64,000 bases of DNA from Aureimonas ureilytica (lineage in GTDB: Bacteria > Pseudomonadota > Alphaproteobacteria > Rhizobiales > Rhizobiaceae), in contig NZ_LDQA01000008.1 in assembly GCF_001475935.1 (NCBI RefSeq), forward strand, positions 62,001 to 126,000, in the 5' to 3' direction. Below are positions 1 to 64,000 of the stretch, one piece after another. Under the pieces are notes generated by a model, which made no database searches, was not told the origin of the DNA, and worked only from the letters and a program-made list of their open reading frames with translations. The stretch's first letter is position 1; every line of letters starts with the position of its first letter. The position numbers and the translations under genes are program-made.

Positions 1-2
1 CG

Positions 3-1073
3 TCAGACGACCTTGCCGCGCGCGGCGACCGGCCAGCTTTCGATCCGGCCATCCTCCAGTTTGACATGAACCGCATCCACCATGTTGGTGACGACGCAGA
101 CATGGTTGGGGACGATCCGCAGGCGATCGCCGACCGCGAGCCCGATCGGCCCGTCCGAGACCACGCGGCCATGCTCTTCCGACAATTGGTCGATCGCCAG
201 ATCGGGCCGGCCGAGCACCGCGCCGTGCCCGGTCAGGCCGAGAAGATCGGATGTCAGAACCTTGGAGCCCGCATCGATGATCGCCCGGTTGGAGGTCGGC
301 ACCGACACCACGGTCGCGAGCACCGTCAGCGCGCAATCGTCCAGGGTCGCGACGCCGCGCGCCACCAGCGAACGGTCGTTGTAGACATAGGTGCCCGGCC
401 GGTACTCGGTGAGGACGCCATCGGTGCGCGCCTGCCAGATGTCGGGCGAGCCGCCGGAGGTGACGCGCGCCACCGTCATGCCTTCGGCTTCGATCAGCGC
501 TTTCGCGGCGCGCAGGAACTCGGCCGCTTCGCCCGCCTTGCCGGCGGCGGGGTAGGTCATCAACCCCTCGAAAACGAGGCCCGGAGAGGCGGCGATCCGC
601 CGGGCCAGATCGCGCGCGGCTTCCGGCGAGGCGACGCCGCAGCGCTGACCGCCCGTGTCGCATTCCACCAGCACATCAAGCGGCTCGGCCGCATCCGCGA
701 AGCCGGCCGAGAGACCCGACACCACCGACTCGCTGTCGGCCACCACGGCGACGCGCACGCGCCCAGCCAGTGCGCGCAGGCGGGCGACCTTGGCCGCGCC
801 GACGATGTTGTAGGTGATCAGCACATCGCGAATGGACGGATCGCCCGCGACCATCGCCTCCGCCTCGCTCACCTTCTGGCAGGTGATGCCGACCGCGCCC
901 TGCTCGATCTGAAGGCGGGCGAGCTGCGGCAGCTTGTGCGTCTTGATGTGCGGGCGCGCCGCGAGGCCGGCTGCATCGGCATGGGCCTGGAAGCGGGCGA
1001 CATTGGCCCGCGCAATCGCGAGATCCACGACGACGGCAGGCGTTTCGAGGGCGTCGAGCGGCGACACGGTCAT
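3..1073 (-). CDS. DSD1/D-threonine-aldolase-family PLP enzyme, probably a D-hydroxyamino-acid dehydratase
   Basis: Full-length (356 aa) fold-type III PLP enzyme. The N-terminal alanine-racemase-like barrel carries PHIKTHK at residues 41-47, where K44 is the expected Schiff-base lysine. Near the C-terminus H324 and C326 (NHVC) form the His-x-Cys metal pair known from D-serine dehydratases of this family; D-threonine aldolases usually have His-x-Asp. A dehydratase or deaminase of a D-beta-hydroxy amino acid is therefore favoured over an aldolase (inference). The ATG has GGGAG 8 nt upstream. The gene is divergent from the ridA-like gene across 115 bp, and RidA proteins hydrolyse the enamine/imine that such enzymes release, so the pairing makes functional sense. 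Substrate is not certain. Confidence 0.85.
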   Translation of the reverse strand: MTVSPLDALETPAVVVDLAIARANVARFQAHADAAGLAARPHIKTHKLPQLARLQIEQGAVGITCQKVSEAEAMVAGDPSIRDVLITYNIVGAAKVARLRALAGRVRVAVVADSESVVSGLSAGFADAAEPLDVLVECDTGGQRCGVASPEAARDLARRIAASPGLVFEGLMTYPAAGKAGEAAEFLRAAKALIEAEGMTVARVTSGGSPDIWQARTDGVLTEYRPGTYVYNDRSLVARGVATLDDCALTVLATVVSVPTSNRAIIDAGSKVLTSDLLGLTGHGAVLGRPDLAIDQLSEEHGRVVSDGPIGLAVGDRLRIVPNHVCVVTNMVDAVHVKLEDGRIESWPVAARGKVV

Positions 1074-1152
1074 GTGAAAGTCTCCCGGGGAAAGCCGATT
1101 GACAAGTCGTGCCCCATGTCACCCTATGGGTCAATCCGAAATTTCAGACTGA

Positions 1153-1170
1153 TGTCCGATATAATGGACA
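1153..1170 (+). promoter_or_regulatory. TATAAT promoter element inside a TGTCC-N8-GGACA inverted repeat
   Basis: A perfect -10 hexamer TATAAT (1160-1165) lies in the spacer of the inverted repeat TGTCC (1153-1157) / GGACA (1166-1170), 19 bp before the ATG of the RidA gene. No good -35 is visible at the matching distance. The position suits an operator of the IclR regulator encoded two genes downstream, which would occlude the promoter of its own operon and perhaps affect the divergent PLP enzyme gene. The regulator assignment is inference. Confidence 0.55.
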
Positions 1171-1188
1171 AATAAGGGAACAGAACTG

Positions 1189-1572
1189 ATGAGCCTCACT
1201 CGCTATGGCGGCGGCGGCAAGGGCGCGGGCGGACAGCCGCTGCCTTTCGCGCGGGCGGTGGAAGCCGATGGCTGGCTTTACGTCTCGGGGCAGGTCGCCA
1301 TGGAGAACGGCGAGATCGTGCCGGGCGGCATCGTCGAGCAGACCCACAAGACCATGGCGAACGTCATCGCCATCCTGTCCGAGGCCGGATACGGGCTGGA
1401 GGATGTCGTGCGGGTCGGCGTCTGGCTGGACGACCCCCGCGACTTCTGGAGCTTCAACGGCGTCTACGCCCAGTATTTCAAGGACCACCCGCCGGCCCGC
1501 GCCTGCGTTCAGTCCTCCATGATGGTGGATTGCAAGGTCGAGATCGACTGCATCGCCTACAAGAAGAAGTAG
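1189..1572 (+). CDS. RidA (YjgF/YER057c/UK114) family enamine/imine deaminase
   Basis: A 127-aa protein, the usual Rid length, covering the whole trimeric Rid domain. The arginine of PPARACV (R104) and glutamate of VEID (E119) match the carboxylate-binding Arg and catalytic Glu of active RidA enzymes, so imine hydrolysis to 2-oxo acid plus ammonia is expected. An AAGGGAA ribosome-binding site precedes the ATG. It is the first gene of an operon with the IclR regulator starting 10 bp later. With the divergent PLP enzyme it probably clears the reactive enamine produced by amino-acid dehydration. Confidence 0.9.
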   Translation: MSLTRYGGGGKGAGGQPLPFARAVEADGWLYVSGQVAMENGEIVPGGIVEQTHKTMANVIAILSEAGYGLEDVVRVGVWLDDPRDFWSFNGVYAQYFKDHPPARACVQSSMMVDCKVEIDCIAYKKK

Positions 1573-1582
1573 GACGAAGCCG

Positions 1583-2365
1583 GTGGACAAGCTCGCGGAG
1601 GACGAGGCCAAGACCGGAGCGCGCTCGCGCGGGCTGGATCGCGCGCTCGATATTCTCGACGCGCTCGCTAGCGCCCGCCGGCCCCTGCGGGCGGGTGAGA
1701 TCGCGGCCCTACTGGGCGCGCCGCGCTCCTCCGTCTATGAGCTGACCGCGCTGCTTCTCAAGCGCGGCTTTCTCGAAAACGCCGAGGACGGGCGGCTCTT
1801 CCTCGGCGAGAAGCTTTATCTCTTGGGCTCGGCCTATTCCGCCGTGTCCGGCCGTCAAGTCGCGGTCAATGGCGCGCTCAAGCGCATCGTGGACGAGACG
1901 GGCGAAACCGCGCAGTTCTGCCGGCTGGACGGCAATCGCTACTATGTCGGCGCGCAGCGCGAGGGCTCGCGCCCGTTCCGCATCTCCACCGATATCGGCG
2001 AGCGCGTACCGCTGACCTGGACGGCGTCGGGCCGCCTTCTGGTGGATCATCTCTCGCGCGACGAGATCCTGGCCTTTCTGGCCGAGGGCGATTTCATCCT
2101 GCCGAACGGCGTCCCGATCGACGCCGAGCGCTTCCTGGCCGAGGTCGAAGGGGCGCGCGCCGCAAACCATTTCACCTTCGACAGCGCGCTCGACAGCTAC
2201 ACCCATTGCTTCGCCGTGCCGGTTCGTCAGCCGGACGGCAAGGCCACAGCCACGCTCTGCATCGTCGCCCCGCGCGAGGACGCGCGCCGCAACCATGCCG
2301 CCTATCTGGACAGTCTCAAGGGCGCGGCCCGCGCGCTCGCCCCCCATTTCGCCGAGAGTCGATAG
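1583..2365 (+). CDS. IclR-family transcriptional regulator
   Basis: A 260-aa protein with an N-terminal winged helix-turn-helix at about residues 14-75 (GLDRALDILDAL onward) and a C-terminal IclR effector-binding domain at about 80-255. The start is GTG, with AGGA 8-12 nt upstream overlapping the end of ridA. It sits between ridA and the M81 peptidase gene (3 bp gap), so it is co-transcribed with the genes it probably controls. The inverted repeat at 1153-1170 is the natural candidate operator. The effector is probably the substrate or an intermediate of the pathway (inference). Confidence 0.9.
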   Translation: MDKLAEDEAKTGARSRGLDRALDILDALASARRPLRAGEIAALLGAPRSSVYELTALLLKRGFLENAEDGRLFLGEKLYLLGSAYSAVSGRQVAVNGALKRIVDETGETAQFCRLDGNRYYVGAQREGSRPFRISTDIGERVPLTWTASGRLLVDHLSRDEILAFLAEGDFILPNGVPIDAERFLAEVEGARAANHFTFDSALDSYTHCFAVPVRQPDGKATATLCIVAPREDARRNHAAYLDSLKGAARALAPHFAESR

Positions 2366-2368
2366 ATC

Positions 2369-3850
2369 ATGCGCATCTTCACCGCCTCGCTCGCCACGGA
2401 AACCAACACGTTTTCGCCGGTGCCGACCGATCTGGATTCCTTCAAGGCCGCCTTCTACGCGGGGCCGGGCGAGCATCCCGACACCCCGACGCTCTGCTCC
2501 TCGCCGGTGCCGATCCTCCGGCGGCGCGGCCGGGCGGAAGGCTTCACCGTGATCGAGGGCACGTCCTGCTGGGCCGAGCCCGCCGGCCTGATCCAGCGCC
2601 AGACCTACGAGACGCTGCGCGATACGATCCTGGCCGAGCTTCAGGCCGCGCTTCCGGTGGACGGCGTGGTGCTCGGCCTGCATGGCGCGATGGTGGCGCA
2701 GGGCTATGACGACCCCGAAGGCGATTTCCTGTCCCGCGTGCGCGCGCTCGTCGGCGAGGATGTGGTGGTCGCGGCCGAGTTCGACCCGCATTCGCATCTG
2801 ACCGCGTTGCGGGTTGCGCAACTCGACCTCATGGCGGCCTTCCTCGAATTCCCGCATACGGATTTCGAAGAGCGCGGCGAGCATGTCGTGGACCTCGCGC
2901 TGCGCACCATTCGCGGCGAGATCAAGCCCGTCATCTCGACCTTCGACTGCCGGATGATCACGATCTACCCGACGAGCCGCGAGCCGATGCGTTCCTTCGT
3001 GGATCGCCTGAAGGTGCTGGAAGGCGTGGACGGGGTTCTCTCCGTCTCGGTGATCCACGGTTTCATGGCCGGCGATGTGCCGGATATGGGCACGCGCATC
3101 GTGGTGGTGACCGATGACAGGCGTGAGGCCGGCGACCGTCTGGCCGAGAAGCTCGGCCACGAACTCTACGCGCTGCGCCGTGACGCCGCGATGCCGATGC
3201 TGGACACGGAAGCCGGCCTCGACCGCGCGCTCGCCATCCGCAAAGAGCGTCCCGACAAGCCGGTCGTGATCGCCGATGTCTGGGACAATCCGGGTGGCGG
3301 CGTCGCGGGCGATTCCACCTCCATCCTGCGCCGCATCCTGGAGCGCGGGATCGACCGGGTGGCGCTCGCCACGATCTGGGACCCGGTGGCTGTGTCCTTC
3401 TGCCATGCGGCGGGCGAGGGGGCCGAGATCGAGCTGCGCTTCGGCGGCAAGTCCTCCCACCATGGCGGCGAGCCGCTGGATGCGCGGGTGCGCGTCCTTC
3501 GCGTCGAAACCTCGGGTTGGCAGAGCTTCCGCAACAGCCGCGTCACGCTCGGCCGCGCGGCGGTGATCCGGATCGTCGGGACCGAGATCGACATCGTGCT
3601 GATCACCAGCCGGACACAGACCTACGAACCCACGATCTTCTCCAATATGGGCGTCGATTTTGCGGGGAAGGACATCCTTCTCGTGAAGTCCACCAACCAT
3701 TTCCATGCGGGCTTCGTGCCGGTGGCCTCCGAGATTCTCTATGTCGCGGCCCCGACCAGCTATCCGACCGATCCCGCCACCACGCCCTATCGCAAGGCGA
3801 GCCACGGCCTCTGGCCGCGCGTGCCCGATCCGCTCGGCCTCGACGCCTGA
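2369..3850 (+). CDS. M81-family metallopeptidase (MlrC-like)
   Basis: A 493-aa protein matching the full MlrC/DUF1485 architecture, an N-terminal catalytic domain plus the MlrC C-terminal domain. Metal ligands appear intact: D139 and H141 in FDPHSH and H163 in FPHTDFEERG, spaced as in MlrC, the zinc enzyme that cleaves linear microcystin and tetrapeptide. LHGAM at 104-108 is another family motif. There is no signal peptide, so it is cytoplasmic. It begins 3 bp after the regulator and is followed by a peptide-type ABC transporter, a context common for M81 proteins, pointing to hydrolysis of an imported small peptide or amide rather than of microcystin itself. Confidence 0.88.
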   Translation: MRIFTASLATETNTFSPVPTDLDSFKAAFYAGPGEHPDTPTLCSSPVPILRRRGRAEGFTVIEGTSCWAEPAGLIQRQTYETLRDTILAELQAALPVDGVVLGLHGAMVAQGYDDPEGDFLSRVRALVGEDVVVAAEFDPHSHLTALRVAQLDLMAAFLEFPHTDFEERGEHVVDLALRTIRGEIKPVISTFDCRMITIYPTSREPMRSFVDRLKVLEGVDGVLSVSVIHGFMAGDVPDMGTRIVVVTDDRREAGDRLAEKLGHELYALRRDAAMPMLDTEAGLDRALAIRKERPDKPVVIADVWDNPGGGVAGDSTSILRRILERGIDRVALATIWDPVAVSFCHAAGEGAEIELRFGGKSSHHGGEPLDARVRVLRVETSGWQSFRNSRVTLGRAAVIRIVGTEIDIVLITSRTQTYEPTIFSNMGVDFAGKDILLVKSTNHFHAGFVPVASEILYVAAPTSYPTDPATTPYRKASHGLWPRVPDPLGLDA

Positions 3851-3894
3851 GCGCGCCCGACGACCCCCGAACCCAGCAAGACAGGAGCCCAGCC

Positions 3895-5415
3895 ATGACG
3901 AAAATGCTTCTTGCCGCCGGCCTCGCCGCCCTCATGGCGGGAACGAGTGGTGTCGCCCTTGCGCAGTCCGGCAACGGCGTCTTGACCGTCGCGACCATCG
4001 GCGAGCCGCCGACGCTCGACGCCATGCAGACGCCGACCGACATCGTGCTGACGATCACCCAGCACATGTTCGAGACGCTCTATACCTATGACGACAAGTG
4101 GCAGCCGAGCCCGCTTCTGGCCGCCGCCATGCCCGAGATATCGCAGGACGGCCTGACCTATCGCATTCCGCTGCGCCAGGGTGTGACCTTCCATGACGGA
4201 TCGGCCTTCGATTCCGCCGATGTGGTCGCCTCGCTCAAGCGCTGGATGGAGATCAACTCCAAGGGCCGGCAGGTCGCGCAGGTGATCGAGTCCGTCGCGG
4301 CCGACGGCGATCAGACCGTGGTGATCAAGCTGAAGTCGCGCTATTCGCCGCTTCTGGCGACGCTGAGCCAGGGCTGGGCGCCGATCTTTCCCTCCGAAAA
4401 GCTCGGCGGCGAGCTGAAGGAGTTCATCGGCACCGGCCCCTACAAACTGCAGGAGCGCCGGCCCGACCAGTACACCCAGCTCGTGCGTTTCGACGGCTAC
4501 AAGTCGCCCGAGGGCGAGCCGTCCAACTATGCCGGCCGCCGCGAGGCCATTGCGGGCGAAGTGCGCTTCGTGCCGGTGCCCGATGCCAATACGCGCGTCG
4601 AGGGGCTTCTGTCGGGCCAGTACGATTATGCCGATGCCCTGCCGGTCAGCGCCTATGAGCGCGTCGAGGGCGCGTCCAACGTCAAGCCGGTGATCTTCGA
4701 GAATGCCGGCTGGACCTCGCTGAACATGAACATGGCGGAAGGCCCGCTCACCTCCAAGCCGCTGCGCCAGGCCGTGCAGACCGCGCTGAACCCGAGCGAC
4801 ATGATGCTCGCCGCCTTCTCGGACGAGCGCTTCTTCTCGGTCGACGGCGCGTTCTATCCCGAGGGCTTCTTCTGGCACACGGAAGACGGCGTGACGCGCT
4901 ATGGCGAGGGCGACCCGGAAGCGGCCGCCAAGCTGATGAAGGAGGCCGGCTACGACGGCAAGCCGATCCGCATCCTGACCAGCCGCCAATACGAGTTCCA
5001 CTACAAGACCGGCGAAGTCGCGAAAGCCTATCTGGAGGCGGCGGGCTTCAAGGTCGATCTGCAGGTCGTGGACTGGGCAACGCTGACCACCCGACGCGCC
5101 GACAAGGGCCAGTGGGACATCTTCATCACCCATTCCAACTTCCCCGGCGATCCGACCACGCTGAACACGATCACCGACACCTATCCGGGCTGGTACACGT
5201 CCGACGCCAAGACGAAAGCCGTCGGCGCCTTCCTGAACGCGGTGTCGAACGACGATCGACTGGCCGCCTGGAAGACGATCCAGACCACGATCTATGACGA
5301 CGCCCCGCTGGTGAAGGTCGGCAATTTCAACGCGCTGGGCGGCTTGGCCAACGGCGTGTCGGGCTATCAGGCGGCCTATTGGCCCCGCTTCTGGAACGTC
5401 ACGCCCAAGAGCTGA
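3895..5415 (+). CDS. ABC transporter substrate-binding protein, peptide type (SBP_bac_5)
   Basis: A 506-aa periplasmic binding protein of the DppA/OppA class. A Sec signal peptide spans residues 1 to about 22 and ends ALA-QS. The mature part begins with the family's typical LTVATIGEPPTLDAM stretch. The ATG at 3895 is chosen because ACAGGAG lies 8 nt upstream and the signal peptide begins there. It is the first transporter gene of a complete set (binding protein, two permeases, fused ATPase) directly behind the M81 peptidase, so it probably supplies that enzyme's substrate. The ligand cannot be told from sequence. Confidence 0.9.
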   Translation: MTKMLLAAGLAALMAGTSGVALAQSGNGVLTVATIGEPPTLDAMQTPTDIVLTITQHMFETLYTYDDKWQPSPLLAAAMPEISQDGLTYRIPLRQGVTFHDGSAFDSADVVASLKRWMEINSKGRQVAQVIESVAADGDQTVVIKLKSRYSPLLATLSQGWAPIFPSEKLGGELKEFIGTGPYKLQERRPDQYTQLVRFDGYKSPEGEPSNYAGRREAIAGEVRFVPVPDANTRVEGLLSGQYDYADALPVSAYERVEGASNVKPVIFENAGWTSLNMNMAEGPLTSKPLRQAVQTALNPSDMMLAAFSDERFFSVDGAFYPEGFFWHTEDGVTRYGEGDPEAAAKLMKEAGYDGKPIRILTSRQYEFHYKTGEVAKAYLEAAGFKVDLQVVDWATLTTRRADKGQWDIFITHSNFPGDPTTLNTITDTYPGWYTSDAKTKAVGAFLNAVSNDDRLAAWKTIQTTIYDDAPLVKVGNFNALGGLANGVSGYQAAYWPRFWNVTPKS

Positions 5416-5442
5416 CCTTTCAAAGAGGATAGGAGAAACGCG

Positions 5443-6393
5443 ATGTCCCGGGTGCTCTCAGCGCTTCTGAAACGGGCGGGCGGCATGGTGGTGGTGCTGG
5501 CGCTGGTCGTCACCGTCGTCTTCGTGATCGTCCGGGTGACGCCCGGCGATCCCGCCGCCGTGATGCTGGGTTCGGACGCGACGCCGGAGGACATCGCCGC
5601 CCTGCGCGAGAGGCTGGGGCTGAATGCGCCCCTCCTCGAACAATATGGACGTTTCGTCTTCGACGTGGCGCGCGGCGATCTCGGCCAGTCGATTTTTCTC
5701 GGCCAGCCGGTGACGACAGCGCTCGCCGCGCGCGCCGAGCCGACCTTCTTCCTCACGCTCTTCTCGATCCTGATAGCGGTCGCCATCGCTCTGCCGGTCG
5801 GCATTCTCTCGGCGGTCAAACGCGGAACGGCCTTCGACCAGATCGTCGTCGGCGTCACGATGATCGCGGCGAGCGTGCCGAGCTTCTGGCTCGGCCTGAT
5901 CCTGATCCAGACCTTCGCCGTGTCGCTCGGCTGGTTTCCGGCCTCCGGCTATGGCGGGCCGGGGACGCCCTTTCTGGAGCGTCTGCACCATCTCGTCCTG
6001 CCGGCGGTGGCGCTCGGCGTCGTCAATTCCGCTCTGATCACCCGCTTCACCCGCGCCGCCATGCTCGATGTCCTGGGCGAAGATTACGTGCGCACCGCGC
6101 GCGCCAAGGGGGCGGGGCCGGGGCGCGTCGTGCTCAAACACGCGCTGAAGAACGCGCTGATCCCGATCATCACCGTGATCGGCCTGTCGATCGCCCTGCT
6201 CGTCGCCGGCGCGGTGGTGACGGAAACCGTGTTCGGCCTGCCGGGCGTCGGCAATCTCGTGGTGCAGGCGGTGCTGCGGCGCGATTATCCGGTGATTCAG
6301 GGCGCGCTGCTCGTCGTCGCGGCGATCTACGTTCTCATCAATTTCGCGGTGGACATGCTCTATCTCGCGGTCGATCCGAGGGTGCGCACGTGA
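5443..6393 (+). CDS. Peptide-type ABC transporter permease (DppB-like)
   Basis: A 316-aa inner-membrane protein with about six hydrophobic segments; the first, at residues 10-30, follows a short basic N-terminus. It has the DppB-like N-terminal extension (TPGDPAAVMLGSDATPEDI) and the cytoplasmic EAA-type loop with YVRTARAKGAG near residue 205, which contacts the ATPase. AGGATAGGAG precedes the ATG. The stop overlaps the next permease by 4 bp (GTGA), so the two are translationally coupled and should form the heterodimeric channel. Confidence 0.92.
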   Translation: MSRVLSALLKRAGGMVVVLALVVTVVFVIVRVTPGDPAAVMLGSDATPEDIAALRERLGLNAPLLEQYGRFVFDVARGDLGQSIFLGQPVTTALAARAEPTFFLTLFSILIAVAIALPVGILSAVKRGTAFDQIVVGVTMIAASVPSFWLGLILIQTFAVSLGWFPASGYGGPGTPFLERLHHLVLPAVALGVVNSALITRFTRAAMLDVLGEDYVRTARAKGAGPGRVVLKHALKNALIPIITVIGLSIALLVAGAVVTETVFGLPGVGNLVVQAVLRRDYPVIQGALLVVAAIYVLINFAVDMLYLAVDPRVRT

Positions 6394-7250
6394 CGCTTCT
6401 CGCCTTCTCGTCCCCCTTTGCCAAGGGCCTGCGCCGCTTCGTGGGCAACCGCGCCATTCTCATCGGCGTCGTGATCCTGACGCTGGTGGTGGTGCTCGCC
6501 GCCTTCGCGCCCCTCGTCGCGCCCTATGCGCCCAACAAGCTTTCCATCGTCAGCCGGCTCCAGCCGCCGTCGGGAGCGCATCTCTTCGGCACGGATGAGT
6601 TCGGCCGCGACATCTTCTCCCGCGCCATCTATGCCGGCCGCGTCTCGCTCGGCGTGTCGCTGGGGGTCGTGGCGATCGCCACCGTTCTCGGCGTCTTTCT
6701 CGGCCTGATCGCGGGCTATTTCCGCCCGCTCGACGCGCCGATCTCGCGCCTTCTCGACGCGATGATGTCCTTTCCCGACATTCTCCTCGCCATCGCGCTG
6801 GTCGCCGCGCTCGGGCCTTCGCTGGTCAATGTCGTGCTGGCGCTGGGGATCACCTATGCGCCGCGTCTGGCCCGCATCGTGCGCGGCTCGACGCTGGTCC
6901 TGCGCGAGCTGCCCTATATCGAAGCCGCCGTGGCGCTCGGCCTGCCGACCTGGCAGATCCTCTTGCGGCATGTCCTTCTGAACCTCGCCTCGCCCATTCT
7001 GGTGCAGGCGACCTTCATCTTCGCCGCCGCGATGCTGGCGGAAGCCAGTCTCTCGTTCCTCGGCGTCGGCGCGTCCTCCGACATGCCGACCTGGGGCACC
7101 ATGCTGGCCTCGGGCCGCGAATACATGAACAAGGCGCCCTGGCTCATGCTGTTTCCCGGCCTTGCCATCGTCTTCGCGGTTCTGTCGCTGCAACTCGTGG
7201 GCGATGGCTTGCGCGATCTCGTCGATCCGCGTCTGGCCAAGGAGGCTTGA
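6390..7250 (+). CDS. Peptide-type ABC transporter permease (DppC-like)
   Basis: A 286-aa second channel subunit starting with GTG in the 4-bp overlap with the previous permease. The N-terminal DppC-type membrane segment (about residues 22-45) is followed by the [14 protein letters not shown] motif characteristic of this subunit and five further hydrophobic segments. The EAA loop is present ([10 protein letters not shown] at about 172-181). It lies 4 bp before the fused ATPase gene, whose ribosome-binding site AAGGAGG is inside the end of this gene. Confidence 0.92.
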
Positions 7251-7254
7251 TCCG

Positions 7255-9048
<1,794 letters not shown>

Positions 9049-9170
9049 GGGCGGGCGGGCGCGCAGAAACCTGTGTGCAAGGCTTCGCCTCGCCTGCATC
9101 ACGCCGGACATAGCGTAGAGATCGCGCAGCGAAGCGGCGAAGATGCGCGCCACTCAGGGAGACCGCCGTT

Positions 9171-10196
9171 TTGAGCCGCAACATCATTCTCGTCGATCCG
9201 CTGCCGCGCACGCTGGACCTCATCATGACGCCGGACGTGCGCGCCCGGCTGGAGGCTTTGGGCGAGGTCGTCCTGTCGGAGGACAGGCCGATGCCCGACG
9301 CCGAGGTCGATGCGCTTCTGCCCGACACGGTTCTGATCTTCGGCCAGACGGCCATGCCGCGCGAGCGGCTGGACCGCGCGCCGCGCCTTCGCGCCATCGT
9401 CAATGTCGAGACGAATTTCCTGCCCAATATCGACTATCAGGCCTGCAACGAGCGCGGCATTCCCGTGCTGACGCCGGCTTCGGCCTTCGCCGCGCCGGTG
9501 GCCGAAGCCGCGCTCGGGCTGGCGCTGGATCTGGCGCGCGGCATCACGGCGGCCGACCGCGCCTTTCGCGCCGGCGAGGAAGCCTATGGGCTGGCCGGCA
9601 ACGAGGAGACGTTCCGTTTTGCCGGCGCGCCGGTCGGCATTATCGGCCTCGGCGATCTCGGCCGCTCGCTGCGCGAGCTGATCCGCCCTTTCAAAAACGA
9701 GGTGCGCGTTTTCGACCCCTGGCTGCCGGCGGCCGCGATCGAGCGGCTGGACTGCCGCCCCGCCGGGCTGGACGAGCTACTGGAAACTTCGCAAGTCGTC
9801 TTCGTCTTCGCCAGCGTGACGGCAGAGAACGAAGGCTTCATCGGCGCGCGCGAGTTCGCGCGGATGCCGAAGGGCGCGGCCTTTCTTCTGATGAGCCGCG
9901 CCGCCGTGGTGGATTTTCCGGCCATGCTGGACGCCGTGCGCTCCGGGCATATTCGCGCCGCGACCGATGTCTTTCCGGTGGAGCCGGTGCCAGCGGACGA
10001 TCCGGTGCGCCAACTGTCCGGCCTCATCCTCTCGGCGCACCGCACCGGCGGCACGCGGGACGCCTTCTACGAGATCGGCGCCATGGCCGTGGCCGACGCC
10101 GAACTCATCATGCGCGGCCTGCCGCCGCAGCTCTGCCGGCGCGCCGACCCGGCGACGGCGAACCGGCTGCGCTCGAAGCCGGTGGACGTGTCCTGA
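9171..10196 (+). CDS. NAD(P)-dependent D-isomer-specific 2-hydroxyacid dehydrogenase
   Basis: A 341-aa protein. The Rossmann motif GLGDLG is at residues 159-164 and the catalytic trio Arg-Glu-His is present as R243 (LMSRAAVVD), E271 (FPVEPVP) and H290 (SAHRTGGT). It reversibly reduces a 2-oxo acid to a D-2-hydroxy acid. The start is TTG at 9171, with GGGAG upstream and the conserved N-terminal beta strand beginning directly after it. A 122-bp gap separates it from the ATPase gene; it may be the last gene of the divergon and act on the 2-oxo acid made by the PLP enzyme and RidA (inference). Confidence 0.85.
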   Translation: MSRNIILVDPLPRTLDLIMTPDVRARLEALGEVVLSEDRPMPDAEVDALLPDTVLIFGQTAMPRERLDRAPRLRAIVNVETNFLPNIDYQACNERGIPVLTPASAFAAPVAEAALGLALDLARGITAADRAFRAGEEAYGLAGNEETFRFAGAPVGIIGLGDLGRSLRELIRPFKNEVRVFDPWLPAAAIERLDCRPAGLDELLETSQVVFVFASVTAENEGFIGAREFARMPKGAAFLLMSRAAVVDFPAMLDAVRSGHIRAATDVFPVEPVPADDPVRQLSGLILSAHRTGGTRDAFYEIGAMAVADAELIMRGLPPQLCRRADPATANRLRSKPVDVS

Positions 10197-10197
10197 T

Positions 10198-10214
10198 CCC
10201 GGCTTGAAGCCGGG
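10198..10214. terminator. Hairpin between convergent genes
   Basis: A 7-bp perfect stem CCCGGCT / AGCCGGG with a TGA loop, 1 bp after the stop of the hydroxyacid dehydrogenase and 15 bp from the stop of the convergent alcohol dehydrogenase. There is no T-run on either side, so it may be a bidirectional RNA-end stabiliser rather than an efficient intrinsic terminator. Confidence 0.5.
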
Positions 10215-10229
10215 CCGGCTCGCCCGATG

Positions 10230-11261
10230 TCACGCGGCGAGATCGAGGACGATGCGGCCCTCGATCTGGCCTTTCTTCATCCGGTCGAACACATCATTGA
10301 CCTGTTCGAGGCCGGCGGTGGAAACGGTCGCCTTGACCTTGCCTTCGGCCGCGAAGTCCAGCGACTCCTGAAGGTCGAGCCGCGTGCCGACGATCGAGCC
10401 GCGCACGGTGATGCCGTTGAGGACGAGGCCGAAAATATTGAGCGGGAAGTCGCCCGGCGGCAGGCCGTTCAGCGCCAGCGTGCCGCCCCGCGCCATGAGG
10501 CCGACCGCCTGCTCGAACGCCTTTTCGCTGACCGCCGTCACCAGTGCGCCCTGAACGCCGCCGCCCGTCTCCCGCTTGATGACGGTGGCGGGGTCCTCGT
10601 TGCGGGCGTTCACCGTCAGCGTCGCGCCGAGCCTGCGGGCAAGGTCGAGCTTGGCGTCGTCCACATCGACGGCCGCGACGTTGAGGCCCATGGCCTTGGC
10701 ATATTGCACGGCCATATGGCCGAGGCCGCCGATGCCCGAGATCGCCACCCAGTCTCCCGGCTTGGTGTCTGTCATCTTGAGGCCCTTATAGACCGTGACG
10801 CCCGCGCAGAGCACCGGCGCGATGTCCACGAAGGAGATGTCCTTGGGCAGATGGCCGACATAGTTCGGGTTGGCGATCACATAATCGGCAAACCCGCCAT
10901 TGACGGAATAGCCGGTGTTCTCCTGGCTTTCGCACAGGGTTTCCCAGCCGCCCAGACAATGCCGGCAACCGCCGCAGGCCGAGTAGAGCCAGGGCACGCC
11001 CACCCTGTCCCCTTCCTTGACGTTGCGCACGCCCGCGCCCACTGCCGAGACATAGCCGACGCCCTCATGGCCGGGCACGAAGGGCGGGTTGGGCTTGACC
11101 GGCCAGTCGCCCTCGGCGGCGTGCAGGTCGGTGTGGCATACGCCCGAAGCCTGGATCGCGACCTGGATGAAGCCCGGGCCGGGCTCCGGGATCGCGGCCT
11201 CCTCGATGGAAAGCGGTTTGCCGAATTCGCGCACAACAGCGGCACGCATGGTCTTGGCCAT
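10230..11261 (-). CDS. adhP: Zinc-dependent alcohol dehydrogenase, AdhP type
   Basis: A 343-aa medium-chain dehydrogenase. Catalytic zinc ligands are C42, H65 (with E66) and C152; the structural zinc site has four cysteines, C96, C99, C102 and C110. The NAD-binding motif GIGGLG is at residues 176-181. Length and motifs match the propanol-preferring/ethanol AdhP family, which interconverts primary alcohols and aldehydes. It follows the aldehyde dehydrogenase gene in the same direction (91 bp gap), so the pair can oxidise an alcohol to the acid in two steps. Confidence 0.9.
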
Positions 11262-11352
11262 GTGAGGTCCTCCCGATGGTGGTCTTTTGGGAAATCGACG
11301 ACGGGTCCGGCGAAGCCGCCCAGGCGCAGGCCTGGACGGCTCGAGCCTGGAA

Positions 11353-12864
11353 TCAGAAGAAGCCGAGCTTCTTGGGGGAATAGCTGACCAGCATGTTCTT
11401 GGTCTGCTGATAGTGGTCGAGCATCATCTTGTGGGTCTCGCGCCCGATGCCGGACTGCTTGTAGCCGCCGAAGGCCGCGTGGGCGGGATAAGCGTGGTAG
11501 CAATTGGTCCAGACGCGGCCGGCCTTGATGGCGCGGCCCATGCGATAGGCGCGCGTGCCGTCCCGCGTCCAGACGCCGGCCCCCAGGCCATAGAGCGTGT
11601 CATTGGCGATGGCGAGCGCTTCGGCATCGTCCTTGAACGTCGTGACGGAGACCACCGGCCCGAAGATTTCCTCCTGGAAGATGCGCATCCGGTTGTGGCC
11701 CTGAAGCACGGTCGGCTTCACGTAATAGCCGTCGAGCCCATCCGGGCGGGCGCGCTCGCCGCCGGTCAGCACCTTCGCGCCTTCCTCGCGGCCGATGTCG
11801 AAATAGGAGAGGATCTTCTCCATCTGCTCTTGGGAGGCCTGCGCGCCCACCATCGTCGCGCCGTCCAGCGGATCGCCCTGGATCATGGATTCCACGCGCT
11901 TCACCGCGCGCTCCATGAAGCGATCGTAGATGGATTCATGAACAAGCGCGCGGCTCGGGCAGGTGCAGACCTCGCCCTGGTTCAGCGCGAACATGGCGAA
12001 GCCTTCCAGCGCCTTATCGAAATAGTCGTCATCCTCGGCCGCGACATCCCCGAAGAAGATGTTGGGGCTCTTGCCGCCCAACTCCAGCGTCACCGGGATC
12101 AGGTTCTCGGAGGCATATTGCATGATGAGACGGCCGGTGGACGTCTCGCCGGTGAAGGCGATCTTGGCGATACGCTTGGACTGCGCCAGCGGCTTGCCCG
12201 CTTCCAGGCCATAGCCGTTCACGACATTGACGACGCCCGCCGGCAGGAGATCGGCGATCAGCTCCATCAGCACCAGGATCGAGGCCGGCGTCTGCTCGGC
12301 GGGTTTCAGCACCACGCAATTGCCGGCGGCAAGCGCGGGCGCGAGCTTCCACACGGCCATCAGGAGCGGGAAGTTCCACGGAATGATCTGGCCGACGACA
12401 CCGAGCGGCTCGTGATAGTGATAGGCGACCGTGTCGTTGTCGATCTCCGACAGCGCGCCCTCCTGCGAGCGCAGGCAGCCGGCGAAATAGCGGAAATGGT
12501 CGATGGCGAGCGGCACGTCGGCGGCGCGCGTTTCGCGGATCGGCTTGCCATTGTCCCAGGTCTCGACGGTCGCCAGAAGCTCGAGATTTTCCTCCATCCG
12601 GTCGGCGATCCGCAGAAGCAGCAGCGAGCGGTCGGCCGGGCTGGTGCGGCCCCAGGCGTCCGCAGCGGCATGGGCGGCGTCGAGCGCGCGCTCGATGTCT
12701 TCGGCCCCGCTGCGCGCCACTTCGCAGAGCAAACGCCCGTCGACGGGCGAGCGGTTCTCGAAGGTCCGCCCATCGGCGGCGTCCACGAAACGGCCGCCGA
12801 TGAAGTTGCCGTAGCGGCTCTTGAACGGAGCCGAGCGGGTGGTGATGGGTAGCTGGATCGTCAT
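11353..12864 (-). CDS. NAD-dependent aldehyde dehydrogenase (ExaC/AldB-like)
   Basis: A 503-aa aldehyde dehydrogenase with general base E261 in ELGGKSPN and catalytic C300 in NQGEVCTC. The [11 protein letters not shown] active site, the C-terminal PKKLGFF and the length are typical of acetaldehyde/short-chain aldehyde dehydrogenases of ethanol and acetoin pathways. The ATG has AGGAGG 5 nt upstream. It is transcribed away from the AcoR-like regulator and is the likely main target of it; adhP lies downstream in the same orientation. Confidence 0.92.
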
Positions 12865-13017
12865 GGAACCTCCTCATTCCTCGCGATGAGCCAGGCGAGG
12901 TTCCTCCTCGCGTCGGGAAGTCGCAAGCAGTGGATGGACCGGGGCGCCGGGATGTGATGAACTTTCTGATGTGTCCGTGCAGCATTCGATGCGGCACGCG
13001 ACAGTAGAACAAGCCGG

Positions 13018-13034
13018 TGTCGCAGATTGCGACA
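13018..13034. promoter_or_regulatory. Perfect palindrome TGTCGCA-N3-TGCGACA, likely operator of the AcoR-like regulator
   Basis: A 17-bp sequence with 7-bp perfect arms and a GAT spacer, in the 191-bp region between the divergent aldehyde dehydrogenase and the GAF/Fis regulator. It ends 21 bp before the regulator's preferred ATG. Fis-type C-terminal domains bind two-fold symmetric sites of this size, so it is a natural autoregulatory and activator site. A degenerate GCGACA half-site also occurs at 12998-13003. Confidence 0.6.
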
Positions 13035-13055
13035 GTTGGGGGAGGTCGAACCGTC

Positions 13056-14129
13056 ATGGAAACCAATGACATGATCTCGGCGCGACAGGCGTTCTTCCAT
13101 GAAGGACAGTTGCCGAGTGCTGCGGTGCGACAGCCCGTCTTGCGGTCTTGGTTGCGATGCAGCGATCTGGGGCTGGCCGAACAGCGCCCGCCCGCGCTTC
13201 AGCCGCTGACGGAAGGGGAGCTTCGCCTCCTGCATCAGCGGCACGACGCGCTGCGCCGCTTGTGTCGCCCGGAGCTGGAAATGCTGGCGGGCGAGGCGCG
13301 CGACACGATGAGCGTCGTGGTTCTGGCCGACGGCGACGGCATGATCCTCGATACGATCGGCGATGCGGGTTTTGCCTCGCGCGCGGCCGAGGTGGCGCTG
13401 CGCCCCGGCGTCTCCTGGAAGGAAGCGAGCACGGGCACCAACGCGATCGGCACGGCGCTCGCCGAGCGGCGCGCCATCGCGGTCAACGGCTCGGAGCATT
13501 TCTTTCCCGATCACCGCGTTCTCAGCTGCGCGGCGACACCCATCATCGATCCGCGTGGCGCTCTGATCGGCGCGCTCGACCTCACCGGCCCCTCCACCCA
13601 CGGCCATGGCCACGCGCTCGGCCTGATCCGGCTGGCGGTGGATCAGATCGAGCATCGCCTGTTTCGCCGGCATTTTCAGGACTGCCGGCTTCTGCGCTTC
13701 CACAGCGACCCGGCCATGCTCGGAACCAGCCGGGAGGGCATCCTGGTGTTTCGCGAAGAACGCCTCGTGGCCGGCAACCGGCGCGGCCTGTCGCTCGCCG
13801 GCCTCTCGTGGGACGCGTTGGACGACGCCTCGTTCGAGACGATCCTCTCCGTCGAGGAGCCCAGCAGAGACGGACTTCTCCTGCGCCTGTCCTCCGGGGC
13901 CTATGCGGTCGGCCAGTGGGATACGGATCATGCCGCCGCACGTGGGAGCGATCTCGACCTCGTGGCGCGCCCGGTGGAGCCGCGCCCGGCCATGACGCGC
14001 GAGGAGCGCGAGGTGGCGGCGATCCGTGCAGCGCTCTCCGCCCATGGCGGTAATGTCAGCAAGGCCGCCCGCCAGCTCGGCCTTCACCGCAGCACGATCC
14101 ATCGCTACCGCAAACAAGGGCTGGTCTGA
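13056..14129 (+). CDS. GAF and Fis-type HTH transcriptional regulator, AcoR-like but without AAA+ domain
   Basis: A 357-aa protein from the ATG at 13056, chosen because GGAGG lies 10 nt upstream; a GTG at 13017 is possible but would place the palindromic operator inside the gene. The N-terminal part resembles AcoR sensing regions with a GAF domain (roughly residues 60-200). The C-terminus is a Fis-type helix-turn-helix (GNVSKAARQLGLHRSTIHRY). The central sigma-54-interacting ATPase domain present in true AcoR (GAFTGA, Walker motifs) is absent, so it cannot activate sigma-54 promoters in the classical way. It is divergent from the aldehyde dehydrogenase that it probably controls. Confidence 0.82.
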   Translation: METNDMISARQAFFHEGQLPSAAVRQPVLRSWLRCSDLGLAEQRPPALQPLTEGELRLLHQRHDALRRLCRPELEMLAGEARDTMSVVVLADGDGMILDTIGDAGFASRAAEVALRPGVSWKEASTGTNAIGTALAERRAIAVNGSEHFFPDHRVLSCAATPIIDPRGALIGALDLTGPSTHGHGHALGLIRLAVDQIEHRLFRRHFQDCRLLRFHSDPAMLGTSREGILVFREERLVAGNRRGLSLAGLSWDALDDASFETILSVEEPSRDGLLLRLSSGAYAVGQWDTDHAAARGSDLDLVARPVEPRPAMTREEREVAAIRAALSAHGGNVSKAARQLGLHRSTIHRYRKQGLV

Positions 14130-14171
14130 TCGGCGAGGAATTACCGAGGAGGAAGCACCGAGGAGGAAACC

Positions 14172-14528
14172 ATGGGTGTGCTCCGCATCGTCCCCAACAT
14201 TGCGACCGATCGCGTGGACGAGGCCCGACGCTTCTACGGCGAGCTTCTGGGGCTGGAGGTCGGCATGGATCACGGCTGGATCGTGACCTTCGTCGGGGCG
14301 GGAGCCGCCGCGCCGCAAATCAGCTTCGCGCACGAGGGCGGGTCCGGCACGCCAGTCCCCGATCTCTCGATCGAGGTGGACGATCTCGATGCCGTCTACG
14401 ATCGACTACTGCACGCGGGAATCGCCATCGAATACGGCCCCGCGACGGAGCCCTGGGGTGTCCGGCGCTTCTTCGTGCGCGATCCCTTCGCGCGGCTGGT
14501 GAACATTCTCCAGCACCAGCCGGGTTGA
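14172..14528 (+). CDS. VOC (glyoxalase/bleomycin-resistance fold) family protein
   Basis: A 118-aa single-domain protein with the VOC pattern: IVPNIATDRVDEARRFYGELLGLEV at the start and a second beta-alpha-beta-beta-beta unit ending VRRFFVRDPFARLVNILQH. The ATG follows GAGGAGGAAACC, a strong ribosome-binding site. It begins 42 bp after the regulator and is probably co-transcribed. VOC members include lyases, dioxygenases and drug-binding proteins; no specific substrate can be assigned. The sequence between it and the next gene (14529-14721) shows nothing recognisable. Confidence 0.75.
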   Translation: MGVLRIVPNIATDRVDEARRFYGELLGLEVGMDHGWIVTFVGAGAAAPQISFAHEGGSGTPVPDLSIEVDDLDAVYDRLLHAGIAIEYGPATEPWGVRRFFVRDPFARLVNILQHQPG

Positions 14529-14721
14529 AGGGCCGGCACGCCGGTCTCATGCGAACGCCGAGCGGACGGTATCGGCAGCAAGGCTATCGGTCGGTTTCGC
14601 ATGGGCGGCGAAGCGACGGCTGCTTCTGGAGCGGGCAAGAATTTTCCGCGTCGAGGGCGACTGACTGTCGCCCGCCCCGTACTCACCGACTTCACACCGA
14701 CCGGGGAAACCGGCCGCTGTC

Positions 14722-15129
14722 TCAGCCCGCCGTCGAATCTCCATAATCCGCGTCGGACACCGGCTCCAGCCAGTCCACGACTTTGCCGTCCTTCTGCTCC
14801 TGAATGGCGATATGGGTCATGCCCGTGGTGGGCGACGCGCCGTGCCAGTGCTTCTCGCCGGGCTCGAACCAGACCACGTCGCCCGGCCGGATTTCTTCCA
14901 CCGGGCCGCCCTCGCGCTGCGCGAGGCCGAGCCCGGCGGTGACGATCAGCGTCTGGCCGAGCGGGTGGGTGTGCCAGGCCGTGCGCGCGCCCGGCTCGAA
15001 GGTCACGCTGGCCGCCGCCGCGCGCCTCGCCTGATTGGGCGAGAAGAGCGGATCGACGCGCACCGACCCGGTGAACCAGTCCGACGGACCTCGCCCCGAA
15101 GGGGTCGAACCATTGCGCGTGATCTCCAT
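14722..15129 (-). CDS. Small cupin protein resembling manganese hydroxynitrile lyases
   Basis: A 135-aa single-domain cupin. Metal ligands H53, H55, Q59 and H94 are present ([10 protein letters not shown] and GEKHWHG), with the same spacing, and to my recollection the same numbering, as in the manganese-dependent cupin hydroxynitrile lyases of Acidobacteriota. Many uncharacterised proteobacterial cupins share this pattern, so lyase activity is only a possibility. It stands alone on the minus strand next to the FAD oxidoreductase gene, separated by 123 bp. Confidence 0.78.
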
Positions 15130-15252
15130 AGGCGTCTCCCCAAGCGGCGCGCTTCCTCAAGCAGTGCGCTCGTTTCAACCCCGATCTTCCCACGGATCGC
15201 GCCGGCAGGCCAGGAGCCGGGGCCGCGCTAAAAGCTCTGACGCGAGGTCCCG

Positions 15253-16578
15253 TTAGAACTCGGCGACCTTGCCCCAGGCCGCGTCGTTGAGGCGCTTCGG
15301 GTTGTAGGGGCGCGGATCGACGAGGGGCGTCTGCCCGGTGATGAGATCGGCGACGAGATGGCCCGCGCCGGGGCCGATGCCGAAGCCATGGCCGCTGAAA
15401 CCGGCAGCCAGGATGAAGCCCGGAACGGCTTCGATCTCGCCGATCGCCGGCACGCCGTCCGGCGTGGAATCGATATAGCCGGCCCAGCTATGGGTGATCG
15501 TCGTCTGCCGCAGCCCCGGCAGAAGCTCCAGCGCGCGCTTGTGGGTCTCGCTGATCTGGCCCCGATCCGGCTTGGGATCGAGAATGCGCACGCGCTCCAT
15601 CGGCGTCACCTCGTCCAGCGTCCAACGGGCCAGCGTCTCATGGCCGCTGCGCCAGCCTTCCACCCCGCCGGGCGCGAGGCTGCGCCAGCGCCGCGCGAAC
15701 ATGGGCACGAACTCGCGCGCGAAACGGAACTGCTGCGGTGTCGGATCGACGCGGGCGCGGCCGCTGATCGCCAGCGTATAGCCGCCATTGCCGCGCCGGG
15801 TGACGGAAACGCCCGCCGTGTGCAGCGTGTCGGGCAGATCGTTTGCGCCGGGCGACACCGCCAGAATGGACGAGCGCACCGAGGCTTGAGGAAAGCGCAG
15901 GCCGAGCTGGCGGCAGAAGGAGGAGGCCCAGGCTCCGCCCGCCATCACGGCGACCTTGGTGCGGATCGTGCCTTTTTCCGTGACGACCGCGCTGACGCGC
16001 CCGCCCGAGAGTTCCAGCCCACGCGCCGCGCAATTCTGATGAACCGTGCCACCGTTTCGGATGATGGCGCGCGCGATCACCGGCACGGCGCGCGAGGGGT
16101 CGGCCGTGCCGTCGCTGGGGGAGAAGACGCCGCCTTTCCAGCCGCGCCCGGTGGCTTGGCCGCGCTCGGCGGCCTGAGCGGCATTCAGCATATAGGTGGT
16201 GACGCCGACCGTGCGGGCGAACTCGCCCCACTTGGCCCAGCCGGCCAGTTCCGCCTCGTTCTGCGAGAGATAGAAGAGGCCGCAGCGGCGAAAGCCGGTT
16301 TCCTCGCCGGTTTCCTCGGCCAGCTTGTCCCAAAGGTCGAGGCTCTTGGTAGAGATCGGAAGCTCGCGCGCGTCGCGGTTTTGCTGGCGGCACCAGCCCC
16401 AATTCCGGCTGGACTGTTCCGCGCCGACCAGACCCTTCTCGACCAGCGCGACTTTGAGGCCGCGCCGCGAGAGGTAATAGGCCGAGAATACGCCGGCCAC
16501 GCCGCCGCCGATCACCACGACATCGGCCTCGGCGGGAAGATCGGGACTGCTCTCGATTCGCAACAGGGGTTGGGACAT
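15253..16578 (-). CDS. FAD-dependent amine/amino-acid oxidase (DAO family)
   Basis: A 441-aa flavoprotein. The dinucleotide-binding motif VVIGGGVAGVFSAYYLSRRG is near residues 18-37, with the DAO-type ending WAGYIDSTPDGVPAIG...GFSGHGFGIGPGAG. It resembles sarcosine oxidase and DadA-like enzymes that oxidise a secondary amine or D-amino acid to an imine. The ATG at 16578 follows AAGGAGAAACC; an upstream in-frame extension would cover the divergent promoter region. It is transcribed away from the AsnC-type regulator, suggesting amino-acid-responsive control. Substrate unknown. Confidence 0.85.
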   Translation of the reverse strand: MSQPLLRIESSPDLPAEADVVVIGGGVAGVFSAYYLSRRGLKVALVEKGLVGAEQSSRNWGWCRQQNRDARELPISTKSLDLWDKLAEETGEETGFRRCGLFYLSQNEAELAGWAKWGEFARTVGVTTYMLNAAQAAERGQATGRGWKGGVFSPSDGTADPSRAVPVIARAIIRNGGTVHQNCAARGLELSGGRVSAVVTEKGTIRTKVAVMAGGAWASSFCRQLGLRFPQASVRSSILAVSPGANDLPDTLHTAGVSVTRRGNGGYTLAISGRARVDPTPQQFRFAREFVPMFARRWRSLAPGGVEGWRSGHETLARWTLDEVTPMERVRILDPKPDRGQISETHKRALELLPGLRQTTITHSWAGYIDSTPDGVPAIGEIEAVPGFILAAGFSGHGFGIGPGAGHLVADLITGQTPLVDPRPYNPKRLNDAAWGKVAEF

Positions 16579-16779
16579 GGTTTCTCCTTGGCGCGCGCCG
16601 CAGCATAGCCAAGGCCGGGTCGACCGCGGCGCTGCTTGGCGCCGGTCCTGCGGCAGTTCCTGCCGTTGGGTGAGTGCGGGGGAGGCGATTGTGCCGAGGG
16701 GCCGAGCGCGCATTCGATTGCGAGCGGGGGCGAAAGCGGCGATAGTCCGCGCCAGACCGAAAGACCAGACAAGGCCGCC

Positions 16780-17256
16780 ATGAAGCTCGACCGTATCGAC
16801 CTGAAGATCCTTTCGGAGCTCCAGAAAAACGGACGCATCACGAATGTCGAACTGGCCGAACTCGTGAATCTTTCGCCGAGCCCCTGCCTGATGCGGGTCA
16901 AGAAGCTCCAGAGCGAAGGCTATATCACCAATTATTCCGCGCAGATCGACGTGTCGAAGCTGGGCCAGACGCTGACCGTCTTCACCGAGATCACGCTCAA
17001 GAACCACCGGCAGATCGACTTCGCCCGCTTCCTCGCCGCCATCGAGAAGGTCGAGGCGGTGATGGAATGTCATCTGATTTCAGGCGGCTACGACTATCTG
17101 ATCAAGTTCGTGACGCCCGATATCGGCGAATATCAGAGCACGATGGAGCGTCTGCTCGATCTCGATATCGGCATCGAGAAATATTTCAGCTTCGTGGTGC
17201 TGAAGTCGCCGATCGTGCGCACCTACCTGCCGCTGGATTCGATGTTCCGCGTGTGA
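16780..17256 (+). CDS. Lrp/AsnC-family transcriptional regulator
   Basis: A 158-aa protein of standard Lrp length. The N-terminal helix-turn-helix is at about residues 3-50 (LDRIDLKILSELQ, then NVELAELVNLSPSPCLMRVKKL) and the RAM ligand/oligomerisation domain at about 65-150. The ATG at 16780 is chosen because the family's conserved LDxxDxxIL starts there, although no strong ribosome-binding site is visible. It lies divergent from the FAD oxidase and convergent with the second peptide transporter, and is the only dedicated regulator in this catabolic island. Confidence 0.9.
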   Translation: MKLDRIDLKILSELQKNGRITNVELAELVNLSPSPCLMRVKKLQSEGYITNYSAQIDVSKLGQTLTVFTEITLKNHRQIDFARFLAAIEKVEAVMECHLISGGYDYLIKFVTPDIGEYQSTMERLLDLDIGIEKYFSFVVLKSPIVRTYLPLDSMFRV

Positions 17257-17257
17257 C

Positions 17258-17274
17258 GGGGCGCGGCGCGCCCC
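17258..17274. terminator. Hairpin between the AsnC regulator and the convergent ABC ATPase
   Basis: A perfect 7-bp stem GGGGCGC / GCGCCCC with a GGC loop, 1 bp after the regulator's stop codon and 7 bp from the stop of the convergent gene. No T-run follows on either strand. It probably serves as a shared 3' end structure. Confidence 0.5.
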
Positions 17275-17281
17275 ATCCTCC

Positions 17282-18943
17282 TTATCTCTGCGCGAAGCTC
17301 TTCAGAAGCTCGGGGTCCTGCGCCAGCCCGTCCAGCCAGCCGGTGCGCAGCTGCGGGACGGAGGAGAAGAGAAGCTTGGTGTAGGGATGGGTCGGGTGGC
17401 CGCCGTCGATCTCGGGGCGAAGCTGCTCTATATTCTCGCCCTTGTACATCACCACCACCTCGTCGCAGATCGCGCGAACGGTTTCCAGATCGTGGCTGAT
17501 GAAGAGATAGGACAGCGACAGCTCGCGCTGGAGTTCCTTCAGAAGGTCGATGATCGCGGCCGCGACCACCGTGTCGAGAGCCGACGTGATCTCGTCGCAC
17601 AGGATCACCTTGGCATCGGCGGCCAGCGCGCGGGCCAGATTGATGCGCTGCTTCTGGCCGCCCGACAATTCGCCGGGTCGGCGATGGCGCAGGGCGCGCG
17701 GCAGATGCACCATATCCAGCAACTGGTCGATCCGCGCCTCGCGCGCCCGCCCGTTCATCCCATGATAGAAGATCAGGGGACGGGCCAGGATTTCGCCGAT
17801 GGATTTGGCGGGGTTGAGCGAGGTGTCGGCGAACTGGAACACGATCTGGAGCTGGCGCAGCTCCTCGCGCGTGCGCTGGCGCAGATCGGGCGCGAGACGG
17901 CGACCCTCGAAGAGCACCTCGCCCTTGGCGGCCGGCAGAATGCCTGAGATGACGCGCGCCAGCGTCGATTTTCCGCAGCCGGATTCGCCGACGATGCCGA
18001 GATTGCGCCCGCGCTTCAGCTCGATGCTGACATCGCTCAGGACCCGCAAGGACGGAATGCCGTCCGCGTCGAGCTTGCCGTAGCCGGCGGTGATGTTGCG
18101 GGCCACCAGAAGCGGCGCGTCGCCGGTCTCTGCGGGGGCCGGCGGGCGCGGCGCGGCGCTCGGCCGGAAAGCCGCCAGAAGTTCCTGCGTATAGGGATGC
18201 TGCGGGCGCTCCAGAATATCCGAGGTCGCGCCCTGCTCCTGAATCTCGCCATGGCGCAGCACGACGATGCGGTCCGCGATCTGAGCGACGACGGCGAGAT
18301 CGTGCGAAACATAGACGCCCGCGATGCGGCCCTTGCGCATGACTGATTTGAAGGCTCGCAGAACCTCGACCTGCGTCGTCACGTCGAGCGCGGTGGTCGG
18401 CTCGTCGAAGATCACGAGCTTGGGGTCGCCGATCAGGGCCATGGCCGCCGATAGGCGCTGCAACTGGCCGCCCGAGACCTGATGCGGATAGCGCTCGCCG
18501 ATCGTCTCGGGGTTTGGCAGGGCCAGCGCGCGGAAGAGATCGACCGCCTTGCGACGCGCCTCGGCCTCGGGCATCGAGCCGTGGATGCGCGTGACTTCGA
18601 CCACCTGATCCATGATCTTGTGCGAGGGGTTGAAGGCGGCCGCCGCGCTCTGCGGCACATAGGACACGAGCGAGCCGCGCATCTCGGCGCGTCGGCGCTC
18701 GGAGAGGGCGCCCATCTCCACGCCGTCCAGATGAACCGTTCCCGAGGTGACGCGGCAGCCGGGACGGGTATGGCCCATGAGGTCGAGCGCGATCGTGGTC
18801 TTGCCCGAGCCGCTTTCGCCGATCAGCGCGACGATCTCGCCCTCGTCGATGTCGAAGGAGACACCCCGGATGATCTCCACCCGGCGCCCGGAATCGGTGC
18901 GTGCCTCGATCTTCAGGTCGCGGACTTCGACAAGACGGCTCAT
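17282..18943 (-). CDS. Fused DppD-DppF type ABC transporter ATPase
   Basis: A 553-aa double ATPase. The first half has Walker A GESGSGKT (about 41), signature VSGGQLQRL and Walker [13 protein letters not shown]. The second half has Walker A GESGCGKS (about 318), signature LSGGQKQRI and Walker B VILCDEITSALD. The leucine in the first signature (QLQRL) is a small deviation from the usual QRQR. It overlaps the upstream permease by 4 bp and is the last gene of the second peptide-type transporter operon. Confidence 0.92.
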   Translation of the reverse strand: MSRLVEVRDLKIEARTDSGRRVEIIRGVSFDIDEGEIVALIGESGSGKTTIALDLMGHTRPGCRVTSGTVHLDGVEMGALSERRRAEMRGSLVSYVPQSAAAAFNPSHKIMDQVVEVTRIHGSMPEAEARRKAVDLFRALALPNPETIGERYPHQVSGGQLQRLSAAMALIGDPKLVIFDEPTTALDVTTQVEVLRAFKSVMRKGRIAGVYVSHDLAVVAQIADRIVVLRHGEIQEQGATSDILERPQHPYTQELLAAFRPSAAPRPPAPAETGDAPLLVARNITAGYGKLDADGIPSLRVLSDVSIELKRGRNLGIVGESGCGKSTLARVISGILPAAKGEVLFEGRRLAPDLRQRTREELRQLQIVFQFADTSLNPAKSIGEILARPLIFYHGMNGRAREARIDQLLDMVHLPRALRHRRPGELSGGQKQRINLARALAADAKVILCDEITSALDTVVAAAIIDLLKELQRELSLSYLFISHDLETVRAICDEVVVMYKGENIEQLRPEIDGGHPTHPYTKLLFSSVPQLRTGWLDGLAQDPELLKSFAQR

Positions 18944-19803
18944 GCCTGTTCGCTCCGGTCGCGGATTTTCTGGGGCAGGTTGTCGATCAGGAGGTTCACG
19001 CTGATCGTGAGGCTGGCGATCGCGATGGAAGGAAAGAGCACGGCAGGCGCGGCGAAGGACAGGCCACCGATATTTTCCTTCACCAGCGCGCCCCAGTCGG
19101 CGTCCGGCGGCTGCACGCCGAGCCCAAGAAAGGACAGGCTGGAGAGAAGCAGCACGATGAAGACGAAGCGCAGGCCGAAATCGGCGAGCACCGGCCCGAT
19201 GATGCCCGGCAGGATCTCGGCGCGGATGAGATAGCCGAGCCGCTCGCCGCGCGCCCGCGCCACAACCACATAGTCCATCGCGTTGACATTGACGGCGAGC
19301 GCGCGTGCGAAGCGATAGCAGCCGGGAATGTAGATGAAGGCGAGCGTCAGGATCAGGATCGGGATGGAGGAGCCGACGGCGGCCACCAGAACCAGCGCCA
19401 GGATCTTGCTGGGGATCGAGGTCAGCGCATCCAGAAGGCGGCTGAGCGCGCTGTCGAAGAACCCGCCGATCACCGCCGCCGTCATGCCGAGCGTGATGCC
19501 GCAGAAGCAGGCGATGAAGACGGCCGCCAGCGAAATGCCGACCGTATAGCGCGCGCCGAAGATGATGCGCGAAAGAACGTCGCGGCCGAGATAGTCGGTG
19601 CCGAGCGGGAATTGTGAGGAGACCGGACCGAAATAGTCGAAATCCACGATCTCGCCCACGGGATGGGGCGCGAGAAGGGGCGCGAAGATCGCGACCAGCG
19701 CCCAGGCGAGGATCACCAGAAAGGAGATCACGCCGACGAGGTTCATCCGGTAGCCGAGGCGCGAGCGCCGCACCGTCTGCGGGCTGGAGAGGGGAGCCGT
19801 CAT
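18940..19803 (-). CDS. Peptide-type ABC transporter permease (DppC-like)
   Basis: A 287-aa membrane protein with the DppC-type N-terminal segment, the periplasmic FPLGTDYLGRDVLSR motif and the cytoplasmic loop DYVVVARARGE that docks on the ATPase. Both ends overlap neighbours by 4 bp, so the permease, permease and ATPase genes are tightly coupled. Confidence 0.92.
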   Translation of the reverse strand: MTAPLSSPQTVRRSRLGYRMNLVGVISFLVILAWALVAIFAPLLAPHPVGEIVDFDYFGPVSSQFPLGTDYLGRDVLSRIIFGARYTVGISLAAVFIACFCGITLGMTAAVIGGFFDSALSRLLDALTSIPSKILALVLVAAVGSSIPILILTLAFIYIPGCYRFARALAVNVNAMDYVVVARARGERLGYLIRAEILPGIIGPVLADFGLRFVFIVLLLSSLSFLGLGVQPPDADWGALVKENIGGLSFAAPAVLFPSIAIASLTISVNLLIDNLPQKIRDRSEQA

Positions 19804-20756
19804 GCTTTGCGCAGCCTCGGATTGGAGATGATGGCGACGAGGTCCGCGATGGTGATCAGAAGCAGATAGGCGAGACAGAAGATCATCGCACAGCTCTGGA
19901 TCAGCGGCAGGTCGCGTGTCGAAACGGCGTCCAACATCAGCTTGGCGATGCCGGGATAGTTGAAGATCGTCTCGACGATGATGACGCCGCCGAGCAGATA
20001 GGACAGCGACAGGGCGACGGCATTGACGATCGGGCCCAGCGCGTTGGGCAGGGCATGGCGCAGGACGATGCGGCTAGGCGAAGCGCCTTTCAACAGCGCC
20101 ATCTCGACATAGGGCGCGCTGAGGGTCTCGATCACGGCGGCGCGCGTCATGCGGATCATCTGCGCCGAGATGACGAAGCTCAGCGTGATCACGGGCATGG
20201 CGAAGGCCTTCAGAAGACCCGAGATCGTGGTGATGTCGCCGGTCATGGAGAGCGCCGGCAGCCAGCCGAGATAGACCGCGAAGATGATGACCGCGAGCGT
20301 CGCGACCATGAATTCGGGCACCGAGATCACCGCGATGGTGAAGAAGGAGATGATGCGGTCAACGATCGTGCCGCGCAGGATCGCCGCCGTGATCCCGATC
20401 GTCAGAGCGAACGGAACCGAGACGGCGGCCGTGATGCCAGCGAGCTTCAGCGAATTGACGAGACGCCCGCCGATCAGCTGCGACACCGGCAGATTGTTCA
20501 CATAGGAGGTGCCGAGATCGCCGGTCACGAGATTGCGCAGCCACAGGAGAAAGCGCACGGCGGCGGGCTGGTCGAGATGCATGGCGGTGCGCAGGCCCGC
20601 CACCGCCTCGGGCGTTGCCGCCTGTCCCAAGAGAATCTGGGCCACATCCCCCGGCAGAAGAGCGGTCGCGAAGAAGATGACGACGGCGACGATCAGCAGC
20701 GTCACCAGGGCGACCACCACGCGTCCCGCGATCATACGGAGGATGAGAGAATTCAT
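19800..20756 (-). CDS. Peptide-type ABC transporter permease (DppB-like)
   Basis: A 318-aa membrane protein with six predicted hydrophobic segments and the DppB-type N-terminal extension (LLPGDVAQILLGQAATPEAVAGL). The EAA-type loop reads PYVEMALLKGAS. It starts 76 bp downstream of the binding-protein gene and forms the channel with the next permease. Confidence 0.92.
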   Translation of the reverse strand: MNSLILRMIAGRVVVALVTLLIVAVVIFFATALLPGDVAQILLGQAATPEAVAGLRTAMHLDQPAAVRFLLWLRNLVTGDLGTSYVNNLPVSQLIGGRLVNSLKLAGITAAVSVPFALTIGITAAILRGTIVDRIISFFTIAVISVPEFMVATLAVIIFAVYLGWLPALSMTGDITTISGLLKAFAMPVITLSFVISAQMIRMTRAAVIETLSAPYVEMALLKGASPSRIVLRHALPNALGPIVNAVALSLSYLLGGVIIVETIFNYPGIAKLMLDAVSTRDLPLIQSCAMIFCLAYLLLITIADLVAIISNPRLRKA

Positions 20757-20832
20757 GAGCGGCCCATGCGTGGAGGCGGAAACGACGGAAGGCCCTCGGG
20801 AGCGTCGCCGCTTCCGAGGGCAGAGATCAGTC

Positions 20833-22443
20833 TCAGGCTTCGATCCAGACGTGTTCGGCCAGGGTGTAGCCCATCATGCCGCCGAGCGGGTTCGCCACGA
20901 GGCCCTTCAGCTTGGGCGAAACGCCGTCGAGATTGGACTGGAAGGCCGGGATCACCGTACCGGCCTCGTTGGAGACCATGGCCTGCATCTGGCCGTAGAT
21001 TTCCTTGCGCTTGGCCTGGTCCAGCATTCCGCGCGCTTCCAGCAGCATCGCGTCGAACTTGGGCGATTTGAAGCGGCTTTCGTTCCAGGCGGCGTCCGAC
21101 TGGTACAAGAGCGAGAACATGATGTCGGGCGTCGGACGGGCGTTGATATTGCCGAAGCCGACGGCATCCTTCAGCCAGTTGTTCGACCAGAAACCATCCG
21201 AGGGAACGCGGTCGATGACGATGTTGAGACCGATCTTGCCGGCCGCCTGCTGGATGACGGCTGCGTAGTCGAGCGAGCTGCTGGCCGCTTCCGAGGCCAC
21301 CATGTGAATTTCCTGACCCAGAACGCCGGCCTTCTGGAAGAGCGACTTGGCGCGCTCGGGATCGAACTCGCGCTGCTTCAGTTCGGCGTTGAAATAGGGG
21401 TTCCACGACGGGACCGGCTGGTCGTTGGCGATCTCGGCGAGGCCGCGCAGAACCGACTTCTGGATGGTCTCGCGGTTGACGAGATATTTGAAGCCTTCGA
21501 CCACGCCCGCCTTGTCGCCGGGTGCCATGTCGAGGCGGATGTTCAGGTTCGTGTAGGTGCCGAGCTTGCTGACGAACGGGGCGACCGCCGAATTGCCCTC
21601 GATGATGCGCATCGAGCGCGGGTTCAGGTTGGCGCCGACATGGATGTCGCCCGACAGAACCGCGTTGAGACGGGCCGACTCGTCAGAGATCGCGAAGAAC
21701 TCGAACGTATCGACGTAAGGTCCGGTGCCCTTCCAGTAATTGTCGTTGCGCGTCATGATGGAGCGCACGCCCGGCTGGAACTCCTTGAGAAGGAACGGGC
21801 CGGTGCCGTTGCCCTTCGAGAAGTCGCTCGTGCCGTCGGCCACGATCATGAAGTGATGCAGCGCCAGGATGGTCGGCAGGTCGGCGTTGGGAGCCACCAG
21901 CGTGATCTCGGCGGTCAGATCGTCCACCGCCTTCACGCCTTCGAACTGCTTGGCGAGGGCGTTGACCTTGGAGCCCACCGCCGGGTCGAGATGGCGCATC
22001 AGCGAGTAGGCGACGTCCTTGGCGGTCAGGCTCTGACCTTCGTGGAAGGTCACGCCCTTGCGCAGCTTGACGGTCCAGACCTTGGCGTCCGTGCTTTCGA
22101 TGCTGTCGGCGAGTTCCATCACCGTCTGGCCGGAGCCGTCGATGAAGGTCAGGCGATTGTAGAGAGCGCAGATCCGCGAATAGTCGGTCGCGTTGGAGGC
22201 CTTGGCAGGGTCCAGCGTATCGGCCGTGGAGGCCGAGAAGCCGGCGACCTTGAGATGGCCGCCCTTGTTCGGTGTCGCGGCGAAGGCTGCGCCGGCCCGG
22301 CCGAGGATCGCGGTGCCGGCGGTGAGCGCCACGCCGCCCATCAGCATCATCTTGAGGAGTTCGCGCCGATTGGCGCCCCGCCGAATGGCGTCCTCCACCA
22401 TGGCGTCGTCACGAGACGTCCAGTTGGCCATCTTATCGCGCAT
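20833..22443 (-). CDS. ABC transporter substrate-binding protein, peptide type, Tat-exported
   Basis: A 536-aa SBP_bac_5 protein. The start at 22443 is chosen because AAGGGGAA lies just upstream and the conserved N-terminus begins there. A 25-residue n-region precedes twin arginines in RRELLKMM (R26-R27) and a hydrophobic stretch ending AGAAFAA, which is a Tat rather than Sec signal; this is unusual for the class but seen in rhizobial homologues. Ligand unknown; the island context suggests an amino-acid conjugate or opine-like compound (inference). Confidence 0.9.
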   Translation of the reverse strand: MRDKMANWTSRDDAMVEDAIRRGANRRELLKMMLMGGVALTAGTAILGRAGAAFAATPNKGGHLKVAGFSASTADTLDPAKASNATDYSRICALYNRLTFIDGSGQTVMELADSIESTDAKVWTVKLRKGVTFHEGQSLTAKDVAYSLMRHLDPAVGSKVNALAKQFEGVKAVDDLTAEITLVAPNADLPTILALHHFMIVADGTSDFSKGNGTGPFLLKEFQPGVRSIMTRNDNYWKGTGPYVDTFEFFAISDESARLNAVLSGDIHVGANLNPRSMRIIEGNSAVAPFVSKLGTYTNLNIRLDMAPGDKAGVVEGFKYLVNRETIQKSVLRGLAEIANDQPVPSWNPYFNAELKQREFDPERAKSLFQKAGVLGQEIHMVASEAASSSLDYAAVIQQAAGKIGLNIVIDRVPSDGFWSNNWLKDAVGFGNINARPTPDIMFSLLYQSDAAWNESRFKSPKFDAMLLEARGMLDQAKRKEIYGQMQAMVSNEAGTVIPAFQSNLDGVSPKLKGLVANPLGGMMGYTLAEHVWIEA

Positions 22444-22811
22444 TGCAATTCCCCTTAATTGACGACGCCCTGTCGGCGGGTGGGTTCGAAGGACCGGGCC
22501 ACTCACCCTGATCCTTCGGGTTCGAAACCGGCGGTGCCGGGTGCCCTCGTGCCGAGACGTCCGGTGGGACGTGCTTCGGCAGCTGGTGGGCCCGTTCCGC
22601 CAGATCCGATCGCGAGTGGCCCGGCCGGACCGCTTCAGATCGGAAGCGCCGTGTCCCGCGAGGGGCGGCGCTGGTTAAGGTTTCCCTCTGCCTTCAGTGT
22701 GCCCCGCCCGCATCGTGGATTGCGCTGAATCCAGCGAAGCGGACGGCACAATATTGCGAATTGCCGGCTCTGACAAAATTTGTGCAGCGCCGCATCGTGC
22801 CGAAGACTTGA
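22444..22811. other. 368-bp gene-free region with hairpins and an AT-rich patch
   Basis: No coding sequence is apparent. On the minus strand this would be the promoter and leader of the peptide transporter operon. A long hairpin spans 22551-22580 (GCCGAG, then ACGTCC, a GGTG loop, GGACGT, and TTCGGC), and an inverted repeat CGAAGGA / TCCTTCG lies nearby at about 22487-22519. An AT-rich patch around 22750-22785 contains the small palindromes CAATATTG and ACAAA-A-TTTGT, which could be an Lrp/AsnC-type site or the promoter itself. I see no known riboswitch fold. Confidence 0.4.
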
Positions 22812-24188
22812 TCAGCCCTTCATCGCCGCGCGCACGTCCGGGTCTTCGAGCGTCTGGTCCAGCGTCGTGCGGGTGCAGTCCACGATGCGGTCAATGTCGT
22901 CGTCCGTGCAGCAGAGCGGCGGGGCGTAGCCGAGAATGCCGTTGGCGAAGGCGCGGATCACGAGGCCGTTGTCCCAGGCGCGGTCGAAGATGCGGCGTGC
23001 CGGCTCGGAGCTGGCGGGAAGCGGCGTCTTGTTCGCCTTGTCGGTGACGAGTTCGATTGCGGCCAACATGCCGCGCCCGCGCACCTCGCCCACCAGCGGA
23101 TGGTCGGCCAGGGCATGGAGCCCCGCCATCAGGCGCTGGCCGGCGCGCACGCCGTTGTCGAGGAGGCCGTTCTCATAGAGACGGAGGCATTCGAGGCCGA
23201 CCGCCGCGCTGACGGGATGGGCCGAATAGGTGTAGCCATGACCGATCGCCGCCGCGCCCGCGCCATCGGCGATCGTGTTGTAGACCTTGTCCGACAGGAA
23301 CACCGCGCCCATCGGCACATAGCCCGAGGTCAGACCCTTGGCCGTGGTCATGAGATCGGGCACCACGTCCTCGGTGGTGCAGGCAAAGAGCGGCCCGGTG
23401 CGCCCGAAGCCGGTGATGACCTCGTCGGCGATGAAGAGGATGTCGAGTTCGCGGCAGGTCTCGCGCATCGCCTTGACCCAGCCGTCCGGCGGAACCAGCA
23501 CGCCGCCCGAGCCCTGGATCGGCTCGACATAGAAGGCCGCGACGCGCTCGGCGCCGAGTTCCGCCACCTTGGCGCGCAGCGCGCCGACCGAGGCGTAGAT
23601 GATCGCCTGAGGGTCGGTGCCGACCGGGTTGCGGTAGCTGTAGTGCGAGGGAATCTTGTGCTGCCAGTCGAAGGGCAGGCCGAAGCCGGCATGGAAGAGC
23701 GGCAGCGCGGTCAGGCCCGCGCCGACCGTCGAGGAGCCGTGATAGCCGTTGGCGACCGAGATGAACTGGTCCTTCTCCGGCTTGCCCAGGCAATGGTAGT
23801 AATAGCGGATGAAGCGGATCGTGCTGTCCACCGCGTCCGAGCCGCCCAGCGTGAAATAGACGTGGTTAAGATCGCCCGGCGCGCGCTCGGCCAGTTCCGC
23901 CGCCAGCCGGATCGCGGGCTCGGAGCCCAGGCTGAAATAGCCGGTGGCATAGGGCAGTTCCTGCATCTGGCGCGTTGCCGCCTCCACGATGCTGTTCTGC
24001 CCGTAGCCCGCGTTCACGCACCAGAGACCGGCGAAGCCGTCCACCATCTCGTGGCCGCTCGCGTCGGTAACGCGCGCGCCCTGGCCTGAGCGCAGAACGC
24101 GAACGCCCGCCTTCTCATGGCCGCGATAGGAGGCGACGGGGTGCACCAGATGGGCGCGGTCCAGTTCGACCAGCGAATTGCTCAGCAT
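22812..24188 (-). CDS. Class III (omega) aminotransferase
   Basis: A 458-aa PLP-dependent aminotransferase of fold type I. The Schiff-base lysine is K284 in TTAKGLTSGY and the PLP-ring aspartate is D255 in IADEVITGFGRTG. YHGSS at 149-153 is another cofactor-binding motif. The length and the aspartate-aminotransferase-family look fit omega-amino-acid:pyruvate or diamine transaminases, which yield a semialdehyde that the GabD enzyme encoded nearby could oxidise. It lies upstream of the transporter operon, same strand, separated by the 368-bp leader region. Confidence 0.9.
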   Translation of the reverse strand: MLSNSLVELDRAHLVHPVASYRGHEKAGVRVLRSGQGARVTDASGHEMVDGFAGLWCVNAGYGQNSIVEAATRQMQELPYATGYFSLGSEPAIRLAAELAERAPGDLNHVYFTLGGSDAVDSTIRFIRYYYHCLGKPEKDQFISVANGYHGSSTVGAGLTALPLFHAGFGLPFDWQHKIPSHYSYRNPVGTDPQAIIYASVGALRAKVAELGAERVAAFYVEPIQGSGGVLVPPDGWVKAMRETCRELDILFIADEVITGFGRTGPLFACTTEDVVPDLMTTAKGLTSGYVPMGAVFLSDKVYNTIADGAGAAAIGHGYTYSAHPVSAAVGLECLRLYENGLLDNGVRAGQRLMAGLHALADHPLVGEVRGRGMLAAIELVTDKANKTPLPASSEPARRIFDRAWDNGLVIRAFANGILGYAPPLCCTDDDIDRIVDCTRTTLDQTLEDPDVRAAMKG

Positions 24189-24557
24189 GGGGTCTCCAGT
24201 TTCAACAGGGCGCGTCGGTCAAAACCCAGCGCGCGGATGCGAAGGCGAAGGGGCGATCCCGGACGGGGCGCGCTCTCACTCTCTGGAGGCCAGCATAGCG
24301 CCCACCGACCGGCAAGGCGTATCGTCCAGCTATCCTGACCGATCATTTGCGCTTTTGATGGGCCGAGTTCCGCATCTTATGCTCCCCGGCGTGAGCCAGG
24401 CGGGCGGGAGCCGAGCAAGTCGTGCCGTGCGCGCCTTGCATTTCACAACAATCTGCTATCGCCGGGGCCATTGCGGTCCGTCAGCGGGATTCGGCCTTTC
24501 TATGATGGGGCTCGATCGGCACGCCGTGTCGACACGGGTTGAGAAGGATCGCCCCTC
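24189..24557. other. 369-bp divergent intergenic region
   Basis: This separates the starts of the aminotransferase (minus) and the HAD dehalogenase (plus), so it must contain both promoters. I see no clear -35/-10 pair, no strong palindrome and no convincing small gene. A reading frame that runs through it into the HAD gene has no recognisable protein sequence. Confidence 0.4.
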
Positions 24558-25226
24558 ATGAGCCAGTTCCGGCCGAAATTCATCACCTTCGATTGCTACG
24601 GCACTCTCATCAACTTCCAGATGGCCGATGCCGCGCGCGACCATTACAGCGCGCAGCTCAGCGAAGCGCAGATGGCGCAGTTCGTCTCGAACTTCTCGGC
24701 CTATCGCCTCGACGAAGTTCTGGGCGACTGGAAGCCGTATGCCGAAGTGGTGCACAACGCCGTTGAGCGGACCTGCAAGCGCAACGGCATCGCCTTCGAC
24801 CCGGCGGTCGCGCGCGACATCTACGAACGCGTGCCGACCTGGGGTCCCCATGCCGACGTGCCCGAGGGCCTCGCCAAGGTCGCCAAGGAAATCCCGCTCG
24901 TCATCCTGTCGAACGCCATGGACGCGCAGATCCCGTCCAATGTCGAGAAGCTCGGCGCGCCCTTCCACGCCGTCTTCACGGCGGAGCAGGCCCAGTCCTA
25001 CAAGCCCCGCATGAAGGGCTTCGAGTATATGTTCGACCAGCTGAACGCGACGCCGGACGACATTCTCCATGTCTCGTCCTCGTTCCGCTACGACCTGATG
25101 ACCGCGCACGATCTCGGCATCAAGAACAAGGTCTGGGTCAATCGCGGCCACGAGCCGGCGAACCCCTATTACGGCTATACCGAGATCAAGGACATTTCCG
25201 GCCTTGCGGGCGTGGTCGGTCTTTAA
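24558..25226 (+). CDS. Haloacid dehalogenase type II (HAD superfamily)
   Basis: A 222-aa HAD hydrolase of the L-2-haloacid dehalogenase subgroup. Nucleophile D12 sits in FDCYGTLI, the motif II serine in LSNAMD, the motif III lysine in SYKPRMKGF, and VSSSFRYD resembles the active-site loop of L-2-haloacid dehalogenases with an altered, one-residue-longer spacing. Family members often hydrolyse phosphates or unknown substrates, so dehalogenation is not assured. It is a single gene with its own terminator, convergent with the gabD operon. Confidence 0.85.
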   Translation: MSQFRPKFITFDCYGTLINFQMADAARDHYSAQLSEAQMAQFVSNFSAYRLDEVLGDWKPYAEVVHNAVERTCKRNGIAFDPAVARDIYERVPTWGPHADVPEGLAKVAKEIPLVILSNAMDAQIPSNVEKLGAPFHAVFTAEQAQSYKPRMKGFEYMFDQLNATPDDILHVSSSFRYDLMTAHDLGIKNKVWVNRGHEPANPYYGYTEIKDISGLAGVVGL

Positions 25227-25244
25227 GGTCGACGGTTGATCGGG

Positions 25245-25258
25245 GCGCCTTCGGGCGC
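25245..25258 (+). terminator. GCGCC-TTCG-GGCGC hairpin
   Basis: A 5-bp stem closed by the very stable C(UUCG)G tetraloop, 19 bp after the HAD gene stop. There is no T-run. It probably acts with the intrinsic terminator at 25289-25312. Confidence 0.5.
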
Positions 25259-25288
25259 TTCCGGCCAAACTTTGGAATGGTCAAGGAC

Positions 25289-25312
25289 AGGCGGCTCTCG
25301 GGCCGCCTTTTT
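25289..25312 (+). terminator. Rho-independent terminator of the HAD gene
   Basis: Perfect 7-bp stem AGGCGGC / GCCGCCT with a 6-nt loop, followed by TTTT. It lies 62 bp after the stop codon of the HAD gene. Confidence 0.8.
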
Positions 25313-25341
25313 CGTTGAGGGTTGCGGGCGCCTGAAACGCA

Positions 25342-25376
25342 AACGGCCGCCCCGCTGATGTCGCGAGGCGGCCGTT
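25342..25376 (-). terminator. Rho-independent terminator of the gabD operon
   Basis: Perfect 10-bp stem AACGGCCGCC / GGCGGCCGTT with a 15-nt loop, 27 bp beyond the gabD stop. On the minus strand it is followed by TTTGCGTTTC, a reasonable U-rich tail. Confidence 0.7.
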
Positions 25377-25403
25377 GTTCGGGCGATGCTTGCGCGGGTA
25401 GGC

Positions 25404-26864
25404 TTACTTCAGCCCGCCCATGTGGAAGGTCTTGACCTCCAGATATTCCTCGATGCCGAGATGCGAGCCCTCGCGGCCGAGACCGGACTGCTTGACGCCG
25501 CCGAAGGGAGCGACTTCGGTGGAGATCAGGCCGGTGTTGAGGCCGACCATGCCGAACTCCAGCGCCTCGCCGACGCGCCATGCGCGTGACAAGCTCTCGG
25601 TGTAGAAATAGGCCGCCAAGCCGAAGGGCGTGCCGTTGGCGATGGCGATGGCGTCTTCCTCGCGCTCGAAGCGGAAGAGCGGGGCGACCGGCCCGAAGGT
25701 TTCTTCCGACGCCAGCAGCATGTCGGTATTGGCCTCCCCGATCAGGACGGGGCGGGCATATTGCGCGCCGTCGGCGATGTCGGTGCTTTCGGCCAGGATC
25801 TTGCCGCCCTTGGCCTTGGCGTCGGCCACGTGGCGCTCGATCTTCTCGATGGCCGCCGCGTTGATCATCGGGCCGATGGTCACGCCGTCCTCGGTGCCCG
25901 GCCCGACCTTCATGGCGCGCACGCGTTCGCTGAGCTTTCCGGCAAAGGCGTCGTAGACGCCGGACTGGACGAGGATGCGGTTGGCGCAGACGCAGGTCTG
26001 GCCGCCATTGCGGAATTTCGAGATCAGGACGCCCTCGATGGCGAGATCCAGATCCGCGTCGTCGAAGACGATGAAAGGCGCGTTGCCGCCCAGCTCCAGG
26101 CTGAGGCGCTTGATCGAGTCGGCCGCGCCGCGCATCAGGTGCGCGCCGACGCGGGTCGAGCCCGTGAAGGAAATCTTGCGCACGGTCTCGTTGGCCAGAA
26201 GCTCGCCGCCGATGCCGGTCGGCATCCCGGTCACGATGTTGACGACGCCGGCCGGAATGCCGGCCCGCTCGGCCAGAACGCCCAGCGCCAGCGCCGAATA
26301 GGGCGTGAACTCGGAGGGCTTGATCACGACGGTGCAGCCGGCGGCGAGCGCGGGCGCGACCTTGCGCGTGATCATCGCGTTCGGGAAGTTCCAGGGCGTG
26401 ATGATGCCGCAGACGCCGACCGCTTCCTTCAGGACCAGGATGCGCCGGTCGGGCGTCGGCGAGGGGATCGTCGCGCCACTGACCCGCCGTGCTTCCTCGG
26501 CGAACCATTTGACGAAGCTCGCGCCATAGCGGATTTCGCCGCGCGCCTCGCCGAGCGGCTTGCCCTGCTCCATGGTGAGGATCTGCGCCAGATCCTCCTC
26601 GTGCTCGACCATAAGCGCGAACCACTTTTCCAGAAGCGCGGCGCGCTCGGCATGGGTCTTGCGCTTCCACGGGCCGAAGGCACGCTCGGCGGCCTCGATG
26701 GCGGCGCGCGTCTCGGCCTCGCCCATGTCGGGCACGGTGCCGATGGCCTCGTTCTTGGCGGGGTCCATGACCTCCACCGTCGCGCCGCTCCTCGCATCCT
26801 GCCAAGCCCCGTCGATCAGGCCCTGGAAGCGCAGAAGTGTGGTGTCGTTCAATGCCATGTCCAT
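25404..26864 (-). CDS. gabD: NAD(P)-dependent succinate-semialdehyde dehydrogenase
   Basis: A 486-aa aldehyde dehydrogenase with general base E258 (LELGGNAPFIVFDDAD) and catalytic C291 followed by C293 (NGGQTCVCANR). That cysteine pair and the overall pattern match GabD, which oxidises succinate semialdehyde (or glutarate semialdehyde) to the dicarboxylate. It is the last gene of a five-gene operon, starting 6 bp after the dehydrogenase gene upstream. The nearby aminotransferase could make its substrate. Confidence 0.88.
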   Translation of the reverse strand: MDMALNDTTLLRFQGLIDGAWQDARSGATVEVMDPAKNEAIGTVPDMGEAETRAAIEAAERAFGPWKRKTHAERAALLEKWFALMVEHEEDLAQILTMEQGKPLGEARGEIRYGASFVKWFAEEARRVSGATIPSPTPDRRILVLKEAVGVCGIITPWNFPNAMITRKVAPALAAGCTVVIKPSEFTPYSALALGVLAERAGIPAGVVNIVTGMPTGIGGELLANETVRKISFTGSTRVGAHLMRGAADSIKRLSLELGGNAPFIVFDDADLDLAIEGVLISKFRNGGQTCVCANRILVQSGVYDAFAGKLSERVRAMKVGPGTEDGVTIGPMINAAAIEKIERHVADAKAKGGKILAESTDIADGAQYARPVLIGEANTDMLLASEETFGPVAPLFRFEREEDAIAIANGTPFGLAAYFYTESLSRAWRVGEALEFGMVGLNTGLISTEVAPFGGVKQSGLGREGSHLGIEEYLEVKTFHMGGLK

Positions 26865-26870
26865 GTCTCC

Positions 26871-27917
26871 TTACGCGGCGAGAGCCGCCAGAACGGCCTG
26901 CGTGATCGTCTCCGTCCGGTCGCGGCCGGGGCGGGTGCCGACGCCTTGCGCGGTGGCCGCTTCCACGGCGCGCATCACGTCTGCGGCGGCGGCCTGCTCG
27001 CCCAGATGCTCCAGCATCATCGCCCCCGACCAGATCGTGGCGATCGGATTGGCAATACTCAAGTGGGCGATGTCGGGCGCGGAGCCATGAACCGGCTCGA
27101 ACATGGAGGGCGCGGTGCGATCCGGGTTGATATTGGCGGAGGCCGCGAAGCCGAGCCCGCCCTGGATCGCGGCGCCCAGATCGGTGAGGATGTCGCCGAA
27201 GAGGTTGGAGGCGACGACGACATCGAGCGTTTCGGGGGCCATGACCATGCGCGCCGCCATTGCGTCGATATGATAGGGCGTCACCTCGACATCGGGATAG
27301 TCGGCCGCGATAAGTTGGGTCATCTCGTCCCAGAAGACCATCGTGTGCTTCTGAGCGTTGCTCTTGGTGACGGAGGCGAGCTTGCCGCGACGCTGGCGCG
27401 CCTGTTCGAAGCCGAAGCGCAGGATGCGCTCGACGCCGCGCCGGGTGAAGACCGCCGTCTCCACCGCCACCTCGTCGGGCGTGCCGACATGCACGCGGCC
27501 GCCCGCGCCCGAATATTCGCCTTCGGTGTTTTCTCGAATGCAGAGAATGTCGAAGCCTTCCGCGCGCAGCGGGCCTTCGACGCCCGGCAGAAGGCGATGC
27601 GGGCGGATATTGGCGTATTGCGTGAACGCCTTTCGGATCGGCAGAAGCAGTCCGTGCAGCGACACGGAATCGGGGACCTCCGCCGGCCAGCCGACCGCGC
27701 CCAGAAACACCGCGTCGAAGCCGCGCAGCGTCTCGATGCCATCAGTGGGCATCATCGCGCCGGTCTCGCGATAAAAGGCGCAGGACCAGGGAAAACGGGT
27801 CGAGGTCAGCGCGAAGCCATGCTTCGAAGCGGCGCGTTCGAGCACCGCCCAGGCCGCGTCGATCACGGCGGGGCCGATGCCGTCGCCCGGAACGAGCGCG
27901 ATAGAATGAGTCTTCAT
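26871..27917 (-). CDS. Tartrate/D-malate dehydrogenase-like protein (isocitrate/isopropylmalate dehydrogenase family)
   Basis: A 348-aa beta-decarboxylating dehydrogenase. It starts SIALVPGDGIGP, has the substrate-binding region YANIRPHRLLPGV and IRENTEGEYSGAGG, and the metal-binding aspartates around DAMAARMVM and LFGDILTDLGAA. The sequence around residues 60-90 (FLGAVGWPAEVPDSVSLHGLLLPIRK) is typical of TtuC/DmlA tartrate or D-malate dehydrogenases rather than of LeuB. Oxidation of a 2-hydroxy dicarboxylate with NAD is expected. It is the fourth gene of the operon. Confidence 0.85.
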   Translation of the reverse strand: MKTHSIALVPGDGIGPAVIDAAWAVLERAASKHGFALTSTRFPWSCAFYRETGAMMPTDGIETLRGFDAVFLGAVGWPAEVPDSVSLHGLLLPIRKAFTQYANIRPHRLLPGVEGPLRAEGFDILCIRENTEGEYSGAGGRVHVGTPDEVAVETAVFTRRGVERILRFGFEQARQRRGKLASVTKSNAQKHTMVFWDEMTQLIAADYPDVEVTPYHIDAMAARMVMAPETLDVVVASNLFGDILTDLGAAIQGGLGFAASANINPDRTAPSMFEPVHGSAPDIAHLSIANPIATIWSGAMMLEHLGEQAAAADVMRAVEAATAQGVGTRPGRDRTETITQAVLAALAA

Positions 27918-27987
27918 GGCGAGGGTCCTGGGGAGTGCGGTCGGCAGGGGAGACGGGGCGAGGGCCGAAGCCTCGCCCCTGGTCGAA

Positions 27988-28344
27988 TTACTCGTAAACG
28001 CAGACGTAGATCTTGCGCACGGTCTCGATCGTGCGCCAGACGCCGACGAAGCCGGGCTTCATGACGAAGCTGTCGCCCGCCTTGTAGGTCTTGGTCTCGC
28101 CGCCCGTCTCCTCGATCTCCACATGGCCGGACAGGATGTGGCAGAACTCGAAGGTCGTGCCCTTGATCGAATGGGTCTCGCCCGGGGTGGCTTCCCAGAC
28201 GCCGGTCTTCACCTTCTCGCCGTTGGAATCGTCCTGCGCCCAGGTCTTGAACTCGGGCGCGCCGGAGATCAGGCGCTCGGGCAACGGCAGCGCGGGCTTG
28301 GGCGTGAAGGTCGGGTTGGGATCGATCGTGACGAGAAGCGACAT
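27988..28344 (-). CDS. Small cupin protein (cupin_3/DUF861 type)
   Basis: A 118-aa single-domain cupin. It has the layout of the DUF861/EutQ-like group: a first motif with TFEFCHILSGHVEIEE and a second with DSFVMKPGFVGVWRTIETVRKIYV. The first metal-binding motif keeps only one obvious histidine, so the protein may not bind a metal. It is located between the reductase and dehydrogenase genes in the operon. Function unknown; related proteins accompany ureidoglycolate and amino-acid pathways. Confidence 0.75.
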   Translation of the reverse strand: MSLLVTIDPNPTFTPKPALPLPERLISGAPEFKTWAQDDSNGEKVKTGVWEATPGETHSIKGTTFEFCHILSGHVEIEETGGETKTYKAGDSFVMKPGFVGVWRTIETVRKIYVCVYE

Positions 28345-28381
28345 GGTGGTCTCCTAAGGTGCGAAATGGGAAAGGGTGGGC

Positions 28382-29317
28382 TCAGTAGCCGCGCGCGCGG
28401 TCGACAAGGCCGACCATCGGCTCGCCCGCACGGTGGCGGCAAATATTGGCGATCACGGCTTCGGCCGCCGTTTCGGCCTGTGTGACGCTGGCGACATGGG
28501 GTGTGAGGATCACTTTGGGATGGCGCCAGAGCGGATGGCTGGGCGGCAGCGGCTCGGGCTCTGTCACGTCCAGAATGGCGGCCGAAAGATGCTCGCTGTC
28601 GAGCGCCTCCAGAAGCGCGTCGGCATCGAGCTGCGGCCCGCGCCCGGCATGGATCAGCGCCGCGCCTTCGGGAAGCTGCGCGAACAGCGCGGCATCGAGG
28701 ATGCCGCGCGTCTCGTCCGTCAGCGGCAGAAGGCAGACGAGAATGTCCGTACGCGCCAGAAACTCCGGCAACTGATTCGCGCCGTGGAAGCATTCCACGC
28801 CCTTGATCAGGCGCGGCGAACGGCTCCAGCCGGCGAGGCGAAAGCCGAAGGGCTGGAGGCGCTCCATCGCCGCCTGCGCCAGCATTCCAAGGCCGAGAAA
28901 GCCGATGCGCCGCTCGCCCGCCCGCCGGGTCGGCAGGGCGCGCCAGAGCGAGCGCGCCTGCTGGGCGCGATAGCTCGGCCAGTCGCGATGCAGGGTCAGG
29001 ACGGCCAGCGTCACATATTCCTGCATCATGCGAATGATGCCGTCCTCGACCATGCGCACGACCTGCACATGATCCGGCAATCGGCCCGTGTCGAACTGGT
29101 CCACGCCCGCGCCGACCGAAAAGACGACCTCCAGATTGCGAAAGCGCTCCAATCCTTGCGGGATGGTCCAGGTCAGGAGATAGCGCACGTCGTCGGTGCT
29201 GGCGGCGGCCGCGTCCTGCTCGAAGCCGATCTCGGGCAGCGCCCGTGCGAAGGCCTCGCGAAAGACCGTGGCGCGCTCGGCCGTGGAATTGCACAGAAAC
29301 ACGGGGGCAGCGCTCAT
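28382..29317 (-). CDS. Glyoxylate/hydroxypyruvate reductase A-like 2-hydroxyacid dehydrogenase
   Basis: A 311-aa protein of GhrA length. The Rossmann motif is [10 protein letters not shown], followed by the catalytic Arg in [10 protein letters not shown], Glu in DVTEPEPLP and His in LTPHVAS. It reduces glyoxylate, hydroxypyruvate or a related 2-oxo acid using NADPH. The ATG at 29317 overlaps the M20 gene stop by 4 bp (ATGA), so the two are coupled. The longer upstream frame lies within the M20 gene and is not used. Confidence 0.88.
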
Positions 29318-30435
29318 GCCGCCAGCCTGTTGCCCAGCGCCTCGATCAGGGCGAGGCAGGCTTGCAACTCGCCGCGTGTGATGAACTCGTCCGGGCGATG
29401 GGCGCGGGCGATGTCGCCGGGGCCGCAGATGATGGCGTCCATCCCCGCATCCTGGAACAGGCCGGCTTCCGTTCCGTAGCTGACGGCGGGCTGCGGCGTC
29501 AGCTTGGTGAGATCCGTCATCAGCGCGGCGAGGTCGCTTTCGGGCGAGAGCGCCAGCGCGGGATAGGCCGACAGCTCGTCCCAGCGCGTTTCGAAGCCTT
29601 GCGTCTTCAGCGCCTCCAGCGCCGCGCGCACAGGCTCCAGCAGCGCGCGGGGCGATTGGCCGGCGATGGCGCGCAGCTCGATTTCGGCCACGCAATGATC
29701 GGGAATGACGTTGAGCGCGCGCCCGCCGGAGATCGTGCCGATCTGCAGCGAGGAATAGGCGGGCTCGAAGCGCGTGTCGAAGGGGCCGGCTTCCAGAGCG
29801 CGCGCATGGGCGATGGCGCTGGACAGAACCTCCGCCATGGCGTGGATCGCGTTGCGGCCCTGATCGGGGCGGGAGGAATGGCCCGAGCGCCCGAACACCT
29901 CCATGCGCGCAGCCGCCTTGCCCTTGTGCGCCAGAACCGCCTGAAGGCCGCTCGGCTCGCCCACAAGCACGCCGAGCGGCGCCGCGCAGAGCTTCGGCAG
30001 TTCCGCGATCATGTGCGGCACGCCGCGGCAGCCCGCTTCCTCGTCATAGGAAAAGGCCAGGTGCACGGGATGCTTGAGATCGCGCCGGGCGAGGCCCGGC
30101 AGGGCGGCGAGGGCGCAGGCCAGATAGCCCTTCATATCCGTCGTGCCGCGCCCGTAGAGACGCTCGCCCTCGGCGCGCAGCGTGAACGGATCGGCGGTCC
30201 AGCCCGCCTCGCTGGCCGGCACGACATCCGTGTGACCCGAGAGCACATAGCCTCTCGCGTCAGCCGGGCCGATCGTGGCGAAGAGATTGGCGCGGTCGCC
30301 CTCGGGGCCCGGCAGGATTTCGACCCGCGCGCCGTGCGAGCGGCAATAATCGGCGATCCAGCCGACGATCGCGGCGTTGGGCGTGCCGACCACGGAAGGG
30401 AAGGCGACGAGTTTCGCCAGAATATCCTCGACCAT
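29314..30435 (-). CDS. M20-family deacylase (acetylornithine deacetylase/ArgE-like)
   Basis: A 373-aa binuclear zinc hydrolase. Metal and catalytic residues are visible: H68 and D70 in SGHTDVVP, bridging D100 in [10 protein letters not shown]132 base with E133 in YDEEAGCRG. The pattern is closest to acetylornithine deacetylases, but in a catabolic operon it more likely hydrolyses an N-acyl amino acid or conjugate brought in by the ABC transporter (inference). It is the first gene of the argE-like, ghrA-like, cupin, dehydrogenase, gabD operon. Confidence 0.88.
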
Positions 30436-30541
30436 GGCCTGTCTCCGCTGGATGTCAGCTCAAGGTAAAGAAATCGACCCGGCGTTCCTGCCGTAAATCG
30501 GGAAGGTTCAGCCGAAAGTTCTGAAAAGGCGCGGGGATGCA

Positions 30542-30676
30542 GTGCAAACTTCGGTCCCGGCGGGAGCACTTTGGATCGAACGCTGGACTTATAGGGACGG
30601 GACCGCCGTCCCGCTCGTGGCGCTGCGCGCTGCCGTCTTCGCCAGCGAAGTCCGATCGGAGGATCGAGAGCTGTGA
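30542..30676 (+). CDS. Possible small ORF coupled to the GNAT gene
   Basis: A 44-codon frame starting GTG and ending in a GTGA overlap with the GNAT start codon. The second half reads LWIERWTYRDGTAVPLVALR and its third codon positions are mostly G or C, as in the real genes here. GGGGA lies 5 nt before the GTG. No domain is recognised. It could be a translated leader peptide, a remnant of a longer N-terminus, or noncoding; support is weak. Confidence 0.25.
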   Translation: MQTSVPAGALWIERWTYRDGTAVPLVALRAAVFASEVRSEDREL

Positions 30677-31569
30677 CGATGCCCCAGACGACGCCCCGGA
30701 CCATCCGGCTCGACGCCTACGAACTGGCCGGTCAGGACATTGCCACGGTCGATGTCGGGCGCCTGCACGAGCTGTCGGTGGGCGTGCGATGGCCGCACCG
30801 TCCGGCCGACTGGGATGTCCTGCGCGCGCTCGGCCATGGCATCGTGGCGCTGGACGAGATCGGCCGCGTGTTTAGCTCGGGCATGTGGTTTCCGCATGGC
30901 GAGAGCTGCGCGACCATCGGCATGGTGATCACCTCGCCGCGCCTCCAGACGCATGGCGGTGGGCGCTGGATTATGGAGCGCATTCTGGCCGAATGCGGCA
31001 CGCGCCGGCTCTTGCTCAACTCCACCCGCGCCGCCTATCCGCTCTATGTCTCGCTGGGCTTCGAGCCGCAGGGCACCGTCTATCAGTGCCAGGGCTTCGT
31101 ACCCGAGGGCTTCGAGGTCGATCCGTCTCTGACGCGCGGTGTCGAGCCGCTGCCGCTCGGCGACATCTACGAGATCGCGGCGCTGGACGCCGCCGCCTTT
31201 GGCGCGCCGCGCCCCGAGCTTCTGACGCTCTTTGCGCAGACGGCCGAGGCCTGCGGCATTCGCCGCGACGGGCAACTTGTCGGCTTTGCCATGCGCCGAC
31301 CCTTCGGGCGCGGGCATGTCATCGGGCCGCTGGTGGCAACGAGCGATGAGGACGCGCGCGCCCTCGTCGCCGAACTCCTGAAAGGGATGGGCGGCGCCTT
31401 CGTGCGGCTGGACACACGCCAGCCGGCCGGTCCGCTGCGGGAGTTTCTCTCCAAGGCGGGCCTGGTCCAGTTCGATACGGTGCGAACCCTGACGCATGGC
31501 GGCGCGCTGCCGCCCGTCACATCAGGCTCGCCCGGCACCTACGGGCTCGCCGGCCACGCCTTGAGCTGA
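30673..31569 (+). CDS. GNAT N-acetyltransferase with C-terminal second GNAT-like domain
   Basis: A 298-aa protein. The N-terminal acetyltransferase core includes IGMVITSPRLQTHGGGRWIMERIL (acetyl-CoA-binding motif A region, about residues 78-101) and LLLNSTRAAYPLYVSLGF. The C-terminal half (about 160-290) resembles the YitH/HolE-type second GNAT domain. The GTG start is supported by GGAGG 10 nt upstream; the ATG two codons later would be too far. The motif A glycines are weak (QTHGGGRW), so acetyl-CoA binding should be checked. First firm gene of a four-gene plus-strand operon. Confidence 0.8.
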   Translation: MTMPQTTPRTIRLDAYELAGQDIATVDVGRLHELSVGVRWPHRPADWDVLRALGHGIVALDEIGRVFSSGMWFPHGESCATIGMVITSPRLQTHGGGRWIMERILAECGTRRLLLNSTRAAYPLYVSLGFEPQGTVYQCQGFVPEGFEVDPSLTRGVEPLPLGDIYEIAALDAAAFGAPRPELLTLFAQTAEACGIRRDGQLVGFAMRRPFGRGHVIGPLVATSDEDARALVAELLKGMGGAFVRLDTRQPAGPLREFLSKAGLVQFDTVRTLTHGGALPPVTSGSPGTYGLAGHALS

Positions 31570-31629
31570 GCGCGGCTTGCCCAACGCCCACGCCCCCAAG
31601 ATCCCATTCGATCGAGAAGCCATCCCATC

Positions 31630-32499
31630 ATGAGCCATGCCCTTCACCAGACCGCCAGCGACAAGCCGGACGATGTTGCACTCGTGCCCTTCACCGAGGC
31701 GCATCTGCCCGGCGCGCTGAAACTGTCGCAGGATCTGGTCTGGCCCTTTCGCTACGAGGACTGGGCCTTTGCGCTGACGGTCGGCCAGGGCTTCGTTCTG
31801 GAACGGGGCGATGAGGTCGTCGGCACCGCCATCCTGTTTCCGTTCGGCGAGACCGGAGCGACGGCCGGGATGATCATCGTCTCCAACGCCGCGCAGGGCC
31901 GGGGCTACGGTTCGCGCCTGATGAACACGCTTCTCGAAGCGGCGGGCTCGCGCACCATTCTTCTCAACGCCACGCCCGAAGGGCGCGCGCTCTACGAGCG
32001 CCGCGGCTTCGTGCCGGTGGACGAGATCCGCCAGCATCAGGGCCGCCTTCCCGGCCGCCACGACGCCCCGTCCGAAGACCTCGTGCGGCCCATGCGGGCC
32101 GAGGATATGGACGCGCTGGTGCGGCTCGACGAGGAGGCCACCGGCTTCCAGCGCGGGCCGCTGCTGCGCCGGCTGGCGGAGGTCGGCGAGGTGTTCGTGC
32201 TCTTGCGCGGCGGAGAGCCCGCCGGATACGCGGTCTCGCGCCTGTTCGGGCGCGGCCATGTGATCGGCCCGGTGATTGCCGCCGATGTGGATGACGCGCG
32301 GCTTCTGACCACGGCGGCCCTGTCGCGCCTCGAAGGGGCCTTCGTGCGCATGGACACGTCGGTGAAATCGGGTTTGGCACCATGGCTGGCGGAGATCGGC
32401 CTGCCGCAGGTGAGCGACGCGCTCGTCATGGTGCGCGGCGAGCTTTCGCCCAGCGGTCCAGCGCGGCTTTTCGCCCTGTCCAACCAATCCATCAACTGA
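31630..32499 (+). CDS. GNAT N-acetyltransferase, paralogue of the preceding gene
   Basis: A 289-aa protein with the same two-domain layout as its neighbour. Here motif A is canonical: MIIVSNAAQGRGYGSRLMNTLLE, with Q-x-x-G-x-G for acetyl-CoA. ILLNATPEGRALYERRGF follows. The C-terminal halves also match each other (RPFGRGHVIGPLVATSDEDAR versus RLFGRGHVIGPVIAADVDDAR), showing a tandem duplication. Starts 60 bp downstream of the first copy. The acetylated molecule is probably an amine or amino acid in the same pathway as the downstream oxidase and aldehyde dehydrogenase. Confidence 0.85.
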   Translation: MSHALHQTASDKPDDVALVPFTEAHLPGALKLSQDLVWPFRYEDWAFALTVGQGFVLERGDEVVGTAILFPFGETGATAGMIIVSNAAQGRGYGSRLMNTLLEAAGSRTILLNATPEGRALYERRGFVPVDEIRQHQGRLPGRHDAPSEDLVRPMRAEDMDALVRLDEEATGFQRGPLLRRLAEVGEVFVLLRGGEPAGYAVSRLFGRGHVIGPVIAADVDDARLLTTAALSRLEGAFVRMDTSVKSGLAPWLAEIGLPQVSDALVMVRGELSPSGPARLFALSNQSIN

Positions 32500-32568
32500 G
32501 AGTCGGAGCGCCTTCGCCGCCCGCCTTTTTGCGCGAACCCCGCGCTTTTGCGAGAACACGGAGCCGAG

Positions 32569-33843
32569 ATGAAGCTCACATCCTATTGGCTGGACACGGC
32601 CCCGCCCTTCACCGGCGGCGCCCAGGGTCCGATCGAGGGCAGCTACGATGTCGCCGTGATCGGCGGCGGCTTCACGGGCCTGACGGCGGCGCTGACGCTC
32701 GCCAAGAAGGGCGCGCGTGTCATCCTGCTTGAAGCCGAGACGATCGGCCATGGCGCGTCGGGTCGAAATGGCGGCATGTGCAACAACGGCTTTGCGCAGG
32801 ACTACGCCACCATGTCGGAGAAGCTCGGCCGTGAAAAGGCCGATCAACTTTACAAGGCCTTCGATGCGGGCGTCGATACGGTCGAGCGCCTCGTGAGCGA
32901 AGAGGGCATCGACTGCCAGTTCGCGCGCGTCGGCAAGCTGAAGCTCGCCGCCAAGCCCGAGCATTACGACAAGCTGGCTCGCGCGCAGGCCCTGCTGGCC
33001 GCCCATGTCGATCCCGAAACCCACATGGTGAGCCCCGCCGACCTCGCCTCCGAGGTCGGAACCGAGCGCTATTACGGCGGCCTCGTCTACGGCAAGAGCG
33101 CGGCCATGCATATGGGTCGCTATATCAGGGGCCTGGCGGAAGCCGCCGCGCGGCGCGGCGTCGCCATCCATGAGCGCACGCCGATGATGGGTCTGAAGCG
33201 CGTGAGCGGCGGCCACGCTGTTGAAACGCCCAAGGGAAAGTTCACGGCCAAACAGGTGCTCCTCGCCAGCGGCATCTCGCAGGTTGGCCCCATCGGCTGG
33301 GTACGCCGGCGCGTGGTGCCGGTGGGCGCGTTCCTGATCGCGACCGAGCCGCTGCCGCAGGACCTTCTGCATAAGCTGACGCCGCGCCGCCGCAATGCTG
33401 TCGATACCAAGAACCTCGTCAACTATTTCCGCCCGACCCCCGACAACCGGCTGCTCTTCGGCGGGCGCGCGCGCTTTGCCGTGTCGAATCCGGCCTCGGA
33501 CGAGAAGAGCGGCGCGATCCTGCGCGCGGCGCTGAACGACGTCTTCCCCGAACTCAGCGACACGCGCATCGACTATTGCTGGGGCGGCATGGTGGACATG
33601 ACGCGCGACCGGCTGCCCCGCGCGGGCGAGCGCGACGGCATCTATTATTCCATGGGCTATAGCGGCCACGGCACGCAGATGTCGACGCTGATGGGCACGA
33701 TCATGGCCGATGTCATGGACGGGCAGGCCCATCTGAATCCCTGGAAGGACTTCGACTGGCCGGCCATTCCCGGTCATTTCGGCAAGCCCTGGTTCCTGCC
33801 GATCGTCGGCGCTTATTATCGCATGAAGGACCGCTTCCAATGA
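32569..33843 (+). CDS. FAD-dependent amine oxidase, gamma-glutamylputrescine oxidase (PuuB)-like
   Basis: A 424-aa DAO-family flavoprotein. An N-terminal SYWLDTAPPF lead-in typical of PuuB-type oxidases is followed by VAVIGGGFTGLTAALTLAKKG and the GHGASGRNGG flavin loop. The C-terminal MGYSGHGTQMSTLMG closes the FAD site. The ATG at 32569 is preferred (CGGAG upstream); a TTG seven codons earlier is possible. Its stop overlaps the aldehyde dehydrogenase start by 4 bp, so the aldehyde it produces from a primary amine is presumably oxidised by the next enzyme. Confidence 0.88.
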   Translation: MKLTSYWLDTAPPFTGGAQGPIEGSYDVAVIGGGFTGLTAALTLAKKGARVILLEAETIGHGASGRNGGMCNNGFAQDYATMSEKLGREKADQLYKAFDAGVDTVERLVSEEGIDCQFARVGKLKLAAKPEHYDKLARAQALLAAHVDPETHMVSPADLASEVGTERYYGGLVYGKSAAMHMGRYIRGLAEAAARRGVAIHERTPMMGLKRVSGGHAVETPKGKFTAKQVLLASGISQVGPIGWVRRRVVPVGAFLIATEPLPQDLLHKLTPRRRNAVDTKNLVNYFRPTPDNRLLFGGRARFAVSNPASDEKSGAILRAALNDVFPELSDTRIDYCWGGMVDMTRDRLPRAGERDGIYYSMGYSGHGTQMSTLMGTIMADVMDGQAHLNPWKDFDWPAIPGHFGKPWFLPIVGAYYRMKDRFQ

Positions 33844-35297
33844 TCGACCCCGTTCGCCATCTCAGCGAGGCCGGTCATCTTCTTCGCTTCTATATCGACG
33901 GCGCGTGGCGCGAGCCGGAGGGGCGCGAGCGCTTCGCCGTCGTGAACCCGGCGAGCGAAGCGGTGGTGGCCGAGATCGCGATGGGCAACGAGGCGGATGT
34001 CGAGCGCGCGACCCTCGCCGCGCGCCGCGCTTTTCGCCCGTGGTCCCGCACGAGTCCGGCCGAGCGCGCCGCGCTTCTCTCGCGCGTTCATGCGCTCGTT
34101 CTGGAACGGGCCGAGCTGATCGCGCAGGCGCTTCGCACCGAAATGGGCGCGGCGATCAACTATGCTCGCGCGGCGCAGGTGCCGCTCGCCGCTGAGCATC
34201 TCCGGGTGGCCCGGGACAATCTGGAGAGCTTCCCCTTCGTCGCGCCGCGCGGCACGACCGCGATCCTGAGGGAGGCGATCGGCGTCTGCGCGCTGATCAC
34301 CCCCTGGAACTGGCCGCTCTACCAGATCACGGCCAAGGTCGGCCCGGCGCTCGCCGCCGGCTGCACGGTGGTGTTGAAGCCGAGCGAGCTGTCGCCCTTG
34401 AGCGCGCTTCTGTTTGCCGAGATCATGCACGACGCCGGCTGCCCGGCGGGCGTGTTCAACCTCGTCAACGGCAGCGGGCCTGTGGTGGGCGAAGCTATGG
34501 CCTCGCACCCGGAGGTCGACATGGTGTCGATCACCGGCTCGACCCGCGCCGGCGTTCTGGTGGCGCAGGCCGCGGCGCCCACCGTCAAGCGCGTGGCGCA
34601 GGAACTCGGCGGCAAGTCGCCCAATATCGTGCTGCCCGACGCCGATCTGGAGCGCTGCATTCCGCTCGGCGTCGCCTCCGCCATGCGCAATCTCGGGCAA
34701 TCCTGCAGCGCGCCGACGCGCATGATCGTGCCGCGCGCGCGGCTGGCCGAGGTCGAAGCGCTGGCGGCCAGGACGGCGGCGGAATTCGTGGTGGGCGATC
34801 CCCTGGGCGAGGCGACCACCCATGGCCCGATCGCCAACCGTGCGCAATACGAGCGCATCCAGACCATGATCGAGACCGGCATCGCGGAGGGCGCCAAGCT
34901 CGTTATCGGCGGAGCGGGACGGCCCGACGGGATAGATGCCGGCTTGTTCGCGCGCCCGACCATCTTCTCCGAGGTTCGCAGCGACATGGCCATCGCGCGC
35001 GAGGAAATCTTCGGGCCGGTTCTCGCCATCCTGCCCTATGACAGCGTGGAGGAGGCGATCGAGATCGCCAACGACACGATCTACGGGCTCGGCGCGCATG
35101 TGCACGGCACCGACATGGATCAGGTCCGCGACGTGGCGGGGCAAATCCGTGCCGGTCAGGTTCATCTGAACGCGCCGGCCTGGGACCCGAACGCGCCCTT
35201 CGGCGGCTACAAGCGCTCCGGCAACGGCCGCGAGTATGGGCGCGAGGGGATGGAAGAATATCTCGAGACGAAATCCGTGCTCGGATATTATGCCTGA
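33840..35297 (+). CDS. NAD-dependent aldehyde dehydrogenase
   Basis: A 485-aa enzyme with general base E255 (ELGGKSPN) and catalytic C289 (NLGQSCSAPTRM). The NLGQSCSAP active-site segment is typical of broad-specificity aldehyde dehydrogenases. It overlaps the oxidase gene by 4 bp, indicating stoichiometric expression and a two-step amine to acid conversion. Last gene of the operon; a UUCG hairpin follows at 35307. Confidence 0.92.
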   Translation: MIDPVRHLSEAGHLLRFYIDGAWREPEGRERFAVVNPASEAVVAEIAMGNEADVERATLAARRAFRPWSRTSPAERAALLSRVHALVLERAELIAQALRTEMGAAINYARAAQVPLAAEHLRVARDNLESFPFVAPRGTTAILREAIGVCALITPWNWPLYQITAKVGPALAAGCTVVLKPSELSPLSALLFAEIMHDAGCPAGVFNLVNGSGPVVGEAMASHPEVDMVSITGSTRAGVLVAQAAAPTVKRVAQELGGKSPNIVLPDADLERCIPLGVASAMRNLGQSCSAPTRMIVPRARLAEVEALAARTAAEFVVGDPLGEATTHGPIANRAQYERIQTMIETGIAEGAKLVIGGAGRPDGIDAGLFARPTIFSEVRSDMAIAREEIFGPVLAILPYDSVEEAIEIANDTIYGLGAHVHGTDMDQVRDVAGQIRAGQVHLNAPAWDPNAPFGGYKRSGNGREYGREGMEEYLETKSVLGYYA

Positions 35298-35306
35298 GAC
35301 GGGCGG

Positions 35307-35324
35307 GGCGGGCTTCGGTCCGCC
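35307..35324 (+). terminator. Hairpin with UUCG tetraloop after the aldehyde dehydrogenase
   Basis: A stem of GGCGG plus a G-T and C-G pair closed by TTCG, starting 9 bp after the stop codon. No T-run follows, so it may end transcription weakly or protect the mRNA 3' end. Confidence 0.5.
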
Positions 35325-35527
35325 TTGGCTCACATGATGAGCTTCGTCCTCCCGCCATGCGCTGCCGGCATGGCTGATCTGCGAGCCTTCGCTATCGCGC
35401 CAACGCATTCCTCCCTTTCCAGCTTTGCGCTCCTCGTCATGGCTCGGCTGGGTTAGATAGGGATCAACAGACAACAACGTCGAGCCGGCCGCCAGCCAGA
35501 CGAGGCCGGGCAGACAAGGACCAGACC

Positions 35528-35671
35528 GTGACACTCGCTCGCCTCTTCGAAGATCGCCCCCAGTTCCGCCTCACGGCTCGCGAACGGAACGGCTTCATCG
35601 CTCGCGAGCTGTCGGAGATCGGCCTTTCGCGCTCCGACCTTCCGTCGAGCAAGCGGCGCACGGCCCGCTAA
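35528..35671 (+). CDS. DUF1127 small basic protein (47 aa)
   Basis: A 47-aa arginine-rich protein starting at GTG with AAGGA 7 nt upstream. The segment FIARELSEIGLSRSDLPSSKRR matches the DUF1127 core (arginine/leucine helix then DIGLSRSDI-like end). Such proteins in alphaproteobacteria are stress-induced and the Rhodobacter member CcaF1 is an RNA-binding protein. Immediately downstream are three hairpins with identical anti-Shine-Dalgarno loops, the arrangement known for CcsR RNAs. No convincing promoter was found in 35298-35527. Confidence 0.75.
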   Translation: MTLARLFEDRPQFRLTARERNGFIARELSEIGLSRSDLPSSKRRTAR

Positions 35672-35685
35672 GACTTTTTCAGTTT

Positions 35686-35794
35686 CGCCCTGGCCGGTCC
35701 TCCCCCGGCCCCGGCGTTCAAGCCGAACGGTTCCTCCCACCTTTCGGCTTACCCCTGACGCCCTTGCCGGTCCTCCCCCGGCAAGGGCGTTTTT
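35686..35794 (+). ncRNA. Candidate CcsR/cuckoo-like sRNA: three stem-loops, each with a UCCUCCC loop
   Basis: Three consecutive hairpins follow the DUF1127 stop codon. Hairpin 1 (35686-35716) has stem GGCCGG/CCGGCC with an outer CGCC/GGCG and loop TCCTCCC at 35698-35704. Hairpin 2 (35720-35750) has stem AAGCCGAA/TTCGGCTT plus inner GGT/ACC and loop TCCTCCC at 35732-35738. Hairpin 3 (35758-35790) has a perfect 13-bp stem and loop TCCTCCC at 35771-35777, followed by TTTT, and so doubles as the terminator. The loops are complementary to GGGAGGA Shine-Dalgarno sequences. The start of the RNA is unknown; it is probably processed from the DUF1127 mRNA. Confidence 0.75.
35758..35794 (+). terminator. 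Rho-independent terminator forming the third sRNA hairpin
   Basis: A 13-bp perfect stem (ACGCCCTTGCCGG and its complement) followed by a run of five T (35790-35794). It ends the DUF1127/sRNA transcript. The loop is the same TCCTCCC as in the two preceding hairpins. Confidence 0.85.
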
Positions 35795-35890
35795 CGTTTC
35801 GGCGCCACGCGGTTGGGGCGCGAGGTCGAAGCCCAAACGCAAAGAGGCGGGCCGCGAGCGACCCGCCTCGATCCGACCTGGGATCTGCGC

Positions 35891-36709
35891 TTAGCGCAGG
35901 AAGTCCAGCAGATCCTTGTTCAGCCGATCCGGCACGGTGGCGAAAAGCCCGTGCGGCTCGCCCTCGTATTCCACCAGACGCGCGCCCGAAATGGCCTTGG
36001 CGGCGGCCCGGCCCGTCGGGTCGATCGGCACCGTGTTGTCGCCCGTGCCGTGGATCACCAGCGTCGGAATGGTGAAGGCCTTGAAATCGGGGCGGAAGTC
36101 GGTCTTGCCGAAAGCGTCCACGCAGTCGATCGTCGCCTTGGGGCTGGCCATCACGCCGAGCACGAAGGACCAGTCGAGAACGCCCTGGCTGACGGGATGG
36201 GACAGAAGCCCGACGCCGTAGAAGCTCTTGGAAAAGCTGTGGAGGAAGGCGAAGCGATCCTTTCGGATCTGGGCCTTCATGTCCTCGAAGACGCTGGCGT
36301 CCACGCCGTCCGGATTGCTCTCATCCTTCAGGAGATAGCCGGCGACCGAGGCGACCAGAACCGCCCTGGAAATGCGCGACGCGCCGTGGCGGCTCAGATA
36401 GCGCGCGATTTCGCCTCCGCCCATGGAGAAGCCGACCAGTGAGACATCCTTCAGATCGAGCCCGTCCAGAACGGCGGCAAGATCGTCGGCGAAGACGTCG
36501 TAGGTATAGCCGGTGGCGGGATGGCCCGACTGGCCGAAGCCGCGCCGGTCATAGGTGATGACCCGAAAGCCCGCTTCCAAGAGCGCGACGGTCTGATACT
36601 CGAACATGTCGCCGGTCAGCGGCCAGCCGTGGATCAGCACGACCGGGCGACCCTGGCCCATGTCCTTCACGTGAAGCTGTGTGCCGTCCTTGGCTTCGAT
36701 ATAGGCCAT
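35891..36709 (-). CDS. Alpha/beta hydrolase (non-heme chloroperoxidase/esterase type)
   Basis: A 272-aa protein with the catalytic triad S95 (VGFSMGGGE elbow), D224 (HGTGDNTVP) and H253 (GEPHGLF). The oxyanion region HGWP is at residues 27-30. The pattern and length match cofactor-free haloperoxidases, which are serine esterases with perhydrolase activity. No signal peptide. The ATG has GGAGG-like AAGGAGG upstream. It is divergent from an AraC-family gene (258 bp apart), which may control it. Confidence 0.88.
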   Translation of the reverse strand: MAYIEAKDGTQLHVKDMGQGRPVVLIHGWPLTGDMFEYQTVALLEAGFRVITYDRRGFGQSGHPATGYTYDVFADDLAAVLDGLDLKDVSLVGFSMGGGEIARYLSRHGASRISRAVLVASVAGYLLKDESNPDGVDASVFEDMKAQIRKDRFAFLHSFSKSFYGVGLLSHPVSQGVLDWSFVLGVMASPKATIDCVDAFGKTDFRPDFKAFTIPTLVIHGTGDNTVPIDPTGRAAAKAISGARLVEYEGEPHGLFATVPDRLNKDLLDFLR

Positions 36710-36967
36710 TTCAGGACCTCCTTAACATCGATGATGCCAGTCCAACACGCATCAACCCCAACCTGTTCCCGGCCAACAAGCACGCCGTTTCGAGCGACCC
36801 CGCGCTATCGGTCAGCCGGATGGAGGTTCGGCGCACTTCAACCGTTCAGATTGCGCGGCGAAACGGCGCGCTTGTGATACCCAAGAGGCTTGAGTGTCGC
36901 GCCGAGCGGTGGCAGGTGAAAGAGCTTTGCCTTTTCGAGGGCGCGACAGTGCGGTGCCAGAGACTCC

Positions 36968-37921
36968 ATGCGGTTCCAGACGTTCACCACCCAGGGTGTG
37001 GCCCTCAAGGAGCGTTACGAGGCGTGGCGCGAGCGGGCTTGGCCGTCCATGGCCAAGATGATGCGGACCGACAAGCCATCAGGCGAGTTCTATTCCCATA
37101 TCCGGTCCTACCAACTCGGCAGCATGGTTCTGCAAGAGGCACGGATGACGGGCCAGACCTACACGCGGACATCGCAACTGATCCGGTCGGATGGGATGGA
37201 TGGCATCAGCTTGGGGGTCAGTCTGGCGGGTCGGGTCCACGGCGAGACGGCGGTCGGCTCCTACAAGGCCGGTCCCAACTCTGTTCTGTTCGGCGATCTC
37301 AGCGCCCCCTACACGCATAACTCGACCAATGCCCATTACGTCACGCTGGTGTTCAACCGGAAGGACATTCAGCGCCTCGTCCCTCATATCGACGGCCTGC
37401 ACGGGCTTGTCATGACGGGCAAAGACGCCGCGCCCGTCGTGCGGCAGGTCACCTCGCTTCTCCAGCAGCTTCCCGACGCCAGTGACGAAACCGGCGCCCA
37501 TCTGGGGGACGGGCTGACGGGCGCTTTCCTATCGCTTCTGAACTCGACGGGCACGGTTTCGCTCAGCGAGGAAGCCCATCTGTCGCGTTTGCGCACCGAG
37601 GTCCGCTGGATCATCCAGCAGCGTTTTCGCGAGGCCGATCTCGACGTCGCGCGCATTGCGGCCATGTCGAAGGTCTCCCGCGCCACGCTCTACCGCGCCT
37701 TTTCGGATGGCGAGGGCATCTCGGCCTATGTCACGCGCGTACGCCTGCAAATGGCGACCGCTGCCCTCGCCGATTCCGGCGACGTCAGGCTGATCAGCGA
37801 AATCGCCCTGTCGGTCGGCTTCGATCAGGTCTGCAATTTCAACCGTGCCTTCCGCCGCATCTACGGCTGCACCCCGCGCGACTGGCGTCATCACAGCCGG
37901 ACGATCGGCGCTGCCGCCTGA
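36968..37921 (+). CDS. AraC-family transcriptional regulator (AraC-binding-like domain plus HTH)
   Basis: A 317-aa protein. Residues about 15-190 resemble the AraC-binding-like domain of FeaR/OruR-type regulators (TYTRTSQLIRSDGMDGISLGVSLAG). Residues about 215-312 form the double HTH, with DVARIAAMSKVSRATLYRAFSDGEGISAYV and a second helix pair ending FNRAFRRIYGCTPRDWR. It is divergent from the alpha/beta hydrolase and convergent with the sugar transporter ATPase (24 bp apart). Effector unknown. Confidence 0.88.
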   Translation: MRFQTFTTQGVALKERYEAWRERAWPSMAKMMRTDKPSGEFYSHIRSYQLGSMVLQEARMTGQTYTRTSQLIRSDGMDGISLGVSLAGRVHGETAVGSYKAGPNSVLFGDLSAPYTHNSTNAHYVTLVFNRKDIQRLVPHIDGLHGLVMTGKDAAPVVRQVTSLLQQLPDASDETGAHLGDGLTGAFLSLLNSTGTVSLSEEAHLSRLRTEVRWIIQQRFREADLDVARIAAMSKVSRATLYRAFSDGEGISAYVTRVRLQMATAALADSGDVRLISEIALSVGFDQVCNFNRAFRRIYGCTPRDWRHHSRTIGAAA

Positions 37922-37945
37922 CGCATAGAACTCCTCGCTCGATCG

Positions 37946-39040
37946 TCAGCCGATAGGGGCCGACAGGCGTTTGCCGTCCGCACCGAACAGATGAGGTGCG
38001 GCGGCGAAGGCGAGGGGAAGAAGGCTGCCTTCGCGGGCGGCCGCGCGGTCGGGCGTCGCCAGGGTCAGCGCGCGCCCATCGCTCGTGCGAGCATGGATCA
38101 GGGTCGAGCCGCCGAGATTTTCGGTGATCTCGACCTTGGCCGTCAGCACCGGCGCGCCGGCGTCGATATGCAAGGCCTCGGGGCGAAGGCCGAGCGTGAC
38201 GCTCTCTCCGGGCACCAGCGTGCGGACGAAGGGACCGGAGATCGTCTGCGGCTCTGCAAAGGCAGGGGAGGCGATGCGCGCCGCACCGCCTGAGACGGAT
38301 TCCACCACCCCATCCAGAAAGCTCATGCGCGGATTGCCGATGAAACCGGCGACGAAGAGATTGGCGGGGTTGTCGTAAAGCTCGGTGGGCGAGCCGACCT
38401 GCTCGACCTCGCCGTTGCGCAGAACCACGATGCGGTCGGCGAGCGTCATGGCCTCGACCTGATCATGCGTGACATAGATCATGGTCGCGCCGATCTCGCG
38501 ATGGAGCTTGGCGATCTCGACGCGCATCTGCGTGCGCAGCTCGGCGTCGAGATTGGAAAGTGGCTCATCGAACAGGAAGAGCTTGGGCTTCCTCACGATG
38601 GCGCGGCCGATCGCGACGCGCTGGCGCTGGCCGCCCGACAGCTGCTTGGGGCGACGGGCGAGAAGCGGCTCGATCTGCAGAATGCGCGCGGCCTCCATGA
38701 CGCGCGCCTGGATTTCGGCCTTGGGCACCTTGTTGATCTGCATACCGAACGCGATGTTGTCGTAGACGCTCATATGCGGAAACAGCGCGTAGGACTGGAA
38801 CACCATGGCGACATGCCGCTCGGCCGGGTCGGCATGGGTCAGGTCTTCGCCGTCGATGAGGATGCGCCCGTCGCTCGTTTCCTCCAGCCCCGAGATCATG
38901 CGTAGGAGCGTGGACTTGCCGCAGCCGGACGGGCCGACGAACACCACGAACTCGCCCTTCGCCGCCTCGAAGGACACGCCCTTGATGGTTTCCACCGCGC
39001 CGAAGCGCTTGCGGACCTGTTCGATCTTGAGAAAGGACAT
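37946..39040 (-). CDS. Sugar ABC transporter ATPase, MalK/UgpC type
   Basis: A 364-aa ATPase with Walker A GPSGCGKS at 36-43, signature LSGGQ at 134-138, Walker B LFLFDEP at 154-160 and a C-terminal TOBE/regulatory domain from about residue 240. The start at 39040 gives the family's usual MSFLKIEQV beginning; an in-frame GTG 13 codons upstream is possible. It is the last gene of the GH4 operon. In such systems one MalK-type ATPase can serve several importers. Confidence 0.9.
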   Translation of the reverse strand: MSFLKIEQVRKRFGAVETIKGVSFEAAKGEFVVFVGPSGCGKSTLLRMISGLEETSDGRILIDGEDLTHADPAERHVAMVFQSYALFPHMSVYDNIAFGMQINKVPKAEIQARVMEAARILQIEPLLARRPKQLSGGQRQRVAIGRAIVRKPKLFLFDEPLSNLDAELRTQMRVEIAKLHREIGATMIYVTHDQVEAMTLADRIVVLRNGEVEQVGSPTELYDNPANLFVAGFIGNPRMSFLDGVVESVSGGAARIASPAFAEPQTISGPFVRTLVPGESVTLGLRPEALHIDAGAPVLTAKVEITENLGGSTLIHARTSDGRALTLATPDRAAAREGSLLPLAFAAAPHLFGADGKRLSAPIG

Positions 39041-39127
39041 GGGGTCTATCGCCTCGCTGGCAGGGGCCGCTTTCGTCACCGCCCGGTGGCCCGCTGCGAG
39101 GCCGCCGGGTCGCTCATACCGCTGGTG

Positions 39128-40477
39128 TCAGGCGCGCGCCCATTCGGGCAGCCACTCGCCATGGGCCGATGTCAGCTTGTCCACGAGGCTCCAGATCTGA
39201 TCGAGGTCGAGTTCTGCGCCGGTGTGCGGGTCCATCATGGCCGCGTGGTAGATGTGCTGACGGTTCTCCGTCATCAGCGCCTTCACCGTCAGCTCCTGCA
39301 CGTTGATATTGGTGCGCATGAGGGCGGTGAGCTGCACCGGCAATTCGCCGATATAGGTCGGCTGAATACCGTTGGCGTCCACGAGGCAGGGCACTTCGGC
39401 GGCGCAATTGTCAGGCAGCGAGGTGATGCAGCCATTGTTGCGCAAGTTTCCGTAGATGACCGAGGGCTCGCCGGTCCAGACCGAGTTCATGATGGAGGAG
39501 GCATATTCATGGCTCTCCTTCACCTCGATCGTGTCGGAGCCGGTGAGAGCGGCCGACTCGCCCTTCCAGCGGGCGATCTGCTCGACGCAGCGCTTGGGGT
39601 ATTCGTCCAGCGGAATCTCGTATTTCCGGATCAGGTCCTCGCGCCCTTCCTTGATGAACCAGGGCGTGTACTCGGCGAAATGCTCGGAGCTTTCGGTGAC
39701 GAAATAACCCAGCCGCGTGAACATGTCGTAGCGCACCTTGTTCGGGCAGCGCGCGTTCCAGCTGGAGGGCTTCGGGATTCGGCCCGCGCGGTAGCCCTCC
39801 AGAAGATCGGGATAGAGATCGCGGAACGAGCCGTCCGGCAGCTTGCGCTCGAACTTCAGATAGAAGGCCATGTGGTTGATGCCGGCGGCGCGATAGCGCA
39901 GCTCGGAGACGGGAATGTCGAGATCGCGCGCCAGCTCGGCCGCCGTGTGCTGCACGGAATGGCAAAGCCCGACCTGCCGGATGGCGGGGAATTTCTCCGC
40001 GATCGCCCAGGTGTTGATCGCCATCGGGTTGACATATTGCAGAAGGATCGCCTCGGGGCAGACCTCCATCATATCGGTGCAGATGGCCCAGAGATGGGGC
40101 ACGGTGCGAAGGCCCCGCATGATACCGCCGACGCCCAGCGTGTCGGCGATGGTCTGGCGCAGACCGAACTGTTTGGGGATTTCGAAGTCGGTGACCGTGC
40201 AGGGCTCGTAGCCGCCGATCTGGAAGGCGACAACCACGAAGTCGGCCTTCTCCAGCGACTGGCGGCGGTCGCTATGGGTTTCGATCGTGGCGCTCGCGCC
40301 GAGCGCCCTCACCAGCTTGCCCGCGACGATCTCGCTCTCGGCCAGGCGTTCGGCGTTCACGTCCATCAGCGCGATGATCGCGTCCTTGAAGGCCGGGCGG
40401 TGCAAGACATCGCCGATGATGTTCTTCATGAAGACCGTGGAGCCGGCTCCGATGAACGTGATCTTGGGGCGTCGCAT
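39128..40477 (-). CDS. GH4-family NAD/Mn-dependent glycosidase (alpha-galactosidase MelA type)
   Basis: A 449-aa family 4 glycoside hydrolase. The N-terminal NAD fold has ITFIGAGS (G10-A11-G12-S13), and the Mn2+ ligands are C172 in VGLCHSV and H202 in AGINHMAF. GH4 enzymes use a redox-elimination mechanism on alpha-galactosides, alpha-glucosides or galacturonides; length and motifs fit MelA/AglA. The ATG at 40477 follows AAGGACACGCC. It is encoded between the binding protein and ATPase genes, so the imported sugar is probably an alpha-galactoside such as melibiose or raffinose (inference). Confidence 0.88.
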   Translation of the reverse strand: MRRPKITFIGAGSTVFMKNIIGDVLHRPAFKDAIIALMDVNAERLAESEIVAGKLVRALGASATIETHSDRRQSLEKADFVVVAFQIGGYEPCTVTDFEIPKQFGLRQTIADTLGVGGIMRGLRTVPHLWAICTDMMEVCPEAILLQYVNPMAINTWAIAEKFPAIRQVGLCHSVQHTAAELARDLDIPVSELRYRAAGINHMAFYLKFERKLPDGSFRDLYPDLLEGYRAGRIPKPSSWNARCPNKVRYDMFTRLGYFVTESSEHFAEYTPWFIKEGREDLIRKYEIPLDEYPKRCVEQIARWKGESAALTGSDTIEVKESHEYASSIMNSVWTGEPSVIYGNLRNNGCITSLPDNCAAEVPCLVDANGIQPTYIGELPVQLTALMRTNINVQELTVKALMTENRQHIYHAAMMDPHTGAELDLDQIWSLVDKLTSAHGEWLPEWARA

Positions 40478-40598
40478 GGCGTGTCCTTGAAATTCTTGGG
40501 TCGCGGAGGAGGAAAGGAGAAGGGAGCCGAGCGGGCGCGGGAGCGTGTCCCGCCCGGCTCCGAGCCGGTGGGAGCGCCGGCCCAAAACGGGAGATCAG

Positions 40599-40649
40599 CC
40601 GGCCCGCTTTGTCGCCGGGCCGGAAGGCAACAGGCGCTGGGGCAGCGCC
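40599..40649 (-). terminator. Two adjacent hairpins after the sugar-binding protein gene
   Basis: Hairpin one, GGCGCTG/CAGCGCC with a GGG loop (40633-40649), and hairpin two, CCGGCCCG/CGGGCCGG with a 9-nt loop (40599-40623), lie 13-64 bp beyond the binding-protein stop in the 185-bp gap before melA. They lack a T-run. In sugar ABC operons such structures protect the 5' segment and raise binding-protein levels over downstream genes. Confidence 0.55.
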
Positions 40650-40662
40650 CCGGCTCTGTCCG

Positions 40663-41979
40663 TCAGAACAGGCCGTTCACCTGCGCATTGGCGTCCTTCA
40701 GGACGGTCGCCGGATCGCCGCGGCCAAGCAGCACGTTCTCGACCGCCGCCGTCAGAATGGCGAAGATTTCCGAGCCGTGTTCGGAGATCGGGAAGGGGAA
40801 GGTCGTCTGGGGCGTTGCGACCTCCACGAAGGCCGAGACGTCGAGCCCCTTGGCCTTATGCGCGGCCTCGGCCGCCTTGGTGCCTTCGGGGCGCGCGGGG
40901 AAGACGACGCCGGCCTCGCCCACGATCGTCTGGCATTCCGAGCCGCCGAGATATTTCACCCATTCCCAGGCTTCGTCCGGGTGCTTGGTGCCGGCATAGA
41001 TGCTGTCGGCCAAGCCATTGAACATGGACTTGCGCCCGTCCGGCCCCCTGGGCAGAGGCGCGAAGCCGACATCGGTGCCCTTGGCGTCGCGATAGGCGGC
41101 GATGTTCCAGGAACCATCGGGCACGATCGCGGCCTTGTTGGCGGCGAAGATGGCGGTGGCGTTCAGTTTGCCGGTCTGCTCCTGGCTGAGGCTGACGCCC
41201 TTCTGCAAGGCGAGATCGCGCAACCAGGTGAGCGTCTGGGCGAGCGCCGGGCTGTCATAATTGTAATGGGTGCCCCAGGACTGGTCGATCGGCCGGAAGC
41301 CGTCGGAGGCGGCGAGGAAGCTCCACTGGTTCTGGCCGTAGCCGTCCGCTGTGGTCGTGGCCCAGCCATAGGTCGCGACCTTGGACTTGTCGAAGCCCGC
41401 CTCGTCGCCACGCTTGCCGGCCTGATCGATCGCCAGATGCGCGATGACCTTCTGGAGCGAGCCACCGTCCTTGGGGTTCCAGTCGAGATTCTGGAGGTCT
41501 TCGGGCTTCAGGCCGGCATCGGCCACCATCTTTTTGTTGTAGACGAGGGCGATCGTGTCCCAGTCCTTGGGCAGGCCCCATTGCTGGCCGTCCTTGTTCC
41601 AGGTCTCGGCGAGGCCGGCCATATAGGCCTTCATGTCCAGCTTGTCGGCCGCGATGCGATCGGTCAGGTCCATCATGACGCCGTTCGACAGGAACTCGGG
41701 AAAGCGGCTGACATGGTTGACGAAGACATCCGGCGCGGTGCCCGACACGAAGCCGGTGGAGAGCGTCGTCCAGTAATTGTTCCAGCTGTCCTGCTGAATA
41801 TTGATCTTGATGCCGGGATGGGCTGCCTCGAACTTCGCGGCGCATTTTCCGTAGATCGGGGCTTGGTTGGCGTCCCACATGGCGTAGGTCAGGGTGACGT
41901 CGGCGGCACGTGCGTTGGGCGCGCCGATCAGGGTCAGCGCGGTGGCGGCGGCGAGTGCGCCGGTCCAGAAGCGGTTCAT
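40663..41979 (-). CDS. Sugar ABC transporter substrate-binding protein (family 1, MalE/UgpB-like)
   Basis: A 438-aa periplasmic binding protein. A Sec signal peptide occupies residues 1 to about 26, ending ARA-AD, and the mature chain starts VTLTYAMWDANQAP with the typical FEAAHPGIKI region. The ATG at 41979 has GGGGAGG 8 nt upstream. It is the third gene of the operon behind the two permeases and is followed by mRNA hairpins. Predicted ligand is an alpha-galactoside from the neighbouring GH4 gene. Confidence 0.9.
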   Translation of the reverse strand: MNRFWTGALAAATALTLIGAPNARAADVTLTYAMWDANQAPIYGKCAAKFEAAHPGIKINIQQDSWNNYWTTLSTGFVSGTAPDVFVNHVSRFPEFLSNGVMMDLTDRIAADKLDMKAYMAGLAETWNKDGQQWGLPKDWDTIALVYNKKMVADAGLKPEDLQNLDWNPKDGGSLQKVIAHLAIDQAGKRGDEAGFDKSKVATYGWATTTADGYGQNQWSFLAASDGFRPIDQSWGTHYNYDSPALAQTLTWLRDLALQKGVSLSQEQTGKLNATAIFAANKAAIVPDGSWNIAAYRDAKGTDVGFAPLPRGPDGRKSMFNGLADSIYAGTKHPDEAWEWVKYLGGSECQTIVGEAGVVFPARPEGTKAAEAAHKAKGLDVSAFVEVATPQTTFPFPISEHGSEIFAILTAAVENVLLGRGDPATVLKDANAQVNGLF

Positions 41980-42029
41980 GCGTGTATCCTCCCCTTTTGA
42001 CTGCGTGTTCCGCGCCTCGAGCGGCGCGG

Positions 42030-42902
42030 TTACTTCATGCCGCTCGTCTGGAGCGACTCCACGATCTGGCGTCCGAAGACGACGAGAAGCGCGATGATCG
42101 GCAGGATCGAGAGCGCGATGGCGGCCATTAGCCCGCTCCAATCCGGGTTGCCCTGGCCCGTCTGGCTCATGAAATCCGACAGGGCGACGGCCATGACGCG
42201 AACGCTGGGATCGCGCCCGACCAGAAAGGGCCAGAAGAACTCGTTCCAGGAATTGACCGAGAGCAGGATCGCGAGCGTCGCGATCGGCCCTTTCTGGATC
42301 GGCAGGGCGATGCGCCAGAAGATCTGGAACTGCGAGGCCCCTTCCAGCCGCGCCGCCTCGTCCAGTTCCTTGGGCGCCGACAGGAAGAACTGGCGCAGGA
42401 AGAAGACCGCGAAGGGCGTCATCAGGATGGTCGGCGCTGCGAGCCCGGCGAATGTATTCAATAGGCCGAGCTGCTTCACCAGAATGAAATTCGGGATGAA
42501 GAGCACCATGCTCGGGATCATGGTCGCGGCCAGAAAGGCGAAGAACAGCGCGTCGCGGCCGGGAAACCTCATCCGCGCGAAGGCATAGCCCGCCATGGCC
42601 GAAAAGAAGATCTGCCCCGACACGGTGAGCGCCGTGTAGATCAGGCTGTTGCGCAGCGCGAGCGTGAAGTCGATCGGCGAGGCGCGGAAGGCGGCCAACT
42701 CGATATCCGAGGGCAGGCCCATCACGCGCAGGAAGTTGCCGAAGGTGAACCGGCCCGGCAGGAGACTGTCGGCGCTGGTATAGACATCGGCCGGGTTGGT
42801 CAGCGCCAGTTTCAGCGCCATCCAGAGCGGCAGCAGAGAGATGAAGACGAAGAGCGCGAGAACGAAATAGCCGAGCGCGGCCTGGGGTGTGAGCTTCCTC
42901 AT
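42030..42902 (-). CDS. Sugar ABC transporter permease (MalG-like)
   Basis: A 290-aa inner-membrane protein with six hydrophobic segments, beginning at residues 10-31. The EAA motif reads ELDEAARLEGASQFQIFWRIALP, which contacts the MalK-type ATPase. It starts 10 bp after the first permease gene ends and ends 50 bp before the binding protein gene. Confidence 0.92.
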   Translation of the reverse strand: MRKLTPQAALGYFVLALFVFISLLPLWMALKLALTNPADVYTSADSLLPGRFTFGNFLRVMGLPSDIELAAFRASPIDFTLALRNSLIYTALTVSGQIFFSAMAGYAFARMRFPGRDALFFAFLAATMIPSMVLFIPNFILVKQLGLLNTFAGLAAPTILMTPFAVFFLRQFFLSAPKELDEAARLEGASQFQIFWRIALPIQKGPIATLAILLSVNSWNEFFWPFLVGRDPSVRVMAVALSDFMSQTGQGNPDWSGLMAAIALSILPIIALLVVFGRQIVESLQTSGMK

Positions 42903-42912
42903 GACCGCCCCC

Positions 42913-43815
42913 TCAGTCCAGATCCGAGCGGTCGGCGCGCAGAACGCGCATCTGAAGAAGCGTGACGAGGATCAGCACCGCGAAGAGCACGACCGAGATC
43001 GCCGAGGCGTAGCCCATCCTGTTGAAGCGGAAGGCGTTCTCGTAGATGTACCAGAGGAGGACGCGGGTCGAATTGGACGGGCCGCCCGCCGTGGTGACGG
43101 CCACCACGTCGAAGACCTGAAACGATCCGATGAGGCTCGTCACCAAAACGAAGGCGAGCACGGGCCGCAGCAGCGGCAGGGTGATGCGCCGGAACATGGT
43201 CCACTCGCCCGCCCCTTCGAGCTTGGCCGCTTCGTAGAGATGGCGCGGGATCGCCTGAAGCCCGGCATAGAAGAGAAGCGCGGTGAGGCCCGTGTGCCGC
43301 CAGGTCGAGATGCCCGCGATCGAGACCATCGCCTGATCGGGCGAGGCGAGAAAGCCCTGCCGTCCGATGCCGACCACATCCAGGAAAGCGTTCACGAGGC
43401 CGAGGATCGGGTCCAGCATCAGGAGCCAGATCAGCGCGGCGACGACATTGGAGATGAGATAGGGCGCGATGATCACGGCGCGCAGCCAGACGGCGCGCGC
43501 CAGACGATCCGACAGGACGGCCAGAAGCAGCCCGAGCGCGGTCTGGATCGGGATGTTGGTGAGGACATAGGCCAGCGTGACGCCCGCCGAATGCCAGAAA
43601 TTCGCGTCGCTCATAAGCTTGGCGTAATTGCCGAGGCCGATGAATTTCGGCGCCCGCATCATGTTCCAGTCGGTCAGGCTGATCTGAACGGCGCGGATGG
43701 TCGGCAGGAGATAGAACAGAAGAAAGCCCAGAAAGGCGGGAGCGACGAACAGGACGCCCGTCAGGGTTTCCTTGCGTCGACGCCGCGCCCGCGACATGCC
43801 TCCCAACGCGTCCAC
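42913..43815 (-). CDS. Sugar ABC transporter permease (MalF-like)
   Basis: About 300 aa with six hydrophobic segments and the EAA motif LYEAAKLEGAGEWTMFRRITLP. The start codon is uncertain. The GTG at 43815 is chosen because GGGAGG lies 8 nt upstream; the ATG at 43797 has GGGAGG only 1 nt away, too close, and a GTG at 43848 would sit inside the operator. It is the first gene of the operon, directly downstream of the LacI operators. Confidence 0.88.
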   Translation of the reverse strand: MDALGGMSRARRRRKETLTGVLFVAPAFLGFLLFYLLPTIRAVQISLTDWNMMRAPKFIGLGNYAKLMSDANFWHSAGVTLAYVLTNIPIQTALGLLLAVLSDRLARAVWLRAVIIAPYLISNVVAALIWLLMLDPILGLVNAFLDVVGIGRQGFLASPDQAMVSIAGISTWRHTGLTALLFYAGLQAIPRHLYEAAKLEGAGEWTMFRRITLPLLRPVLAFVLVTSLIGSFQVFDVVAVTTAGGPSNSTRVLLWYIYENAFRFNRMGYASAISVVLFAVLILVTLLQMRVLRADRSDLD

Positions 43816-43846
43816 CACGCTCGCCTCCCAGCACAGCCTGACTGTC

Positions 43847-43859
43847 ACACGTGTTAGCT
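43847..43859. promoter_or_regulatory. Second LacI-type operator (one good half-site plus core)
   Basis: The sequence ACACGTGTTAGCT shares the core and right half of the perfect operator 32 bp away (centre to centre, about three helical turns). The left half is degenerate. The same-face spacing would permit cooperative binding or a small DNA loop by the divergently encoded LacI protein. Confidence 0.6.
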
Positions 43860-43874
43860 CAACGATACATCAAC

Positions 43875-43890
43875 GCTAACACGTGTTAGC
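43875..43890. promoter_or_regulatory. Perfect 16-bp palindromic LacI-type operator
   Basis: GCTAACACGTGTTAGC is a perfect palindrome with a central CG, the hallmark of LacI-family operators. It sits just downstream of the predicted -10 of the sugar operon, overlapping the start of transcription, and 124 bp upstream of the lacI-type gene. Binding would block the operon; the inducer is probably the imported sugar (inference). Confidence 0.85.
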
Positions 43891-43892
43891 AA

Positions 43893-43922
43893 TGGATAGC
43901 TGCGCTGCGGTTTCCTTGTCAA
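43893..43922 (-). promoter_or_regulatory. Predicted sigma-70 promoter of the sugar operon
   Basis: On the minus strand a perfect -35 TTGACA (43922-43917) is followed after 18 bp by TATCCA (43898-43893). The perfect operator begins 3 bp beyond the -10, so repression would be direct. Confidence 0.65.
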
Positions 43923-44013
43923 GCCGCTTGAAGACCCTCTATAACTCGGGCGGGGGAAAGCTGCTTGGCGCGCTCCCGTCACACCACCCCGCATCGCCGA
44001 AAGGGAGCGCCGC

Positions 44014-45042
44014 ATGGCTTCGAAACGCCTGACCAGCCATGATGTCGCTCGCCGTGCCGGGGTCTCGCGCGCCACCGTTTCGCTCGTGCTGAACCGCTCG
44101 GACAGCGTCACCATCGCCGCCGAGACGCGCGAGCGCGTCTTGAGGGCGGCGGCCGAGCTTGGCTACAAGCCCAATTCGGCGGCGCGGATGCTGGTCAGCG
44201 GCCAGAGCGAGACGATCGGCCTCGTCGTTTCCGATCCGTCGATCCTTCTGGTGGACCAGTTCGTCACTCGCGTTCTCTACGGGATCGAGAAGGCCAATCG
44301 CGAACTCGGCTTCCATGTTCTGGTGGAAGGGCTGGAAAGCGGCGGCCGAGGCGGAACCTATGACAATCTCGTGGAGTCGCGGCGCATCGACGGGCTGATC
44401 GTGGTCAATCCCCGCGCTGGCGACGAAGCCTTGATCGCGCTGATCGAAACCGATTTTCCTCTCGTCCTCATCGGCTCGGTGCGCCACCCCGCCGAAGTCT
44501 CCGTGACCTTCGGGACGCGCGGCGTGTTGAGCGAGGCGGTGGATCACGTGGTGGGCCTCGGCCACCGCCGCATCGGCGCCATCACCTTCGCCCCGCGCGG
44601 CTTCGTGGCGGCCGACGCGCGGCTGCGGGCGCTGGATGCCGGCTTGCGAAAGCACGGGCTGACACTGGAGGAGGACGCGATCGAGGATGGCGCGTTCAGC
44701 CCCGAGAGCGGCTATCTGGCCGGGCTGGCGCTCTTGCGCCGCCGCCCCGACCTCACCGCGATCTTTGCGGGCAACGACACGATCGCCATCGGCCTGCTCA
44801 GCGCCGCGCGCGAGCTGAACCGCGATGTGCCCGGCGATCTGTCCATCGTCGGCTTCGACGATCTGCCCTTCGCGCGCTGGCTGACGCCCTCGCTCACCAC
44901 GATCCGCACGGACGGCGTGCGCCAGGGCATGATTGCGACCGAGATGCTCTTCGCCCGTCTCAACCGCCGCGCGCTGGACGAGCCGCGCGTCAGGCTGGAG
45001 CCGGAATTCGTGATCCGCGGCTCTACCCGACCCGTGCGCTGA
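44014..45042 (+). CDS. LacI-family transcriptional regulator
   Basis: A 342-aa repressor. The N-terminal HTH is LTSHDVARRAGVSRATVSLVLN (residues 6-27) with the hinge helix around NSAARMLVSG, and a periplasmic-binding-protein-like sugar domain runs from about 65 to 340. It is divergent from the GH4/sugar ABC operon, and its operators lie in the shared 198-bp region. AAGGGAG precedes the ATG. Confidence 0.93.
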   Translation: MASKRLTSHDVARRAGVSRATVSLVLNRSDSVTIAAETRERVLRAAAELGYKPNSAARMLVSGQSETIGLVVSDPSILLVDQFVTRVLYGIEKANRELGFHVLVEGLESGGRGGTYDNLVESRRIDGLIVVNPRAGDEALIALIETDFPLVLIGSVRHPAEVSVTFGTRGVLSEAVDHVVGLGHRRIGAITFAPRGFVAADARLRALDAGLRKHGLTLEEDAIEDGAFSPESGYLAGLALLRRRPDLTAIFAGNDTIAIGLLSAARELNRDVPGDLSIVGFDDLPFARWLTPSLTTIRTDGVRQGMIATEMLFARLNRRALDEPRVRLEPEFVIRGSTRPVR

Positions 45043-45055
45043 CGCGCGTCCGCCA

Positions 45056-45098
45056 TGGAAATCACACGGCGTCCTCGCTATACTTAGCTAAGTTAACT
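45056..45098 (+). promoter_or_regulatory. Promoter with overlapping palindromes upstream of vapBC
   Basis: A -10 TATACT (45079-45084) lies 17 bp after a weak -35 TGGAAA (45056-45061). The palindromes CTTAGCTAAG (45083-45092) and AGTTAACT (45091-45098) overlap the end of the -10 and the start point. Toxin-antitoxin complexes normally repress their own operon through such sites. AAGGAG at 45099-45104 is the ribosome-binding site. Confidence 0.6.
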
Positions 45099-45110
45099 AA
45101 GGAGCGCGCC

Positions 45111-45344
45111 ATGCAAGTGACCGTTCATGCGGCCAAGACCCATTTGTCCAAGCTGATCGAAGCCGCGCTGAACGGCGAGGACGTGGTGATCGCGCGTGGG
45201 CGGCGGCCGGTGGCGCGCATCGTGCCGATCCCGCAGCGCCCCTTCACGATCGGCTTGCTTCGCGGGCAGGTGGCGGGCTCGGGGCCGGATTTCTTCGAAC
45301 CCATGACGCCGGAGGAACTGGCGCTCTGGGAAGGGGAGGCATGA
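45111..45344 (+). CDS. vapB: Antitoxin of type II toxin-antitoxin system (Phd/YefM-VapB type)
   Basis: A 77-aa protein. The N-terminal fold VTVHAAKTHLSKLIEAALNGEDVVIARGRRPVARIVPI is the Phd/YefM DNA-binding dimer domain. The C-terminal acidic tail (MTPEELALWEGEA) would wrap and inhibit the PIN toxin. It overlaps the toxin gene by 4 bp (ATGA). Palindromes at the promoter are the probable autoregulatory site. Confidence 0.88.
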   Translation: MQVTVHAAKTHLSKLIEAALNGEDVVIARGRRPVARIVPIPQRPFTIGLLRGQVAGSGPDFFEPMTPEELALWEGEA

Positions 45345-45742
45345 GATCGGTCCTCCTGGACACCCACGCCTGGGCCTGGTCGTTGACGGGCGACGCGCGC
45401 TTGAGCGATACGGCCACGCAGGCCCTGACGGAGGCTGAGGCCGTCTTCGTCAGCGCGATCAGCCTTTACGAGATCGGCCAGAAGGTGCGCCTCGGGAAAT
45501 GGCCGGAGATGGCCCCCTTCTTGCCCCGGCTGATCGATCTGGCCGGCGAGCAGGGCGCGCAGCTTCTGGCGCTCTCGGCCGAGGCCTCGCTCCTCGCCTC
45601 CACCCTCGCGTGGGATCATCGCGATCCGTTCGATCGGCTGATCGGCGCGAGCGCGCTTCAATCCGGTTTGGCGCTCGTATCGGCCGACACGGTCTTCGAC
45701 GCCTTGGCACGCGAGCCGCGCTGGCCCGGCCGCGTCTGGTGA
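45341..45742 (+). CDS. vapC: PIN-domain toxin (VapC-type ribonuclease)
   Basis: A 133-aa PIN domain. The acidic Mg2+ site is intact: D7 (LLDTHAW), E44 (SLYEIGQK), D95 and D98 (HRDPFDRL) and D116 (VSADTVF). The HRDPFDR motif is typical of PIN toxins paired with Phd-type antitoxins. It cleaves RNA when freed from the antitoxin. The module sits between the LacI gene and the prepilin peptidase and shows no mobile-element flanks. Confidence 0.9.
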   Translation: MRSVLLDTHAWAWSLTGDARLSDTATQALTEAEAVFVSAISLYEIGQKVRLGKWPEMAPFLPRLIDLAGEQGAQLLALSAEASLLASTLAWDHRDPFDRLIGASALQSGLALVSADTVFDALAREPRWPGRVW

Positions 45743-45832
45743 AGCGCGCTGATCGCCTTGCATCGGTGCGCGCGAGCGGCCAGAAGCCAGTCGCGCCGCA
45801 TCGCCTTCGAAGCGGGGATCGGGGGATGACAC

Positions 45833-46294
45833 GTGGCGGATGGTTGGTTCTGGCTGCTTCTTGTGCCGCTGCTCGGCACCGTCGCCTGGGTGGACGCGCG
45901 TACGGGCCGCATTCCGAACGCCTGCAACGCCGCGATCTCCGCGCTCGGCCTCTTCGCCGCGCTGGAGATCGGAACGAGCCTGGCCACCGAACGGCTGATC
46001 GACGCCCTTGTGGTGGGCCTCGTTCTTCTCCTTCTGCGCGCCGCCTACCGGCTTTGGCGCGGGCGCGTCGGGCTGGGGCTGGGTGACGTCAAGTTTCTGG
46101 CGGCCGCGACGCTCTGGACGGGGCTCGGCGCCCTGCCGCTCGTGCTCCTTCTCGCCTGCCTTTCGGCGCTGGGCATGGTGGCGGTGCTGAAGCTCGTGGG
46201 ACATCAGGTCTCTGGCGGAATGCGCCTTCGCTTCGGCCCGCATCTCGCCGGAGCGCTCGGCCTCGTGCTTCTGATCGACCGGCTTATCGCTTGA
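45833..46294 (+). CDS. gspO: Prepilin peptidase, A24 family, without the methylase domain
   Basis: A 153-aa membrane aspartic protease. The two catalytic aspartates are D21 (VDARTGRIPN) and D85 (GLGLGDVKF), and there are about five hydrophobic segments. It lacks the N-terminal cysteine-rich methyltransferase domain of full-length GspO/PilD, so it resembles CpaA/TadV-type peptidases. Start is GTG. It converges with gspK and overlaps its end by 11 bp. It presumably cleaves the GspH/I/J/K prepilins encoded next door. Confidence 0.85.
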   Translation: MADGWFWLLLVPLLGTVAWVDARTGRIPNACNAAISALGLFAALEIGTSLATERLIDALVVGLVLLLLRAAYRLWRGRVGLGLGDVKFLAAATLWTGLGALPLVLLLACLSALGMVAVLKLVGHQVSGGMRLRFGPHLAGALGLVLLIDRLIA

Positions 46295-47402
46295 CGGCGA
46301 CCGCGGCCGGAAGGGCCGTTGCCAGCCCGGCGCAGAAGGCATCGTCCGATGGCTCAGCCCGCCCCGGCGCGCCGACCTCATAGGGCGGGCGCAGCCATCT
46401 GACGATCCGCAACGCGCCGCCATCCGGCCCTTCGAAGCGCAGGAAGGCGTGGCGCGCGGCCGCCACGCTGCCATCGGCGCGTTGCAGCGCCGCCTCCACC
46501 ATGAAGTCGGTGCGCGGGCTTGCCAACTGCCAGCGCGCGAGCGCCGGCTGTTTCAGCACGTCCGCCGTCAGCAGCCCGGCGGTTGCGCCCGGTGTCTGCG
46601 ACAGATCCAGCCCGGCGCGCGGATTGGCGACGGTGAAGAGGGGGCGCAGGCGCGCGACCAAGGCCGGCATTGCGGAGGGAAGGCGCGCGATCTCCTCCAC
46701 ATCCACGAAAGGCCGGTTGGCCGGCCCCCAGGCGAGGCCCGCCTGTCGATATTGCGCGCGCTCGCCGATCCCGTTCTCCTGCGGCGCGTCGTCGGGGTCG
46801 CGAAAGTCGCCGATCTCGTCGGCCAGCCGGCGGGCCGTTTCGCTATCCAGTCCGGCGGCCTGAAGAAACTCGCGCAGCATGGGCACGGACGCGCCGTTGA
46901 GATCGATCAGCGCGCCCTGATCCACCGCCCGCACGGTAAGCGTGCCGCCCTGCGGACGATGGCAGATGAGGGGAATGCCATCGACGGGCAGCGGCAGCGG
47001 GGGGAGGGGCGCGGCTTGCACCTTCCCGCCCGAGAGCGCGGCAGCGACGAGATCGGCCTCGCTTGGCGCTGCCACCTTGGGCGGGCGCAAGGCATCGGCC
47101 GCATAGAGCGCGACGCCATCGATCTCGGCCTGTGCGCGCGCCATTTCGCTGAGATTCCCGGTTTGCAGGGTCAGGATGCGGGCGCGCAAGGCGAAGCTCG
47201 CCGCAACCGCGACGAACAGGAGCGCGGCGAGAAGCACCGACAGAAGAACGAATCCGGCTTCACCATCACTGGCCTCGGCGTCGTCCGTCCGGGTTCCGGG
47301 CCGCGGCGAAAGGCAGGCCATGAGGAGACCGACAAACCTCGAGCGCCCCGCCACCGAGCGACCCGGCGTATCGGGGGAGCGTGGGGAACGCCGCAAGATC
47401 AC
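46284..47402 (-). CDS. gspK: Type II secretion minor pseudopilin GspK
   Basis: A 372-aa protein with a long leader, then DGEAGFVLLSVLLAALLFVA (about residues 46-65), the prepilin hydrophobic helix. The large globular domain contains the GspK helix-hairpin region VRAVDQGALIDLN...PMLREFLQAAGLD...RRLADEIGDFRDPDD. GspK caps the pseudopilus tip. The start GTG at 47402 has GAGGCGG nearby; ATG at 47321 is an alternative. It is the last gene of the minus-strand gsp operon, 8 bp after gspD. Confidence 0.85.
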   Translation of the reverse strand: MILRRSPRSPDTPGRSVAGRSRFVGLLMACLSPRPGTRTDDAEASDGEAGFVLLSVLLAALLFVAVAASFALRARILTLQTGNLSEMARAQAEIDGVALYAADALRPPKVAAPSEADLVAAALSGGKVQAAPLPPLPLPVDGIPLICHRPQGGTLTVRAVDQGALIDLNGASVPMLREFLQAAGLDSETARRLADEIGDFRDPDDAPQENGIGERAQYRQAGLAWGPANRPFVDVEEIARLPSAMPALVARLRPLFTVANPRAGLDLSQTPGATAGLLTADVLKQPALARWQLASPRTDFMVEAALQRADGSVAAARHAFLRFEGPDGGALRIVRWLRPPYEVGAPGRAEPSDDAFCAGLATALPAAVAVKR

Positions 47403-47410
47403 GGCCGCCT

Positions 47411-48778
47411 CTAGCGCGTGATGCGCTGGACCGTGCTGGGGCGGCCTTCGTCCAGCCCGAGCCGGGCGAGATTGTCGCGGAACTCGCGGGTCACAGCCTC
47501 GGCCTCGCTGCCATTGCGCATGACGCGGGGGCGGATGAAGATCACGAGTTCAGTGCGCTTCTTCACGTCGCTTCGGTTGCGGAAGGCCGCGCCGATCACC
47601 GGCACGTCGCCGAGCACGGGCACCTTGTCGTCGCCCTTTTCGCGCGAGTCCTGCACGAGGCCGCCGAGCGCGATGCTCTGCCCATCGTCCACCGCCACCG
47701 TGGTCGAGACCTTGCGCTGGCGGATCGTGGGCGAGTCGATGCCCGAGGAGGTCGTGCGCACGACATCGCTCACCTCCTGCTCGATATTGAGGAGGACATG
47801 GCCGTTGGAATTGATGCGCGGCGTCACCGACAGGATCACGCCCGTGTCCTTCATCTCGACGCGGTTGACGATCGGCGCGTCGATGGAAGCGGAGGTCGCC
47901 GTCGCCGTCTGCGTGACGATCGGCACCTGATCGCCGATCTGAAGGCGCGCGGTGCGGTTGTCGAGAACGGTCAGCGTCGGCGAGGATATGACCTTGACGT
48001 TCGTGACGGCGGCGAGCGCGTTGATCACGACCTGGAAATTCGCCTGAGCCAGCATGTAGGAGAAGCCCGGCGCGATGGCCGCGACCGCGCCGCTGGCGGC
48101 GTCCGACAGCTTCACCTTGCCGCCGCCCCCATGCTCGAAGAACCAGCGCAGGCCGAATTTCAGCTGATCGTTCAGCGTCACTTCCGCGATCACGGCTTCG
48201 ATCAGCACCTGATTGGCCATGCGGTCGGACGAGGTCAGGATCGGCAGGAGCCGGTCGTATTGCGCCTTGGTGGCCACCACGATCAGCGCGTTGTTGGGCT
48301 CGTCGGCCACCACCGCCATCTTGGCCGCGCCGAAGGCGGGCGTGTCGGCTGCCGCGATTCCGCTGATGGCGCCGGCCGCCGCCCCGTCGCTGCCGGTGTC
48401 GGAATCGCGAAGCCCGACGCTGGAGCGCAGCGCCGTCATGCCGCTGGCGACGCCGGAGGACTCGATGCCCGACAACATGCCTTGAACGATGGTCGCGAGT
48501 TCCTTGGCCGGTCGGTTCTCGACCTTGTAGACGAAGGTCTGCTGGCCGTTGGCCGAGGCCACGTAGTCGAACTTGGCGACGTAATCGCGCGCCCGGTCGA
48601 GAAGCCGCCGGTTGGCCGCGATCACCAGGATCGAGTTCAACTCGCGGCTCGGCACGAAGCGAACGGTGCCCTGGGCCGGTCCTTCCGCGCCGCCGTAGAC
48701 GGCGTCGAGTTGCTTGGCGATGGCGTTCGGATCGCCGCCGCCGGACAGCGGGAAGATCGCGGCGGATTGATTGCGCAT
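47411..48778 (-). CDS. gspD: Type II secretin GspD, C-terminal part after an in-frame stop
   Basis: 455 codons from an ATG that immediately follows the in-frame TGA at 48781-48779. It continues the secretin: N1 end and N2 (VRFVPSRELNSILVIAANRR), N3 (FVYKVENRPAKELATIVQ), then the secretin barrel with VISSPTLTVLDNRTARLQIG, the VPVLGDVPVIGAAFR motif and ELVIFIRPRVM. Without the N-terminal lipoprotein signal this part would have no export signal. It could be produced by re-initiation at the TGA-ATG junction, by readthrough, or not at all. Confidence 0.85.
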   Translation of the reverse strand: MRNQSAAIFPLSGGGDPNAIAKQLDAVYGGAEGPAQGTVRFVPSRELNSILVIAANRRLLDRARDYVAKFDYVASANGQQTFVYKVENRPAKELATIVQGMLSGIESSGVASGMTALRSSVGLRDSDTGSDGAAAGAISGIAAADTPAFGAAKMAVVADEPNNALIVVATKAQYDRLLPILTSSDRMANQVLIEAVIAEVTLNDQLKFGLRWFFEHGGGGKVKLSDAASGAVAAIAPGFSYMLAQANFQVVINALAAVTNVKVISSPTLTVLDNRTARLQIGDQVPIVTQTATATSASIDAPIVNRVEMKDTGVILSVTPRINSNGHVLLNIEQEVSDVVRTTSSGIDSPTIRQRKVSTTVAVDDGQSIALGGLVQDSREKGDDKVPVLGDVPVIGAAFRNRSDVKKRTELVIFIRPRVMRNGSEAEAVTREFRDNLARLGLDEGRPSTVQRITR

Positions 48779-49561
48779 TCAGTCCACGTCGAACAGTTCG
48801 ATCGCGTCCTGCATGGAGCGGATCTGGTCGTTGGTGCCGTTCAGGATCAGAATGTTGCGGGTCGCATCCGCGCGCATCACGCCATTGGGCGAAATGGGCT
48901 TCAGGATGCGCTCCATTTCGAGCGCGGAGACGAATTTGAGCGGCACGATGCGCGCGCCCGTGCCGACCTGAAGATCGCCCGGCCGGGACATGCCGACGCT
49001 GCCGGTGTGAATGGCGTCGGTGTCCGACGTGATGGAATAGGTGTCGCCCTGCTTGGCGATCGCGAGGCCCTTGGCGGCGAGCACGGACTGGAAACTATCC
49101 ACAAGCGCCTGTTTCGAAACGGGCCGCGCGGTTTGCAGCGTCACCGTGCCCGACACATTGTCGCCCATGGCGAAGGTCCCGCCCAGGATTTCCACGAAGA
49201 TGGCATTGGCGGCCGTGCGGATCGGCACGTCCACGAGGTTCAACGTCACCTTGTCGCCGGACTGGGTATAAAGGCGCGGCGAGGCCGGGCCGCCTGCCGT
49301 GCCGCCCGAGAGAACCACCTCGGAGGGCGCGCGGCGGAAGGACGAGCCGAAAATGCCTTCGCGCCGGCTGGCGCGCGGCTTGCCGAGCGAGCGCGTTGCC
49401 TCCAGCCCACTGCGCACCTCGGTGGTGCGCGTGCCGGGCGCGGTGGCGGTGGTGCATGCGGAGAGGAGCTGCGTCAGGGCGAGAAGCGTCAGGCCGGAAC
49501 GCCGCAGAGTGCTGCCCCGTCCCCCAGTTCCGATCCGCGCCCATAGTGCCATGTCGATCAT
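48779..49561 (-). CDS. gspD: Type II secretin GspD, N-terminal part (lipoprotein signal, N0 and part of N1)
   Basis: 260 codons. A lipoprotein signal ends with LLSAC (C36), followed by a linker and the N0 domain (KVTLNLVDVPIRTAANAIFVEILG) and most of N1 (IVPLKFVSALEMERILKP). It ends FDVD-stop, exactly where intact GspD proteins read FDVDW; the tryptophan codon TGG appears as TGA. Together with the next frame it makes a secretin of about 716 aa, so this is one gene broken by a single nonsense codon. A promoter candidate lies 50-80 bp upstream. Confidence 0.85.
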   Translation of the reverse strand: MIDMALWARIGTGGRGSTLRRSGLTLLALTQLLSACTTATAPGTRTTEVRSGLEATRSLGKPRASRREGIFGSSFRRAPSEVVLSGGTAGGPASPRLYTQSGDKVTLNLVDVPIRTAANAIFVEILGGTFAMGDNVSGTVTLQTARPVSKQALVDSFQSVLAAKGLAIAKQGDTYSITSDTDAIHTGSVGMSRPGDLQVGTGARIVPLKFVSALEMERILKPISPNGVMRADATRNILILNGTNDQIRSMQDAIELFDVD

Positions 49562-49609
49562 TCCAGGAGCGCCGACCGGCCCTTGGAGAAGCCGGCGGAC
49601 GCGCTAAGC

Positions 49610-49638
49610 GATAGGTTAGCCGACCATTAACCATTCAA
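49610..49638 (-). promoter_or_regulatory. Candidate internal promoter before gspD
   Basis: On the minus strand TTGAAT (49638-49633), a 17-bp spacer and CCTATC (49615-49610) resemble an alphaproteobacterial sigma-70 promoter in the 111-bp gap between gspJ and gspD, where the other gsp genes overlap. The match is moderate. Confidence 0.35.
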
Positions 49639-49672
49639 AATGGATCGAACCTGTCGGGGTCCTGCCGCTGCG

Positions 49673-50341
49673 TCACGGGCGCGGTGCGGCGTCGAGCGGC
49701 TGACGATTGGCGCGCTTGTCCGGCGGCAGCGCCGTCGCCATCGGGCGAACGACGAGCGTCGGGACGCTGCGGCGATCGCCGGCTTTCAGCCCGATGTCGA
49801 TGCGCACCAAAGCCGGCGGCGCGCCGTCCCGCTGCCACGCCGCGCGCCAGAGCGGGACCCCATCCGGGCCCGGCTCGCCATAGGCGAAGCGGAGAGAGGC
49901 GACATCGGGGATCAGGACCGTGCGGCTGGCCGCGCGCGACAAGTCTCCCGAGGCGATGGCTCGGCGCTCCACGAGATCCAGCCCGCCCTGCGCGCCGGGC
50001 TCCAGCGCCAGTGTGATCTCGTTCAGCCCGCCCACTTCCAGAAGCGGATCGGCGGGCGCCAGGAACGCCAGCGTCTCGGCTTGGCCGCGAAAAGGCGCGC
50101 CGCCGACGAGCCTGAGATCGGCCACCGTTTCGCTGAGCGTGCGCCGAAGATGCTCACGTACGGCCGTCAGTTCCGCGCTCCGGTCGATACGCGTGGCGAG
50201 CGGGGCCATGCGCGTGATCGTCCCGACACCCTGCCCGATGAAGAGGGCGATCAGCGACAGGAGCGCGAGCCCGACCAGAAGCTCGACCACACTCGTGCCG
50301 GCGTCGCCGCGCTCCATGCCCTCGTCAGCGGCCATCGCCAT
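49673..50341 (-). CDS. gspJ: Type II secretion minor pseudopilin GspJ
   Basis: A 222-aa prepilin-like protein. The leader ends DAGTSVVELLVGLALLSLIALFIGQG, with E at +5 of the pilin helix. The C-terminal beta-rich domain shows the GspJ pattern VRRTLSETVADLRLVGG...LEVGGLNEITLAL. It overlaps gspI by 17 bp. GspJ forms the pseudopilus tip complex with GspI and GspK. Confidence 0.82.
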   Translation of the reverse strand: MAMAADEGMERGDAGTSVVELLVGLALLSLIALFIGQGVGTITRMAPLATRIDRSAELTAVREHLRRTLSETVADLRLVGGAPFRGQAETLAFLAPADPLLEVGGLNEITLALEPGAQGGLDLVERRAIASGDLSRAASRTVLIPDVASLRFAYGEPGPDGVPLWRAAWQRDGAPPALVRIDIGLKAGDRRSVPTLVVRPMATALPPDKRANRQPLDAAPRP

Positions 50342-50750
50342 CTCGCGTGAGGATCAGGGTCGAGAGGAGGGAAGGTGGAGCGTGGCGCTCGCCCTTCGGC
50401 CCGACGCCGACCGAGAAGCGGAACAGCCGCGGCGCACCGGGCGGCGGGGGCAGGCCGGCGCTCCGGACGGGCGTAAGCTCCGTCCACCAGACCCAGCGTC
50501 CTTCCGTGCCCTCGCGTCGACCGGGCGTTGCGGGGTCGGCGGCACGGGCTTCCTCCATCAGCCGAGCGGCGATGTCGAGCTGCGCCTCGTGCGCCGCACT
50601 GGCGCCCCAGGCGAGGGTCGTGCCGGAAAAGGCGCGCATCATCGCAAGCGTGATCAGCGACAGGATCGCGAAGGCGACCAGCGCTTCCGCCAGTGCGAAG
50701 CCGGCGTCTCCGGCGGTTTCGTCCTTTGTCTGCGAAGGCGCGTCGCTCAC
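50325..50750 (-). CDS. gspI: Type II secretion minor pseudopilin GspI
   Basis: A 141-aa protein with a prepilin leader ending GDAGFALAEALVAFAILSLITLAMM. The short globular part includes AHEAQLDIAARLMEEAR and a tryptophan pair at RWVWWTELTPV, where GspI proteins have their strand region. It is coupled by 4-bp overlap to gspH. It nucleates the pseudopilus tip with GspJ and GspK. Confidence 0.82.
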   Translation of the reverse strand: MSDAPSQTKDETAGDAGFALAEALVAFAILSLITLAMMRAFSGTTLAWGASAAHEAQLDIAARLMEEARAADPATPGRREGTEGRWVWWTELTPVRSAGLPPPPGAPRLFRFSVGVGPKGERHAPPSLLSTLILTRDGDGR

Positions 50751-51199
50751 CGCGCGGCCCTTTGCACAGCGCCCGTCAGCCAGTTCACCTCCACCATGCG
50801 CCGCAGGCCCGCCCCGGCGATCTCGACCTTGCCCCCCGTCGAGCGTCCGTCCGGCAGGAAGGCGATGGTCGCCTCGCCCGTGCCGGCGCGCCCGGCCTCG
50901 CGCGCGGTGGTGAGTTGCAGCGTGATCCCGTCCGGCAGCGGAAAAGGCTGAGCGCCCTCGCGCCGCCAGAGCCGCGCCGCGCCATCGAAGGCTAGGCTGC
51001 GCATCCGGCCCGAGCGCATGGCGTCGAGCCGCGTGCTCTGGAGATCGGCCACCAGCCGATCCTCCGTCGCCGCCACCATGCGCGCCGGGCGGTTGCCGGC
51101 CAAAGCGTAGGACGAGCCGGCGGCGACAAGCGCCATGATGGCGAGCACCACCAGCATCTCGACCAGCGTGAAGCCCGCATCGCTGCCGCGCGCGTTCAT
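50747..51199 (-). CDS. gspH: Type II secretion minor pseudopilin GspH
   Basis: A 150-aa protein. The prepilin motif is SDAGFTLVEMLVVLAIMALVAA (G-F cleavage, E at +5). The globular domain is GspH/FimT-like (LVADLQSTRLDAMRSGRMRSLAFDG, then beta strands) and lacks the calcium-binding aspartates and DPWG-like region of the major pseudopilin GspG. The ATG overlaps the gspF stop by 4 bp, leaving no room for gspG. Confidence 0.83.
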   Translation of the reverse strand: MNARGSDAGFTLVEMLVVLAIMALVAAGSSYALAGNRPARMVAATEDRLVADLQSTRLDAMRSGRMRSLAFDGAARLWRREGAQPFPLPDGITLQLTTAREAGRAGTGEATIAFLPDGRSTGGKVEIAGAGLRRMVEVNWLTGAVQRAAR

Positions 51200-52410
51200 C
51201 GGATCGCGAGATCGTTGACGGAAAAGATCGCGCTCATGATCGACAGGATCAGGCCGCCGACGAACAGGCCGAGACACCCGGTGATGACGGGCGTCATCAC
51301 GGCGAAGAGCCGGCCGATGCGGGTTTCGACGGCTTCCTCGTGCAGTTCCGCGGCGCGGATCAGCATGTCGGGCACGCGGTTCACCTCTTCGCCGACCGCG
51401 ATCATCTGGAGCGTCAGAGGGGAGACGGGCTCAAGCTTCGAGAGGGCGGCGGCGAGGCGCGCGCCCTCCGGGATGCGCCGTGCGGCGTCCTCCAGCGCGC
51501 GGCGGAAGACGAGTCGGCGCGCCACCGGGCGCGTTGCGGCAATGGCCGCCGGCAGGCCCACTTCGGCCCCCAGAAGCGTGCCGAGCGTGCGGCACAGACG
51601 CCCCGCCTCGATGCCGATGAGGACGGGGCCGATCAGCGGCGCGCGCAGGAGCGCGCCCTCGCGCCAGTCCGCAAAGCCCGGCCGACGCCACAGCGCGACG
51701 AGGCCGGCCAGAGCCCCGCCGAGCCCCAGCGCCAGCGCCAGCCCATGTTCGGTCACGAGCGCTTCCAGATTGCGCGTCAGCGCGATGACGCCGGGCGTCT
51801 CGACGCCGGGCTGATCGAACAAGGGCTCCAGCGAGGGCACGAGCACCCCGACCACAAGGCCGACGATGCCGAGCGCCATCACGAAGAGCAGCGAAGGGTA
51901 GATCAGCGCCGAAACCACGGTCCGCCGGATATCCTCGGCGCGGGTCAGCGATACGGCGAGATCGGCCAGCACCTTGCCCAGCGTGCCGGTCAGCTCGCCC
52001 GCCGCCGTCACCTCCACGACCTCGCGCGGGAAGATCTTGGGATGGCGGGCAAAGACGCGCGACAGCGAGATGCCGGACAGAACGTCGGCGAGCACCTTGT
52101 CCAGCGTCGGGCGCAGGGCTTTGGGCGATTGGCGGATGGCGAGGCGCAGCGCGCGGTCCACCGTCAGCTCCGCGCCGAGCAACGTCGCCAGATCCTTGAC
52201 GAAGGCCAGAAGCTCGCCGCGCTTCACGCCGCCGGTGCCGAAGAGATCGCGCTGCCAGATGCTGTCCTTCTGGGCGACGGGCTCGACTTTGAGAACGCGT
52301 AGGCCGCCCGCACCGGCCAAGGCGGTGGCCCGCGCGCGGCTATCGGCCTCGACGCGGCCACTGCGCTTCATCCCGCGCTCGTCCAGCGCCTCGAAGCGGA
52401 ACCAGGTCAC
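51196..52410 (-). CDS. gspF: Type II secretion inner-membrane platform protein GspF
   Basis: A 404-aa protein starting with GTG in a 4-bp overlap with gspE. It has two T2SSF domains, at about residues 70-190 and 270-390, separated and followed by transmembrane segments (FVMALGIVGLVVGVLVP near 170-187 and CLGLFVGGLILSIMSAIF at the end). The N-terminus FRFEALDERGMKRSGRVEADSRARA is family-typical. It anchors the assembly platform and interacts with GspE and GspL. Confidence 0.92.
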   Translation of the reverse strand: MTWFRFEALDERGMKRSGRVEADSRARATALAGAGGLRVLKVEPVAQKDSIWQRDLFGTGGVKRGELLAFVKDLATLLGAELTVDRALRLAIRQSPKALRPTLDKVLADVLSGISLSRVFARHPKIFPREVVEVTAAGELTGTLGKVLADLAVSLTRAEDIRRTVVSALIYPSLLFVMALGIVGLVVGVLVPSLEPLFDQPGVETPGVIALTRNLEALVTEHGLALALGLGGALAGLVALWRRPGFADWREGALLRAPLIGPVLIGIEAGRLCRTLGTLLGAEVGLPAAIAATRPVARRLVFRRALEDAARRIPEGARLAAALSKLEPVSPLTLQMIAVGEEVNRVPDMLIRAAELHEEAVETRIGRLFAVMTPVITGCLGLFVGGLILSIMSAIFSVNDLAIR

Positions 52411-54161
52411 AGCGCGTCCCCGCCGCCCAGATGTCGCAGCACTTCTTCCAGGCTCGTTTCCAGCGCCAGCGCCTTGTCGATGCCATTGTCCAGAAGCGTC
52501 TGCATGCCGCGCTCGCAGGCAGCCGTCTCGATTTCGCGTTCGGGACGCTCGGCCGCGATCATGGCCGACACGGCGCGATCGATCTCCAGCCCTTCGGCCA
52601 CCACGGTTCGCCCGCGATAGCCCGTGCCGTTGCAGGCGGGGCAGCCGACGGGATGGGCGAGCGCGATCGGGCCTGCGCCTTTCAAGGCCGGGCGCGCGCG
52701 CTCCAGAACGACGCGCTCGGCGAGGCTTGCCGGGCCTATTTGGCGGCAATCCGTGCAGAGAAGCCGAAGCAGACGCTGGGCGACGACGCCGTTCAACACG
52801 GCGGCTAGAAGATAGGGCTCGACGCCCATATCCACGAGACGCGTGACGGCGGCGGCGGCGGAGTTGGTGTGCAGCGTGGAGAGCACCAGATGCCCGGTCA
52901 GCGCGGCCTGCACGGCGATGCGCGCGGTTTCGCCGTCGCGGATTTCGCCGACCATCACGATGTCGGGGTCCTGGCGCAGAATGGAGCGCAGCGCGGCGGC
53001 GAAATCCAGCCCGATGGCCGCATGGGTCTGAACCTGCGTGATGCCCGACATGCGATATTCCACGGGGTCTTCCACCGTCACGATCTTGGTGGCGGTCGTG
53101 TTGAGCCCCTGAAGCAGCGTGTAGAGCGTCGTGGTCTTGCCCGAGCCGGTCGGGCCGGTGATCAGGAAGATGCCGTTCGGCCGGTCGGCCATAGCGCGGA
53201 TGCGCGCGCTCAAGGCCGGCGAGAAGCCGAGCGCGTCCGTGCCGCCCTCCTTGCGGGACTGGCCGAGAAGACGCAGCACCAGTCCTTCGCCATGGGCCGT
53301 GGGGAGAACCGACACGCGAACGTCCACCTCGCGCCCGCGATCCACCACCTTCATGCGCCCGTCCTGCGGCAGGCGGCGCTCGGCGATGTTGAGTTCGGCG
53401 AGGATCTTGATACGCGTCGAAAGGCCGGCATGAACGCTTTTCGGCAGGGTTTCGGGGCGCACCAGAACACCGTCCACCCGGAAGCGCGCAGTGAGATCGG
53501 TCTCGCCCGGCTCGATATGAATGTCGGACGCGCCCAGCTCGAAGGCCGTGCGCAGTAGAGACTGCGCAAGGCGGATGATGGGTGCCTGGCGCGCGGCGTC
53601 CTCCAGGCGCTCCGTGTCGCTGCCGAGACCGCCTTCCGCCCCGTCGTCCAGCGCCTCGGCCCCGTCCTCGCCGAAGAGACGACGCAGCGCCGCTTCGAAC
53701 TGGCTCGGGCCGATCAGCCGGAAATCCGCACCGCCCAAGCCATAGGCGAGCGCGCCGGTGAGGTCGGCCTGAAATGGATCGACCAGCGCGAGGCAAACGG
53801 GCGGGCCGCCTTTCACGGCCAGAACCCGCGCGCGGCGGCAGTAGTCGCCCGGCAGCTGCTCGGGCAGAACGGGCTCGGCGGGCAGGTCGTCGGCGTCCAC
53901 GGCGGGCAGGCCGGTATAGGCGGAGAGCGCCTCGATCAGATCGGCTTCGGATAGAAGGCCGAGTTCGGTGAGCACGATGGGGAGCGAGGTCTGCGTGGCG
54001 AGGGCGGCGCGCGCGCGGTCCGCGCTGATGGGTTCAAGCCGGCCCGTGCCCTGAAGGTGCTCCAGAAAGCCGAGCGCGCTCAAGGCATCGGCCGCGCGGC
54101 CGGCCTTGCGCTTGTCGGGCGCGGGCGAGCCGGGCCTTTTCTTCGATCCCCAAACCAGCAT
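52407..54161 (-). CDS. gspE: Type II secretion ATPase GspE
   Basis: A 584-aa hexameric ATPase. An N-terminal T2SSE_N domain (TELGLLSEADLIEALSAYTGLP, about 64-86) is followed by Walker A GPTGSGKTT (336-344), the Asp box VEDPVEYR, Walker B DIVMVGEIRD (400-409) and a His box. The zinc tetracysteine is complete: C469, C472, C507, C510. The ATG at 54161 begins the conserved protein; ribosome-binding site is weak. First gene of the minus-strand gsp operon, divergent from gspL. Confidence 0.93.
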   Translation of the reverse strand: MLVWGSKKRPGSPAPDKRKAGRAADALSALGFLEHLQGTGRLEPISADRARAALATQTSLPIVLTELGLLSEADLIEALSAYTGLPAVDADDLPAEPVLPEQLPGDYCRRARVLAVKGGPPVCLALVDPFQADLTGALAYGLGGADFRLIGPSQFEAALRRLFGEDGAEALDDGAEGGLGSDTERLEDAARQAPIIRLAQSLLRTAFELGASDIHIEPGETDLTARFRVDGVLVRPETLPKSVHAGLSTRIKILAELNIAERRLPQDGRMKVVDRGREVDVRVSVLPTAHGEGLVLRLLGQSRKEGGTDALGFSPALSARIRAMADRPNGIFLITGPTGSGKTTTLYTLLQGLNTTATKIVTVEDPVEYRMSGITQVQTHAAIGLDFAAALRSILRQDPDIVMVGEIRDGETARIAVQAALTGHLVLSTLHTNSAAAAVTRLVDMGVEPYLLAAVLNGVVAQRLLRLLCTDCRQIGPASLAERVVLERARPALKGAGPIALAHPVGCPACNGTGYRGRTVVAEGLEIDRAVSAMIAAERPEREIETAACERGMQTLLDNGIDKALALETSLEEVLRHLGGGDAL

Positions 54162-54336
54162 GGCCGTTCCGTCCCGTGCCGCCGGCAAAGACCGGCCCGC
54201 TCGAAAGGGAGCGGGGCGGGTCAGAGGCGCCGGCCCCTTCGACACAACAGGAGTTTGCTTAACAATCCGTAGACGGCTGCCGGATAGACTGCGGATCGAA
54301 CCGAAGGGAAGCCAGGCAGGCGAAGGCGAAGCGCAA

Positions 54337-55419
54337 GTGGTCGCACAGGAGAGCAAGCACGAGGCGCTGGCCGGGACGTCGCTCGCGGAGCGCGCGCGCG
54401 AGGCGCTCGGCTGGTGGCGGGACGAGCTGGCCGCGATGGTGCCGAACGCCCTGCGGGCGCGAAAGGCCGGTCGGCGCGCGGCGATCGACTGCGTGCTCCT
54501 GCCCGACGGGCGCGCGGCCGTAGCGCTGGCCGAGCCGCGCAAAGGCGCGCTGCCCGACCCGGCCGAGGCGCTGGCGAGCGGCCCTACGCTTGTCGCCCGG
54601 TTGCGCGCTTTGGCCGAACTTGCCCCGGAGCGCACCGTTCGACTTTCGGTGCCGCGCGATCTCTGCTTCATGCGCCGCACGCGCCTGCCGGCGCGCGCCC
54701 TCGGTCATGCCGGCGCGATCCTGCGCCACGAGGCGGAAGGGCTGATGCCCTTCGCCCCGGCCGAGATTCTCGGCGATTGGTATGTCGAGACCGAGGACAC
54801 GGACGCGCGCGAACTCAACATCGTGCATGTCGTGCTGGCCCGCCCGCGCATCCGCGCGCTGGAAGAGGCCATTGCGGAAGCGGGTTTGACGCTGGTGCGG
54901 ATCGGCGTCGGCCATGGGGAAGGCCGGCCGGTGCCGGTGGACCTTCTCTCCGTGGACGATCCGAGCCTGCTCGCCGGCGTGGCCGCGCTTTCGCCCTTCG
55001 CCAAGCTCGCGGGCGGCGCGGCGCTTCTGATCCTTCTCGCGACGCCCTTTCTGGCGATCGGGCAGCAGGAGGCCGAACTGGACGCGCTTCGCGCCGCCCG
55101 CGCCGCGTCGCCCAAGCCCGCCGTCGCCGCGCTGTCGGCCGGGGCCGTCGCGGATTTTCTGGATGCGCGCGCTTTGCGCCCGCCGGTGGCCCAGGTCCTC
55201 GATGATCTCGCCCGCACGCTGCCACGCGACGCCGTCCTGAGCGATCTTAAGCTCGAAGGCGATCGGCTGACCATCGGCCTGCAGGGCGCGGAGAGGGCGC
55301 GCGCGGCACTGCGCGACAGCGCGCTCTTGGCTCCCGCGCCGGGCGACGCCGCGCCGGGCCAACTCGCCTTCACGCTTCGGGCGCTGGATGCGTCCGGCGG
55401 TGAGGGCTCCCAGCCATGA
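54337..55419 (+). CDS. gspL: Type II secretion protein GspL
   Basis: About 360 aa. A cytoplasmic actin-like part includes AIDCVLLPDGRAAVALAEPR and FMRRTRLPARALGHAGAILRHEAEGLMPF. One transmembrane segment (LAGGAALLILLATPFLAIG, about 222-241) is followed by a periplasmic ferredoxin-like domain ending LKLEGDRLTIGLQGAERARAAL. The start is uncertain; GTG at 54337 is chosen as no better site is visible. It links GspE to the periplasm and pairs with GspM, which overlaps it by 4 bp. Confidence 0.82.
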   Translation: MVAQESKHEALAGTSLAERAREALGWWRDELAAMVPNALRARKAGRRAAIDCVLLPDGRAAVALAEPRKGALPDPAEALASGPTLVARLRALAELAPERTVRLSVPRDLCFMRRTRLPARALGHAGAILRHEAEGLMPFAPAEILGDWYVETEDTDARELNIVHVVLARPRIRALEEAIAEAGLTLVRIGVGHGEGRPVPVDLLSVDDPSLLAGVAALSPFAKLAGGAALLILLATPFLAIGQQEAELDALRAARAASPKPAVAALSAGAVADFLDARALRPPVAQVLDDLARTLPRDAVLSDLKLEGDRLTIGLQGAERARAALRDSALLAPAPGDAAPGQLAFTLRALDASGGEGSQP

Positions 55420-55982
55420 CCGCGCTTCGTCTTCCCGCATCGCCGCTGGCGCGGCGTGGCCTCGCGCTCCTGATCCTTCTCATTCTTGTCTGGATCGTCG
55501 CGCCGATCTTTTCCGGCCCGCTCGACCGCTGGCGGGACAACCGCGCGGCGCTGGAAACCGAGCGGCTACTGACCGAACGCCTCCAGCGGCTCGAAGCGCG
55601 CCGTGCGGCGGTGAGCGCGCTCGCAGCGCGCCCCGATGCGCCGCTTCTCGTGGCGGCGGACACGGCCTCGGCCGGCGGCCGCTTCAGCGGCCGGGTGTTC
55701 GAGGCGGTGCCGCCCGAGGCGATGCGGTTGGAGCGCATCGAGATGGACCCGGTGGACGAGCGCCCCGGCGCGCTGATGCGCGCGCGCATCGCCTTCACGG
55801 CGACGCAAGGCGGGCTGCAAACCTTCCTCGCCGCCATCGAAACCCGCCCGCCCGTCTTGCGAGTGGATGATCTCGCGTTGGCCTCGCGGCGCGAAGCGGA
55901 CGGGACGATCCTTCTGTCAGGCACGGCCAGCCTGTCCGGCGTCGCGCTGATCCGGCCCGCGCCGGCGGGGAAGCAGCCATGA
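55416..55982 (+). CDS. gspM: Type II secretion protein GspM
   Basis: A 188-aa bitopic membrane protein. A single transmembrane helix (residues about 14-33, LALLILLILVWIVAPIF) precedes a coiled-coil-like stretch (NRAALETERLLTERLQRLEARRAAV) and a ferredoxin-like periplasmic domain with RIAFTATQGGLQTFLAAIETRPPVLRVDDLAL, typical of the GspM group used with GspN. Overlaps both neighbours by 4 bp. Confidence 0.82.
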   Translation: MTALRLPASPLARRGLALLILLILVWIVAPIFSGPLDRWRDNRAALETERLLTERLQRLEARRAAVSALAARPDAPLLVAADTASAGGRFSGRVFEAVPPEAMRLERIEMDPVDERPGALMRARIAFTATQGGLQTFLAAIETRPPVLRVDDLALASRREADGTILLSGTASLSGVALIRPAPAGKQP

Positions 55983-56503
55983 GTTCGGTGGTGGACGAAA
56001 CGGACGGCGCGGGCGCATTTGCCGACCCTGCGCCGAAGACGCTCGGGCGCTTCGCCGGCATGGGCGCGGCCGAGCGCAGCGCCGCGCTGGCGCTCTGCAC
56101 CGCGCTCGCTCTAGCGACGCTCGCGCTGACCGACCCGGCTTCCAGCAGTGGTGAAGGCCAAGCGCCGGCGCTGCTCCGCCAGAGGCCGCCGCTCGTCGGC
56201 GGGCCGTTCATGGCCGCGCCTCCGTTCGACCCCGAGCGCCGTGCGCTTGATGGGCCGGGTCGCCTGCCCAGCGAAGCGCCGGTGCAAGCCGAAGCGCCAC
56301 CCGCCGCCCCGCCGCTGGTTCTGGCAGGCATTCTATCGAGCGGCGACACGCGCAAAGCGCTATTCGCCGGCATGGACACTTGGCTGCCCGAGGGAGCGGA
56401 CGCTTTCGGCTGGCATGTGGTCGAGATCGAGCCGCGCCGTGTCACCGTCCGGCGCGGCGCGGAAGAGCGTATCCTCAATGCCAGCGACGCATTGCGGCCC
56501 TGA
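55979..56503 (+). CDS. GspC/GspN-type protein with HR-like periplasmic domain
   Basis: A 174-aa protein. A transmembrane segment lies at about 33-52 (AALALCTALALATLALT), then a proline-rich linker, then a small domain (PPLVLAGILSSGDTRKALFAG...GWHVVEIEPRRVTVRRGAEE) resembling the homology region of GspC, which binds the secretin N0 domain. Position after gspM matches GspN of Xanthomonas-type systems. It would connect the inner platform to GspD. Confidence 0.7.
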   Translation: MSSVVDETDGAGAFADPAPKTLGRFAGMGAAERSAALALCTALALATLALTDPASSSGEGQAPALLRQRPPLVGGPFMAAPPFDPERRALDGPGRLPSEAPVQAEAPPAAPPLVLAGILSSGDTRKALFAGMDTWLPEGADAFGWHVVEIEPRRVTVRRGAEERILNASDALRP

Positions 56504-56604
56504 CGCGGCCGGTTCGGCGATCTGCCGTGCATTGCCAAAGGGGCGCGTTTCTTCGCGTGATCGCGCGCCTCGTTTCGAGCCCGCTTTTGTTGCATCTCAA
56601 AGCG

Positions 56605-56647
56605 TTGACATTTTCGGCATCGGCGAAAAATAGGCGGCAAAATGTCA
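56605..56647 (+). promoter_or_regulatory. TTGACA promoter flanked by a 9-bp inverted repeat, upstream of emrAB
   Basis: Arms TGACATTTT (56606-56614) and AAAATGTCA (56639-56647) are perfect complements, 33 bp centre to centre. The left arm contains the -35 TTGACA (56605-56610), and a further inner repeat TTTTCG (56611-56616) / CGAAAA (56624-56629) sits between. A -10 candidate AAATAG (56628-56633) is weak. The layout suggests a dimeric repressor of the efflux operon; no regulator gene is adjacent. Confidence 0.55.
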
Positions 56648-56693
56648 CTCGTGCTTCCCCGCGAAGCGACGGGACGCAAGCTCAGAGACCGCC

Positions 56694-57815
56694 ATGGATC
56701 AGATCAACCGGAGTGACAATTTGGCTTCGAGCGGAGACAGCGGGTCCGGCGCCGCGCCGCGCCAGCGCTCGAACACGCTGCGCCGCGTTCTTCTTCTCGC
56801 CGGCCCGATCGTTCTGATCGCCGTCGCGCTTCTCCTCTACTTCCGGGGCGGCGGCACGGTGAGCGAGGCCGATTCCTATATCGGTGCGCCCAATGTCGCG
56901 ATCACCCCTGAAGTCGCGGGTCAGGTGGTCGAGGTCGACGTGTCGGAGAACCAGCGCGTGGCCGACGGGGCGGTCCTGTTCCGGCTCGACCCGGAGCCCT
57001 ACCAGATCGCCGTGGATCAGGCCAAGGCGCAGCTTCAGCAGACGGAAGAGAAGTTGAAGGGGCTCGTGCTCACCTACAAACAGGCCGAGGCCGAGGTGCA
57101 GCAGACCCAGGCCGATGTCACCTACGCGCAGCAGCAGTTCGACCGAGCGACCAATCTCGCGCAAACGGGCGTCGGCACACGCCAGGAGGCCGATTCCGCG
57201 CGGCGCGACCTGCGCGTCGCCAAGGATCAGCTGGTGGCCGCGCAAGCCTCCGCCAGCTCCACGCTGGCCCAGCTTGGCGGCTCGGCCGACACGCCGCTCG
57301 AGGCGCAGGCGACCTATCTGGAAGCCAAGGCGGCGCTCGAAAGCGCGGAACGCAACCTGCGTCTGGCCACCGTCACAGCCCCCTTCGCCGGGATCGCCAC
57401 GCAGGTCGACAATATCGCCGTCGGCTCCTACCTCACGGGCGGCAAGCCCGCCTTCACGCTGGTCTCGACCGAGGCCTGGGTGGACGCCAACCTGAAGGAA
57501 ACCGACCTCGTTCACGTCAAGGTCGGCGACGCCGTCGATGTCGTGGTGGACAATTACCCCGATCTCGTTTTGAAGGGCCGCGTGCAGAGCATCGCGCCCG
57601 CATCCGGCTCGGTCTTCTCGCTGCTCCCGGCGCAGAACGCCAGCGGCAACTGGGTGAAGGTCGTTCAGCGCATTCCCGTGCGCGTCGCGCTGGAGAACGT
57701 GCCGGACAATATCGTGCTGCGCGTCGGCGCGAGCGCCACGGTCTCGATCCAGACCGGCTACCATCGCACGGCGGGAACCCTCTGGGAGGATATCAAGGGC
57801 GTGGTCGGCCTATGA
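56694..57815 (+). CDS. emrA: HlyD-family membrane fusion protein (EmrA-like)
   Basis: A 373-aa adaptor. A transmembrane anchor (about 29-48, VLLLAGPIVLIAVALLLYF) is followed by the biotinyl-lipoyl half domains (ITPEVAGQVVEVDVSENQRV and TVTAPFAGIATQVDNIAVG) flanking a long alpha-helical hairpin rich in Gln and Ala (about 100-205). It bridges the EmrB pump to an outer membrane channel. Its stop overlaps emrB by 4 bp. No outer-membrane TolC partner is encoded here. Confidence 0.92.
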   Translation: MDQINRSDNLASSGDSGSGAAPRQRSNTLRRVLLLAGPIVLIAVALLLYFRGGGTVSEADSYIGAPNVAITPEVAGQVVEVDVSENQRVADGAVLFRLDPEPYQIAVDQAKAQLQQTEEKLKGLVLTYKQAEAEVQQTQADVTYAQQQFDRATNLAQTGVGTRQEADSARRDLRVAKDQLVAAQASASSTLAQLGGSADTPLEAQATYLEAKAALESAERNLRLATVTAPFAGIATQVDNIAVGSYLTGGKPAFTLVSTEAWVDANLKETDLVHVKVGDAVDVVVDNYPDLVLKGRVQSIAPASGSVFSLLPAQNASGNWVKVVQRIPVRVALENVPDNIVLRVGASATVSIQTGYHRTAGTLWEDIKGVVGL

Positions 57816-59359
57816 GCGCGCCCGTCGCCCCGGCGCCGGAGGACATCACGCCGGGCGAGCGCGCGGCGATCACGGCCTGCGTCATGATCGCGACCCTGAT
57901 GCAGGCGCTCGATTCCACCATCGCCAATGTCGCGCTGCCCTATATGCAGGGCTCGCTCTCGGCCACGAGCGACCAGATCAACTGGGTGCTGACCTCCTAT
58001 ATCGTGGCGGCGGCGATCATGACGCCGACCACGGGCTGGCTGGAGCGCCGCTTCGGTCGGCGTCGCGTCTTCATCATCTGCATCATCGGATTCGTCGCAG
58101 CGTCCATGCTCTGCGGCACGGCGACGAGCCTCACGGAAATGGTGCTGTTTCGCCTCGTGCAGGGCATCTTCGGCGCGCCGCTCGTGCCGATCGCGCAGTC
58201 GACCCTTCTCGACACCTATCCCGTCTCGACGCGCGGACAGGCCATGGCCGTGTTCGGCCTGGGCGTCATGCTCGGGCCGATCATCGGGCCGACGCTGGGC
58301 GGCTGGCTGACCGAATATTACGACTGGCGCTGGGTCTTCTATGTCAACGTGCCGATCGGCGTGGCGGCGCTGGTGCTGGCGCTCGGCTTCCTGCCCAAGC
58401 GTGGCACAGATCCTTCGGCCCGGATCGATCTGTTCGGCTTTGCGACGCTGGGTCTGGCGATCGCCGCGCTTCAGCTCTTCCTCGATCGGGGCGAACAGCT
58501 CGACTGGTTCTCGTCGCTCGAAATCCAGGTCGAACTCGCGCTCTTCCTTCTGGGGCTTTATCTCTTCGTGGTGCATACGGTGACGGCGCGTCGCGCGACC
58601 TTCGTGGATCGTCGCCTCTTCACCGACCGGACCTTCGTCGTCAGTCAGTTGCTCGTCTTCATTGTGGGCGCGGTGCTTCTGGCGACGCTGGCTCTGCTCA
58701 GCCCCTATCTGGAAAACCTTCTGGACTATCCCGTGCTCACGGCCGGGCTGGTTCTGGCGCCGCGCGGCATCGGCACGATGATCGCCATGGTGGTGGTGGG
58801 CAGGCTGATCGCGCGGGTCGATGCGCGCGTGCTTCTGGGCTTCGGCTTCGGGCTGACCGCCTATGCGCTCTACGAGATGAGCCTTTATACGCTGGATGTG
58901 TCGGAGGCGACGATCATCCGCACGGGGATCATCCAGGGCTTCGGGATCGGCTTCGTCTTCGTGCCGCTGTCCACGGTCGCCTTCGCCACACTGCCGTCCG
59001 AGCTGCGCACGCAGGGCACGGGCTTCTACAGCCTGATGCGCAATATCGGCTCCAGCGTCGGCATTTCGATGATGACCTTTCTTCTGACGCGCAACGGCCA
59101 GATCCTGCACGCCTCGCTCGGCGAACATGTCTCGCCCTATGCGCGCGGCGTACAATGGCTGGGCGATACGCTGGACCTGACGACGGAGCAGGGGCGCGCT
59201 GCGGTGAACGCGCTGGTTGGGCAGCAGGCGGAAGTGATCGCCTATGCCGATTGCTTCCGGTTGATGATGGCAGCGAGCCTCGTGGCGCTGCCGCTTCTGC
59301 TTCTGCTCAAGGTGCCCGACGCCGGGTCCGCTCATAAGCCGGCCATGGCGATGGATTGA
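57812..59359 (+). CDS. emrB: DHA2-family multidrug efflux MFS transporter (EmrB-like)
   Basis: A 515-aa transporter with 14 predicted membrane segments. Motif D1-like NVALPYMQGSLSATSDQINWV and motif A GWLERRFGRRRVF are at about 30-90, and motif C GLGVMLGPIIGPTLGGWLTEYYDWRWVF follows. It exports hydrophobic toxic compounds by proton antiport together with EmrA. A terminator follows at 59426. Confidence 0.93.
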   Translation: MSAPVAPAPEDITPGERAAITACVMIATLMQALDSTIANVALPYMQGSLSATSDQINWVLTSYIVAAAIMTPTTGWLERRFGRRRVFIICIIGFVAASMLCGTATSLTEMVLFRLVQGIFGAPLVPIAQSTLLDTYPVSTRGQAMAVFGLGVMLGPIIGPTLGGWLTEYYDWRWVFYVNVPIGVAALVLALGFLPKRGTDPSARIDLFGFATLGLAIAALQLFLDRGEQLDWFSSLEIQVELALFLLGLYLFVVHTVTARRATFVDRRLFTDRTFVVSQLLVFIVGAVLLATLALLSPYLENLLDYPVLTAGLVLAPRGIGTMIAMVVVGRLIARVDARVLLGFGFGLTAYALYEMSLYTLDVSEATIIRTGIIQGFGIGFVFVPLSTVAFATLPSELRTQGTGFYSLMRNIGSSVGISMMTFLLTRNGQILHASLGEHVSPYARGVQWLGDTLDLTTEQGRAAVNALVGQQAEVIAYADCFRLMMAASLVALPLLLLLKVPDAGSAHKPAMAMD

Positions 59360-59383
59360 GGGAACAGTTGCCTTCGAAAGACA

Positions 59384-59405
59384 TCGGCCCGCAGGGGCGG
59401 GCCGA
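59384..59405. terminator. Hairpin between emrB and the convergent permease
   Basis: Perfect 8-bp stem TCGGCCCG / CGGGCCGA with a 6-nt loop, 24 bp after the emrB stop. No T-run. Confidence 0.45.
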
Positions 59406-59425
59406 CGACTGTCGTCATCGCGAGG

Positions 59426-59443
59426 AAAGGGTGAACCCTTTTC
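59426..59443 (+). terminator. Intrinsic terminator of emrAB
   Basis: Perfect 7-bp stem AAAGGGT / ACCCTTT with a GA loop, continuing into TT. The symmetric A/T ends allow it to work for the convergent permease gene (stop at 59447) as well. Confidence 0.55.
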
Positions 59444-59446
59444 GCG

Positions 59447-60898
59447 TCAGGCCGGAACGGGCTTGGCGCCGCGCGCGGTCCGCAGCGCGTAGTAGAGCGC
59501 GCCCGAGATGGCGACGCCGAAGAACCAACCATAGACACCCCACCAGCTCGGCATGATCGAGGTCAGGCCCGGCAGGATGGAGGAGAAGAGAATGCCGACG
59601 CCCGCGGCCAGAAGGGCGTTGCCGTGCCAGCCATTGCCGAAGCGGAATTCGCCATGCTCCTGGTAGAGCGCGGCGACGTCGATCAGGCCCCGACGGATCA
59701 GGTAATAATCCACCATCATGACGCCGAAGATCGGGCCCATCGTGTTGCCGATCATGTTGACGAAATGCGCCGCGCCCCCTTCCCACGGGGCGAAGGGATA
59801 GAGCACCAAGGCGATGAAGGCCGCGATATAGCCGCCCTTCTTGAAGTCGATCTGGCGCGGGAAGACATTGGCGAAGTCGAAGGCCGGCGAGACGAAATTC
59901 GCCACGACATTGATGCCGAGCGTCGCCACCGCGAAGGTGATGGCGGCGAGCAGCGCCAGAACCCAGCTGTCGAACTTGGCCGAGATCTGGTCGGGATGCA
60001 GCAGCACCTCGCCATAGACGTTGAAGGCCGCGATGGTGGTGACGCCCGCCACCAGCGAGAAGAGAATGAGATTGACCGGCAGGCCCCAGAGATTGCCGAT
60101 CGTCAGCGAACGCTCGCTCGGGCAATAGCGAGAGAAGTCGCAGAAATTGAGATAGAGCGCCGAAAAGTAGGTGACCCAGATCGCGGCGACGGCGGCGAGC
60201 GCGGCGAATGAGCCTGGCACGCCGGGCACGCCCGCATCCTTGGTCTTCTCCAGAAGCACGTCCATCGGGATCGTGTGATGGAAGGAAAAGCCGCCGGACT
60301 TCACCACCAGATAGACCGCCAGCAGCAGCATCATGACCCAGACGGCGGGGCCGGCCCAGTCCTGGAACTTGCGCACGGTCTCCATGCCGTTCTGAATGAT
60401 GAGGAGCTGGAGGCCCCAGATCACGACGTAACAGATGAGTTCCAGCGTCGAATGGCCGAGCATGTGGCTCGACTGGTGGAACTGGAGGAGGCTTTCGTTG
60501 CGGATCAGAAGCGCGACGATGGCGCCGGAGGCGGCTGCCGTCTGCGCGCCGTACCAGAAGCAGGCGACGATGGCGCGCACGATGGCCGGGAAGTTCGCGC
60601 CCCAGATGCCGAAGGAGGCGCGCGCCAGAACCGGGAAGGGAACGCCGGTTCGAACACCCGCGATGCCCACCATATGCATCAGGCAGAAGATGATCAGCGA
60701 GCCGATGCCGATCGCCAGCAGGAAGTTGACGAAGCTGCCGCAGAAGAGAAACAGGCTGGCGGCGAGATAATAGCCCCAGAGGCTGTGAACGTCCGACGTC
60801 CAGACGTTGAAGATCGAGAAGGCCCCCCAATTGCGCTCCCGCGCGGGCGCCAGATCCTCGTTGATGAGGTCGGGTGAAGCATTTGGAATGGGGTGCAC
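59447..60898 (-). CDS. NCS1-family nucleobase/allantoin/hydantoin-type permease
   Basis: A 483-aa membrane protein with about 12 hydrophobic segments. The N-terminus NEDLAPARERNWGAFSIFNVWTSDVHSLWGYYLA is the NCS1 signature region, and YCPSERSLTIGNLWGLP is the conserved loop. The GTG at 60898 is chosen because AAGGAGG lies 7 nt upstream; an ATG six codons earlier has no ribosome-binding site. It takes up a purine, pyrimidine, allantoin or hydantoin by cation symport. No other purine gene is adjacent. Confidence 0.88.
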   Translation of the reverse strand: MHPIPNASPDLINEDLAPARERNWGAFSIFNVWTSDVHSLWGYYLAASLFLFCGSFVNFLLAIGIGSLIIFCLMHMVGIAGVRTGVPFPVLARASFGIWGANFPAIVRAIVACFWYGAQTAAASGAIVALLIRNESLLQFHQSSHMLGHSTLELICYVVIWGLQLLIIQNGMETVRKFQDWAGPAVWVMMLLLAVYLVVKSGGFSFHHTIPMDVLLEKTKDAGVPGVPGSFAALAAVAAIWVTYFSALYLNFCDFSRYCPSERSLTIGNLWGLPVNLILFSLVAGVTTIAAFNVYGEVLLHPDQISAKFDSWVLALLAAITFAVATLGINVVANFVSPAFDFANVFPRQIDFKKGGYIAAFIALVLYPFAPWEGGAAHFVNMIGNTMGPIFGVMMVDYYLIRRGLIDVAALYQEHGEFRFGNGWHGNALLAAGVGILFSSILPGLTSIMPSWWGVYGWFFGVAISGALYYALRTARGAKPVPA

Positions 60899-61081
60899 GT
60901 CTGGTCCTCCTTGCATGGTCGCGGCCAGCCGACAACCCCCGTGCGGCCGCGCGCAGATGCTCGCGCTATCGAAAGGACTTGGCAACCATCACGCGCGCGT
61001 TATCCGTTGGAAGACTGAGTGGCCGAGACCGGGAGGCTCGGGCGCGAATGCGCCAGCGACCGCCTCGTCTCGATCCGCTCG

Positions 61082-61693
61082 TCAGCTCTCGGGCATCTCC
61101 CCGATGGCCGATGCCCCGAGCCCATCCACGAAAATGTCGAGAAGCCGGATCGCATTGGCTTCCCAGCCGGGCTGACGACCCATCATGGACAGGCCCACCA
61201 TGGCTTGGAGCACATCTTCCGGCCCGACATCGGCCCGGATCGCACCGGCCGCCGAGGCGCGCGACAGAAGCGCCTCCAGCGCGCGTGTCAGATGCGCGAA
61301 GGAGTAGGCGTAGATTTCGCTGGAACTGTCGATCGCAAGCGCCAGCGCCGTCAGCATCCCGCGCTTGGTCGCCGCCATGCCGACGCCGGCGTGGAGCCAG
61401 AGGCGAAGCGCTTGGATCGGCGGCTCGCGCTCGCAAAGCTGGGCGGCGAGGTCCACCAGTTGCTCGACCTCGCGCCGATAGACGGCCTCGAACAGCGCCT
61501 CGCGCGTCGGGAAATGCCGGTAGAGCGTGCCGATGCCGACACCCGCGCGCCGCGCCACGGCTTCCAGGCTCGCCTCCGGCCCCCCGGCGCGAAACACCTC
61601 CGCCGCCGCCAGCAGCAGACGCTCGCGGTTCTTCACGCTGTCGGCGCGCGGCTTGCGGGCGGGAGGAGTTGTCAACGGACGATCTTGGGCCAT
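61082..61693 (-). CDS. TetR-family transcriptional regulator
   Basis: A 203-aa repressor. The HTH is at about residues 23-69 (RERLLLAAAEVFRAGGPEASLEAVARRAGVGIGTLYRHFPTREAL). The C-terminal ligand domain resembles the SBT/LmrA-type regulators of alphaproteobacteria. It is divergent from the PaoABC-like operon; the palindrome at 61725-61739, within the operon promoter and 32 bp from its own start, is its probable operator. Confidence 0.92.
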   Translation of the reverse strand: MAQDRPLTTPPARKPRADSVKNRERLLLAAAEVFRAGGPEASLEAVARRAGVGIGTLYRHFPTREALFEAVYRREVEQLVDLAAQLCEREPPIQALRLWLHAGVGMAATKRGMLTALALAIDSSSEIYAYSFAHLTRALEALLSRASAAGAIRADVGPEDVLQAMVGLSMMGRQPGWEANAIRLLDIFVDGLGASAIGEMPES

Positions 61694-61717
61694 GTCGAAT
61701 CTAGAACGCCTCCAGCC

Positions 61718-61745
61718 TTGAAAGCGGAGGGTGCCTCCGTATAAT
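61718..61745 (+). promoter_or_regulatory. Strong sigma-70 promoter with palindromic operator in its spacer
   Basis: The -35 TTGAAA (61718-61723) and perfect -10 TATAAT (61740-61745) are 16 bp apart. The spacer contains the perfect palindrome CGGAGG-GTG-CCTCCG (61725-61739). Bound TetR protein would block the promoter of the PaoABC-like operon directly. The leader to the first gene is about 115 nt. Confidence 0.8.
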
Positions 61746-61867
61746 ATTCAGGGAGACGAAGGACCGAGCCTCGAGTCGCTCTTCGCCCGTCGTCGCCTTC
61801 GCTGCGTGTCCGGTCTCGGGGCGCGGCCCCGTTCTTCGGTTCGACATATCACTGAAAAGGTGACGGC

Positions 61868-62365
61868 ATGAACCCGACACTTCAACTCACCATCAATGGC
61901 GAGCGGCGCGAGATCGCGCTGGACGATCCGCGCGTGACGCTGCTCGATCTCCTGCGCGAGCGGCTGGATCTCACCGGCACCAAGAAAGGCTGCGACCGGG
62001 GCCAGTGCGGCGCCTGCACGGTGCTGGTGGACGGCAAGCGGGTGAACAGCTGCCTTGCGCTGGCGATCAGCCTCGACGGGGCCGAGATCACGACGATCGA
62101 GGGGCTGGCGGTGAACGGCGCGCTGCATCCCGTGCAGGCGGCCTTCATAGCGCATGACGGGTTCCAGTGCGGCTATTGCACGCCCGGCCAGATCATGAGC
62201 GCGGTCGGTCTCATTTTGGAGGGGCAGGCGGGCGACGATCCCGAGCGCGTGCGCGAGGGCATGAGCGGCAATCTCTGCCGCTGCGGGGCCTATGCGGGCA
62301 TCGCCGAGGCGGTGATCGAGGCGCAACGCGCGATGAGCGCGCCCGCGCGGGAGGCTGCCGAATGA
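61868..62365 (+). CDS. [2Fe-2S] subunit of a PaoABC-like molybdenum aldehyde oxidoreductase
   Basis: A 165-aa xanthine-dehydrogenase-family small subunit. The first [2Fe-2S] cluster is held by C42, C47, C50 and C62 and the second by C101, C104, C137 and C139. The ATG follows AAGGTGACGGC. An in-frame TGA lies 15 nt upstream, so no N-terminal Tat signal exists, unlike periplasmic E. coli PaoA. Overlaps the FAD subunit gene by 4 bp. It passes electrons from the molybdenum centre to FAD. Confidence 0.9.
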   Translation: MNPTLQLTINGERREIALDDPRVTLLDLLRERLDLTGTKKGCDRGQCGACTVLVDGKRVNSCLALAISLDGAEITTIEGLAVNGALHPVQAAFIAHDGFQCGYCTPGQIMSAVGLILEGQAGDDPERVREGMSGNLCRCGAYAGIAEAVIEAQRAMSAPAREAAE

Positions 62366-63420
62366 ACCGCTTCGATTATATCAGGCCGCAGACCATCGCG
62401 GAGGCCGTGGCGGCCGCGTCCGAGCCCGGCGCGGCCTATCTCGCCGCCGGCACCAATCTTCTCGACCTCATGAAAGGCGGCGTGTCCTGGCCCGCGCGCG
62501 TCGTGGACATCACGCGCCTGCCGAATCTCTCCGAGGTCGAGACGCTGAGCGACGGAGCCACGCGCATCGGCGCGCTGGTGCGCAATGCCGATCTTGCCCA
62601 TGACCGCGCCTTCGCCGCGCGCTATCCGGCCGTGGCCGAGGCGCTTCTTTCGGGCGCGTCGGCCCAGCTGCGCAATGTCGCCACGGCAGGCGGCAATCTT
62701 CTGCAACGCACGCGCTGCCGCTATTTCTACGATACGGCGAGCGCCTGCAACAAGCGCGAGCCCGGAACGGGCTGCGACGCGCTGGGTGGCGAGAACCGCG
62801 CCCATGCGGTGCTCGGTTGGAGCGACCATTGCATCGCGACCCATCCTTCCGATTTCTGCGTGCCGCTGGCAGCGCTTGGGGCGGTGGTCGAGATCGAAGG
62901 CCGGGGCGGGCGGCGCGAGGTGCCGCTCACCGAGTTCCACCTGCTGCCCGGCGACAGGCCGGATCGCGAAACGGTGCTGGAGCCGGGCGAAATGATCGTG
63001 GCGGTGCGTCTGCCGCCCGAGGCCGCCGCTTTCGCCGCGCATTCGCGCTATCTGAAGGTCCGCGAGCGCACGTCCTACGCCTTTGCGCTCGTCTCCGCTG
63101 CCGCCATGCTACGGCTCGACTGTGGGCGGATCACGGAGGCGCGCGTTGCGCTCGGCGGTGTCGCGCTGAAGCCTTGGCGCGCGCCGGAGGCCGAAGCGCT
63201 TCTCGTGGGCCAGGAGCCGAACCGTGAGACGTTCGAGCGCGCGGCCGAACTGGCGCTCCGCGAAGCCCGCCCCTCCGGCGACAATGCGGCCAAGATCACG
63301 CTCGCGCGCCGCACGCTCACCCGCGCGCTGCAACTTGCCGCAGCCGGCACGCCAGAGCGCCTACCCGCGCTGCCGGCCTCCGCCTTCGCCAGCTCGTCCT
63401 CCGAGGTGTCCCATGTCTGA
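62362..63420 (+). CDS. FAD subunit with extra [4Fe-4S] site, PaoB (YagS)-like
   Basis: A 352-aa CO-dehydrogenase-flavoprotein-type subunit. The FAD loops are YLAAGTNLLDLMKGG (26-40) and TAGGNLLQRTRC (108-119). An insert carries cysteines C119, C129, C138 and C157 (CRYFYDTASACNKREPGTGC and DHCIATHPSDF), the arrangement that binds an additional [4Fe-4S] cluster in PaoB. Ordinary xanthine dehydrogenase medium subunits lack it. This assigns the complex to the aldehyde oxidoreductase group rather than to xanthine dehydrogenase. Confidence 0.9.
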   Translation: MNRFDYIRPQTIAEAVAAASEPGAAYLAAGTNLLDLMKGGVSWPARVVDITRLPNLSEVETLSDGATRIGALVRNADLAHDRAFAARYPAVAEALLSGASAQLRNVATAGGNLLQRTRCRYFYDTASACNKREPGTGCDALGGENRAHAVLGWSDHCIATHPSDFCVPLAALGAVVEIEGRGGRREVPLTEFHLLPGDRPDRETVLEPGEMIVAVRLPPEAAAFAAHSRYLKVRERTSYAFALVSAAAMLRLDCGRITEARVALGGVALKPWRAPEAEALLVGQEPNRETFERAAELALREARPSGDNAAKITLARRTLTRALQLAAAGTPERLPALPASAFASSSSEVSHV

Positions 63421-64000
63421 GATCGCTCCGACCCGCGAAGCCCGCCACACGCGGCACGGCTCCAGTATCGGCCAGCCCATGACGCGGCGCGAGGGCGTGC
63501 TGAAGGTGACGGGCGCGGCGCGCTTTGCCGCCGACAACCATCCGCCGGGAATTCTCTATGCCGTGCTCGCCGTCTCGACCGTGGCGCGCGGGCGGCTAGT
63601 GTCGCTGGACCTTGCCGCCGCCAAGGCCCATCCCGGCGTGGTCGATGTGATGACGCACGAGAACCGCCCGGCGCTGGCCTCGGACCCGGACGAGAAGTCC
63701 AACCCGTTCATGTTCCGGCTGGATCTCCTGCAGAACGATCGCGTCCGCTATGCCGGCCAGCCGGTCGCGGTCGTGATCGCCGAAACGCTGGAAGCGGCGA
63801 CGGAGGGCGCGGCGCTTCTCGCCCCGCGCTTCGAGGCAGAGACGGCCCGCGTCGGGCTGAATGGGGCGGAGGTCTTCGCGCCCTCTACGGTCGGCGTCGG
63901 CAACCCGCCCAAGGCCGAGAAGGGCGATGTCGAGGCGGGCCTCAGCGCTGCCGCGCATCGTGTCGAGGCGACCTATGAAACCCCGGCCCAATATCACAAT
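63413..64000 (+). CDS. Molybdopterin-binding large subunit, PaoC (YagR)-like, 3' end outside the window
   Basis: The first 196 codons only; the gene runs off the window. The N-terminus reads GSSIGQPMTRREGVLKVTGAARFAADNHPPG, the xanthine-dehydrogenase large-subunit aldehyde-oxidase a/b hammerhead region, then NDRVRYAGQPVAVVIAETLEAA and EATYETPAQYHN. The ATG overlaps the FAD subunit gene by 8 bp. Active-site residues lie beyond the window, so substrate specificity cannot be judged. Confidence 0.9.
   Translation, partial: MSEIAPTREARHTRHGSSIGQPMTRREGVLKVTGAARFAADNHPPGILYAVLAVSTVARGRLVSLDLAAAKAHPGVVDVMTHENRPALASDPDEKSNPFMFRLDLLQNDRVRYAGQPVAVVIAETLEAATEGAALLAPRFEAETARVGLNGAEVFAPSTVGVGNPPKAEKGDVEAGLSAAAHRVEATYETPAQYHN

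Follow-up and report, generated by a model that had tools for sequence, protein, structure and literature searches.

Unit architecture and predicted fold

Why would a gene of fewer than fifty codons be followed by three hairpins that all expose the same seven-nucleotide loop? The question is raised by a locus in a 64,000-nucleotide stretch of an Aureimonas genome (the window), in which three stem-loops displaying UCCUCCC stand behind a DUF1127-like frame. The answer that we favour, and judge to be probably correct, is that the hairpins constitute a redundant trans-acting RNA that masks GGGAGG ribosome-binding sites of uptake and catabolic mRNAs. The features of the unit, all on the forward strand, are as follows.

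35357-35371 (+): ATGC-N7-GCAT dyad 5' of the unit; among copies the arms are fixed and the spacer varies
35368-35380 (+): GCATGGCTGATCT, a fit to the VtlR/LsrB consensus GCAT-N3-TG-N3-T given in excerpts of two reports (PMC7486931, PMC8844928)
35399-35435 (+): upstream conserved block with GCTTTGCGCT, a probable promoter region, from an alignment of 18 Aureimonas loci
35516-35520 (+): AAGGA, Shine-Dalgarno-like, for the DUF1127-like gene (read from the sequence)
35528-35671 (+): DUF1127-like gene, 47 codons/47 aa, GTG start at 35528 and TAA at 35669-35671; a diverged copy
35686-35716 (+): hairpin 1, loop UCCUCCC at 35698-35704
35720-35750 (+): hairpin 2, loop UCCUCCC at 35732-35738
35757-35791 (+): hairpin 3, also the intrinsic terminator stem, loop UCCUCCC at 35771-35777
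35790-35794 (+): T-run of the terminator (read from the sequence)

Hairpin 1 begins 14 nt past the end of the 47-aa gene. The predicted fold of 35672-35800 consists of exactly three hairpins, each with a 7-nt UCCUCCC loop, and its minimum free energy is -61.5 against -36.8 +/- 3.3 in shuffled sequences (z -7.4; 0 of 200 as stable). Two or more TCCTCCC-loop hairpins were obtained in 0 of 500 dinucleotide shuffles. A chance origin of the triple display was rejected on the basis of both fold stability and the dinucleotide shuffle test, and the three stem-loops with a common TCCTCCC loop proposed in an earlier, sequence-only reading of this DNA are borne out. The 17-nt identity between hairpins 1 and 3 that it pointed out (GCCGGTCCTCCCCCGGC, 35693-35709 and 35766-35782) is exact. 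It had also described the last hairpin as a 13-bp terminator; the terminator and its 13 perfect pairs stand, and one closing G-U pair has to be added. As the bare word TCCTCCC is not enriched within the window (11 occurrences against 10.9 expected), the significance rests on clustering and on the hairpins. The words at 35347 and 35409 were considered as a fourth and fifth display and rejected, since they are not hairpin loops of such a kind in the predicted fold.

Two neighbouring genes were also recorded. An alpha/beta hydrolase gene adjoins the unit (window 35891-36709, minus strand), and its relatives, at 83-85% DNA identity, adjoin triple loci without a DUF1127 hit in three other genomes (G009, G012 and G019; loci L212, L219, L244 and L080), some of these alignments being just 79-81 bp at the edge of the fetched stretch. 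An aldehyde dehydrogenase gene (33840-35297, plus strand) precedes the unit, and a relative of it (66-69% DNA identity) adjoins another DUF1127 locus in G007 (L086, L117).

Relation to known small RNAs

Published work is quoted here and below from excerpts of the cited papers. The cuckoo RNA family (Reinkensmeier and Giegerich 2015) comprises RNAs of 2-4 hairpins (PMC4504443), and the CIN1 locus is formed by short DUF1127 genes associated with CcsR-like RNAs (PMC10253847). Traits of both are present in the window. The number of adjacent hairpins falls within 2-4, a common anti-Shine-Dalgarno loop motif is repeated on variable stems, and a short DUF1127-like gene, assigned by its identity to paralogues, lies directly 5' of the hairpins. 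Unlike the cuckoo RNAs, the window RNA carries UCCUCCC in 7-nt loops and not the full 9-nt CCUCCUCCC. The full CCUCCUCCC is present in loops 1 or 2 of many homologous loci, and in the window its 3' seven letters alone are unpaired.

The hairpin number is shared with SmelA075 (PMC3927594) and NfeR1/alpha-r14 (PMC10746234) of Sinorhizobium meliloti, each described with three hairpins and CCUCCUCCC in every one of them, a layout found here in the 7-letter form. They differ from the window copy in that the latter follows a DUF1127 gene and the units of its host genome are without a good VtlR/LsrB box in the printed orientation. NfeR1 is 115 nt long (PMC8844928), occurs in six copies in S. meliloti (PMC7143759) and silences substrate-binding-protein and ntrB mRNAs via its motifs (PMC8844928, PMC10746234), which its genetics indicate to be functionally redundant (PMC10746234). 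With three-hairpin RNAs already described in the excerpts of these reports, the triple display is not new, nor is it unusual in a family for which the earlier reading had named two hairpins as the usual number. The redundancy of the NfeR1 motifs speaks against a gain in avidity, suggested for the present RNA, as the explanation for having three.

In CcsR1-4/ccaF1 of Rhodobacter sphaeroides, small RNAs also occupy the 3' region of a DUF1127 gene; these are four homologous RNAs, in contrast to the single three-hairpin RNA of the window. The loops of CcsR RNAs carry CCUCC motifs. AbcR1/AbcR2 (suhB, RF00519) share anti-Shine-Dalgarno motifs with the window RNA, and their transporter targets and VtlR/LsrB control (PMC7143759, PMC7486931, PMC8844928) parallel what may hold for it; they differ from it in having two motifs and binding Hfq. 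Identity with AbcR/suhB was rejected because no RF00519 match was found in the host genome among the 150 of 412 first-look candidates scored. An Rfam family assignment was also rejected, there being no match within the window at gathering scores.

Conserved loops and paired stems

Linkage between the hairpins and DUF1127 genes was examined in a sample chosen by protein, the best 80 of 186 candidate loci encoding a relative in GTDB species genomes. It spans Aureimonas, Aurantimonas, Jiella, Fulvimarina, Phyllobacterium, Pseudochrobactrum and others. Close relatives are numerous in it, yet 78 of its downstream sequences are distinct. Within 230 nt past the stop codon, CCUCC hairpin loops numbered at least one at 78 loci, at least two at 77 and at least three at 58, and 72 of the 80 had two or more loops in which UCCUCCC was complete. 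By comparison, 400 shuffles gave no CCUCC hairpin in 367 cases, one in 32 and two in 1. No CCUCC hairpin loop was present in this interval at L193 and L198. The recognition, in the sequence-only reading, of a cuckoo-type RNA next to a DUF1127 gene is thus upheld by 77 of the 80 protein-chosen loci. DUF1127 genes of another, weakly matching class in Aureimonas genomes serve as a natural negative control: 12 of 12 were without a CCUCC loop in the 260 nt folded.

Two further observations concern this sample. Five CCUCC loops occur at several Jiella, Aurantimonas and Fulvimarina loci, like the multi-RNA CcsR arrangement. One record titled Bacillus subtilis (L161, JAHREI010000002) has a DUF1127 locus like the Pseudochrobactrum ones and is probably a mislabelled or contaminated assembly.

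A pattern of three motifs matched in 21 of 21 Aureimonas genomes, some of the matches being due to chance, since reversed controls match partly. After 14 matches whose third part was without the terminator core had been dropped by eye, together with overlapping registers of one locus, 63 Aureimonas triple loci were compared: 53 chosen by the pattern and fetched, and ten of the host genome, including L029 even though the pattern had missed it. The third loop is TCCTCCC at 63 of 63, a count conditioned by the fact that its first six letters served to find all of these loci. Across the 13 pairs of the hairpin 3 stem in 47 distinct sequences, 97.2% of cells are canonical, against a mean of 78.7% and a maximum of 82.3% in 500 permutations and 43-49% with slid partners, statistics that ignore the relatedness of rows. 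The 36 canonical pair types show no excess over permutations (mean 35.6, maximum 39). For the hairpin 2 stem, the canonical cells amount to 74% against a permutation maximum of 64% (25 distinct sequences of 31 loci), a comparison that leans towards pairing because only loci with three canonical closing pairs were taken as rows. When more of the surrounding sequence was folded, the best single structure had three CCUCC loops at 45 of the 63 loci, two at 17 and one at L029.

Pairing above permutations and conserved loops agree with the proposal that the loop is kept while the stems change. Altered loops on a stem that is still predicted, which had been named in advance as evidence to the contrary, were found at L029 (loop 1), L263 (loop 2) and L264 (loop 1); these copies are exceptions, each in a multi-unit genome, and the general pattern is not overturned. 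Drift or decay is further seen in L265, L266 and L269; changed loops and truncated or drifted DUF1127 frames occur among these and L263 (genomes G013 and G011), in species with several units.

The DUF1127-like protein and the possible independence of the RNA

The 47-aa protein of the window reached no Pfam or NCBIfam family. Its identity to eight paralogues is 38-51%, and the three paralogues scanned all match DUF1127 (PF06568) at E values of 4e-14 to 5e-12; against the family profile it ranks lowest of the nine. The earlier naming of a DUF1127 gene consequently holds through the paralogues' PF06568 matches and the identity to them, and not through a family match of the protein itself. Estimated dN/dS is about 0.5-1.2 between the window protein and 18 of 19 relatives (the nearest, L226, not being computable) and 0.18-0.42 between other units, where four pairs were tried and three could be computed, all figures being rough with just 46 codons.

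On a protein-centred account, the chief partner of the hairpins would be a protein, whether the neighbouring DUF1127 product or some other, and the binding would serve processing or autoregulation of the unit, with mRNA pairing secondary. In Rhodobacter, CcaF1 is an RNA-binding protein that promotes the maturation by RNase E of the CcsR RNAs carried on its own transcript (PMC10253847), and this, with the strong linkage of the hairpins to DUF1127 genes, speaks for such binding. Several observations point the other way. No DUF1127 hit was found in about 600 nt upstream at 14 of the 63 Aureimonas triple loci; the window protein has drifted to the dN/dS values just given while its RNA is intact; and short DUF1127 proteins of Agrobacterium work via protein contacts with PhoR (PMC12501420). 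These proteins, borne on plasmids, by themselves restore a phosphate phenotype, implying that a DUF1127 protein has a function of its own (PMC12501420), a point that weighs against the preferred, RNA-centred account. We regard protein binding as unlikely to be the main role of the hairpins.

The same 14 loci bear on the idea that the hairpins act in cis alone, stabilising the 3' end of the DUF1127 mRNA and terminating it. Hairpin 3 is indeed a terminator, which speaks for the idea. A terminator can do without a constant loop and without its repetition in three copies, and at those loci an upstream DUF1127 hit is missing. A purely cis-acting element is accordingly improbable, and we continue with the trans-acting RNA as the preferred account.

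Copies in the host genome and across Aureimonas

The host genome (5.01 Mb) contains nine DUF1127 units with hairpins (the window and L029-L036). Three TCCTCCC words are kept in eight of them and two in L029; a tenth triple RNA, L037, is without a DUF1127 hit. The window unit aligns with seven others (L029-L035) over 324-472 bp, stopping near the terminator, and mutual alignments of six near-identical units cover 413-465 bp. L036 is more distant, with 87 bp aligned to the window and 135-334 bp to L029-L035. The flanks of the units do not align, with one exception: the downstream flanks of L029 and L035 share another repeat, about 490 bp long at 86% identity, some of whose frames contain longer open stretches.

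When 121 genomes of the family were searched at E up to 1e-15 with a profile built from the host genome, and hence biased towards it, the host gave 9 matches, the next genome 5, and 19 genomes none. A congener outside this sample (G013) also has 9 at the same level, one of them without intact loops.

Other arrangements were seen beside these units. A tandem pair of triple-motif RNAs follows a single DUF1127 gene at L209 (G008:C1:2238207-2239414). Two loci of the host genome, L039 (contig C68) and L040 (C106), carry two TCCTCC words (TCCTCCCAGAT... plus the terminator loop), without a DUF1127-like frame among their listed upstream ORFs, and may represent a further cuckoo subfamily.

Dispersal on this scale raises the possibility of a selfish repeat whose hairpins serve its own spread. 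The nine units, whose alignments run from some 400 bp upstream to the neighbourhood of the terminator between unaligned flanks, would fit such a repeat, as would the 13-nt inverted repeat that encloses L032 (12 of 13 letters, where 72 swapped flank pairs reach a maximum of 11). The other eight units, though, show 10-11 of 13, like the swapped pairs, and the limits of the units fall at the conserved upstream region on one side and at the terminator on the other. The dN/dS of 0.18-0.42 in three computable pairs among the other units also stands against it. This explanation is not favoured, and we consider it very improbable.

The upstream control region

VtlR sites are reported as CAATGCAGCCATGCA (PMC12595884) and as the consensus GCAT-N3-TG-N3-T (PMC7486931, PMC8844928). 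LsrB of S. meliloti is the VtlR orthologue (PMC8844928) and binds at -72 to -57 relative to the NfeR1 start (PMC10746234). NfeR1/alpha-r14 is characterised by a sigma-70 promoter whose LsrB site directly precedes the RNA. A VtlR box with at least 12 of 15 letters in the printed orientation was present in 36 of the 80 upstream regions (400 nt each) against 8 of 1600 shuffles, and the controls were empty, the reversed box being absent from all 80 regions and the box itself from all 12 genes of the other DUF1127 class. The strict consensus was found in 30 of 80 regions on one strand and 25 of 80 on the other, against 31 and 45 of 1600 shuffles. At the 14 triple loci of Aureimonas where no DUF1127 hit was found, a box of at least 11 of 15, a level that chance reaches in 93 of 1600 shuffles, lies about 75-130 nt before loop 1; at one of these, L232, it is 15 of 15. 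A box ahead of the RNA at such loci resembles NfeR1 with its LsrB site.

In all nine units of the host genome, the VtlR/LsrB box in the printed orientation reaches just 8-10 of 15. The consensus fit in the window (35368-35380) comes from the opposite orientation, matches the full Brucella box at 11 of 15, and is located about 148 nt 5' of the DUF1127 start codon, not directly before the RNA. Of the 20 loci that form the window's class, two (the window and L031) have the strict consensus and 12 the ATGC-N7-GCAT dyad, which is present in 2 of the 43 other Aureimonas loci examined. With the box weak and the dyad common, the sequences suggest that control of the amplified class may have changed.

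Predicted target sites and probable mode of action

The host genome has 31 TGGGAGGA-N4-9-ATG sites against 1 for the reversed pattern, TGGGAGGA being the full loop complement plus one letter, with shorter sites uncounted. These sites yielded 30 loci, of which 23 with ORFs of at least 100 aa were scanned by Pfam and 7 with shorter ones left out. Substrate-binding proteins make up 9 of the 23. Of the other 14, two could be assigned to no family, and the rest comprise an MFS transporter, a sugar kinase, a DeoC/LacD aldolase, Gfo/Idh, ThuA, a short-chain dehydrogenase, enzymes of the GMC, FMO-like and Rieske/VanA types, CoxG, a STAS protein and an acyl-CoA synthetase. On contig C118, three sites lie close together, on genes for a substrate-binding protein, Gfo/Idh and ThuA. 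The direction of the excess agrees with published NfeR1/AbcR targets in the excerpted report (PMC8844928). Peripla_BP_4 occurs in 5 of the 23 and has 30 over-cut-off matches genome-wide (hypergeometric P 2e-7, with 4,700 genes assumed).

A first control Shine-Dalgarno word, GAAAGGAGA, had 5 sites, too small a set. A second, AAGGAGA, had 103 sites against 15 reversed, from which 30 loci were made, 14 of them with ORFs of at least 100 aa; these included substrate-binding proteins in 2 of 14 and Peripla_BP_4 in 0 of 14. The excess of substrate-binding proteins over this control, 9 of 23 against 2 of 14, falls short of significance (Fisher P 0.11), and GGGAGGA may simply be a strong site of highly expressed genes.

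UCCUCCC resembles the 3' end of 16S rRNA, and the loops could accordingly mimic its anti-Shine-Dalgarno end and act as a non-specific global damper of translation, for which the high copy number would supply the dosage. Perfect 8-letter sites are nevertheless few (31, shorter ones uncounted) and rich in one functional class, so that a global damper appears quite unlikely.

The masking of particular mRNAs by a trans-acting RNA thus remains the preferred reading. What the sequences show is the predicted structure, the conserved loops, the DUF1127 linkage, the copy number, the box enrichment and the over-representation of a single transporter domain among genes with a perfect seed match; expression, processing, pairing in vivo and the regulator are matters of inference. 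A single transcript would encode the small DUF1127 protein and carry in its 3' region an RNA of about 110 nt with three hairpins, ending at its own terminator. This RNA is probably cut free, as RNase E does in the Rhodobacter relative. Through its three exposed UCCUCCC loops it would then base-pair in trans with ribosome-binding sites reading GGGAGGA and prevent translation, chiefly of mRNAs for periplasmic substrate-binding proteins and carbon-catabolic genes. Any single loop would probably suffice, making the three redundant.

Implications

The cuckoo/CIN1 kind is itself already known; the new parts are the copy number and the possible change of control. A joint reading for the Aureimonas lineage, offered tentatively, is that of a self-contained dispersed cassette of about 400-450 bp, with eight copies of one class beside one older-looking unit and with its upstream region remodelled: the printed VtlR/LsrB box would have been lost and the ATGC-N7-GCAT dyad gained, and the RNA would outlive the protein in some copies. 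If this is true, a conserved regulator of one to few copies became a family diversified in dosage and signal.

In excerpts of the literature on DUF1127/VtlR and NfeR1/VtlR, nothing was seen that connects DUF1127 loci with both cuckoo hairpins and the VtlR box. Excerpts of two reports leave open whether the VtlR-activated locus atu1667 acts through a small protein or an RNA (PMC7486931) and call the RNA-binding versus protein-binding roles of DUF1127 proteins an intriguing puzzle (PMC12501420). In several genera, a short DUF1127 gene, multiple anti-Shine-Dalgarno hairpins and a VtlR/LsrB box are associated. This association, the loci that have RNA and box without a DUF1127 hit, and the predicted uptake regulon make the protein-or-RNA question testable by separating the two products.
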